A stretch of DNA of 41,166 nt from Oscillospiraceae bacterium (GTDB taxonomy: Bacteria; Bacillota; Clostridia; Oscillospirales; Oscillospiraceae): the NCBI GenBank assembly GCA_031261635.1, contig JAISJH010000114.1:1-41166 (forward strand), read 5' to 3'. The notes below the pieces were generated by a model that saw only the letters and a list, made by a program, of their open reading frames with translations, was not told where the DNA came from and searched no databases. Position numbers and translations under genes: made by a program. Below, one piece after another: positions 1 through 41,166 of the stretch; the first letter of the stretch is position 1, and each line of letters opens with the position of its first letter.

Positions 1-66
1 CTGGAACATAATGAATATGAACAGAACAATGCTTATTATTCCAATTATTAGTTTTGCAGTTTTCAT
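1..66 (-). CDS. N-terminus of a small membrane/lipoprotein-like protein (MKTAKLIIGIISIVLFIFIMFQ...), runs off the window edge
   Basis: Reverse complement of 1-66 reads ATGAAAACTGCAAAACTAATAATTGGAATAATAAGC..., a hydrophobic N-terminus preceded by GAGGGGAG; absent from the ORF track because truncated. Confidence 0.55.
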   Translation of the reverse strand, partial: MKTAKLIIGIISIVLFIFIMFQ

Positions 67-68
67 TA

Positions 69-315
69 CTACTCACTCCCCTCTAATGCAATTACATCAG
101 TGTCGATTATCGTGTCCCAACTGTCCTTGTTGAAAATATGGAATTTCAATTCGACTGATCCTATGTCTGTAATGCGCTGTCCCCGTTTTCGTGGAGACAC
201 CGAAGTTGTCGGACGCGAAGTATTGCGAGTGGTTCGTAGCCCGGTCATAATTTTTTCCCTTTCTAAATCCGGGTGGTGAGTACCTATTTGTTACGGAAGT
301 TGCCCGCTCTTCCAA
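69..315 (-). pseudogene. Probable decayed or frameshifted gene; C-terminus readable as ITDIGSVELKFHIFNKDSWDTIIDTDVIALEGSE*
   Basis: One minus frame (ATG at 248, stop 71-69) gives a protein-like C-terminus ending 2 nt before the next ATG; another frame (ORF 97-315) has a protein-like upstream part (GKNYDRATNHSQYFASDNFGVST). Together they suggest one gene with a frameshift near 130-170. Confidence 0.4.
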
Positions 316-423
316 GGTACGCGATGTTTTACGGTGCGAAGTCTAATCGTTGAGCCTAATCCGGAAGTCGCCGGGGTCGAACGTCGGTCCTCTAATCCTG
401 TTGGTCATTATTATGTACTCCCC

Positions 424-547
424 GCAGAGCCATAAGCTCTGCTATTTTTATTTGCAGGCGAACAGCCTGGAAAGTTTCGCTCTTTGCAATAATGAGGTTC
501 GTGTATTTGTGTAAAGTCTCTGACTTTACACAAAGGGCTAGCCCTTT
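424..547. repeat. Cluster of perfect hairpins: GCAGAGC-CATAA-GCTCTGC (424-442), TTTGTGTAAAGTC-TCT-GACTTTACACAAA (506-534), AAAGGGCTAGCCCTTT (532-547)
   Basis: Inverted repeats read directly from sequence. Confidence 0.8.
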
Positions 548-575
548 GACTCATTCAAGTAGTTTCTGCATACTA

Positions 576-604
576 TTCTATCATCTTTTCGCACGTTTGT
601 CAAT
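576..604 (-). promoter_or_regulatory. Sigma-A-type promoter, minus strand (TTGACA-N17-TAGAAT)
   Basis: rc of 599-604 = TTGACA, rc of 576-581 = TAGAAT, 17-bp spacer. Confidence 0.6.
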
Positions 605-691
605 CCTTAATTTGCCTCGATTGAAAACTTGTATACTTTCCTCCGAATATTGTACTTGTCTGCTTGCGAAATGTTTACCCTGATATTTAAC

Positions 692-720
692 ATTATAGCA
701 CAGCTTTTCACCCTTGTCAA
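692..720 (-). promoter_or_regulatory. Sigma-A-type promoter, minus strand (TTGACA-N17-TATAAT)
   Basis: rc of 715-720 = TTGACA, rc of 692-697 = TATAAT, 17-bp spacer. Confidence 0.7.
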
Positions 721-742
721 TCCCCTTTTTAGTCAAATTTTG

Positions 743-774
743 CAACTATCAAAAGGTACACCTTTTGATAGTTG
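743..774. repeat. Perfect 14-bp-arm hairpin CAACTATCAAAAGG-TACA-CCTTTTGATAGTTG
   Basis: Direct inverted repeat followed by T-rich sequence. Confidence 0.8.
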
Positions 775-818
775 GGTTTTGCTTTTTTGCCTCTACACAT
801 CAATCCTGCGTCTACGCG

Positions 819-901
819 CCGTATGTTTTCCCCCCGGCACTGGATTGCTTCGCGCCTGTAACGTCCTACGTATCGCGGGCATAGCGGCGCTTCGCAAAGA
901 C
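819..901. repeat. MITE-like element A, copy 1 (half element)
   Basis: GTATGTTTTCCCCCCGGCACTGGATTGCTTCGCGCCTGTAACGTCCTACGTATCGCGGGC... closely matches the reverse complement of the left half of the copy at 40827-41013. Confidence 0.8.
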
Positions 902-1004
902 AGGGCAGGGCGAAGCCCTGCCCTGTCCCGGCGCAATGCGCCGGGACGGTGGACGTGGGTTGCGTCCGCGCACGGCGCGGGGAGGGCGGGTTTGAAACCC
1001 GCCC
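900..1004. repeat. Series of GC-rich hairpin modules: ACAGGGCAGGGC-GAA-GCCCTGCCCTGT (900-926), GTCCCGGCGC-AAT-GCGCCGGGAC (925-947), GGGCGGGTTTGAAACCCGCCC (984-1004)
   Basis: Perfect inverted repeats; same series recurs at about 41010-41166. Confidence 0.85.
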
Positions 1005-1067
1005 CTACGTTTTTCGTGTACCCCGCGCCACGCGTCCAACCTCCCCGCACCCCACGTCCTAACCTTT

Positions 1068-1192
1068 CGTCTCTGATATTTGATATGTGATATCTGTTAA
1101 CTGAACCCATCGTCTCTGATATTTGATATTTGATAACTGTTATCTGAACCATCGTCTCTGATATTTGATATTTGATAACTGTTAATTGATAT
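1068..1192 (+). repeat. Three tandem ~42-bp copies of repeat B (CGTCTCTGATATTTGATATTTGATAACTGTTAACTGAACC)
   Basis: Copies start at 1068, 1111 and 1153. Confidence 0.9.
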
Positions 1193-1205
1193 CAACTGAT
1201 ATCAA

Positions 1206-1234
1206 TTGACAAATGGCTTGTTATGTGTTATACT
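1206..1234 (+). promoter_or_regulatory. Sigma-A promoter of lon
   Basis: TTGACA (1206-1211), 17-bp spacer, TATACT (1229-1234). Confidence 0.75.
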
Positions 1235-1282
1235 TCGACTATCAGGAACTATCTATAGATTAAGATTTGAGGTATATTCACT

Positions 1283-3628
1283 ATGCAGATTGAAACTGTC
1301 CCTATGCTGCTGCTTCGCGGGGTTACGATTTTTCCGGCTACAACGCTTAACATAGAGATTGACGACGACGCTTCGGCGGCGGCGCTGCGCTCCGCTATGC
1401 GCGGGGTTCGCAGGCAGATTTTCCTTGCCTTTCAGAAGCTTGACGAGAACGCGCCGTACATTGAAACGCCCTCCAACGGTCAGATTTATCAAATCGGCTT
1501 ACTGGGGCGCGTGACGCAGTTTCTGAACTCGAGCGAGGGCGTTCGCGCCGTGATAGAGTGCGAACAGCGCGCGCGGTGGACTAAGATAACGCGACGCAAG
1601 CCCTGTTTTACCGCACAGTACGAAATGATGTTCGATATCCCGGTTACGGACGCGGAACTCGCAAGCGAGCTTGTTACGCACACGAAGGCGCTCGCGGGAC
1701 GCTACGCAATGCTCGGACAAGGTTCCGCGCCGGATTTTCGCCCGCATATTGAGGAACTGCTCGCTAACCACACGGCTTTAGAGCTTGCGGGTAGCCTTGC
1801 GGATTTACTCGCGCATAACGTTTTTATCCCGAATGACAGGAAGTACGAGCTGCTGTCGCAGTTAAACCCGCTTGAACGTCTGAAAAAGCTTAACGAATTT
1901 ATGTTTGAGGCCATAGCGTTTCTGGAGGTTGATTTCGAGGTTCGGCAGGCAACTAACGTCCGGCTCGCGGAGGGACAGCGCGAGGGCATACTTCGCGAAC
2001 AGCTTCGCATTATCAAGCAGTCGCTCGGAGAGGGCGGCGACTACGACCCGGAAACAGAAGCTGAAACCTACCGCGAGCAGATACTCTCGCTAAGATTTTC
2101 AGATGAAGTGGAAAAGAAGCTTCTGAAAGACGCGGGGAACCTGCGGAAACAGCACCAGGGTTCGCCGGACGCGGTGTCGCTTATTCAGTACCTCGATACC
2201 TGCCTGAACCTGCCGTGGACGATTACCACCGAGGAGCGGCTTGACCCCGCCGTTACGCGCAAGATACTTGACAGCGACCACTACGGCTTAGACAAGGTAA
2301 AACGCCGGATTGTTGAGTTCGTAGCCGTTAGAAAACTCGCGCCCGGCAATAAGGGAAGCATACTCTGCCTAGTCGGACCTCCCGGAACCGGGAAAACGTC
2401 GATTGCGACGGGGATTGCTAAAGCGCTGAACCGCAAAATGTCGCGCATTTCACTCGGCGGCGTTCACGACGAGGCCGATATCCGAGGGCATCGCAAGACG
2501 TATATAGGCGCTATGCCGGGGCGCATTATCGAGGCCGTACAGCGCGCCGGGACGCGCAACCCGCTCATACTCCTCGACGAAGTTGACAAAATAGGTCACG
2601 ATTATCACGGCGACCCGGCCGCGGCCTTGCTCGAGGCTCTTGACCCGGAGCAAAACGCTACTTTCCGCGACCATTATTTAGAGATACCCTTTGATTTGTC
2701 CGACACGCTCTTTGTTACGACCGCGAACGATAAGAGTGCTATTCCGGCGGCTTTGCTTGACCGTATGGAGGTTATTGATATCCCGAGCTATACGGACGAG
2801 GAAAAACTTCAAATCGCGCGGGTTCACCTTTTCCCGAAGCAGCGCAGGAAACACGGCTTGAAAGCCGCTCAAATCAAGGTTTCGGACGAGGCGATACGCC
2901 TGTTAATCACCGATTACACGCGGGAGAGCGGCGTGCGCGTATTAGAGCGCGAGATAGCGGGAGTATGCCGCCGCGCCGCTGTCGCTATTGCCGAAGGCAC
3001 TTCAAAAAGCGTTAGCGTGAAGCCGTCTAACCTGCCGGACTTCGCGGGAACTCCAAAATACAAACGCGACGACGAGGACAAAAAGGACGCCGTGGGCGTT
3101 GCTCACGGTCTGGCGTGGACCTCTGTCGGCGGCGAGGTTCTCGACGTTGAGGTAAACATACTCGACGGCAGCGGCAAGCTTGAACTGACAGGCAACTTGG
3201 GTCAGGTAATGCAGGAGAGCGCGAAAGCCGCCGTAAGCTATATACGAAGCAGGGCGAAGGAAATAGGCGTTGACCCGAAGTTTTACAAGACTAAAGACAT
3301 ACACATTCACTTCCCGGAGGGAGCGACGCCGAAGGACGGCCCGAGCGCGGGTATAACGGTAACGCTCGCGACAATCTCCGCACTGAAAAATAAGCCCCTG
3401 CGCGGCGATATAGCGATGACGGGCGAGGTAACGCTTCGCGGGCGCGTGTTGCCGATAGGCGGTCTGCGGGAAAAAACTATGGCGGCGCTCCGGGCTGATA
3501 TCCACAAGCTGATTATCCCCGAAGCGAATAAGCCCGATTTAGACGAGATTGACCCGCTTGTCCGCGCCCAGCTCGAGTTTTACCCGACGAGCAGCGTAGA
3601 CGGCGTGGTAGATTTCGCGATATTGTAG
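1283..3628 (+). CDS. lon: Endopeptidase La (Lon), ATP-dependent serine protease
   Basis: Lon N-domain start (VPMLLLRGVTIFPATTLNIEI), Walker A GPPGTGKTS, catalytic-Ser motif PKDGPSAGITVTLA; 781 aa. Confidence 0.97.
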   Translation: MQIETVPMLLLRGVTIFPATTLNIEIDDDASAAALRSAMRGVRRQIFLAFQKLDENAPYIETPSNGQIYQIGLLGRVTQFLNSSEGVRAVIECEQRARWTKITRRKPCFTAQYEMMFDIPVTDAELASELVTHTKALAGRYAMLGQGSAPDFRPHIEELLANHTALELAGSLADLLAHNVFIPNDRKYELLSQLNPLERLKKLNEFMFEAIAFLEVDFEVRQATNVRLAEGQREGILREQLRIIKQSLGEGGDYDPETEAETYREQILSLRFSDEVEKKLLKDAGNLRKQHQGSPDAVSLIQYLDTCLNLPWTITTEERLDPAVTRKILDSDHYGLDKVKRRIVEFVAVRKLAPGNKGSILCLVGPPGTGKTSIATGIAKALNRKMSRISLGGVHDEADIRGHRKTYIGAMPGRIIEAVQRAGTRNPLILLDEVDKIGHDYHGDPAAALLEALDPEQNATFRDHYLEIPFDLSDTLFVTTANDKSAIPAALLDRMEVIDIPSYTDEEKLQIARVHLFPKQRRKHGLKAAQIKVSDEAIRLLITDYTRESGVRVLEREIAGVCRRAAVAIAEGTSKSVSVKPSNLPDFAGTPKYKRDDEDKKDAVGVAHGLAWTSVGGEVLDVEVNILDGSGKLELTGNLGQVMQESAKAAVSYIRSRAKEIGVDPKFYKTKDIHIHFPEGATPKDGPSAGITVTLATISALKNKPLRGDIAMTGEVTLRGRVLPIGGLREKTMAALRADIHKLIIPEANKPDLDEIDPLVRAQLEFYPTSSVDGVVDFAIL

Positions 3629-3650
3629 ATGGATAGGGCAAGGTGCATTG

Positions 3651-3817
3651 CCCGTCATTGCGAAGCCGCGGAAAGCCTGAGATACGTACCATTGATATCG
3701 GCGAAGCAATCCAGTGCCGCAGTCCGCAGATACGTATGTTACGCTCCCGGCACTGGATTGCTTCGCACCTGTAACACTGTACGTATCGTGGGCTTACCGG
3801 TGCTTCGCAATGACGGG
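3651..3817. repeat. MITE-like element A, copy 2 (full)
   Basis: Perfect 16-bp terminal inverted repeat CCCGTCATTGCGAAGC (3651-3666)/GCTTCGCAATGACGGG (3802-3817) and inner inverted repeat GCGAAGCAATCCAGTGCCG (3701-3719)/CGGCACTGGATTGCTTCGC (3748-3766). Confidence 0.9.
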
Positions 3818-3897
3818 AGCGGGCGCTTCGCCGATAGAGGCGCGGCGCAAATCTGTAGCGCAAATCTTAAGACTTTCTTACGATTCGGGCTGGAACA

Positions 3898-3926
3898 TTG
3901 ACTTTAGGCGGTACGCGTGGTATAGT
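3898..3926 (+). promoter_or_regulatory. Sigma-A-like promoter upstream of the TraX-family gene
   Basis: TTGACT-N17-TATAGT. Confidence 0.55.
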
Positions 3927-3963
3927 AACTCTTGCCGGCTTGTAATTATATAGGAGTTATCTA

Positions 3964-4812
3964 ATGAAACTTAGTTCGTACCAATTGAAGCTTATCGCTA
4001 TTGTCAGTATGCTTATCGACCATACCGCTAAGATTGTATTTAGCAGTCAGACCACGCTGTTGCTGCTTTTTCCGGGGCAACTGGCTTTGACGTACTGGAT
4101 TATTCAAGTTATGACGTGGATTGGGCGTATAGCGTTCGTCCTGTTCGCGTTTATGATTGCGGAGGGTTCGCTAAAGACGCGGAACCTGCCTAAGTACGTA
4201 CTGCGCCTGGCGGTGTTCGCGCTTATATCTCAGCCGTTTTATTATCTGGCGTTTGCGGGCGGAGGTTTTGAGGGGCTTGAAAGTATAAAGCTTGCTCTGA
4301 TGTTTATACTAAAACCGAACAACATATTTGTTGTGCTTGCTCTTGGCGCTTTGACTATTTACGTTCAGCAAAAACTGCAGGCGTCGGGGACTAAGCGTTT
4401 ACGCTGGCTGATTGTTCCCGTTTTTGCCCTTACCTGTTTTGTGGCGTCGTTTCTGCGGACAGGCTATGACGGTTGGGGCGTTGCGTTGATATTCGGTTTT
4501 TATCTAGCGCACGACCTTAAGCGTAAAGCGGTCTGGGCTTTAGTGTGGTCTGCCGTGTTCTACGGCTTGTACGCTGTCTGGAACGGTGTTACCTTTGCGT
4601 GGATACCGCAGCACGATGTTGCTGTTTGGCGGCAGGTTCAACAGGTGCTTACGGGTTTCGCACAGTTTATAGCGGCTTCGCTTTGTGTACCGTTGATATT
4701 GTCCTACAGCGGACAGCGGGGACGGCGAAGCAAATGGTTTTTCTATGCGTTTTACCCCGCTCACCTGCTTATTCTTTATGTCGCCGCGGTAAATTTAACA
4801 AAAGTTAGCTGA
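3964..4812 (+). CDS. TraX family membrane protein (acyltransferase-like)
   Basis: MKLSSYQLKLIAIVSMLIDHTAKI start, multiple hydrophobic segments, typical TraX ending (FFYAFYPAHLLILY). Confidence 0.85.
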   Translation: MKLSSYQLKLIAIVSMLIDHTAKIVFSSQTTLLLLFPGQLALTYWIIQVMTWIGRIAFVLFAFMIAEGSLKTRNLPKYVLRLAVFALISQPFYYLAFAGGGFEGLESIKLALMFILKPNNIFVVLALGALTIYVQQKLQASGTKRLRWLIVPVFALTCFVASFLRTGYDGWGVALIFGFYLAHDLKRKAVWALVWSAVFYGLYAVWNGVTFAWIPQHDVAVWRQVQQVLTGFAQFIAASLCVPLILSYSGQRGRRSKWFFYAFYPAHLLILYVAAVNLTKVS

Positions 4813-4829
4813 AAATGAAAAAAACCCCT

Positions 4830-4858
4830 TGCAAAGCGTATAAATATTTGCTATAATA
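4830..4858 (+). promoter_or_regulatory. Sigma-A promoter of the corrinoid methyltransferase cluster
   Basis: TTGCAA-N17-TATAAT, RBS AAAGGGG downstream. Confidence 0.65.
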
Positions 4859-4883
4859 GGAAAGAAAGGGGTGAGCATATACT

Positions 4884-6029
4884 ATGAACATTCAAGAGGA
4901 ACTGAAAATCAACGGCAACTTTCCCTCGTTCCCGATGGGCGGCTTCAATTTACCCGGTTCGCCTAAGTACAACACTCCCGTTACCCCGCTGGCCAATATA
5001 GAGCTTGCGCTCAAACGCGACGCTTCCGGCGCGCTTAAAGGCGAACAGCTCTGGGCTCCGCTTGGGGGCGACGCGGTGATGTTCTGCCCGGTGATTATGC
5101 CGGACAACATTGCGCGCGCTTTCGTCATCGAAGCGGGTAGCGACCCGAAGTACAACTCCTCGGGCGGGAAAGACTTCTTCGGCGTGGAATGGGAATACGT
5201 CCCGTCAGCGGGCGGCTCAATGGTTCGTCCCGGCAGTGAGCCGCTTATACCAAAGGTGTATGACGAGGACTGGGATATGGATTTATCCGACTTCGCGCAC
5301 TGGGAAAACTACGTCAAGTTCCCCGACCTCAGCCAATACGACTGGGCGGGAAACGCGGAGAAGAACAAAGACCTCCTCGCGGCAAAAGAACGCGGCGTAA
5401 TGCCGTGGGTACTTACGGGCTTGTTTGAGCGTCTGATTAGCTTTGTCGAGTTCGAGAATGCCGCGGTCGCGCTCAAAAACGAGGACCAGCAACCGCACGT
5501 CCACCGCCTTTTTGATAAGCTCGCGGACTTCTACGACGAACTATTCGGGTATTATCAAAAGTATTACGACGCGAAATTGTTCTACTTCCACGATGACTGG
5601 GGCAGCCAGCGTTCTCCGTTCTTCAGCCCCGATACGGTACGCGAGATGATTGCGCCGTATCTGAAACGCGTTTGCGACAGCGCTCATAAACGCGGGCAGT
5701 ATATCATTCTTCACTCCTGCGGCAAAATTGAACCATTGGTCCCGGTAATGGTCGAGTGCGGGGTTGACGTATGGTCGGGTCAGCCTATGAACGACCGTTT
5801 ACAGGTACTGAAAGACAACCGCGGCAAAATCTACGTAGAGTTCGGTCCCGACGTCGGCGGCTTCGGCGGTCCCCCTAAAACACCCGAGGAACAGAAAGCC
5901 ATAATCGACGAGTGGCTCGACACATTCGGCGAGTACATCGACAGTATCTTTGTCAACACCAGCTTCGGCGGCAGCGAACTGCTGTACAAAACAATCTATG
6001 AATATTCGCGCAAAAAGTTCGCAAAATAA
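4884..6029 (+). CDS. Uroporphyrinogen-decarboxylase-superfamily methyltransferase (putative O-demethylase methyltransferase I)
   Basis: URO-D fold motifs (DDWGSQRSPFFSPDTVREMIAPYLKRVCDSAHKRGQYIILHSCGKIEPLVPVMVECGVDVW); followed by pterin-binding methyltransferase and corrinoid protein. Confidence 0.85.
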   Translation: MNIQEELKINGNFPSFPMGGFNLPGSPKYNTPVTPLANIELALKRDASGALKGEQLWAPLGGDAVMFCPVIMPDNIARAFVIEAGSDPKYNSSGGKDFFGVEWEYVPSAGGSMVRPGSEPLIPKVYDEDWDMDLSDFAHWENYVKFPDLSQYDWAGNAEKNKDLLAAKERGVMPWVLTGLFERLISFVEFENAAVALKNEDQQPHVHRLFDKLADFYDELFGYYQKYYDAKLFYFHDDWGSQRSPFFSPDTVREMIAPYLKRVCDSAHKRGQYIILHSCGKIEPLVPVMVECGVDVWSGQPMNDRLQVLKDNRGKIYVEFGPDVGGFGGPPKTPEEQKAIIDEWLDTFGEYIDSIFVNTSFGGSELLYKTIYEYSRKKFAK

Positions 6030-6098
6030 CAAACCAATCAACAATCAAATTTATATACCTATAAGGAGGACAGCAGCCGGGAAGCGGAAACACCGTAC

Positions 6099-6956
6099 TT
6101 GGCTGAAAAGTACAAAATGATTATTATTGGCGAAAAAATCAACGGCTCTATTCCGTCGGTCGGAAAAGCCATCGCGGCGCGTGACGCGGACTTTCTCCGC
6201 GACCTCGCGGTGCGGCAATCGGAAGCGGGGGCGCACTTCATCGACGTTTGCGCGTCCGTAGAACCCTCCGCGGAGTACGAAACTCTTAAGTGGATGCTTG
6301 AAATCGTACAGGCCGCGACTGAAACACCCATCTGCATTGACAGCCCGAACCCGGACGTTTTGGCCGAAGTTCTTAAGGCCGGGCTTGTCAAGAAACCCGG
6401 GCTTGTCAACTCCGTATCAATGGAAGGCAACAAGGTTGACACCATTTTCCCGCTTATAGCGGACAGCAAGTGGGAAGTCGTCGCGCTTCTCTGTGACGAT
6501 ACGGGTATCCCAAAGACCGCGCAGAAGCGCAAGGAAGTCTATGACGCGCTGCTTGCAAAAGCGAACGAGTACAAAATCGCTCCGGCGCGTATCCACATTG
6601 ACCCGCTCGTCGAAATGTTAGCGACAAGCTACGACTCGGACGACGAGGACGCGGTAGGTATCGCGGTAGTAGTGGACGTAATGAAATACATTCGCGCCAA
6701 GACACCGACAATCCATATTACCGGCGCAATCAGCAACATTTCGTTTAACCTCCCGGCGCGTAAGCTCGTTAATATGGCGTTTGCGGCACTTGCGATAAAC
6801 GCGGGGCTTGACAGCGCGGTGTTTGACCCGCTTGACAAGGTACTGCTGGGAGTTATTTATGCCGCTGAAGCGTGTGTTGGTAAAGACGACTTCTGTATGG
6901 AGTACATTTCAGCGCACCGCGAGGGCATCATCGCGGCACCGGCGGCTAAGAAGTAG
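6099..6956 (+). CDS. Pterin-binding methyltransferase (corrinoid:tetrahydrofolate methyltransferase-like, putative methyltransferase II)
   Basis: MIIIGEKINGSIPSVGKAI..., DVCASVEPSAE, CIDSPNPDVL; TTG 6099 in the ORF track, ATG at 6117 is an alternative start. Confidence 0.87.
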   Translation: MAEKYKMIIIGEKINGSIPSVGKAIAARDADFLRDLAVRQSEAGAHFIDVCASVEPSAEYETLKWMLEIVQAATETPICIDSPNPDVLAEVLKAGLVKKPGLVNSVSMEGNKVDTIFPLIADSKWEVVALLCDDTGIPKTAQKRKEVYDALLAKANEYKIAPARIHIDPLVEMLATSYDSDDEDAVGIAVVVDVMKYIRAKTPTIHITGAISNISFNLPARKLVNMAFAALAINAGLDSAVFDPLDKVLLGVIYAAEACVGKDDFCMEYISAHREGIIAAPAAKK

Positions 6957-6976
6957 TTAGCCAATAAAAGTTTCGT

Positions 6977-7252
6977 CCACCTTTTCAAAGGTGGCGGGGA
7001 TACTTAAGGGGCGGCGCCCCTTAAGTCGCGGCTCGCAAGCCGCGAAATCTCAGCGACCAACGTCCCCGCAACCCACGTCCTTAGACTCATAGCGCGACCC
7101 GCAGGTCGCAAGAGCCCAGCACCTCCCGTCCAACCCCGCGACCCGCAGGTCGCCCTACGCCTCCCGTCCAACCCCGCGACCCGCAGGTCGCCCACCGCCT
7201 AACCCCAACCAAGCGGCTCGCAAGCCGCCCCAACCAGCGGCTCGCAAGCCGC
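6977..7252. repeat. Array of palindromes between methyltransferase and corrinoid-protein genes
   Basis: CCACCTTTTCAAAGGTGG (6977-6994); ACTTAAGGGGCGGCGCCCCTTAAGT (7002-7026); TCGCGGCTCGCAAGCCGCGA (7026-7045); GCGACCCGCAGGTCGC x3 (7094, 7138, 7176); GCGGCTCGCAAGCCGC x2 (7213, 7237). Confidence 0.92.
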
Positions 7253-7303
7253 TCTAAACCTAACAACACTAACTAATCAATATTATTTGGAGGAACACAA
7301 ACA

Positions 7304-7948
7304 ATGTCCAAGATTGCAGAAGTAAAAGCCGCCGTTGAGAACGGCAAAGTCAAAATCGTAGCAGGCCTTGTACAAGAAGCTCTCGACAGCGGAGCAGACG
7401 CCAAACAAATCCTCAACGAGGGTATGATTGACGCGATGGCGGTAGTCGGCGCGAAATTCCAAAAGAATGAAATTTTCGTCCCGGAAATGCTAATCGCGGC
7501 GCGCGCAATGAAAAAGGGTATCGAAGTGCTTCAGCCCGCGCTGAAGGCCGCCGGTTCAGAGCCTGTCGCGAAGCTCATTATCGGCACGGTTGCCGGCGAC
7601 CTGCACGACATCGGCAAGAACCTTGTCGCGATGATGATTGAAGGCGCCGGGTTTGAAGTAACCGACCTCGGCGTTGACGTGCCGAAGGAGAAGTTCGTAG
7701 AGGAACTGAAAGCGCAGCCGGACGTAAAAGTCGTAGCGCTCTCCGCGCTTCTGACGACGACAATGCCCGCGTTGAAAGAGGCCGCCGAGGCAATTCTTGC
7801 GTACAAGAAAGAATCCGGCCGCGACCTCAAAATCATCGTAGGCGGCGCTCCGATTACACAGGCGTTCGCGGACGAAGTGGGCGCGGACGGTTACAGCGAG
7901 GACGCCGCGTCTGCCGCTGAACTGGCAAAGAAAGTCATCGGACTTTAA
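7304..7948 (+). CDS. Cobalamin (corrinoid)-binding protein of a methyltransferase system
   Basis: B12-binding motif DLHDIG (GTVAGDLHDIGKNLV), helical N-terminal cap domain, LSALLTTTM, VGGAPIT. Confidence 0.95.
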   Translation: MSKIAEVKAAVENGKVKIVAGLVQEALDSGADAKQILNEGMIDAMAVVGAKFQKNEIFVPEMLIAARAMKKGIEVLQPALKAAGSEPVAKLIIGTVAGDLHDIGKNLVAMMIEGAGFEVTDLGVDVPKEKFVEELKAQPDVKVVALSALLTTTMPALKEAAEAILAYKKESGRDLKIIVGGAPITQAFADEVGADGYSEDAASAAELAKKVIGL

Positions 7949-7950
7949 TC

Positions 7951-8345
7951 AATTGACAGTTGACAATTGATAATTGACAATTACGGGGGTTTGGACGCTT
8001 GCGCGTTCTTGCCCCCGTTGCTGTTTTTGCGCGGCACCCCCCGCCTCTGCGGAGGCACCCCCCTCTAAAGAGGGGGGCTTTGGTGGGTTGGACGGGGGTA
8101 CGCCGCGCACGGCGCGGGAAACCACCCCCCCGCCTGCGGGCGGTACCCCTCCACAGAGGGGATAGGGTTTGGACGTAGATTGCGTTCTACGGGGGCTTGC
8201 TCTTGCGTAACCCCCGTCTAAACCCTCGTCCCTATCCCCTCTGTGGAGGGGTGCCGCCGCAGCGGCGGGGTGGTTCCCCCGCAGGGCGCACCTCCGTCCA
8301 AACCTACGTAATTATCAATTATCAATTGTCAATTATCAATTGTCA
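7951..8345. repeat. ~395-bp nested imperfect inverted-repeat region bounded by AATTGACAATTGATAATTGACAATTACG-type modules
   Basis: Outer arms 7953-7985 vs 8304-8345; inner arms GGCGGTACCCCTCCACAGAGGGGATAGGGTTTGGACG (about 8140-8175) vs CGTCTAAACCCTCGTCCCTATCCCCTCTGTGGAGGGGTGCCGCC (8215-8262). Confidence 0.8.
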
Positions 8346-8348
8346 TAA

Positions 8349-8380
8349 CGTCTCTGATATTTGATAACTGTAAACTGAAA
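8349..8380 (+). repeat. Repeat B copy upstream of uvrC
   Basis: CGTCTCTGATATTTGATAACTGTAAACTGAA. Confidence 0.85.
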
Positions 8381-8392
8381 AAAATTTCGTGG

Positions 8393-8421
8393 TTGACAAA
8401 CTCGATTAGCTATGTTATAAT
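8393..8421 (+). promoter_or_regulatory. Consensus sigma-A promoter of uvrC
   Basis: TTGACA (8393-8398), exactly 17 bp, TATAAT (8416-8421). Confidence 0.85.
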
Positions 8422-8430
8422 AACAAGGTT

Positions 8431-10260
8431 ATGAAACTGGAGGAACTGCGCCAAGCCGCTCACGAGCTGCCTTTGAAACCCGGGGTTTATTTTATGCGAG
8501 ATAAAACCGGGGATATTATCTACGTGGGCAAAGCTAAACTCCTGCGGAACCGCGTGTCGTCCTACTTCCGCGAAAGCGGTCACGACGACCCTAAAACCCG
8601 CACGCTCGTGTCGCGTATCGACCGCTTTGACATTATCGTCTGCGCCAGCGAATTTGACGCGCTTGTCACGGAATCCACCTTTATTAAACAGCACAAACCG
8701 CGCTATAACATTCTTTTGAAAGACAGCAAGGGCTACCCCTACGCACGGCTTGACCTCGCCGGAGCTAAATACCCGCGCTTTGAGGTTGTCGGTAAGCCGC
8801 TTGACGACGGCGCCTTGTACCTCGGGCCGTATTACTCGCGGCATACGCTGTTTGACGCTATCAATGTGGTTAATCAGGTGCTTCGTCTGCCGCTGTGTTC
8901 GAGTTTTGGCAGGAAAGTTTGTCTGAATTTCCACATTAAGCTCTGCGACGGCTGGTGTACCGGGAACCCCGACGTTAGCGAGTACAAAGCGCGTATGAAA
9001 CAGGCCGTGGCAATTCTCGACGGTCACAGCGGCGACGTTTCCCGGGAAATAGAAAACGAAATGTTTGACGCGGCTGAAAACCTGCGGTTTGAGCGCGCGG
9101 CGCAGCTTCGCGACAGGCTTCGCGCACTCGGGACGCTTGCTAAAAAGCAGCTTCCCGCTCCGGGTATGAAGGCCGATACAGACGCTTTCGCGTTTTACCG
9201 GGGCGAAGCGAAGTCGGCGTTCGCGGTACTGTGTTATTCGGCGCAGAACAGCTCTAGCGGCGCTAAACTCTTAGGCAAAGACTATGACGTTTTCCCGCCG
9301 CCGCAGGAGGAGGACGGAGAGGCGCTCTCGCACTTGCTTCGTGAATACTACATTCAGCGCGGAGTTTGCCCAAAAACTATTCTGCTTCCGTTTGAACTGC
9401 CTGACTGCGAGGAGATTGCGCGGCTGTTCCGCGAAACCTTTGGTCACGCCGTAGATTTAATAGTTCCCAAGAAAGGCGAGAAGCTTGAGCTTATACGGCT
9501 TGCGCGTGATAACGCTTATGAGGAGGTTTTGAGGGCTACTACAACCGTTGAGCGGGCTAATAAAACGCTCGAGTGGCTTCGCGATAACCTTAAACTTTCC
9601 GTTATACCTAACAGGATTGAGGCCTTCGACATTTCGCACACCGCCGGGAACGAAGTCGTTGGCGGTATGGTGGTTTTCAAAAACGCAAGGCCGCTGAAAC
9701 GCGATTACAGACGCTTCAAGATAAAAACCGTCGAGGGTAACGACGATTACCACTCAATGCGCGAGGTTTTACAGCGGCGTCTGGCGCACCTCAATACAGA
9801 GCCGGAACAAAGCGAAGCAGAGGACAAATGGGAGCGGCCGGATTTAATCCTCGTAGACGGCGGAGGGACGCTGGCGAGTATGGCGCGTGAACTCACAGAC
9901 ATTCCGGTATTCGGAATGGTTAAGGATAACCGCCACCGCACACGCGCTCTGGTAAGCCCCGATAATGACGAAATTGGCATTGCGGCGCGTCCTGACGTGT
10001 TCGGGTTTATAGGTAAGGTGCAGGAGGAAACCCACCGCTACGCCGTTGATTACCACCGCTTGCTTAGAAGCAAGAGCATAGAGAAAAGCGAGCTTGACGC
10101 TATACCCGGGATAGGCAAGGCACGTCGTGAGGCGCTGTATAAACATTTCAAGTCGCTTAAAGCTATAGAGGCGGCGACGATTGACGAGCTTAAGGCGGTA
10201 GTGCCTAAAGGTGCCGCTGAAACGGTGTGGAAGCATTTTCACCCGGAGGATACGGCGTAA
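8431..10260 (+). CDS. uvrC: UvrABC system protein C
   Basis: GIY-YIG N-terminus LPLKPGVYFMRDKTGDIIYVGKA, UvrC homology domain (EAFDISH, DGGGTLA), HhH C-terminus (IPGIGKARREALYKHFKS). Confidence 0.97.
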   Translation: MKLEELRQAAHELPLKPGVYFMRDKTGDIIYVGKAKLLRNRVSSYFRESGHDDPKTRTLVSRIDRFDIIVCASEFDALVTESTFIKQHKPRYNILLKDSKGYPYARLDLAGAKYPRFEVVGKPLDDGALYLGPYYSRHTLFDAINVVNQVLRLPLCSSFGRKVCLNFHIKLCDGWCTGNPDVSEYKARMKQAVAILDGHSGDVSREIENEMFDAAENLRFERAAQLRDRLRALGTLAKKQLPAPGMKADTDAFAFYRGEAKSAFAVLCYSAQNSSSGAKLLGKDYDVFPPPQEEDGEALSHLLREYYIQRGVCPKTILLPFELPDCEEIARLFRETFGHAVDLIVPKKGEKLELIRLARDNAYEEVLRATTTVERANKTLEWLRDNLKLSVIPNRIEAFDISHTAGNEVVGGMVVFKNARPLKRDYRRFKIKTVEGNDDYHSMREVLQRRLAHLNTEPEQSEAEDKWERPDLILVDGGGTLASMARELTDIPVFGMVKDNRHRTRALVSPDNDEIGIAARPDVFGFIGKVQEETHRYAVDYHRLLRSKSIEKSELDAIPGIGKARREALYKHFKSLKAIEAATIDELKAVVPKGAAETVWKHFHPEDTA

Positions 10261-10280
10261 ATGTACGTAGAGCTACGTAG

Positions 10281-10369
10281 GGGACGATGCCCACATCGTC
10301 CCGCCGGATTTTTCCGTTTTGCGTGATACGTACCTTGTGTAATTCTCGGGGCGATGTGGGCATCGCCCC
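10281..10369. repeat. Pair of inverted hairpins GGGACGATGCCCACATCGTCCC (10281-10302) and GGGGCGATGTGGGCATCGCCCC (10348-10369)
   Basis: Palindromes that are also inverted relative to each other, flanked by GTAG.../...CTAC. Confidence 0.85.
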
Positions 10370-10444
10370 CTACAGAGCGGCGCAAAACCAAATCTACACC
10401 CGTAATTATTCATTATTAACTATTCATTGAAAGTAAGAGAGCGT

Positions 10445-10999
10445 ATGAGAATTATCAGCGGCACATTCAGGGGGCGCAAGCTCAGAACCCCGCTTGGGGA
10501 CGGGATACGTCCTACCGGCGATAAAGTCAAGGAGAGTATTTTTAATATACTCCAGTTTGACATAGAGGGGCGGCGTGTTCTTGACCTCTTTGCCGGGACG
10601 GGGCAGCTCGGTATCGAGGCCTTAAGCCGGGGAGCGGCGTCAGTTACCTTTGTCGACAGCTCGCAGGACGCCGTTAACCTTGTGCGTGAGAATGTCGGGC
10701 TTTTGCGCTTGCCGGACGAGAGCGTTAAAAAGATTTTTGCCGGAGACGCAATTTCCTACTTGCAAAAAGACGAAAAATTTGATATTATATTGCTTGACCC
10801 GCCTTTCGCGTCGGATTTGGTTTTCAAGGCAGTTGACATAGTCGTCAAAAAGGAAAAGCTCGAAATCGGCGGCGTTATGGTCTGCGAAACCGACAGCGCA
10901 AGACTTAAAGAGTTGCAAGAAAACGCATACCCCGGCTATACTGAAAAACGCTATAAATACGGCAAGACCTCGCTCTTAGTATATAGCCGTGAGGAGTAA
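10445..10999 (+). CDS. rsmD: 16S rRNA (guanine(966)-N(2))-methyltransferase RsmD
   Basis: MRIISGTFRGRKLRTP, DLFAGTGQLGIEALSRGA, LLDPPF; ATG 10445 preferred to the upstream TTG 10427. Confidence 0.93.
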   Translation: MRIISGTFRGRKLRTPLGDGIRPTGDKVKESIFNILQFDIEGRRVLDLFAGTGQLGIEALSRGAASVTFVDSSQDAVNLVRENVGLLRLPDESVKKIFAGDAISYLQKDEKFDIILLDPPFASDLVFKAVDIVVKKEKLEIGGVMVCETDSARLKELQENAYPGYTEKRYKYGKTSLLVYSREE

Positions 11000-11005
11000 G
11001 CAATT

Positions 11006-11509
11006 ATGGGAACTGCAATCTACAGCGGGAGCTTCGACCCTATAACGCTCGGTCATCTTAACATAATCAAGCGGGCGCGGATAATCTTTCCTAAGATAAT
11101 CGTCTGCGTAACGGTTAACGCCGGGAAATCGCCGCTGTTTAGCCTTGACGAGCGGATTGAGCAGGTCACGCAGGTCATTTCCAAATTCCCGAACGTCGAG
11201 GTAGCCGTCTGCGACACGCTTATTGCGGAGTTTGCGCGGAAACACGCCGCAGGGGTTATTATACGCGGACTGCGCGCCCTGTCCGATTACGAACGCGAGT
11301 TCAGTATGGCGCTTGTAAATAAAAAACTCAATCCCGATTTGGAAACGTTTTTCCTTGCCGCCGACGAAAAGTATATGTACCACAGTTCAAGCGGCGTTAA
11401 GGAACTCGCTCACTTCGGCGCGGATTTATCGGGCTGGTGTCCGCGTGAGATAATTAAGCCGCTTCAGGCGCGAATGAAGCAAATAACTGCCGGGGGTATT
11501 GCCAGATGA
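11006..11509 (+). CDS. coaD: Pantetheine-phosphate adenylyltransferase
   Basis: YSGSFDPITLGHLNIIKRA, IIRGLRALSDYEREFSMALVNKKL, SSGVKELA. Confidence 0.96.
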   Translation: MGTAIYSGSFDPITLGHLNIIKRARIIFPKIIVCVTVNAGKSPLFSLDERIEQVTQVISKFPNVEVAVCDTLIAEFARKHAAGVIIRGLRALSDYEREFSMALVNKKLNPDLETFFLAADEKYMYHSSSGVKELAHFGADLSGWCPREIIKPLQARMKQITAGGIAR

Positions 11510-11988
11510 ATAAGGACATAATGGAGCTTTTGGAGGCGGTGTCAGAATCCCTCAACCGCTCACGAAAGGTGCCGTTTGCCGACGACCTGTACTTTGTGCC
11601 TAAGGGCGAGATTATTGACATCATCGCGGAGATTAAATCTAATTTCCCGCGTGAGGTCAGTTCCGCAAAGCAAATCGTTGATAACGCTAACGAATACGTG
11701 CGTAAGGCAAAAGAGGACGGAGCGCGTATTATTGAGGCCGCGAACGCGCGCGCCGAGCGGCTTGTGCAGAACGAGGAGATTGTCCTCCTCGCGCGGCAAA
11801 AGGAGCGCGAGATTGCCGAACGCACAAGGGTTCGCGCAAACGAGATAATGTCAAAGGCTAATCAGGCGGCGAACGAAATCCAGCACCAGGCGAACGTGTA
11901 CCTCGAAAACGCCCTGCGTAAAGCCGAGGAGGCGCTCGCTACGTCGGTAACGGAAGTTCGCTCGGCGCGTCAGTCTCTGCGGCGGTAG
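11506..11988 (+). CDS. Small coiled-coil protein (ATPase-like/ATP synthase b-like helical protein) coupled to coaD
   Basis: ATGA overlap with coaD stop; long charged helix with A/E/R-rich heptads. Confidence 0.75.
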   Translation: MNKDIMELLEAVSESLNRSRKVPFADDLYFVPKGEIIDIIAEIKSNFPREVSSAKQIVDNANEYVRKAKEDGARIIEAANARAERLVQNEEIVLLARQKEREIAERTRVRANEIMSKANQAANEIQHQANVYLENALRKAEEALATSVTEVRSARQSLRR

Positions 11989-12115
11989 TTAAAACCCGGT
12001 ACGGCGACTATTCCCGCTAACTTGCGGCTCTCCCCTGCCCCGCCGCGTTTGCCTTACACATTAACACATACACATTCAACACATATAAAATATAACTCAC
12101 AAGAGGAGATTACCA

Positions 12116-14332
12116 ATGCGGAAAAGTGCACTCACTATCGGCGGCTTGCTGCTGATAATCGCGATTTTGGTCTTTACGTCATTCTTCGGGCTCGATATTT
12201 TAGGCTTCAAACTGCCCTCGCTTGAACGCGGGGTTAAGTTCGGGCTTGACCTCGTAGGCGGTTCTGAAATCACCTACGAAGCGGAAATACCCGACGGTAC
12301 GGACGCTGTAACAATCTCAAACGGTATCGACACCGCTATCACGATGCTTCGTCAGCGTTTGAACTCACTCGGTTATACCGAAGCCAACGTTTACAAATAC
12401 GGTGAAAAACGTATCGTTCTCGAAGTTCCGAACGTTTCAGACCCCGAGCAGGCTGTGCAAATGCTCGGCACCACAGCTGTCGTGCAGTTCCGCGACTGGC
12501 AGGGTAACGTTATACTCGACGGTAAGGATATTCAGTCTGCCGACGCGGTTTACGGCGACCTTGAGGGCGGCACTAAGGGCTATATAGTCCAGATGAAGCT
12601 TACCGCCGAGGGGACAAATAAGTTCCGCGAGGGTACTAAGAGCGCCGCCGCGCAGGCAGGTAGCGGCAATAACTTCGTCGCGATTTATCTTGACGAGGAG
12701 GAAATCTCGCGCCCTTCCGTCGAAGCGAAATACGCGACTACCGGTATTGATACCGATTCTCCGGTTATAACGCTCGGCAGCAACGACGCGGCTTACGCGA
12801 AGTATCTCGCGGAGATTATCAAGGCGGGTCAGTTGCCCTTCGCCCTGCGTGAGAGCCGCTTGCAAGCCGTGGGAGCGCAGCTCGGTGAAAAATCGCTCGA
12901 TTACGCTATGCTCGCGGGTGTAATCGGTATTATCCTCGTTATGATTTATATGGTGATTATTTACCGTCTGCCGGGGTTAATCGCGGACTTTTCGCTTATA
13001 CTCTATATCGCGCTGTTCCTGACGGTTATGTCTAAGATTGGGATAAACCTTACGCTTCCGGGCATTGCGGGTATTGTCCTTACCGCAGGTATGGCGGTTG
13101 ACGCGAACGTCATTATCTACGAGCGGCTCAGGGAGGAGCTTGCGGCGGGACGAACGCTTCGCGCCGCTATCGACGCGGGTTTTAACAGAGCCTTTACGGC
13201 TATACTCGACTCTAACATCACGACCCTTATCGCGGCTTCTGTACTGCTGTGGCAGGGTACGGGAACAATTCTCGGCTTCGCAAAAACCCTCTTTGCCGGA
13301 GTAGTTCTCTCTATGCTCGTAATGCTGCTCGTCCCGCGCCTGCTGCTTCGCACCTTAGCTGAGATGGGTATTCGCAAGACATCGCTGTACAGCTCGCCGT
13401 ATAAGCCCTATGAATCCGGCGAGAACGCTAAGTTTTCCTTTACAAGTAAGTTCAAGTTCTTCGGCACAATCTCTATTGTCATTTCCGCTGTGGCTATCAT
13501 CGGTCTACTGCTGTTGCCCTTTGGAAAGATAGTCTTTAACCTTGACCACGACTTCGTAGGCGGCGTTACTATGGACTTCGAGCTGAACCGGGAAATCACG
13601 CCGGAAGTCGCTGATAACGTCGGGAAAATCGTAACTGAAATAGCCGGGTTCGCTCCCGCGACCGTTACAAAGAGCGGCAACGGCGGTACGATTGTATCAA
13701 TCAAGATGAACGAGATTCCGACTGAAACGCGCGAAATCGTGTTCAACACGGTTAACGAAGCCTACGGCGGCAACGCGTCAATTGTTTCGAGCGACTTCGT
13801 TTCCGCGAGCGTCGGACGCGATATCACGCGGAGCGCCTTCCTCGCGACGAGCCTCGCGGCCTTCCTGATACTGATTTATATAGCGTTCAGGTTTGAGCTT
13901 CGCTCGGGTATTGCCGCGATTATCGCCCTGCTTCACGACGTTATGGTAATGCTGACCTGCTATGTTTTATTCCAAATCCCGATGAATATGAATTTTATAG
14001 CGGCAATGCTGACCGTTATCGGTTATTCGATTAACGCGACAATCATCATCTTTGACCGTATACGCGAAAATAATAAGCGGCTCGCCGGTACGGCGACATT
14101 CGCGGTGCTTGTTGACCGCAGTGTATTCCAGACCCTGCGCCGCTCGGTAGGTACGACGCTGACGACGCTTCTGCCCCTGTTGCTGATAATAATTCTGGGT
14201 GTGGACAGCGTTCGGAACTTCGGTATCCCGATTGCGATAGGTATAACAACGGGTTGCTACAGCTCAATATTTATCTCGGGTCCGCTGTGGAACGCGCTGA
14301 GGAAAAAAGATGCGAAAAAGCTGAAAGCGTAG
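12116..14332 (+). CDS. secDF: Fused protein translocase subunits SecD-SecF
   Basis: SecD motif (GLDLVGGSEITYEAE), GMAVDANVIIYERLREEL, then SecF half (DFVGGVTMDFEL, YSINATIIIFDRIREN). Confidence 0.95.
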   Translation: MRKSALTIGGLLLIIAILVFTSFFGLDILGFKLPSLERGVKFGLDLVGGSEITYEAEIPDGTDAVTISNGIDTAITMLRQRLNSLGYTEANVYKYGEKRIVLEVPNVSDPEQAVQMLGTTAVVQFRDWQGNVILDGKDIQSADAVYGDLEGGTKGYIVQMKLTAEGTNKFREGTKSAAAQAGSGNNFVAIYLDEEEISRPSVEAKYATTGIDTDSPVITLGSNDAAYAKYLAEIIKAGQLPFALRESRLQAVGAQLGEKSLDYAMLAGVIGIILVMIYMVIIYRLPGLIADFSLILYIALFLTVMSKIGINLTLPGIAGIVLTAGMAVDANVIIYERLREELAAGRTLRAAIDAGFNRAFTAILDSNITTLIAASVLLWQGTGTILGFAKTLFAGVVLSMLVMLLVPRLLLRTLAEMGIRKTSLYSSPYKPYESGENAKFSFTSKFKFFGTISIVISAVAIIGLLLLPFGKIVFNLDHDFVGGVTMDFELNREITPEVADNVGKIVTEIAGFAPATVTKSGNGGTIVSIKMNEIPTETREIVFNTVNEAYGGNASIVSSDFVSASVGRDITRSAFLATSLAAFLILIYIAFRFELRSGIAAIIALLHDVMVMLTCYVLFQIPMNMNFIAAMLTVIGYSINATIIIFDRIRENNKRLAGTATFAVLVDRSVFQTLRRSVGTTLTTLLPLLLIIILGVDSVRNFGIPIAIGITTGCYSSIFISGPLWNALRKKDAKKLKA

Positions 14333-14350
14333 TATTTGTAAACGTTTGTT

Positions 14351-14381
14351 GGGGCGGGTGTGATGACCCGCCCCTTTTTTT
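14351..14381 (+). terminator. Rho-independent terminator after secDF
   Basis: GGGGCGGGT-GTGATG-ACCCGCCCC followed by T7. Confidence 0.85.
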
Positions 14382-14431
14382 GGGGCTTGTACGGCTTGAA
14401 TGGATTGGCAAATTTACGTTGCGGCTTGTAG

Positions 14432-14451
14432 GGGCGGGGCTTGCCCCGCCC
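14432..14451. repeat. Hairpin GGGCGGGGC-TT-GCCCCGCCC
   Basis: Perfect 9-bp arms; preceded by TTACGTTGCGGCTTGTAGGGGC, which recurs near 40785-40810. Confidence 0.8.
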
Positions 14452-14603
14452 GGTTGTCCAATTGATTTATAACCATAGCAACCGGGCAAGGCGTGCAATA
14501 TTATTTTTACACTCGTAGCTTGAAAAACCGCTTGCGTTATACGATAAAACGTTGTATAATAATTCAATAACAAGGTAAATAAAAAGGCAACAGTTCAAGA
14601 GTT

Positions 14604-14763
14604 CGTCATTGCGAGCCGCGGGACGCTTGCGATACGTAGAATGTTTAGCGGCGAAGCAATCCAGTGCCGCAGTCCGCAGATACGTATGTTTTGCTCCCGG
14701 CACTGGATTGCCGCGCGCCTATACGCCCTACGTATCGCAAGTGCGGCGGCGCTCGCAATGACG
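14604..14763. repeat. MITE-like element A, copy 3 (full)
   Basis: CGTCATTGCGAGC (14604-14616)/GCTCGCAATGACG (14751-14763) terminal inverted repeat with inner GCAATCCAGTGCCG/CGGCACTGGATTGC. Confidence 0.9.
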
Positions 14764-14901
14764 GGCGGGGGCAAGCCCCGCCCCCGCGCATTGCGCGGAC
14801 GGTTGCTCTGCACCCTCCTCGTCACCCCAACTGCCCCGCCACCGTAATTGATATATTTTATTTGATAACTGTAATTTGTCAAAGGCAACGGTTTAAGAGT
14901 T

Positions 14902-14970
14902 CGTCATTGCGAGCCGCGGGACGCTTGCGATACGTAGAATGTTTAGCGGCGAAGCAATCCAGTGCCGCAG
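14902..14970. repeat. MITE-like element A, copy 4 (left half only, identical to left half of copy 3)
   Basis: 69 bp read as identical to 14604-14672. Confidence 0.9.
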
Positions 14971-14974
14971 TTTA

Positions 14975-15012
14975 GTCAGATAACAGTTATCAAATATCAG
15001 ATATCAGAGACG
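14975..15012 (-). repeat. Repeat B copy, reverse orientation
   Basis: CAGATAACAGTTATCAAATATCAGATATCAGAGACG. Confidence 0.85.
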
Positions 15013-15073
15013 AGGTTTGGACGTTGGTAGCTGGGGGGCGGGGGTTGCGTGTACACTGCGAAGGTTAAGAGTC

Positions 15074-15170
15074 CGTCATTGCGAGCGCCGCCGCACTTGC
15101 GATACGTAGGACGTTTAGGCGCGAAGCAATCCAGTGCCGGGAGCGTAACATACGTATCTGCGGACTGCGG
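15074..15170. repeat. MITE-like element A, copy 5 (half element, inverted relative to copy 3)
   Basis: CCGTCATTGCGAGCGCCGCCGCACTTGCGATACGTAGG... corresponds to rc of right half of copy 3; ends at the element centre CTGCGGACTGCGG. Confidence 0.88.
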
Positions 15171-15194
15171 GTATTTGATATTTGATAACTGTTA
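15171..15194 (+). repeat. Repeat B copy (partial) upstream of the SDR promoter
   Basis: GTATTTGATATTTGATAACTGTTA. Confidence 0.8.
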
Positions 15195-15204
15195 TTTTTA
15201 TTGT

Positions 15205-15233
15205 TTGACATTCGTTTCTTTTTGTGTTATAAT
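15205..15233 (+). promoter_or_regulatory. Consensus sigma-A promoter of the SDR-MATE operon
   Basis: TTGACA-N17-TATAAT. Confidence 0.85.
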
Positions 15234-15265
15234 ATAGAAAAACACATATAGGAGGGAAACATCTT

Positions 15266-16240
15266 ATGGCACTTAAAGAATTAAAGGGCAAAACCGCTTT
15301 TGTCACCGGGGCTGCCAGCGGAATTGGGCAGGGTATCGCTCGCGCCTGCGGTAACGCCGGTATGAACGTTATTCTCGTTGACCTGCGGGCTAAGGCTCTT
15401 GATGAAGCCGCCGTGTGGTTTGCGGAAAAAGGCTATCCGCACCACACTATCGAGCTTGACGTAACCGACCGCGCGGCGTATGCTAAGGCCGCCGACAACG
15501 CCGAGGCCAAATTCGGCAAGGTTCATCTGCTTGTCAACAACGCCGGGGTTGAGGTGCCGATGGTGCCGCTCTGGAAGTCCACGTATGACGATATTGATTT
15601 TATCACAGGGGTTAATATCCACGGCGTTCTGAACGGTATCGTCACGTTCGTGCCGCGTATGCTGAATTACGGCGAGGCCGCTCACGTCGTCAATACCTCG
15701 AGCCAGTCCGGCTTGTCGGTCGTTCCGGGGGCTACGCTGTATAATCTGACTAAGGCAGCTGTCGCCGCTATGACTGAAACGCTTAAGGGCGACCTTAAGG
15801 GGACTAACGTTGACGCATCCGTGTTCGCTCCGGGGCCTGTTGAGGGGAATTTAAGCAAGACCTCGTATGAAGTGCGCCCCGCGAGCCTCGGCAATAAGGC
15901 TGAAGTTCCGGCCTTCGCCCCCCCTCCCCCGCCGGCCGAAGTTTCTCCTACGGCGGGCTTTACTCCGCAGCCTACGCTTGATTTTTCAAAGGCTACGATA
16001 ACGGCTCTCGAAGCCGGGGAGCGCGTTCTCAACGGCGTTCAGCGCGGCGACCTCTATATCTTTACTCACCCCGAGTTCGCGCCCGGTATCAAGAATAAGT
16101 ACGAGGCTATGCTTCGCGCGTATCCTGCCGAGACCAAAATTGACCCCGTTCGCACGCAGATTTTCGAGGGTTTCTTCTCGTTCTTAACGCAGAACCCCGT
16201 ATATGCGGAACAAAAACCTGTTCCCGGGTTTTATAAGTAA
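15266..16240 (+). CDS. Short-chain dehydrogenase/reductase family oxidoreductase
   Basis: TGAASGIGQGIA cofactor motif, NNAGVE, active-site YNLTKAA; Pro-rich insertion APPPPPAEVSPTAGFTPQP. Confidence 0.93.
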   Translation: MALKELKGKTAFVTGAASGIGQGIARACGNAGMNVILVDLRAKALDEAAVWFAEKGYPHHTIELDVTDRAAYAKAADNAEAKFGKVHLLVNNAGVEVPMVPLWKSTYDDIDFITGVNIHGVLNGIVTFVPRMLNYGEAAHVVNTSSQSGLSVVPGATLYNLTKAAVAAMTETLKGDLKGTNVDASVFAPGPVEGNLSKTSYEVRPASLGNKAEVPAFAPPPPPAEVSPTAGFTPQPTLDFSKATITALEAGERVLNGVQRGDLYIFTHPEFAPGIKNKYEAMLRAYPAETKIDPVRTQIFEGFFSFLTQNPVYAEQKPVPGFYK

Positions 16241-17751
16241 TGCAACCTAAACAAACGGTTAACAGGGGTGGTTTACAGACCACCCTTGACGTTTTGCCTT
16301 TTGGAACCGAGGAGGAAATGCGGCAAAACCTCAAAATGAGCCGCAGAGAACGCAAGGTTCTGCCCCTGAACGTAACGCGCAAGGGGCTGTATAGTGATGT
16401 AATCAGAATTGCGGGACCCGCGCTTGCCGAGATGCTCTTGTCAAGCCTTGTGCGAATGGTTGACCAAATGATGGTCGGGACAATCGGGCTTGACGCTATA
16501 GCGGCGGTCGGCTTAGTTTTGCAACCGAGTTTTCTGATGATGTCGGTAATAATGGCGCTGAATACAGGCACCACCGCGATAATCGCGAGGGCGCGGGGAG
16601 CCGGGGAAAGCGACAAAGCCGACGGGATACTAAGGCAGTCGCTTGTACTCTGCGGACTAATCTCGCTTGTGGTAATGGTTCTCGGAACTGTTTTCGCGAG
16701 GGCTATGGTGACGTTTATGGCGGCGGGTGAAATTTCGCAGTCTATAATTGACCAGGGCGTAATATACCTGCAAATCCAGACCGTTTCGTTCATTATCCCC
16801 TCGCTGTCGATGACTATTACGGCGGCTTTGCGCGGGACGGGTAACTCTAAGCCCGCTATGATTTATAACATAGCGGCAAACCTTATCAACATCGTGTTCA
16901 ACTATCTGCTGATTAACGGTATTTGGATTTTCCCGAAGTGGGGCGTCGCGGGTGCCTCCGTGGCAACCGTAATCGGTCAGGCGGCAGGTTTGATTATGGC
17001 GTTTAATTACATTTCAAAAGGCAAATATTTCCTACGGCTCAGAATAAACGCGAAAAACATTTTTGTCTTTGAAAAGTCTGTAATCAGCGGTATCTGCAAC
17101 GTCGGTATACCCGCAATGGTCGAGCAGCTTGTAATGCGCGTCGGCGTGGTAATCTTTACGCGGACTATCGCGGGGCTTGGCGACGTGAGTTACGCAACGT
17201 TCAATATAACGCTCTCAATTCAGTCGCTGTCGCTTATGAACGGTCAGGCCTTCGGCACCTCGGCGACTTCGCTCGTCGGGCAGAGTATCGGTAAGCGGCG
17301 GCTCGATATGGCAGACCAGTATTCGGCGGCTTGCAGGCGGGTCGCGCAGCTTATCTCCGTTTTCCTCGCCGCGCTGTTTGCTATCTTCGCTACGCAGTGG
17401 CTGTCGCTGTTTCTTGCGAAGCCGCTTACGCCCGAAGCCGCCGCCGCTAACGCCGAGGTTCTCAAAATAGGCGTTACGCTGATGTATATGGTCGCAATAA
17501 TACAGCCCATACAGTGTTCGCAGTTCGTAGTGGGCGGCGTGCTTCGCGGCGCGGGCGATACGCGTATAACCGCGCTGATTATCCTGTTTACAACGGTTGG
17601 TTTACGCACCACCTTCGCGTGGCTAATGGTAAACGTACTGGGCTGGGGTTTAATAGGAGCCTGGGGTGCTATGATTATTGACCAGACTATCCGGACGCTC
17701 CTGTTTTTCGCGAGGTATAATCAGGGGAAATGGAAAACGATTAGGCTTTAA
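16240..17751 (+). CDS. MATE family efflux transporter
   Basis: ~12 hydrophobic segments, MATE-type motifs (AEMLLSSLVRMVDQMMVGTIG; GQAFGTSATSLVGQSIGKRR); TAATG overlap with the SDR gene. Confidence 0.92.
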   Translation: MQPKQTVNRGGLQTTLDVLPFGTEEEMRQNLKMSRRERKVLPLNVTRKGLYSDVIRIAGPALAEMLLSSLVRMVDQMMVGTIGLDAIAAVGLVLQPSFLMMSVIMALNTGTTAIIARARGAGESDKADGILRQSLVLCGLISLVVMVLGTVFARAMVTFMAAGEISQSIIDQGVIYLQIQTVSFIIPSLSMTITAALRGTGNSKPAMIYNIAANLINIVFNYLLINGIWIFPKWGVAGASVATVIGQAAGLIMAFNYISKGKYFLRLRINAKNIFVFEKSVISGICNVGIPAMVEQLVMRVGVVIFTRTIAGLGDVSYATFNITLSIQSLSLMNGQAFGTSATSLVGQSIGKRRLDMADQYSAACRRVAQLISVFLAALFAIFATQWLSLFLAKPLTPEAAAANAEVLKIGVTLMYMVAIIQPIQCSQFVVGGVLRGAGDTRITALIILFTTVGLRTTFAWLMVNVLGWGLIGAWGAMIIDQTIRTLLFFARYNQGKWKTIRL

Positions 17752-17758
17752 GCAGTTA

Positions 17759-17789
17759 GCAGATATCAAATATCAAATATCAGAGACGA
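17759..17789 (-). repeat. Repeat B copy, reverse orientation
   Basis: CAGATATCAAATATCAAATATCAGAGACG. Confidence 0.85.
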
Positions 17790-17831
17790 AAGGTTTGGAC
17801 GGAGGTTGCGGATTGCGTATGAAGGACGTAG

Positions 17832-17858
17832 GGGCGGGTTTCAAACCCGCCCTTTTTT
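17832..17858 (+). terminator. Terminator after MATE gene: GGGCGGGTTTCAAACCCGCCC + T6
   Basis: Perfect hairpin followed by TTTTTT. Confidence 0.8.
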
Positions 17859-17862
17859 CTTT

Positions 17863-19104
17863 CTATTTATTTACATTATCGCGGATACCCAAGTCGTTGC
17901 CGAGTATGTTGCCTGTAATAACCGCTTTGCTCCCGTAGCGTTCGCGGATTTTGTCAAGCGTCAGCTCTAACTTTTCGTTGCGTTCGTTATTCCGCGCGGA
18001 CGGCTCGTCGAATAGCGAGAGTTGTTCGCTTTCCGCCTGGTCTGCGGGTACGAGATTTTCGCCCGATATCGTTAGCGTTCTAATCGGTTTGCCGGCCTTC
18101 CAATGTTTTGCTATTAGTTCAAGCGCGGCGGCTCCGATTTCAGACGCTAAATGCGACGGCGCGGCTATCGTCATCTGCCGCGTGATTGATTGTAAGTTCG
18201 TGTCTTTAATCGCGACTTGCACAACGCGGCACTTGAAATCGTGTTTTCGCAGGCGCGTCGCTACGCTGTCCGATAGGTAGGCGACGGCGGTTTTCACATC
18301 GCTCTCACTCAGCAAATCGCGCTTGAACGTGTAGCCGTTGCCGACGGATTTAATCGCTTCACCCTCGCCGGCGGCTAAAACGGGCGACGCGTCAAGACCG
18401 TTCGCGTTAATGAAAAGCTGTTCACCGAATTTACCAAAACGCCGAACCAGCAAATCGCGGTCAAAATTCGCAAGGTCGCCGATTGTTCTCACGCCCATTT
18501 TACCGAGAGCGTCCGCCGTCTTGCGCCCGACAAAAAACAGGTCGCTCGCGGGAAGCGGAAACACAATTTCTTTCCAGTTCTCGCGATTGATATTCGTAAC
18601 CGCGTCAGGCTTTTTATAGTCGCTGCCGAGTTTTGCGAAAATTTTATTCCACGATACGCCGATACTGATTGTAATATCAATCTCACGTTTGACGCGCTCG
18701 CGAATTTCATTCGCGCATTTGAGCGCATCTCCGCCAAACGAGCGCAGGCAACCCGTTACGTCGATAAAACTTTCGTCTACGCCAAAACGTTCAACCAGCG
18801 GGCTGTACTGTTCATAAATTGCGTTGACGCGCTCGCAAAACTCCGAATAAGTCTGACGTCGCGGCGGCACAAGGACGAGTTCCGGGCATTTCTTTTTCGC
18901 CGACCAAACCGTTTCAGCGGTCGAAATTTTATATTTCTTAGCTCGCTCATTCTTGGCGAGAATAATACCGTGGCGGCTTTCCGGGTCGCCCGCAACCGCC
19001 ATTGGCACGCTCCGAAGCTCCGGGCGAAAAGTTTCCTCAACGCTCGCGAAAAACGAATTGCAATCGCAATGAAATATTTGGCGGTCGGGCTTCGGCTCGG
19101 TCAT
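17863..19104 (-). CDS. dinB: DNA polymerase IV (Y-family, DinB)
   Basis: HCDCNSFFASVEE, VFGVDESFIDVTG-type catalytic motif (VERFGVDESFIDVTG), TTG/ATG ambiguity: MTEPKPDRQ start preferred over ORF-track start 19203. Confidence 0.93.
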   Translation of the reverse strand: MTEPKPDRQIFHCDCNSFFASVEETFRPELRSVPMAVAGDPESRHGIILAKNERAKKYKISTAETVWSAKKKCPELVLVPPRRQTYSEFCERVNAIYEQYSPLVERFGVDESFIDVTGCLRSFGGDALKCANEIRERVKREIDITISIGVSWNKIFAKLGSDYKKPDAVTNINRENWKEIVFPLPASDLFFVGRKTADALGKMGVRTIGDLANFDRDLLVRRFGKFGEQLFINANGLDASPVLAAGEGEAIKSVGNGYTFKRDLLSESDVKTAVAYLSDSVATRLRKHDFKCRVVQVAIKDTNLQSITRQMTIAAPSHLASEIGAAALELIAKHWKAGKPIRTLTISGENLVPADQAESEQLSLFDEPSARNNERNEKLELTLDKIRERYGSKAVITGNILGNDLGIRDNVNK

Positions 19105-19139
19105 CGGGTAAAATCTCCTCGTTTGGTAGCCTTCGAATA

Positions 19140-19781
19140 TTATTCCCCAAGCTTTTGAGCGTAGTCGCGCATTCCTGGTATCGCGCCGCCCGCTATTGCC
19201 CACAGATACAGGCTCGCGACCGTGCCGTAGGGCGAGTACCGGCGGGCGTATTTGTCAAACAATTTTCTGTCAATTTTTCTGTGGTGATATAACATTCGCA
19301 GACCGCGCTGTATCCCCAAATCGCCGTAGCTGAGCACATTCGGGCGCTTAAAACAAAATATCAGCAGCATTTCAGCAGTCCAAACTCCGATACCTTTCAG
19401 CGCGGATAATTCTTTTATCACCTCCGCGTCCGGCAGAGCGCGAAGCGCGTCAATGGCGAACTCGCCGCACTGAACTTTTTTAGCGAAATCTTTAATGCAA
19501 TCGGCTTTCTTGAACGTAATTCCGCAGGCTTGAATTTTATCACGCGATGCACTATTAACGGTTTCCGCGTCAATTATTCCGAGCAAATTAAAAAGTTTTG
19601 CCCAGACCGTTTTCAGCGCGGCGGAGGAAATTTGCTGGCCTACAATGTGATGTACAACCGACGAAAACAGGTCAGTTTCAACCTCACGTGAAATGTGACC
19701 AATTGCGTCAATCGCTTCGCCGAGCCGCTTGTCTTTGCGCTTCAAATATTCAATTTCCGTGTTACTGTATTCAAAATACAT
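19140..19781 (-). CDS. DNA-3-methyladenine glycosylase II (AlkA/HhH-GPD superfamily)
   Basis: FSSVVHHIVGQQISSAALKTVWAKL, HhH LKGIGVWTAEMLLIF. Confidence 0.92.
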   Translation of the reverse strand: MYFEYSNTEIEYLKRKDKRLGEAIDAIGHISREVETDLFSSVVHHIVGQQISSAALKTVWAKLFNLLGIIDAETVNSASRDKIQACGITFKKADCIKDFAKKVQCGEFAIDALRALPDAEVIKELSALKGIGVWTAEMLLIFCFKRPNVLSYGDLGIQRGLRMLYHHRKIDRKLFDKYARRYSPYGTVASLYLWAIAGGAIPGMRDYAQKLGE

Positions 19782-19817
19782 ATGACTTTATCTCCCGTTG
19801 TTACGAGGGTTTGACTT

Positions 19818-20357
19818 TTACAAATTCTTCCCCAATTCTCGCGCCTGTTCAAGCTCCGCGCGTCCGTCAAGCATTTCAGGCGAATGAAGCGATTGCGCCG
19901 TGATAATTCCGGCGTCCTCCCAATTTTGGTGCCGGCAAATGCGCTTATATGTGACGACAGAACCCTCGCAAGCGTCCGGAGCGGCGTTGCCGCAGGTCAA
20001 TAACAGCGCGGCGCGTTTAACCGTTAGCGGATTTATACGCAGCGACGAATAAAAGCGGTCAATCGCTGTTTTTAACTGCGCCGTTATGTTCCAGTAGTAG
20101 ACCGGCGACGCGAAAAGCAGCGCGTCCGCGCTTCGCAACGCGTCGAGTATCTGCGGCATATCGTCCTTGTGTACGCACACGCCGCTCTGATGACACGAGC
20201 CGCACCCGAGGCAGGGCGCGATTTTCATATCCGCGACGCGATACTCCGCGACGCGTTTCCCCGCGTCACTCGCGCCCTTGATAAACTCCCGCACGAGCCG
20301 CTCCGTGCTGCCGTTTTTGCGCGGGCTGCCGCTTAGAATTACGATGTTAGCTGACAT
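19818..20357 (-). CDS. NADPH-dependent FMN reductase / flavodoxin family protein
   Basis: SGSPRKNGSTERLVREF, Cys-rich APCLGCGSCHQSGVC, SPVYYWNITAQLKTAIDRFYS. Confidence 0.92.
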   Translation of the reverse strand: MSANIVILSGSPRKNGSTERLVREFIKGASDAGKRVAEYRVADMKIAPCLGCGSCHQSGVCVHKDDMPQILDALRSADALLFASPVYYWNITAQLKTAIDRFYSSLRINPLTVKRAALLLTCGNAAPDACEGSVVTYKRICRHQNWEDAGIITAQSLHSPEMLDGRAELEQARELGKNL

Positions 20358-20406
20358 TTTGTGCTTCCTCTTATATTGAAATTATTGTTATTTTTGCGCT
20401 CTGTTC

Positions 20407-21135
20407 TTAAATCGCGCTTTGTTCAAGCCCAAAGTGTTCCGATAAATACGCGGAAAATTCTGCGTCGCCGAATATTTCGCGTTCGGTGATTGCGCCGTTT
20501 TCCGATATTTTCAAATGCCGCCCGGTTAGAGTTATTCTGCCGGTCGGCGTTGGCATTGTTATGAACGGCAGCGTTTTGAAAAACGACGCGGGGTGCGTCG
20601 CCGTGTAGTGGTTCGCGATTTCAAAATCCAGCGGCTCGCAGGTCTCGAGCGTAAATTCGTACATCGGGACAAACCCGCCGCCGGTTTTGCGCTCCAAAAC
20701 CCATTTAGAATTTTCATTTTTTATAAATCTGTAAGTATCTAAAAATCTGTCCTGCTCCGTGCCGGGTTCGAGCAACAGCGGCGCGGCGATGCCCTCGTTG
20801 CCGTAGCCTACGTCCGCGAGGTATTCGCGCCCGTCAATTTCCACGCAAAGCACCTGGTGGAGTTTTGACGCTAATAAATTCCGCACTTTGAAACCGAGTT
20901 TTTCAAGTACCGCGGAAAACAAGCCGTTCATCTCAAAGCAGTAACCGCCGCGTTTTCGTGTGACGAGTTTGTCGAAAATCGCGTCCGTCGAGAGCGAAAT
21001 TGTCCCGCCGTTGTATACATCGAGGTTTTCAAAAGGTATGCTGAACACGTGCGCCGTGTGCAGCGCGTAAAGCGTATCATATGTAGGAGTTAAGGCTCCG
21101 GCGTAGCCTATTCGCTCGAGATATTTGTGTAGCAT
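20407..21135 (-). CDS. Arylamine N-acetyltransferase
   Basis: FENLDV, RKRGGYCFEMNGLFS (catalytic Cys), DVGYGNE. Confidence 0.94.
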   Translation of the reverse strand: MLHKYLERIGYAGALTPTYDTLYALHTAHVFSIPFENLDVYNGGTISLSTDAIFDKLVTRKRGGYCFEMNGLFSAVLEKLGFKVRNLLASKLHQVLCVEIDGREYLADVGYGNEGIAAPLLLEPGTEQDRFLDTYRFIKNENSKWVLERKTGGGFVPMYEFTLETCEPLDFEIANHYTATHPASFFKTLPFITMPTPTGRITLTGRHLKISENGAITEREIFGDAEFSAYLSEHFGLEQSAI

Positions 21136-21372
21136 AGATTTTTTCCCTCCGATATATATAATAACATAGCCATTACAGTGTTGTCAAGAATTTTATTTTT
21201 TTAACCGCTGCCCCGGTGTCTACTCCCGGGTTAATTCGGGCTTGACATTAACGTTGAAGTCATATTTCACCTTGCGAATTGTCTTTTACTATAGACAGCC
21301 CTACTATCCCTATATGGTAAAAGTTGGCAACACAAACCAAACATTTGACCGCCTCAATGCTTATTTCCTCAC

Positions 21373-21401
21373 TTGACAAAGCGTTTAGGAAATGGTATAA
21401 T
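21373..21401 (+). promoter_or_regulatory. Consensus sigma-A promoter of the MCP gene
   Basis: TTGACA-N17-TATAAT. Confidence 0.8.
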
Positions 21402-21465
21402 GTATCAATATCACATAGCGCGAACCTCGGGTACACAAAAAACATTGCTAAAGGAAGCTGTTTTT

Positions 21466-23460
21466 ATGAAAAACATTAAAGTCCGCGTCAAAATCGTAGC
21501 ACCTGTCATTATCGCCATTATCCTTTGTGCTGTGGCGATTCTGGTCACCGTCAGTCTTGAATTTTCCAACTACGTCAACGAGGAATCAGCCCTGAACCTC
21601 GAGACCGATATGCGCGTACTGGAAAAAGACTTTCAGACGAGGTTCAATACCTCGCAGTCCGCGGCTCTGCTCGTTGCCGCCGATAACGAGATTGCCGACT
21701 ACTTAATCCGCGACGACCACGACGGCGCTGTCGCTGTCGCTCAAAGCGCGATTACACAGGCGAGCGTTGACTTCATCACGATTATGAAGCCCGACGCCAC
21801 CATTCTCGCCCGCGGTCACAGTCCCGATAAATTCGGCGACAACCTCGGGGAACTCCCGAGCGTTATCTCCGCGCGGCAGGGCAAAGTTACCGTCGGCGTC
21901 GAAACGGGTAACAGTATGCCGCTGACTATCCGCGCCGGCGCGCCTATCTACGACTTCGACGGGAACCTCGTCGGGCTTGTCAACGCGGGCTTTGACCTGT
22001 CAAAACCCGAACTAGTTGACTCGGAAAAAGACCTCCTCGACTCTGAAATCACTATATTCATAGGCGATACGCGCCTTAACACGACGGTTATCGGAGCGGA
22101 CGGCAATCGCGCTGTCGGAACCCAGGCCGCCGCCAACATTTCTAAACAGGTTCTCGGAGGCACTCCATACGTAGGCAAAGCAAACGTTGCCGGGAACGAC
22201 GCTATCGTGCATTACTCGCCGCTCAAAGGCTCCGACGGTAATATTATCGGTATGCTCTTTGCCGGGCAGTATACGGCCTCCGCGTCTAAGGCTATCACCT
22301 CCTTTATCCTGCTCGGCGTGGTTGTGGCGGTTATAATCGGTCTTTTGGTTACAATCCTTGTTGTCAAAACCTCCAAAAGCATTACCGACCCGATTGCTAT
22401 GATGATGTCCTACCTGCGGCAGATTAGCCAGACCGGCTCGCTCGAATTTACGCAGGCCGAGTGGACGGCGACACGCAAGGAGATGGTGTATAAAGACGAG
22501 ATTTCACAGTCGCTTAAGGCCTTCGTTGAAATGCTCGAACACTTTATATACTACGGCGAGTACCTCAAAAAGGCCGCGGAGCTTGATTTGTCGGAGAATA
22601 TCCGCGAGCTTAGTATACGCGATACCTTCGGTCACGGAATCTCCGAAGTGGTCAACGGTATCTCCGTAGCTATGCGCGACGTTAAAACGTCGGCAACGCA
22701 AATGCGCGAGGGGATTACGGAACTCTCGGGAGCCTCGGGAAGCCTTGCGGAGGACGCGCAGAAACAGGCGCTCAGTATCGACGAACTGACGAACTCCGTC
22801 AATGAGATACGTATTATCGCGGAGGAAAACTCCGACCTCGCGGCTACAACGCTTCAGAACGTCAATCAGTCGGACGTGCTTATGCAGGGTTGTATGGAGG
22901 CTATGTCCAAGACTGTCAGCGCTATGCACGATATAAACGCCGGTTCGGAGAGTATCCGCGCGGTTATTAAAACTATCGACGATATAGCGTTCCAGACGAA
23001 CATACTCGCGCTGAACGCGGCCGTAGAAGCCGCCCGCGCGGGTCAGCACGGCAAGGGCTTTGCCGTAGTCGCGGAGGAAGTCCGCAGTCTTGCGAGCAAA
23101 TCGGCCGAAGCCGCGCGTCAGACCGCCGAGCTTATCGAGGACAATGCGACAAAAACCGCCGGAGGTATTAACATAGTCCAGAGCGTCAATGAAAAGCTCC
23201 AGGAAGTTGTAAAAATCTCCGGTCAGAACGCGCAGGATATCAGCAAAATCAACGAGGCGTCAATCCGGCAAAAGACCTCGGTGTCGCAGGTATCCGGGGA
23301 AATCAACGAGATGCAGCGGCTTGTACAGTCAAACTCCGCAACGGCGCAGCAGGTAGCGGCGCAGGGCGCGGTAATGCGCGGCAACGCGGACGGCTTGCAG
23401 GAAATCGTGGCGCGCTTCATAATCTCGGAGGACGACGGTCCCGCACTGCTTAACGCCTAA
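21466..23460 (+). CDS. Methyl-accepting chemotaxis protein with Cache sensor
   Basis: TM - Cache-like periplasmic region - TM - HAMP - MCP signalling hairpin (IDDIAFQTNILALNAAVEAARAGQHGKGFAVVAEEVRSLA); ATG 21466 with AAGGAAG RBS. Confidence 0.95.
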   Translation: MKNIKVRVKIVAPVIIAIILCAVAILVTVSLEFSNYVNEESALNLETDMRVLEKDFQTRFNTSQSAALLVAADNEIADYLIRDDHDGAVAVAQSAITQASVDFITIMKPDATILARGHSPDKFGDNLGELPSVISARQGKVTVGVETGNSMPLTIRAGAPIYDFDGNLVGLVNAGFDLSKPELVDSEKDLLDSEITIFIGDTRLNTTVIGADGNRAVGTQAAANISKQVLGGTPYVGKANVAGNDAIVHYSPLKGSDGNIIGMLFAGQYTASASKAITSFILLGVVVAVIIGLLVTILVVKTSKSITDPIAMMMSYLRQISQTGSLEFTQAEWTATRKEMVYKDEISQSLKAFVEMLEHFIYYGEYLKKAAELDLSENIRELSIRDTFGHGISEVVNGISVAMRDVKTSATQMREGITELSGASGSLAEDAQKQALSIDELTNSVNEIRIIAEENSDLAATTLQNVNQSDVLMQGCMEAMSKTVSAMHDINAGSESIRAVIKTIDDIAFQTNILALNAAVEAARAGQHGKGFAVVAEEVRSLASKSAEAARQTAELIEDNATKTAGGINIVQSVNEKLQEVVKISGQNAQDISKINEASIRQKTSVSQVSGEINEMQRLVQSNSATAQQVAAQGAVMRGNADGLQEIVARFIISEDDGPALLNA

Positions 23461-23477
23461 GAATGACGTTGCAAGCG

Positions 23478-23545
23478 TGTATGGGGCAACCTCTCCCGAT
23501 TATCCACTCGCCATTCCGGGCGAGGCAAGGTGCGTTGCCCATACA
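23478..23545. repeat. Inverted repeat TGTATGGGGCAAC / GTTGCCCATACA with internal GGGCGAGGC hairpin-like sequence
   Basis: Directly visible arms; related GGGCAAGGTGCATTGCCC abuts element A at about 3635-3653. Confidence 0.7.
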
Positions 23546-23602
23546 ACCCCCGAGGCGCGATTTACTGCGCCCAACTAAAAAAATATCAGGAGGTCACATC
23601 TA

Positions 23603-23962
23603 ATGAGTAAAAAAATTTTGGCGGTAGACGATTCCGCGACGGTTCTTGCCAGTATCAAGGGTATGCTGTCCGGCGTCTATGAGGTACATACCGCCGCCGG
23701 TACCAAACAAGCGGAGAGCGTTCTCGAAACGCTCCGTCCCGACCTTATGCTTCTCGACATTGATATGCCCGGGGGCGACGGGATTTCCTTTTTGAAAAAA
23801 CTTAAGAAAAAAACGGGTTACGACTTCCCTATCGTCTTTCTTTCCTCGAACTCCGGCAGTGAGAACGTCGTCAAGACGGCGCAACTCGGCGCGACCGGGT
23901 TTATTGAGAAGCCTTTCGACAAAGATAAGCTTCTTGCGAAAATTGAGGCGTGGCTACATTGA
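23603..23962 (+). CDS. Stand-alone response regulator receiver protein
   Basis: AVDDSATVL, LLDIDMPGGDG, VFLSSNS, KPF; AGGAGG RBS. Confidence 0.95.
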   Translation: MSKKILAVDDSATVLASIKGMLSGVYEVHTAAGTKQAESVLETLRPDLMLLDIDMPGGDGISFLKKLKKKTGYDFPIVFLSSNSGSENVVKTAQLGATGFIEKPFDKDKLLAKIEAWLH

Positions 23963-24309
23963 TTGCTATTAAAGACGTTGACACTGAACTCGGTATACGG
24001 ACGCTCGGCGGGGACGAAGCGCTCTATATAGACGTGCTTGGCGCCTTTTGCGAGGATATTGCTAACTGGCGCGCGGTAATCGCAGCCTATCCCGCTACAG
24101 CGTCGCTGAAGTCGCTTACCACGGCGGTACACGGCTTCAAGTCGGCCGCGCGGAACATTGGCGCGCTGACTGCCGGGGATTTAGCCGCCGCTATCGAAAC
24201 CGCGGCAAAAGCTGACGATACCGCCTACGTTGACGCGAATATCGCCGAACTGCTGACGATGATGAACGATTTATATGAACGTTGCTCGGAGGTTTCAAAT
24301 GGAGGCTAA
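23959..24309 (+). CDS. Histidine phosphotransfer (Hpt) domain protein
   Basis: AVHGFKSAARNIGA Hpt motif; TTG overlapping the preceding TGA (GTG 23950 is the ORF-track alternative). Confidence 0.85.
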   Translation: MIAIKDVDTELGIRTLGGDEALYIDVLGAFCEDIANWRAVIAAYPATASLKSLTTAVHGFKSAARNIGALTAGDLAAAIETAAKADDTAYVDANIAELLTMMNDLYERCSEVSNGG

Positions 24310-24673
24310 ACCCAAAATAGTCCTTTGCGACGACAGTATAACTAACCTGCGCGTAGGTAAGAACTTTCTTTCGCCGCAGTACGAAGTCTTTACAATGCTT
24401 AGCGCCCAGCAGATGTTCAAGTGTCTTGAAAAACACGCAATCACGCTGATACTGCTCGACATAGATATGCCGGAAATGGACGGCTTCGAGGCGATACAGG
24501 TCCTCAAAGCCTCGGAGGCTACGTCGCAAATCCCGGTAATCTTCCTGACGGGTAACGCGGACGACGCGACAAGACAGCGCGGACAGGAACTGGGCGCGGT
24601 GGATTTCATAGCAAAACCGTTCACGCCGGAATTGTTATTGGAACGCGTAGCGTCTCACTTGCTTCGGCGGTGA
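24299..24673 (+). CDS. Stand-alone response regulator receiver protein
   Basis: VLCDDSITNLRVGKNFLS, LLDIDMPEMDG, VIFLTGN, KPF; overlaps the Hpt gene by 11 nt, SD GGAGG inside the Hpt gene. Confidence 0.95.
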   Translation: MEAKPKIVLCDDSITNLRVGKNFLSPQYEVFTMLSAQQMFKCLEKHAITLILLDIDMPEMDGFEAIQVLKASEATSQIPVIFLTGNADDATRQRGQELGAVDFIAKPFTPELLLERVASHLLRR

Positions 24674-24716
24674 TAGGGTGTGTAAACGGTTACGGTGATA
24701 AACAAATCAAAACAAA

Positions 24717-24739
24717 GGGGCGGGTTTCAAACCCGCCCC
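24717..24739. terminator. Hairpin GGGGCGGGTTTCAAACCCGCCCC between convergent genes (possible bidirectional terminator)
   Basis: Perfect palindrome with T-rich sequence on both exits. Confidence 0.65.
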
Positions 24740-24753
24740 GTTTAATTACGCCC

Positions 24754-27700
24754 TCACGCAAGCAAGGCGTTGATTAGCTCTACGGCTTTTTCGTATTCCG
24801 ACATCAGTATGAACGTTGATATATCGTTCAGCCAGAGCGCCTCGCCCGCTTTGTCGTTTAGCTCGTCAACTATTTCGTCCGCCGCGCTTATGTTTTCTGT
24901 TTCGAGCGCTTGTTTTAACTTTTTCAGAGCTTCCTCGTCGCCCGGCCTGCAACGCTTACCGGCGCGTTGTTTTTTCCGCGACAGTACGGCGGTTATATGC
25001 TCTAATAAACTCGCGAGTATTTTCGCGAAGTCGTCCAAACGCGCCTCTATCGCGCTTATATCCCCGCGCTTTCCGGCGGCCTCGAGCAACGCGGCTTGTT
25101 CGGATACCTGAGCGGCTCCTATGTTTGCCGCCGCGCTCTTTATCGCGTGTACGTTTGTTATGAACAGCTGTAATTCAGCTTCTCCCGGGACTTTCCATAG
25201 TATCCCGAAGCGTTCCTCCGCGTCGCGGCAGAAAATTGATAAAATCTCGCGGTAGGCGTTTACGGAACCTCCGCTCATCGCAAGCCCGCGCTTCGTGTCA
25301 ACTCCCTCGATTTCAAAATCGACGGCTTCCGTATCGGTTTCAAGTTTAATCACGGCCTTTTCGCGCTTTTCCTTCGGCACCCATTTTTCCAGTATTTCGT
25401 TAAGCTTCGGAACCTCAATAGGTTTAGCGAGGTAATCGCTGAACCCGTTTGCGAGGAACATCTCGCTCATACCCGATACGGCGTTAGCGGTAAGCGCGAT
25501 TATCGGGACGTTTAGGAAGTAGTCGCCCTCCAGCGCGCGTATACGCTCCGTGGCCTCCACGCCGTCCATCTCCGGCATCATATGGTCCATAAAGATTATG
25601 TCAAACGCGTTTTCCCGCACGAGCCGTATCGCCTCCGCTCCGCTAAGGCAAGTGGTGATTTGCATACTGTACGGCGACATCAGTCCCTCGGCTACTTTGA
25701 GGTTTGTCGTGATATCGTCAACAAGCAGGATACGCGCCATTGGGGCAATGAAGCGTATTTTCGCCGTTTTAGCCTCGTTATTATAGCCCTCGTCCTCCTC
25801 AAGGTTATTCAGAACGTTCGCGATAGCTATGGCGTGAACGGGGTACTGAATGGAGCGCATATTCGGGCTGAGGTTCAGATTGCTGTACTCATTTATAATA
25901 ACTATCGTCCCGGCGTAGTTCTCCAGACGCGGCAGTAATCTGTCGTACCGCTGAAAATTCATAAAGAGGTAGTTATACTTACTATCCCGCAGTTCCTCCG
26001 CGAGTTCCTCGTCGGTTGAGATTATATCGTTTTGCACGCCGAGGTTATCCAGCGCGGCGGACAAGGAATTTGAATGTATATCGCTTGATTTATAGACAAG
26101 CACTTTCAGCTCCGCCGCCTTGTCAACCGCGGCGATAGGCGTATAGCTCTTAACCTCCTGCATAAAGAACGCTACGAAGGTACTGCCCGAACCGTAATGG
26201 CTCGAAACCGAGACGTCGCCGCCCATAGCGTTGCAGAGCTTCTTGGTTATCGCGAGCCCTAAGCCCGTTCCCTCGATGTTTTTGTTTAACTTTGCGTCGA
26301 ATTGCACGAAATCGCCGAACAGCTTATCTAAATCCTCCTCTTTTATGCCTATACCGCTGTCGGTAATTTCAAAAATCATCATTACTCTATGCGCGTTTTC
26401 CGGCGCGGTGTCCGGTTCCCACTCGCCGCTTATTTTGAGTTGCACAAAGCCCTCGTTAGTGTATTTGACGGCGTTTGTCAGCATATTCAGAAGTATCTGG
26501 CGTATGCGTACCTCGTCGCCGACTAAGACGTTCGGGAGTTTGCTGTCTATACTGACGGTAAACTCTATCGGCTTGTCAACGAGCCGGATACGGATTATCG
26601 CGATTACGTCGTTTATCAGCGAGGCAAGGAGGTATTCGGTCGTGACAATATCCATCTTGCCGGATTCAATTTTTGAGAAGTCCAGGATATCGTTTATAAT
26701 GCTAAGGAGGTTTGTTCCGGCGTTTTTAACGTCCGTAGCGTATTCGCGGACTGTCGGGCTGACGGCTTCGCGCAAAATCAGCTCGGATATGCCGGTTATC
26801 GCGTTCATAGGAGTACGTATTTCGTGGGACATTTTAGCAAGGAACGCGCTTTTTGCGGTGTTAGCCTCCTGCGCGATTTCAGTTTGAAGCAGAAGCTCGT
26901 GGGTGCGGTACTCCACGGCGGCTTCAAGCTCCTCGTTAGAGGTGGTCAGCGAATCGCTCACCTGCGCGGACTGCCGGGCGAGCGAAAACGCCATACATAT
27001 AATATACATCAGAAGCGAATAATTGGTAAGCATTAACAGCGGAGTATAGGTGACTACGGCGACTATATCAATTATTCCGCAAACCGTTACCGTGGCGCAG
27101 CAGATTACCACACCGCCGAGCAGGGTTTCAGTAAGCACGTGGATTGTACCGAGCGCTTTTGCCTCTTTAATAAATTTGCCGAGTTCTTTGATAGAAAAAT
27201 GGCACACCATATAGACGATTGTCACAACTCCCCAAAGCGGCGAAAGCTGAGGCAACGCAAAGCAGGTAATGACAGATATAATCACGCAAAAGACCATATA
27301 CAGCCTGTTAATAAGCCCGAGCTTTTCAGCCGGATACGCCGCTCTTTCAAGAAAGAAGCCAAAGAACGGCACCATCATATAGGTCGAAAGCATCGACATA
27401 AGCGAAGTTGCGTAGGAATTGGGAATTAAACCGTAAGCATAGGGCGTAGACGAAAAAATGTACACAGCGGAAAGCGCGGAGGCGCAGGCGTAAAAGAGGT
27501 GAATTTTTTCGCCGGGCGTAAGCGCGAACGTGATAAAGTGATACAGCCCGACCATTAAATAGATGCCCGCTATAAGGACTAAATCTATGTCGTTATGATG
27601 ACTTTTTGCAGTGTCGTATTCCTCTATGTAGTACGGTGAAACCTCGCTGAAGCCGGTCATTGAAGCGTTTTCGTTGCCGATTATCCTAAAGGCGAAAAAG

Positions 27701-28308
27701 TTCTGACCCTCGCGGATAAGCTCGGGTTTTAGCGGAATTATAAGATTGCTCCGCGTGCGGTGTGTTGTAATTTCATTATCGACAACGTGCCACTCGGACT
27801 TTACGAGTTTACCGTTTAGATATATTTCCCAGTTATCGGAAATCTCACCTAAAAACAGCCCCAGTATAGCGTCGTTCTCACGCAGGTACGCGGCCTGCTC
27901 CGGCGGGACGTTTACCTCAATCAGGTTAGTGAACTCTATGTTCTCTTTAGCAAGCAAAGGCAGAGCCGCGTTCCATTTAGGCACGGTCACAAGCCCCGTG
28001 TTATGCAGCCTAAGGGACTTTGAGCCGGGTTTCGAGCCGTCGGCGTAGTAATCAATCCAGCCGCCGGAGGTATCCGGAGTGTTTGTAATATCGCCCGGGT
28101 CGAAGCCAAGACGTGCAAAAGCCGCCCCTTGCGTAAGGTCGATAAACGCCGGGGTTTCGCCTCCGTTGAACGCGCTGTACTGCTTGACCGCCGCAATCCC
28201 GCCGATAAACAGCAAAACAAGCGCGTAGACGAGCAGCATCAGCAGCCGGTTATATGTGCGTGTACGCTGTCTGGTTCCGAACAAACGCGAGGACTCAACG
28301 TGAAACAT
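24754..28308 (-). CDS. Hybrid histidine kinase: 7TMR-DISM-like sensor, HisKA, HATPase, degenerate receiver, receiver, Hpt, C-terminal helical tail
   Basis: MSHEIRTPMNAITGI H-box, DSGIGI and GTGLGLAI N/G boxes, LLVDDITTNLKVA and DHMMPEMDG receiver, VHAIKSAAANIGA Hpt. Confidence 0.94.
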   Translation of the reverse strand: MFHVESSRLFGTRQRTRTYNRLLMLLVYALVLLFIGGIAAVKQYSAFNGGETPAFIDLTQGAAFARLGFDPGDITNTPDTSGGWIDYYADGSKPGSKSLRLHNTGLVTVPKWNAALPLLAKENIEFTNLIEVNVPPEQAAYLRENDAILGLFLGEISDNWEIYLNGKLVKSEWHVVDNEITTHRTRSNLIIPLKPELIREGQNFFAFRIIGNENASMTGFSEVSPYYIEEYDTAKSHHNDIDLVLIAGIYLMVGLYHFITFALTPGEKIHLFYACASALSAVYIFSSTPYAYGLIPNSYATSLMSMLSTYMMVPFFGFFLERAAYPAEKLGLINRLYMVFCVIISVITCFALPQLSPLWGVVTIVYMVCHFSIKELGKFIKEAKALGTIHVLTETLLGGVVICCATVTVCGIIDIVAVVTYTPLLMLTNYSLLMYIICMAFSLARQSAQVSDSLTTSNEELEAAVEYRTHELLLQTEIAQEANTAKSAFLAKMSHEIRTPMNAITGISELILREAVSPTVREYATDVKNAGTNLLSIINDILDFSKIESGKMDIVTTEYLLASLINDVIAIIRIRLVDKPIEFTVSIDSKLPNVLVGDEVRIRQILLNMLTNAVKYTNEGFVQLKISGEWEPDTAPENAHRVMMIFEITDSGIGIKEEDLDKLFGDFVQFDAKLNKNIEGTGLGLAITKKLCNAMGGDVSVSSHYGSGSTFVAFFMQEVKSYTPIAAVDKAAELKVLVYKSSDIHSNSLSAALDNLGVQNDIISTDEELAEELRDSKYNYLFMNFQRYDRLLPRLENYAGTIVIINEYSNLNLSPNMRSIQYPVHAIAIANVLNNLEEDEGYNNEAKTAKIRFIAPMARILLVDDITTNLKVAEGLMSPYSMQITTCLSGAEAIRLVRENAFDIIFMDHMMPEMDGVEATERIRALEGDYFLNVPIIALTANAVSGMSEMFLANGFSDYLAKPIEVPKLNEILEKWVPKEKREKAVIKLETDTEAVDFEIEGVDTKRGLAMSGGSVNAYREILSIFCRDAEERFGILWKVPGEAELQLFITNVHAIKSAAANIGAAQVSEQAALLEAAGKRGDISAIEARLDDFAKILASLLEHITAVLSRKKQRAGKRCRPGDEEALKKLKQALETENISAADEIVDELNDKAGEALWLNDISTFILMSEYEKAVELINALLA

Positions 28309-28346
28309 ATATTATGCTCCTTGTTACGTACAGTATGTTGTTCCTT

Positions 28347-28376
28347 ATTATACCATAGATATGTTACGTCTGTCAA
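28347..28376 (-). promoter_or_regulatory. Sigma-A promoter of the DISM hybrid kinase
   Basis: TTGACA-N18-TATAAT on minus strand. Confidence 0.65.
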
Positions 28377-28414
28377 GCCCTGCCCCTACAAGGCGCAAAA
28401 TATCCACGCCCCTC

Positions 28415-28443
28415 TTGTAATGCGGCGGGGAATATGTTATACT
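28415..28443 (+). promoter_or_regulatory. Sigma-A-like promoter of the Cache hybrid kinase
   Basis: TTGTAA-N17-TATACT. Confidence 0.55.
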
Positions 28444-28488
28444 AAGCTTGAACGTGGACTATCGACTTTGAAAGAGAGGTGCGGTGTA

Positions 28489-31400
28489 ATGGCGATGCGT
28501 ATTAAGGCTATATCCGTTATCATTTTAACCGCCGTTGTTATAATTATTTTTGGGATTGGCATAGGGCTGTCCTTTGTTACGGGGCATCTTGAACTCACTA
28601 TCGAGAGCGATATGACGGAAATAAGCGAAATCGCGGACAAGCTGATTACCACCGAGATTAACCTTCTGAAATCCGACGCGGCGACGGTTAGCCGCTATTT
28701 AATACACGTGCCGGACGCGCAGCTGCTCACGGCTTTAGAGGCGCAGGTCGCGGCTTATACTAATTTCACGGCTCTGACGGTTTTTGACCGCGACGGCGTA
28801 TATGCGTCCTGGGGCGATTCCCCAACCCCCGCCGAATACTTATATGACGACTACATACAACGCGCCTTTGCCGGGGAAACGCTTATTTCTACTACGCGCT
28901 ATGACCCGAGCGGCGCGCTTGTTTTTCACCTCTGCATACCGCTCGGCGACAGGGTGCTTTCCGTTACTATTCCCGGTATGCTTTTCAGCGACCTTTTGTC
29001 AGATATTCAGATTTGGGAAACCGGTAATATCTTTATAGTCGATTCGAGCGGAACGGTAATCTCGAACATACGCCAAAACTGGGTCGAGGAACGCTATAAC
29101 TTTGTCGAAATGGCAAAAACTGACAAAAGCTACGAGCGCATTGCGGCTACAATCAGACGTATGATTGAGGGTAAACCCGGCTCCGGGCGTTTTGCCGTTG
29201 ACGATAAGGAACGCCTCTGCGTATTCGCGCCGATAACGGCCTCAAAAGTCGGCTGGACGGTCGGGGTAGTCGCGCCGATTAGCGAAAGCCCGCTTAGTAA
29301 CGTTCACAGCGGCTTGATTATTGTCGGCTTAGTGTGCCTCGGTCTCAGCGTTATAACCTCGCTGTTCGCCTCAATCATTATTGAGCGTCCGTACAGGACA
29401 ATCAGCAGTCTTGCGGGAACGCTTGAATCCCAAAAGAAACTTTTATATACTATCAACAAAGCCGCTACGACCTTGCTGCGCTCCGAAGTGGATAATTACG
29501 AGGACGATATACGCGCCTCTATGGCGTCAATCGCTACACGCGCCGGAGTAGACCGTATGCGGATTTGGAAAAACTACGACAGCGCGGGCAAGCATTATTG
29601 TATGCAGCTATACGAATGGTCGAAGGACGCTAAAGCGCGGGACGGGAGCGTTTTTGCGCGTAATATTGCCTTTGGCGATACTCTGCCCGAGTGGTACGAA
29701 AAACTTTCCTCCGGGAAAAATATCAGCGGGCTTGTGCGAACGCTGTCAGCGGCTGAAATAGAGCGGTTTATGCTTTATAAAGCGCTCTCGCTGGTGGTTA
29801 CGCCCGTGTTTTACCAGGAAAAGTTTTGGGGCTTCGTGGGGTTTGAAGATTGCAAAAAGGAGCGTAAATTTTCGCTTGAGGAGGAAAGCCTTTTGAGTTC
29901 GGGAGGTCTGCTTGTAGCGAACGCTATACTACGGAACGAAATGACGCGCGATTTAGTGGACGCGAGGGAAACGGCTATTGCGAGTACGGAGGCGAAATCG
30001 TCCTTTCTCGCGAATATGAGCCACGAAATGCGAACGCCGCTGAACGCGGTTATAGGCCTGTCGGAACTTACGCTTGACGCGGGCGGTATCGACGTTTACG
30101 CGCAGGATAATTTAGAAAAAATATATAATTCCGGCGTTACGCTTTTGAGCCTTATCAATGACATTCTTGACATATCTAAAATAGAGTCGGGGAAATTTGA
30201 GCTTGTCCCCGTTGAGTACGATATTCCGAGCCTTATTAACGATACGGTTACGCTAAACATCGTGCGTATCGGCTCAAAGCCTATCCTGTTTAAGCTGAAT
30301 ATAGCAGCTGACCTGCCCGCAAAGCTGTTCGGCGACGAGCTTCGCGTTAAGCAGATTTTTAATAACCTCCTAAGTAACGCCTTTAAGTATACGCAGGAGG
30401 GTACCGTTGAATGGAGCCTTTCCAGCGAAACCCACGGCGACGACATTTGGATAATTTCAAGCGTCCGGGACACGGGCATCGGTATACGCCCGGGCGATTT
30501 AGAAAAGCTTTTTTCAGAATATAACCAGGTCGATACTAAAAGCAACCGCAAAATCGAGGGTACGGGTCTGGGGCTGTCCATCTGCAAGAATATGTGCAGG
30601 CTTATGGACGGCGAAATAAGCGCGAAAAGCGTATACGGCGAGGGCAGCGAGTTTACCGTCAGGATACGTCAAAGCAAAATAAGCTCTGAAATAATAGGCG
30701 CGGAGGTCGCGAATAACCTCGAAAATTTCCACTATACCGAGCGCAAACGCGACAGAAGCTCGAAACTCGTTCGCACCAATATCCCCTACGCTAAGGTTCT
30801 CGTTGTGGACGATTTGACGACTAATCTTGACGTTGCGCGGGGAATGATGAAGCCCTACGGTATGCAGATAGACGGCGCGTCAAGCGGACAGGCGGCGATA
30901 GACCTTGTACGCGCCGGGAAAGTTAAATATAACGCGATATTTATGGACCATATGATGCCCGGTATGGACGGGATTGAGGCTACAAAAATAATTCGCAATG
31001 ATATTGACACAGAATACGCTAAAACCGTGCCTATTATCGCGCTTACCGCAAACGCCGTCGTCGGAGCGGAGGAGATGTTTCTTAAAAACGGCTTCCAGGA
31101 TTTTCTTTCTAAACCTATAGATATAATGCGAATGGATATAGTAATTAACCACTGGGTGCGCGACAAGGAGCTTGAAAAGAACCTTTCAGACGGTTCAGTT
31201 AAAAGCGGTGAGAATAACGATGCGGAAAACAGGATATTCGGGCTTGTAAATATACCGGGGCTTGATTTCGAGGAGGGGCTTCAACGCCTCGGCGGCGACG
31301 AGGAAATATACTACGACATATTAAAATCCTACGTTCGCAATACGCCGCCGCTGATTGACCAACTGCGTAACTGCGCGGAGGATTTTTTGCCGGATTACGC

Positions 31401-31818
31401 GATACTGGTTCACGGTCTGAAAAGTTCAAGCCTAAGCATAGGCGCGGGGCGCGTCGGAGCGAGAGCCGAGAAGCTCGAAAAAGCCGCTAAAGCCGGTAAC
31501 TACGACTTTGTAAAAGCTGAAAACGAACGGTTTATTGAGGCGGCGGAGCGGCTATTGAAAAACCTGTCTAACCTGCTTGCGGATATCCGGGAGAATAACC
31601 CGAAGCCTAAAAAAGAACTCCCCGACCGTGATTTACTGGAAAAACTGTGCGAAGCCTGCGAGGACTATGAAGTCGACGATGTTGACGGCATTATGAGCGA
31701 ACTGAATAAATACGAGTACACTTCGGACGACGGGCTTGTTGAATGGCTCGCGGCGCAGGTTAGTATTATGGGCTTTAAGCAGATTGCGGAAAAACTTCGG
31801 CACGATTCTATCCGATAA
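28489..31818 (+). CDS. Hybrid histidine kinase: Cache-type sensor, GAF-like domain, HisKA, HATPase, receiver, Hpt, C-terminal helical tail
   Basis: MSHEMRTPLNAVIGLSE, DTGIGI, GTGLGLSI, VLVVDDLTTNLDVA, DHMMPGMDG, LVHGLKSSSLSIGA; ATG 28489 preferred to ORF-track start 28129. Confidence 0.94.
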   Translation: MAMRIKAISVIILTAVVIIIFGIGIGLSFVTGHLELTIESDMTEISEIADKLITTEINLLKSDAATVSRYLIHVPDAQLLTALEAQVAAYTNFTALTVFDRDGVYASWGDSPTPAEYLYDDYIQRAFAGETLISTTRYDPSGALVFHLCIPLGDRVLSVTIPGMLFSDLLSDIQIWETGNIFIVDSSGTVISNIRQNWVEERYNFVEMAKTDKSYERIAATIRRMIEGKPGSGRFAVDDKERLCVFAPITASKVGWTVGVVAPISESPLSNVHSGLIIVGLVCLGLSVITSLFASIIIERPYRTISSLAGTLESQKKLLYTINKAATTLLRSEVDNYEDDIRASMASIATRAGVDRMRIWKNYDSAGKHYCMQLYEWSKDAKARDGSVFARNIAFGDTLPEWYEKLSSGKNISGLVRTLSAAEIERFMLYKALSLVVTPVFYQEKFWGFVGFEDCKKERKFSLEEESLLSSGGLLVANAILRNEMTRDLVDARETAIASTEAKSSFLANMSHEMRTPLNAVIGLSELTLDAGGIDVYAQDNLEKIYNSGVTLLSLINDILDISKIESGKFELVPVEYDIPSLINDTVTLNIVRIGSKPILFKLNIAADLPAKLFGDELRVKQIFNNLLSNAFKYTQEGTVEWSLSSETHGDDIWIISSVRDTGIGIRPGDLEKLFSEYNQVDTKSNRKIEGTGLGLSICKNMCRLMDGEISAKSVYGEGSEFTVRIRQSKISSEIIGAEVANNLENFHYTERKRDRSSKLVRTNIPYAKVLVVDDLTTNLDVARGMMKPYGMQIDGASSGQAAIDLVRAGKVKYNAIFMDHMMPGMDGIEATKIIRNDIDTEYAKTVPIIALTANAVVGAEEMFLKNGFQDFLSKPIDIMRMDIVINHWVRDKELEKNLSDGSVKSGENNDAENRIFGLVNIPGLDFEEGLQRLGGDEEIYYDILKSYVRNTPPLIDQLRNCAEDFLPDYAILVHGLKSSSLSIGAGRVGARAEKLEKAAKAGNYDFVKAENERFIEAAERLLKNLSNLLADIRENNPKPKKELPDRDLLEKLCEACEDYEVDDVDGIMSELNKYEYTSDDGLVEWLAAQVSIMGFKQIAEKLRHDSIR

Positions 31819-31845
31819 ATTTTTCATAAGCGGGAGGGCAAAATT

Positions 31846-32943
31846 TTGACTATAACAAAAAAAGCGAGGCGCGTTATGTTGATTATACTTGCGTCGGTAC
31901 TTGCAATTTTGATTGTCCTGTTCTGCGTGTTATTTGCGTGGAGCCCCGGCAAAATCGCGCCGTACCGTGATGAGAGCGGCGGCGTTTTGGCGGGAAGCGT
32001 GGCGGAAATCGTCCGGACTGAAATCGGCGGTACTTCGCAGGGCTTGATTATCAAGGGTAAAAGCGACCAAAATCCCGTACTGCTATTTCTTCACGGCGGA
32101 CCCGGCAACCCCGAATATGTTTTGGCAAAAAATTATGACATCGGTTTAGAGGATTATTTCACCGTTTGTTGGTGGGACCAGCGCGGGAGCGGTATGTCAT
32201 ACTCCGGAAGCGGCTCGCCTGAAACCTGGACCTTAGAGCGTATGACCCGCGATACCGTCGAGGTTACGAACTACCTCCGCGAACGCTTCGGCACGGACAA
32301 AATTTACCTTATGGGTCATTCGTGGGGGTCATTCCTCGGCGTGAATGTCGCTTCGCAATACCCGGAATTATACGAGGCTTATATCGGTATCGGTCAGGTG
32401 ACAAATCAGCTTGAATCTGAAAAACTTGCGTATGACTATATGATAAAAACTTTAAGCGGAAAGGGTGAAAGCACCAAGGAACTCGAAAAATATGATTTGA
32501 GCGGCGAAACTTCTGATTTACCGACGGCGTATTTTATGTTGCGTTCTCAAACCTTGAGTAAACTTGGCAACGGCGTATTTCACGCTCCGCAATCGCAATT
32601 TTCAGATATCCTGCTACCTTTTTTACAAGCGCGGGAGTATACATTGTCGGATAAATACGGCTATCTTATGGGTTCGCTGAAATCGCTCGTTGCTCCTGTA
32701 AACAGCGAACTTATGACTGATTTGTCGCTTGCTATTTCTAAGTTTGATATTCCAGTATACATATTCCACGGCGTGTATGATATGCAGGTAAATTACGAAT
32801 TAAGCAAGCGATATTTTGAATTGCTGGACGCTCCGGAGAAACAGTTTTACACGTTTGAAAATTCCGCGCATAGTCCGTTTATGGAGGAACCCGGGCGGTT
32901 TATTGAGATTGTGAAAAAAGATATTTTGAGATTAGAAAAATAG
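31846..32943 (+). CDS. Membrane-anchored alpha/beta hydrolase (proline iminopeptidase-like)
   Basis: TTG start with GGGAGG RBS, N-terminal TM, LFLHGGPGNPE, GHSWGSFLG nucleophile elbow, FENSAHSPF. Confidence 0.9.
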   Translation: MTITKKARRVMLIILASVLAILIVLFCVLFAWSPGKIAPYRDESGGVLAGSVAEIVRTEIGGTSQGLIIKGKSDQNPVLLFLHGGPGNPEYVLAKNYDIGLEDYFTVCWWDQRGSGMSYSGSGSPETWTLERMTRDTVEVTNYLRERFGTDKIYLMGHSWGSFLGVNVASQYPELYEAYIGIGQVTNQLESEKLAYDYMIKTLSGKGESTKELEKYDLSGETSDLPTAYFMLRSQTLSKLGNGVFHAPQSQFSDILLPFLQAREYTLSDKYGYLMGSLKSLVAPVNSELMTDLSLAISKFDIPVYIFHGVYDMQVNYELSKRYFELLDAPEKQFYTFENSAHSPFMEEPGRFIEIVKKDILRLEK

Positions 32944-32983
32944 GGTGCGACTGAAAAACGCGTCTGATTAAGGAGGAAACGCA

Positions 32984-33427
32984 ATGAAACACGAACGCAA
33001 AAAGATTATGATTGTCGACGATAACGTGACAAATCTAACCACCGGCAAGGAAATGCTGAGAGATAAATATAAAGTTTATCCTATCCCCTCGGCTGTAGTT
33101 ATGTTCGATTTATTGAAAAGTATTTCCCCCGATTTGATACTTCTCGATATTGAAATGCCGGTAACAAACGGTTACGACGCGCTCAGACGCTTGAAAGACG
33201 AGCCGAAGTGGGCTGATATTCCTGTGATTTTCCTGACCGCTAAAACGGACGAGGGGAGCGAACTGGAGGGTCTAAGCTTAGGCGCGATTGACTATGTGAC
33301 GAAACCCTTTTCCGCGCCGCTGCTGCTGAAACGCATTGAAAACTATTTGATTAGCGAGTCGCGCAAACGGCGGCTTGATGAATATATCGCGGTCTACGGG
33401 GAAATAGCTGTAAACGATAGCCAGTGA
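32984..33427 (+). CDS. Stand-alone response regulator receiver protein
   Basis: MIVDDNVTNLTTGKEML, LLDIEMPVTNG, VIFLTAK, KPF. Confidence 0.95.
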   Translation: MKHERKKIMIVDDNVTNLTTGKEMLRDKYKVYPIPSAVVMFDLLKSISPDLILLDIEMPVTNGYDALRRLKDEPKWADIPVIFLTAKTDEGSELEGLSLGAIDYVTKPFSAPLLLKRIENYLISESRKRRLDEYIAVYGEIAVNDSQ

Positions 33428-33434
33428 AAACACA

Positions 33435-33475
33435 CACCTCCCGCGGTTTCAGCATATGCTGTATCGCAGGAGGTG
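33435..33475 (+). promoter_or_regulatory. RBS-sequestering hairpin upstream of the DUF11/collagen-like gene
   Basis: CACCTCC (33435-33441) pairs with GGAGGTG (33469-33475), then GCG/CGC, then apical CAGCATATGCTG; the SD is inside the stem, ATG at 33482. Confidence 0.7.
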
Positions 33476-33481
33476 AAAAAA

Positions 33482-34522
33482 ATGTTACAAAATTATACGC
33501 AACTATTGACGGGGCTTAGTCAGACGGAGCTGGCCGAGTTGAAACGCGCTCTGGCGGCTTTGCCGGACATCGTTCCCGACGCTCCGGCTCCGCGCGCGTC
33601 TTCGCCCAACGCAGTTGTTAACAAATACGCCGATAAGGTCAAAGTTTCACCGGGCGATATCGTTAATTTTACGCTCAGGCTTGATAATATCTCGTCCGGG
33701 GCTTTCAGCGATATCCGCGTTTACGATTATTTTTACAGCAATACTTTCACTATTGTGCCGGGTTCGGTAAGGGTTGACGGCGCTTCCGTGCCGGATTCTG
33801 TTCTCTACGGCGGCGAGGATATCGGACCCTTAGCCCCCGGAACCTCGAAAATCGTTACCGTTCAGGCGATTTCGTCAAACACGCAGAACGGTTATGTTTC
33901 AAATTACGCGCGCTTTGACTACCGGCTTTCAAGCGGCAATTTCGAGAGCCTCAGCGCGGAAGTTTATCTCTGGAGTTCTACCCCGGATAACATTATCAAA
34001 ACCGCCGACAAGCTTGTCGCGAAGCCCGGCGACATAATTACCTACAATATTGACTATACCAATACTCACTCCTACACGCTTACGGACGTCGTAATCCGCG
34101 ACTTCCTGCTATCATCGCAGGACGCCGATAACATCGTTCCCGGCTCCGTCACGGTAAACGGCGTGCAGGTTAACGATTACTCGCTCTTTACGGCAATAAC
34201 GCTCCCTGATATCCCGCCCGGCGGTACGCTCTCAATTCAGTACAAAATGGTTGCGGGTGAAACAACAAACACTCTGCACTTGGACTATGCCGAATTTGCG
34301 TTTTCGACTCAGGACCCCGCTACCGGGGAGATACTTTCGTACTATCTGCAAAGCCCCTTCGTGGCAACAATAGTGACGGAGGACGGCCTCATAGGACCGC
34401 CGGGACCACAGGGACCCGCCGGAACTCCCGGACCCGCAGGACCCGCTGGCAAACCCGGGCAACAAGGCCCTCCGGGTATAATGTGGAACCCCTGCGTCTG
34501 CGTCCCAAGGCGGCGTTGCTAG
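33482..34522 (+). CDS. DUF11-repeat protein with C-terminal collagen-like (GXY) tail and terminal Cys cluster
   Basis: Two DUF11-like repeats ([46 protein letters not shown]), 11 GXY triplets ([33 protein letters not shown]), [12 protein letters not shown] end. Confidence 0.88.
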
Positions 34523-34570
34523 GGTTATCAATTTCGCAAGAAGTCTATTGAAACGGTAGAGGCGCAACAG

Positions 34571-34750
34571 CCCGTCATTGCGAGCCGCGGAACGCTTAAG
34601 ATACGTAGAATTGAAATCGGCGAAGCAATCCAGTGCCGGGAGCGTAACATACGGACTACGTATCGTAGGATTGTACGTCAACCCTGGATTGCTTCGCCGC
34701 GTTTCATTAACTACGTATCGCAAGTGCGGTGGCGGCTTCGCAATGACGGG
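34571..34750. repeat. MITE-like element A, copy 6 (full)
   Basis: CCCGTCATTGCGA.../...TCGCAATGACGGG termini, inner GGCGAAGCAATCCAGTGCC and CCTGGATTGCTTCGCC. Confidence 0.9.
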
Positions 34751-34768
34751 CAGGGCGATGCCCTGCCC
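34748..34768. repeat. Hairpin GGGCAGGGC-GAT-GCCCTGCCC abutting element A copy 6
   Basis: Perfect 9-bp arms. Confidence 0.85.
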
Positions 34769-34814
34769 CCAACAAGCCTCAACGTAATTTGTCCGCTCCC
34801 TCGTCTTGCGCGGC

Positions 34815-35405
34815 TTATCTAATAATATTGACCGTCCCCGGTTTGCGCTCGAGGGCGTTTGATGTTGCCGCTATATACCCTATTGACGCTGACGCGCAAA
34901 TTACGTGGTCGCGCGGTATGTCCAAAGTTTCGAGGTATTCGCGAACAGGCGCGTCATTTTCAAGCCAGTGTAACTGATTGATGTAGCAACTGCCGAGCCC
35001 GAGCGATTCAGCCGCAAGAAATACGTTTTCAAGCCCGAGCGCACAGTCAGCTATGGCGTTCGCGTAGCCGCCTACGTTCGAGGCTATAATAAAAGTCGGC
35101 GCGTGATAGTAGAAATTGTAGCTCTCGTTCGCGGCGGCGTTTTTCGCGAATTTCTTACCGGGGTAGTCGTCGTCGGGTTCGTAGCGTTCAAGGAAGCCGG
35201 AGCGAACCAGTTCGTTCAGCTTTTGCAGAACCTCCGGGTTTTGGATTGCCGTAAACTTCCAGCTCTGGCTATTGCTGCCGCTCGGCGCCCAGATTGCGGC
35301 TTCAAGCAAGGTGTCAAGCTGTTCCGGCGTGATTTGTTTATTTGAAAATTTGCGCGTGCTTCTGCGGTTTCGTATTGTGCGCAGAATTTCATTGTCTAAA
35401 GCCAT
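34815..35405 (-). CDS. Nitroreductase family protein
   Basis: ILRTIRNRRSTRKFSNKQIT, EAAIWAPSGSNSQSWKF, SLGLGSCYI. Confidence 0.94.
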   Translation of the reverse strand: MALDNEILRTIRNRRSTRKFSNKQITPEQLDTLLEAAIWAPSGSNSQSWKFTAIQNPEVLQKLNELVRSGFLERYEPDDDYPGKKFAKNAAANESYNFYYHAPTFIIASNVGGYANAIADCALGLENVFLAAESLGLGSCYINQLHWLENDAPVREYLETLDIPRDHVICASASIGYIAATSNALERKPGTVNIIR

Positions 35406-35425
35406 ATTTAATTCCCCCTAAAATA

Positions 35426-37150
35426 CTATTCGCTTAAAAGCCGCGCGAGGATAACATAGGCGCAGTTTGACCAGCTACAGCCGAAGTACAGGCCGGAGCC
35501 GTCCTTAGCGTCGATAAAAAACGGAAATTTACCGTCGGCGGCAAGCGCCTTGCAGTAACGTTCGGCAAAAAGCCTCGCGGTATCGCGGCGCTCGGTTTCC
35601 CACAGACCCGTGCAAATGAACGTCATAACCGGCGGGATTACGCAGCCCTTACCAAAGCCCTCCGAAGTGAAATACTCGCTGTCAAGCGCCTCGGAAGCAA
35701 GCCCCCAGGGGCTTAGGAAGCTTTCAGTCAAATCGTCCGCGAGCTTATTGATTATGTTCGCCGGAAGCCGCTTGCCGAGAATTGCCGGGATATAATGCTC
35801 AACCGATTTTGAAAAGATTTTTTCGCGGGTTCCCGGAACTAACCCGACAAAATGCTCGCCGTCCCAAAGCTCGTCAGTCAGCCGCTTCAACAAGTCGGTT
35901 GATTTTTTGTACCAAGCTGAAATTTCGCTCTCCGGCTTGCCTAAAATTTTCGCCAAGTCCCCGGTAGCTTCAAATAAAATGACGAGATACGCCGCCAAAT
36001 CGGGCGTAGTAATTTGAATATGCTCACGGAAAAGCGTGCTGTCGTCAAGCCCGGTTTCGTCGCTGTGAACTACGCTCGGGAGGCCGTCGCCGTCCTCGTC
36101 GCGGTAATTCATAAACCAGTCGCCCCATTTGCCCATACCGCTATATAAAAGCTCGATTTTTTCCCGCGAAGTTTCCGCTATTAAATCGTGGTTTTTCATA
36201 ATTTCCTTGACCGCCCAGCCGTGTACGGGAGGCTTCAGCATTTGCGACTCGAAAGAAATATCGTCGTAAATATCCGCAAGCTGCCCGAGCGGCCCCTGCC
36301 GGTCAATAGGTCCGAGCATTAAATCGACCGCCAGGTCAATATGCTCCTGCAACGCCACGGCGTTCTGGCACATTTGCCACTGCGACGCCATTACGCCCGC
36401 GAACATCTGTATCATCGGGTATTTCGCGGTTCCCGAGGGAGCCGTAAGAAACGTCCACAGGCGATAAACCGCCTCGTCAAGATTGTCCCCGAACGGCGCG
36501 GAAAACGTCGGCAGAGCCTCAATAAAGCCGTCCCAGGCGAGCTGCATAGCGGCTTTTGCCTCTGCGTAGTCCGGGTAACTGTCGCGCACCGCTCCGCCGT
36601 AGGTAAACTCCTCCAGCACGAGCGTAAACGTGCCGTCCGGCGCGGGTGTGGTAGCTCCAAAAATTTTGTCGCTTGAAAGTTTTTCCCACACCCAGGGCGT
36701 TTTGCCGTCGTTGAAGTTGAAACCGGAACCGTTCAGCCCCTTGAATATAAACGCGCTAGTCATACGGAAAAAGGCTTCCCAGGCGCCGTCTTTGCGCGGG
36801 TGAACGCTCTCGTGCTGTACCATAGTTTTTTCAAAACGCAAACCCATTCCCGCGTCGCCCTCCGCGAGAAGTTTCGTCAAATCGGCAAAAGTAAAGCGCA
36901 CGTTACCGCGCTCCGTGACAAGCGTGAGTTCCGCCGGACGCGCGTCGATTGTATAGGCGACTTTTTCACCGTTGAAAGTCGGGAAAATATCAATCAAACG
37001 GTTTTTATCCGGCGCGAGCGCCGCCATTCCGCGACAGGTACCGAGGAAAAACGCCGTTTCCGGGAAATTGCGCGAAAATAGCCCGAACCACGCGCCGCTA
37101 TGCTTGAACATCGAGCCGTCAATACTGACGGGCTTATTGTGAGTAGCCAT
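35426..37150 (-). CDS. Six-hairpin glycosidase (trehalase / MGH1-like glycoside hydrolase)
   Basis: YRDEDGDGLPSVVHSDETGLDDSTLF, WDGEHFVGL, WGLASEALDSEYF; alpha/alpha toroid-like pattern. Confidence 0.8.
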   Translation of the reverse strand: MATHNKPVSIDGSMFKHSGAWFGLFSRNFPETAFFLGTCRGMAALAPDKNRLIDIFPTFNGEKVAYTIDARPAELTLVTERGNVRFTFADLTKLLAEGDAGMGLRFEKTMVQHESVHPRKDGAWEAFFRMTSAFIFKGLNGSGFNFNDGKTPWVWEKLSSDKIFGATTPAPDGTFTLVLEEFTYGGAVRDSYPDYAEAKAAMQLAWDGFIEALPTFSAPFGDNLDEAVYRLWTFLTAPSGTAKYPMIQMFAGVMASQWQMCQNAVALQEHIDLAVDLMLGPIDRQGPLGQLADIYDDISFESQMLKPPVHGWAVKEIMKNHDLIAETSREKIELLYSGMGKWGDWFMNYRDEDGDGLPSVVHSDETGLDDSTLFREHIQITTPDLAAYLVILFEATGDLAKILGKPESEISAWYKKSTDLLKRLTDELWDGEHFVGLVPGTREKIFSKSVEHYIPAILGKRLPANIINKLADDLTESFLSPWGLASEALDSEYFTSEGFGKGCVIPPVMTFICTGLWETERRDTARLFAERYCKALAADGKFPFFIDAKDGSGLYFGCSWSNCAYVILARLLSE

Positions 37151-37181
37151 ACTGTAGTGCCTCCTTGTTGATTATGTACGA

Positions 37182-37210
37182 ATTATAACAGATAAATGAG
37201 GCTGTGTCAA
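37182..37210 (-). promoter_or_regulatory. Consensus sigma-A promoter of the glycosidase gene
   Basis: TTGACA-N17-TATAAT on minus strand. Confidence 0.8.
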
Positions 37211-37227
37211 GGAGTAGCGGTTCGTAG

Positions 37228-37248
37228 GGGCGGGTTTCAAACCCGCCC
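37228..37248. repeat. Hairpin GGGCGGGTTTCAAACCCGCCC
   Basis: Perfect palindrome; same word as 984, 17832, 24718. Confidence 0.85.
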
Positions 37249-37367
37249 ACCGGATTACTGCGCGAATTTGTCCTCCCCACGGTCGCTTGAATAGTTTTCC
37301 GCATACATTCTCCGCGCTTCTCCCGCATATAGTATTACAAAACGTTAAACAAGTGGGAGTGATTATT

Positions 37368-37631
37368 TTGACTGACAACATTGACGAGCGCGCGGTACAA
37401 ATCGCGCAGTACATTATAGAAACCGGCGCGACGGTTCGCGCGGCCGGTACGCGGTTTGGTATTAGCAAGAGTACCGTACATAAAGACATCAGCGAGCGGC
37501 TTGCCCGCGCCTCGCCGCTACTGCGCTCGCGGGTGCGGGACGTTCTCGACCTCAACAAGGCGGAGCGGCACATTCGCGGCGGCGAAGCTACGCGCATAAA
37601 ATACCAAAGCGGTAAAACGATTGGCAATTGA
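37368..37631 (+). CDS. spoIIID: Sporulation transcriptional regulator SpoIIID
   Basis: YIIETGATVRAAGTRFGISKSTVHKDISERL HTH and small size; TTG start with GGGAGTG RBS. Confidence 0.92.
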   Translation: MTDNIDERAVQIAQYIIETGATVRAAGTRFGISKSTVHKDISERLARASPLLRSRVRDVLDLNKAERHIRGGEATRIKYQSGKTIGN

Positions 37632-37671
37632 TAAGGGATAAAGGATAATTACGGGGTGTGAAGCCCCGTAA

Positions 37672-38232
37672 TTATTCACTAAACGGCGCTGACGAGTACG
37701 TTTTCCCTAATTTATTGAGCAACGCAAGCGTAAACCGCTCCGCGCTGCCTATCGCGCCGATATCGCGGGACAGCGAGAATATATAACGCTCGCTCTCAAA
37801 CGCCGCCATCAGCGACTTATTCATTACCCCGACGCTGAACGGCAGCGAAACCGCGAGTTTATCAACATTCGTATTCGTGGACAGCCTAACGCCAGAGATT
37901 TCGATAGTCACACGCTTTATTATATCACCGTCCCTGAAAGAACAGTTAACGAGTTTTGCGTTGGGACGTTTTTCCATCGAAAAATCTACAACATTCGTGA
38001 TATATCTTAGATATTCCTCGCCCGGACGTATCGTGTACGTTTTTTCAAAGTTTTTCTTGGCTTCCTCCCAATACGCCATTGCTTTAGCCGCAACGTCTAT
38101 ATTCTCGAGGTCGAGTTTCAGCAATTCGTTATAGGCATATTCGTTGTAGTCGATAACGTCGCGGTATTTACCGGGCATATTGTGCATTGAAAAGCGCAAA
38201 GCATTATCAATAAATTCGATTTTTTGTGTCAT
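37672..38232 (-). CDS. Hypothetical protein (~186 aa), translationally coupled to the MFS gene
   Basis: MTQKIEFIDNALRFSMHNMPGKYRDVIDY...; ATGA overlap with MFS stop; ORF-track start 38490 overlaps the MFS gene and is unlikely. Confidence 0.75.
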   Translation of the reverse strand: MTQKIEFIDNALRFSMHNMPGKYRDVIDYNEYAYNELLKLDLENIDVAAKAMAYWEEAKKNFEKTYTIRPGEEYLRYITNVVDFSMEKRPNAKLVNCSFRDGDIIKRVTIEISGVRLSTNTNVDKLAVSLPFSVGVMNKSLMAAFESERYIFSLSRDIGAIGSAERFTLALLNKLGKTYSSAPFSE

Positions 38233-39443
38233 AATTTTTTCTCCTTTAGACTTCGTACGGGCAGGAATATTGCTAAAACCGCGAAAATTAACATCAGCGA
38301 ACCTTCTAGGGCAAAGAACACCGTGTTGTTTCCCTTGCTTAGAGGCATAAAAATATATGTCGGGACAATTACGCAACCTCCGAGCTGTAGCGTTGCGATA
38401 AAGCCTCCGGCGGTTCCGGCGTATTTCTGTCCTATTTCCTTGAACGACAGCGGCAGTTGAAGCAGTACCGGCGACAGTCCCAGACTGCACGCGCCGCCGA
38501 TAAATAGCCCTAAATACATCAGCGGTCCGATTTCAAGCAGCCAGGCGAAGCCTATGCATAACGCGCCCAAAATCCCAAAAAACACCAGGGTCAAACGCGG
38601 TTTCGTAACCCGGCTCATTACTTTTGGCGCAACGAGGTTGAACGCTCCCGAGCCGATAATCCCAAAGAAGGTCGCAAGCCCGGCGGTTCCCGCCGATATC
38701 CCCCGCGCTTTCAAAGCTTCCGGCAAAAACAGCCCGAAGGCGTTTCCGGCAACGCTAATGCACATCATAGCCGCCGCCAAAACCCATATAGCCTTGCAGC
38801 GAACGACAATCTTAAGCGCATCGCGCATCTTAGGCGTATCGTCCTTATTGTCAATTATCAATTGTCCATTGTCCATTGGCGTCACCGCCCATAGAATCCA
38901 CACCGCGACGGCGAATACCGCGGAGGTTATGAACGCCAGCGTGTAGTTGCTCCCGAACATCGCGCCGAGCATAGTTCCCGAAGCCGCTGAAACGCTGTTG
39001 ACCGCGCTGAATATGCCGATTGCGAGCGCCGCCTGCGCCCCCGCGAACCACGTCCCCGCAAGCTTCATAATGTTAGCGTTGAAAAAGGTCGTGATTATTC
39101 CGAGCGACACCATACAGACGAACATAACGCCGTAGCTGCCTGTGAAAATCCTCCCGAGCGACCCTGCAGTCATAATCGCGAAGCTCACCATTAGCACCTT
39201 TTTAACGCCGAATTTATCGACAAACAGCCCCGATACAAGGCTAAGTAAGGCTCCCGCAATCAGCGGCGCGGTCATAAGCGTGCTGAAACGTTTGCCAAGC
39301 TCCGTAGCGGCGTCCCCGCCGAGGTCGCTGTTGTCCGAGAGCCAGGTCATTCCGAGCTGTGACATAAGAAACTGGGAGTATTGAGCCGCAAGTATCCCGA
39401 GGCACATAAGTATAAGGATATACCACTTCTTGTTCTTGTTCAT
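38229..39443 (-). CDS. MFS transporter (OFA/oxalate-formate antiporter-like)
   Basis: 12 hydrophobic segments, SGLFVDKFGVKKVLMVSFAIM motif, second-half signature; contains repeat-derived loop PMDNGQLIIDNKDD. Confidence 0.9.
   Translation of the reverse strand: MNKNKKWYILILMCLGILAAQYSQFLMSQLGMTWLSDNSDLGGDAATELGKRFSTLMTAPLIAGALLSLVSGLFVDKFGVKKVLMVSFAIMTAGSLGRIFTGSYGVMFVCMVSLGIITTFFNANIMKLAGTWFAGAQAALAIGIFSAVNSVSAASGTMLGAMFGSNYTLAFITSAVFAVAVWILWAVTPMDNGQLIIDNKDDTPKMRDALKIVVRCKAIWVLAAAMMCISVAGNAFGLFLPEALKARGISAGTAGLATFFGIIGSGAFNLVAPKVMSRVTKPRLTLVFFGILGALCIGFAWLLEIGPLMYLGLFIGGACSLGLSPVLLQLPLSFKEIGQKYAGTAGGFIATLQLGGCVIVPTYIFMPLSKGNNTVFFALEGSLMLIFAVLAIFLPVRSLKEKKL
38847..38879 (-). repeat. Copy of AATTATCAATTGTC repeat inside the MFS coding region
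   Basis: ATTGTCAATTATCAATTGTCCATTGTCCATTGG; same motif as 7953-7983 and 8308-8345. Confidence 0.85.
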
Positions 39444-39470
39444 TAAATCCTCCTAAACACGTATAGGAAC

Positions 39471-39499
39471 ATTATAACACAACAATCCCAAACTTGCAA
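39471..39499 (-). promoter_or_regulatory. Sigma-A promoter of MFS operon
   Basis: TTGCAA-N17-TATAAT on minus strand. Confidence 0.7.
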
Positions 39500-39530
39500 G
39501 TAGGCTTGTGGGCAAATAACAGTAGGCAAA

Positions 39531-39562
39531 TAACAGTTATCAAATATCAAATATCAGAGACG
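39531..39562 (-). repeat. Repeat B copy upstream of the MFS promoter
   Basis: Minus strand CGTCTCTGATATTTGATATTTGATAACTGTTA. Confidence 0.88.
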
Positions 39563-39577
39563 GAGGGTTGGACGCCC

Positions 39578-40672
39578 TCAGCCGCTCAAGCCCTCTACCT
39601 CCCGGAATTTTTCTGAGGATTCTTCAAATACGTCTACAAGGTTCGGGTCGAAGTGGTTGCCCTTGCCCTCCAGTATTATTTTTACCGCTTCGTCGTGCGT
39701 GAACGGCTTTTTGTAGGGGCGCTCCGATACCAAAGCGTCGAATACGTCCGCTATTGCCATTAACCTCCCGGGGAGGGGTATATCCTTGCCGCTAAGTCCG
39801 TTAGGGTAGCCCGTGCCGTCCCACTTTTCGTGGTGCATTTCCGCAAGCACTTTCGCGTATCGCAGGAAATCCTTTTCCTCCGCTAGGGACATCATATGCT
39901 CGATAATTTCCTTGCCGTGCGTGGTGTGAGTTTTCATCTCGGTAAATTCTTCCTCGTTCAGCTCGCCCGGCTTTTTAAGGATTTTGTCGCTTATGGCGAT
40001 TTTCCCGATATCGTGAAGCTGTGACGACTGGATTAGCAAGTCAACGTCCCAGTTATCCTTAATATAATCACGGTACCCGTCGCGCTCCATAAGCGCGGTG
40101 ATTAAAACCTTCAAATAGAGCTGTGTGCGGACGATATGCCCGCCCGTATCGCCGTCGCGGCGTTCCACGAGGTCTGCCATTGTCTGAAGTATTGCCGACT
40201 GGAGGTTTACCAGACTGCGCGTTTTTTCCTCAACGTTTTTCTTCAGCACCTCGTTAAAATTCTGAAAATACTCGCTCTGTTGCTGTAACTGGCGGCGCTG
40301 GCTCCCGAGCGTTATATGTACGTCCACCCGCTTATGTAAAAGCTCCGCGCGGAAAGGTTTTGAGATGTAGTCCACCGCGCCTAACAGTAAGCCCTTTAAT
40401 TCGTCGTCGGAATTACTTCTACCGGTAAGAAAGATTATCGGGATATCCCTTGTTTTTGAAGTTTTCTTAAGAAGTTTTATCGTTTCAAACCCGTCCATAT
40501 CCGGCATAATAATGTCAAGCAGAATGAGCTGCGGCATTACGTTTTCAAGTGCGCCGAACATATCCTTAGCCGACTGCACGGTAATCACGTCGTACTTCTT
40601 TTCAAGCACCGACTTCCCGAATTTCAAAGTCAGCGCGCTGTCGTCAACAAAGAGAATTGTAGCACGTTCCAT
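39578..40672 (-). CDS. Response regulator with HD-GYP domain (putative c-di-GMP phosphodiesterase)
   Basis: LFVDDSALTLKFGK, LLDIIMPDMDG; HDIGKIAISDKIL; MHHEKWDGTGYPNGLSG. Confidence 0.95.
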   Translation of the reverse strand: MERATILFVDDSALTLKFGKSVLEKKYDVITVQSAKDMFGALENVMPQLILLDIIMPDMDGFETIKLLKKTSKTRDIPIIFLTGRSNSDDELKGLLLGAVDYISKPFRAELLHKRVDVHITLGSQRRQLQQQSEYFQNFNEVLKKNVEEKTRSLVNLQSAILQTMADLVERRDGDTGGHIVRTQLYLKVLITALMERDGYRDYIKDNWDVDLLIQSSQLHDIGKIAISDKILKKPGELNEEEFTEMKTHTTHGKEIIEHMMSLAEEKDFLRYAKVLAEMHHEKWDGTGYPNGLSGKDIPLPGRLMAIADVFDALVSERPYKKPFTHDEAVKIILEGKGNHFDPNLVDVFEESSEKFREVEGLSG

Positions 40673-40729
40673 TTTTTATATATACACCTCACATTTACTG
40701 TATACGGTTTTGGCGGTTTTACACGACTG

Positions 40730-40758
40730 ATTATAACATATTTTGTAAAAAATGTCAA
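40730..40758 (-). promoter_or_regulatory. Consensus sigma-A promoter of the HD-GYP gene
   Basis: TTGACA-N17-TATAAT on minus strand. Confidence 0.8.
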
Positions 40759-40826
40759 GACTGATGTGTATTTGAGCAGACATTTTACGTTGCGGCTTGT
40801 TGGGGCGGGGTGCGCCACACGGCGCA

Positions 40827-41013
40827 CCGTCATTGCGAAGCGCCGGTAAGCCCGCGATACGTAGGACGTTACAGGCGCGAAGCAATCCAGTGCCGGGGGG
40901 ACAACATACGTCCTACGTGTCTAAGTATCGCAGGGTTCTACGTCAACCCTGGATTGCTTCGCCGCGTTTCATTAACTACGTATCGCAAGTGCGGAGGCGG
41001 CTTCGCAAAGACG
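40827..41013. repeat. MITE-like element A, copy 7 (full)
   Basis: CCGTCATTGCGAAGC.../...GGCTTCGCAAAGACGG termini with inner GCGAAGCAATCCAGTGCCG and CCTGGATTGCTTCGCC. Confidence 0.9.
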
Positions 41014-41166
41014 GGCAGGGCTTACGCCCTGCCCTGTCCCGGCGCAATGCGCCGGGACGGTGGACGGGGTTACGTCCGCGCACTGCGCGAGGTGAGAAAC
41101 CACACCGCCGCCTACGGCGGCACCCCTCCGAAGAGGGGACTTTACGGGGGGGAGGGCGGGTTTGAA
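41010..41166. repeat. GC-rich hairpin module series following copy 7 (GGGCAGGGC..GCCCTGCCC, GTCCCGGCGCAATGCGCCGGGAC, GCCGCCTACGGCGGC, start of GGGCGGGTTTGAA...)
   Basis: Same order of modules as 900-1004, with an extra segment near 41095-41150. Confidence 0.85.

Follow-up and report, generated by a model that had tools for sequence, protein, structure and literature searches.

What are the inverted repeats that recur between genes in the 41,166-nt stretch of DNA analysed here (the window), and how could they have multiplied with no transposase beside them? The original prediction described them as a MITE-like family of seven copies. Judged by their sequence, they are enlarged head-to-head dimers of CGTC-tagged REPs, a group that includes Rickettsia RPE-4/RPE-6 and Neisseria dRS3 (Di Nocera, De Gregorio & Rocco 2013, PMC3733652). 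CGTC REPs span many phyla, often with tens to hundreds of copies per genome, and both their mobility and their preference for unlike halves were left open in 2013.

Seven copies of an inverted element in the window

The window is one contig of a 2.31 Mb genome in 125 contigs, 88.9% complete. Its seven copies, four full and three half elements, lie where they were first reported. Two full copies, to which no strand is assigned, are head-to-head dimers of type I, one between lon and a TraX-family gene (positions 3652–3816) and the other within a 760 bp mosaic in the spacer between secDF and a short-chain dehydrogenase gene (14603–14764). The remaining two, likewise unstranded, are of type II, a recurrent class with a different central loop. 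The copy at 34572–34749 has CCTGGATTGC as its second axial arm and is followed by module E, one of the palindromic modules described below, and from the copy at 40827–41014 modules E, D, H and F run on to the contig end. Half elements lie on the plus strand at 14902–14971 (a left half that ends in the central loop) and 15073–15170 (a half with the central linker), each followed by module B, and on the minus strand at about 820–902, after which come palindromic modules and three copies of B. Half elements end in the central loop, a place where insertions of other repeat families are seen as well.

The features that defined the family at first sight were all recovered: inverted termini, here CGTC[A/T]TTGCGA / TCGCAA[A/T]GACG; inner arms, present as GCGAAGCAATCCAGTGCCG / CGGCACTGGATTGCTTCGC, with the divergent second arm CCTGGATTGCTTCGCC in the last two copies; and a TACGTA core in the arms. 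Sites of GCGAAGCAATCC with up to two mismatches number 15 in the window against 5.2 expected, and shuffled sequences reach 11 at most. The reported absence of a transposase holds for the 30 window ORFs scanned against Pfam, none of which matches one. We also agree on the kinship to CATTGCGA..GCAATCC palindromes known elsewhere, and the description of dispersed, modular, two-arm palindromes with defined inverted ends is upheld.

The element is abundant throughout the genome, and nearly all of its full copies lie between genes. With up to two mismatches, GAAGCAATCCAGTGCC has 337 + 321 = 658 inner-arm sites genome-wide, and a reversed-pattern control has 0. Further statistics were drawn from a sample of 395 kb of stretches from this genome, in which 69 full dimers make up the large majority of element sites and 14-mers occurring at least 8 times cover 8.0% of the DNA. 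Typing by central loop, which used other loci as well, assigned 63 of 100 full copies to type I and 37 to type II, and ten more carry inserted sequence or core changes. None of the 69 full copies lies within an ORF of at least 300 aa, though such ORFs account for 54% of the 395 kb. The element occupies 28 of 89 tandem, 5 of 18 convergent and 6 of 16 divergent spacers, which gives no clear preference for a gene orientation. An Rfam search of the window returned no match above the gathering score, and a known structured RNA was rejected on this ground.

Enlarged relatives of CGTC-tagged REPs

The tag that marks one end of each unit, CGTC in a superfamily that also includes TGTC and CCTC, is present as CGTC[A/T]TTGCGA in all aligned copies; this uniformity is partly imposed by the search, and in the window repeats the tag was found without a pattern search. 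A and T occupy the first two positions of a self-complementary stem (ATTGC...GCAAT; its continuation shows compensatory changes and pairs in 59 of 59 copies, and a CTTTGC variant is frequent too), and the collected copies carry the CCA tail as GCAATCCAG. Head-to-head dimers, the preference for unlike halves seen in several published families and the lack of an associated transposase are further traits in common with CGTC-tagged REPs. Size sets them apart. Published CGTC REPs have a stem of 8–9 bp and a loop of 4–5 nt (PMC3733652), whereas monomers here measure about 57–62 nt, with mostly 37–41 nt between CATTGCGA(A) and GAAGCAATCC, a GAA/GAA internal loop and a long apical region. Since stem and loop sizes differ, we file the elements as an enlarged variant. 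A compact CGTC element (module k, GTCATTGCGAGCCGCGCGAAGCAATCCAAGCCCAGTAC), nearer the published REP size, coexists in the same genome; its sites include L129:15868, L134:19095, L137:9983 and a minus-strand match of L142.

Two other contrasts with published CGTC REPs concern architecture: their tag and tail were described as unpaired, whereas here both are complementary between partners, and the dimers here are the core of ordered nested mosaics. Palindrome mosaics, and dimers inside another palindrome, are known from BIMEs, A. variabilis GTAG-15 and H. neapolitanus CGTC-1 (PMC3733652); the difference here lies in a single, near-strict nesting order that about eight module families keep around the dimer. 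A literature search with element sequence strings returned nothing relevant; one by concept led to the CGTC REP paper. What is new, within the literature searched and to our knowledge, is the quantified covariation within halves that extends across phyla, the reading of the dimer as a junction, the measurement of the bias towards unlike halves and the ordered nesting.

Each half conserves its own hairpin

The fold was analysed in an alignment of 59 type-I copies from the source genome, in which the search patterns account for part of the uniformity of the tag, TTGC and tail columns. RNAalifold returned a closing stem, one hairpin per half and a central stem. When all column pairs were scanned without supervision, covariation with full pairing was strongest at 16–50, 118–152, 119–151 and 17–49, all within one half, with 59 of 59 copies paired and two to three pair types. 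At these columns, pairing is complete within halves (236 of 236 cells) and partial between them (76 of 236). The covariation score of the junction is 0.186 against 0.051 in shuffled alignments, and that of a single long hairpin is 0.032 against 0.049. In 196 halves, a left GAA in the internal loop goes with a right GAA, and a right GCG occurs only with a left GA. In the copy at 3652, the lateral hairpins supported by this covariation are H1 at 3658–3709 (plus strand; TTGC-GAA-GCCG ... CGGC-GAA-GCAA; alignment columns 7–59) and H2 at 3758–3810 (minus strand; columns 109–161), whose stem class, GCAC, is unlike that of H1.

The same pattern extends across phyla. In an independent set of 68 full elements, which covers many phyla and comes from contigs of the viral collection and of named bacteria, H1 scored 2.53 (shuffled, 1.65±0.08) and H2 2.74 (2.09±0.08), while between-half pairing, at 2.07 against 2.24±0.09, was not above chance. 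The hairpin of each half, TTGC-GA(A)-GCNN ... NNGC-GAA-GCAA, is maintained by compensatory change. The two-arm modular structure first proposed stands as to its arms and its modularity; as to the unit, it is revised to the half, because pairing takes place between the outer and the inner arm of a single half.

Because the halves are inverted, the tag of one is complementary to that of the other (CGTCA/TGACG), as are the tails (TCCAGT/ACTGGA), which allows the element to be represented as a four-way junction with no unpaired linkers. Of the 59 source-genome copies, 22 leave columns 6/162 unpaired. Across phyla, tags pair in 61 of 69 elements against 46.3±2.2 expected, and axial positions 1–4 are also above chance; we do not take this pairing as proof, since the halves are homologous inverted copies that may share tag and tail by descent. 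As RNA, the same copies have a mean folding energy of −96.9 kcal/mol as a long hairpin and −61.5 kcal/mol as the constrained junction, which would thus depend on kinetic or protein assistance. A single long hairpin has the best energy yet finds no covariation support, and was rejected as the conserved fold. By its sequence, the dimer has the potential to form a four-way junction, and it may adopt such a fold in vivo.

Dimers are mostly built from unlike halves

The two lateral stems belong to the same class in 6 of 59 type-I copies, where 18.9 were expected, and an Abyssobacteria genome has same-class halves in 0 of 27 pairs (7.7 expected). A preference for heterodimers was reported in several CGTC REP families with no obvious explanation, and it was suggested that unlike halves protect from SbcCD-type clearance (Di Nocera 2013, PMC3733652). 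Our result agrees with this idea and shows in addition that what is conserved is each half's own hairpin. The bias could partly reflect the loss of perfect palindromes in assembly. Taken together, within-half covariation and the unlike-halves rule offer a testable structural answer to the question left in 2013: the dimer would avoid a long palindrome by forming a four-way junction.

Elements at the core of ordered mosaics

The elements form the innermost layer of intergenic mosaics made of palindromic modules of about eight families, with a near-strict outward order of E, D, H, then F/C, G and B; this larger layering is absent from the original prediction. Module E (GGGCAGGGC..GCCCTGCCC) is nearest to the element, D (CCCGGCGC..GCGCCGGGA) lies outside E, H (CGCGCCGTGCGCGG) outside D, and G (CGTCCAAACC) outside F and C and inside B. 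Module B (TGATATTTGATATTTGATAACTG), a separate dispersed repeat, is the outermost layer and points outward beside genes; in the window it occurs at 1064–1189 (three copies, plus strand), 14839–14879, 14973–15019, 15159–15199, 17749–17795 and 39523–39569. The dispersed palindrome of module C, a hairpin of GGGCGGGTTTCAAACCCGCCC, is found at 979–1004, 17827–17852, 24713–24738 and 37223–37248. Counted as one module nearer to the element than the other, the order holds at 23:0 for E–D, 27:1 for E–H, 19:2 for D–H, 28:0 for H–B and 46:1 for G–B, and is looser for H–F (17:8) and F–G (22:7). Module B points outward in a ratio of 40:1 on the left and 43:6 on the right. Some axial linkers between modules are themselves complementary across the element (GGACGTAACCCCGTCCACC in composites, GGTGGACGGGGTTACGTCC in the window), and in several copies other modules are inserted in the central loop. 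Isolated full copies without other modules exist, and these carry another inverted layer (..TGTATTCAAAA..AAGAGTT).

At one orthologous site, the sister species G295 has B- and G-like outer layers and no inner layers. This is expected if the outer layers came first; precise deletion could also produce it. Composite blocks of 400–600 bp recur at about 76–91% identity, indicating that recombination or block copying also occurs, and left-half, right-half and central types are heavily shuffled, with about 30 combinations in 59 copies. As a tentative model that we hold less probable than not, the mosaics may grow from inside, each palindromic family inserting at the dyad axis of one particular earlier family and building up a fishbone of four-way junctions, with an axial stem and a pair of lateral hairpins per level; some enzyme acting in trans would then recognise the folded CGTC dimer as a four-way junction, not as inverted repeats. 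The near-strict nesting may record the order in which palindromic families inserted, which can narrow the search for a mobilising enzyme.

Lineage-specific expansion of a widespread unit

The expansion of the elements is lineage-specific. Exact matches number 418 in the source genome and 3 in G295, a relative of the same genus, whose orthologous lon spacer lacks the element. Any match at all is found in 3 of 150 other genomes of the family, and none of 294 other genomes of the order holds more than one near match to the sequence form GAAGCAATCCAGTGCC. In the stretches sampled from G295 other repeats dominate, namely tandem units of ACCACTGACCACTG and AGTGAATAGTGAATA.

The underlying unit is far more widespread. 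Short monomers and compact dimers of the CGTC half exist in many phyla, and a generic half, GTCATTGCGA-N(8-38)-GAAGCAATC, is present in at least 120 viral-collection contigs; among the matches listed, its inner sequence is very variable and usually self-complementary. Full elements were found in named genomes of Alpha- and Gammaproteobacteria, Desulfobacteraceae and other deltaproteobacteria, Chloroflexi, Bacteroidetes, Patescibacteria, Cyanobacteria, Omnitrophota, Nitrospirae, Planctomycetota, Spirochaetes, Ignavibacteriales and Clostridiales. Compared with the five phyla published for CGTC REPs (PMC3733652), carriers here add, for example, Chloroflexi, Patescibacteria, Omnitrophota, Nitrospirae, Planctomycetota and Cyanobacteria. 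Copy numbers in 45 carrier genomes range from 2 to 1048. The highest count seen, 1048 generic CGTC halves in 3.3 Mb, belongs to a Spirochaetaceae MAG (G335, locus L367), and another genome (G332, locus L361) has, besides inverted pairs, half units repeated in tandem on one strand every 47 bp.

Candidate routes of spread

No Y1 (RAYT) transposase was detected in the source genome at 88.9% completeness, in a search that did detect its positive controls. Y1_Tnp matches are present in 30 of 45 element-bearing genomes and absent from 15, among them high-copy carriers such as a Rickettsia endosymbiont (253 copies), G332 (338) and G305 (108). A Y1 transposase was therefore rejected as a universal mobiliser, as was an IS110/Holliday-resolvase-like transposase, found in 22 of 47 genomes, with one marginal match in the source genome (22.1 bits against a cut-off of 21.3). 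In single genomes, loss or missing contigs could account for a missing transposase. No excision product or target duplication was found. The target-site duplications sought for the original prediction proved not to be definable: in 14 isolated copies the flanks are further inverted layers, and nested modules blur both flanks and empty sites.

These results bear on how the elements could have spread or been kept. The REPIN-like architecture of inverted hairpin pairs with a conserved tag recalls REPINs and GTAG REPs with their RAYTs (Bertels & Rainey 2011, PMC3116915; Nunvar 2010, PMC2817692; TnpA-REP, PMC8266576), which also reach hundreds of intergenic copies, and Y1_Tnp matches in two-thirds of carriers agree with RAYT/IS200-type (HUH Y1) mobilisation of the kind proposed for them, the enzyme here being lost or missed. 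We judge this unlikely, as the tag is CGTC and not GTAG/GGAG, the source genome and 15 of the carriers, some of high copy number, lack a Y1 match, and no tyrosine transposase gene flanked by CGTC REPs was found by Di Nocera 2013 either (PMC3733652). A classical MITE, the internally deleted relative of a DDE insertion sequence whose transposase binds long terminal inverted repeats, would share with the elements their small size, non-autonomy and inverted ends (PMC10969869), and would suit the high copy number and the absence from the sister orthologous site. It is the least probable of the readings weighed here: no target duplication could be defined, no cognate DDE element was found and none of the scanned window ORFs matches a transposase, the flanks run outward into further inverted layers, the complementarity is conserved half by half, which recognition of terminal repeats does not need, and many phyla have the CGTC half, as short monomers and as compact dimers. 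The label MITE-like is accordingly revised to enlarged CGTC-tagged REP dimers, distinct from a classical TIR/TSD MITE.

Dedicated transposition might also be dispensed with, copies arising through recombination, gene conversion or template switching among intergenic spacers rich in hairpins, possibly in blocks of 400–600 bp. The recurring composite blocks and the shuffled half and central types speak for this possibility; we hold it doubtful, given that full copies stand isolated from other modules and that the patchy trans-phylum distribution suggests some mobility. That the elements are kept as RNA structures (3′ UTR stabilisers or attenuators) or as protein-binding DNA sites would agree with the strong compensatory change in their lateral hairpins and with their intergenic position. 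Such a role is improbable in view of their lack of a clear preference for convergent or tandem over divergent gene pairs, their near absence from close relatives and the lack of an Rfam match in the window.

The account that we find, on balance, somewhat probable is that of enlarged CGTC-tagged REP dimers that are hairpin-dependent, mobilised in trans and nested by dyad-axis insertion. The elements would be non-autonomous repeats amplified in one lineage. In single-stranded DNA, as on the lagging strand, or in RNA, the dimer is predicted to adopt a four-way junction made of the CGTCA/TGACG closing stem, the two lateral hairpins and the TCCAGT/ACTGGA axial stem, with four TTGC/GCAA pairs that could be exchanged between axial and lateral arms. 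Unlike halves would destabilise the competing single long hairpin, keeping two separate recognition hairpins and sparing the locus SbcCD-type palindrome deletion. Spread would depend on a putative enzyme acting in trans, other than a Y1 transposase detectable in the source genome, and the elements would accumulate in intergenic DNA. Several palindromic families would insert at each other's dyad axis, at the hairpin tip, the outer layers (B, G) arriving first and the element, with the sequences inside its loop, last.

Other features of the window

Apart from the dimers and their modules, the window holds a 38 bp unit, GCCCAGCACCTCCCGTCCAACCCCGCGACCCGCAGGTC, in two tandem copies at 7114–7189. 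Two overlapping divergent ORFs, at 24754–28308 and 28129–31818, encode hybrid histidine kinases with HisKA, HATPase, receiver and Hpt domains, and receiver and Hpt genes lie near them.
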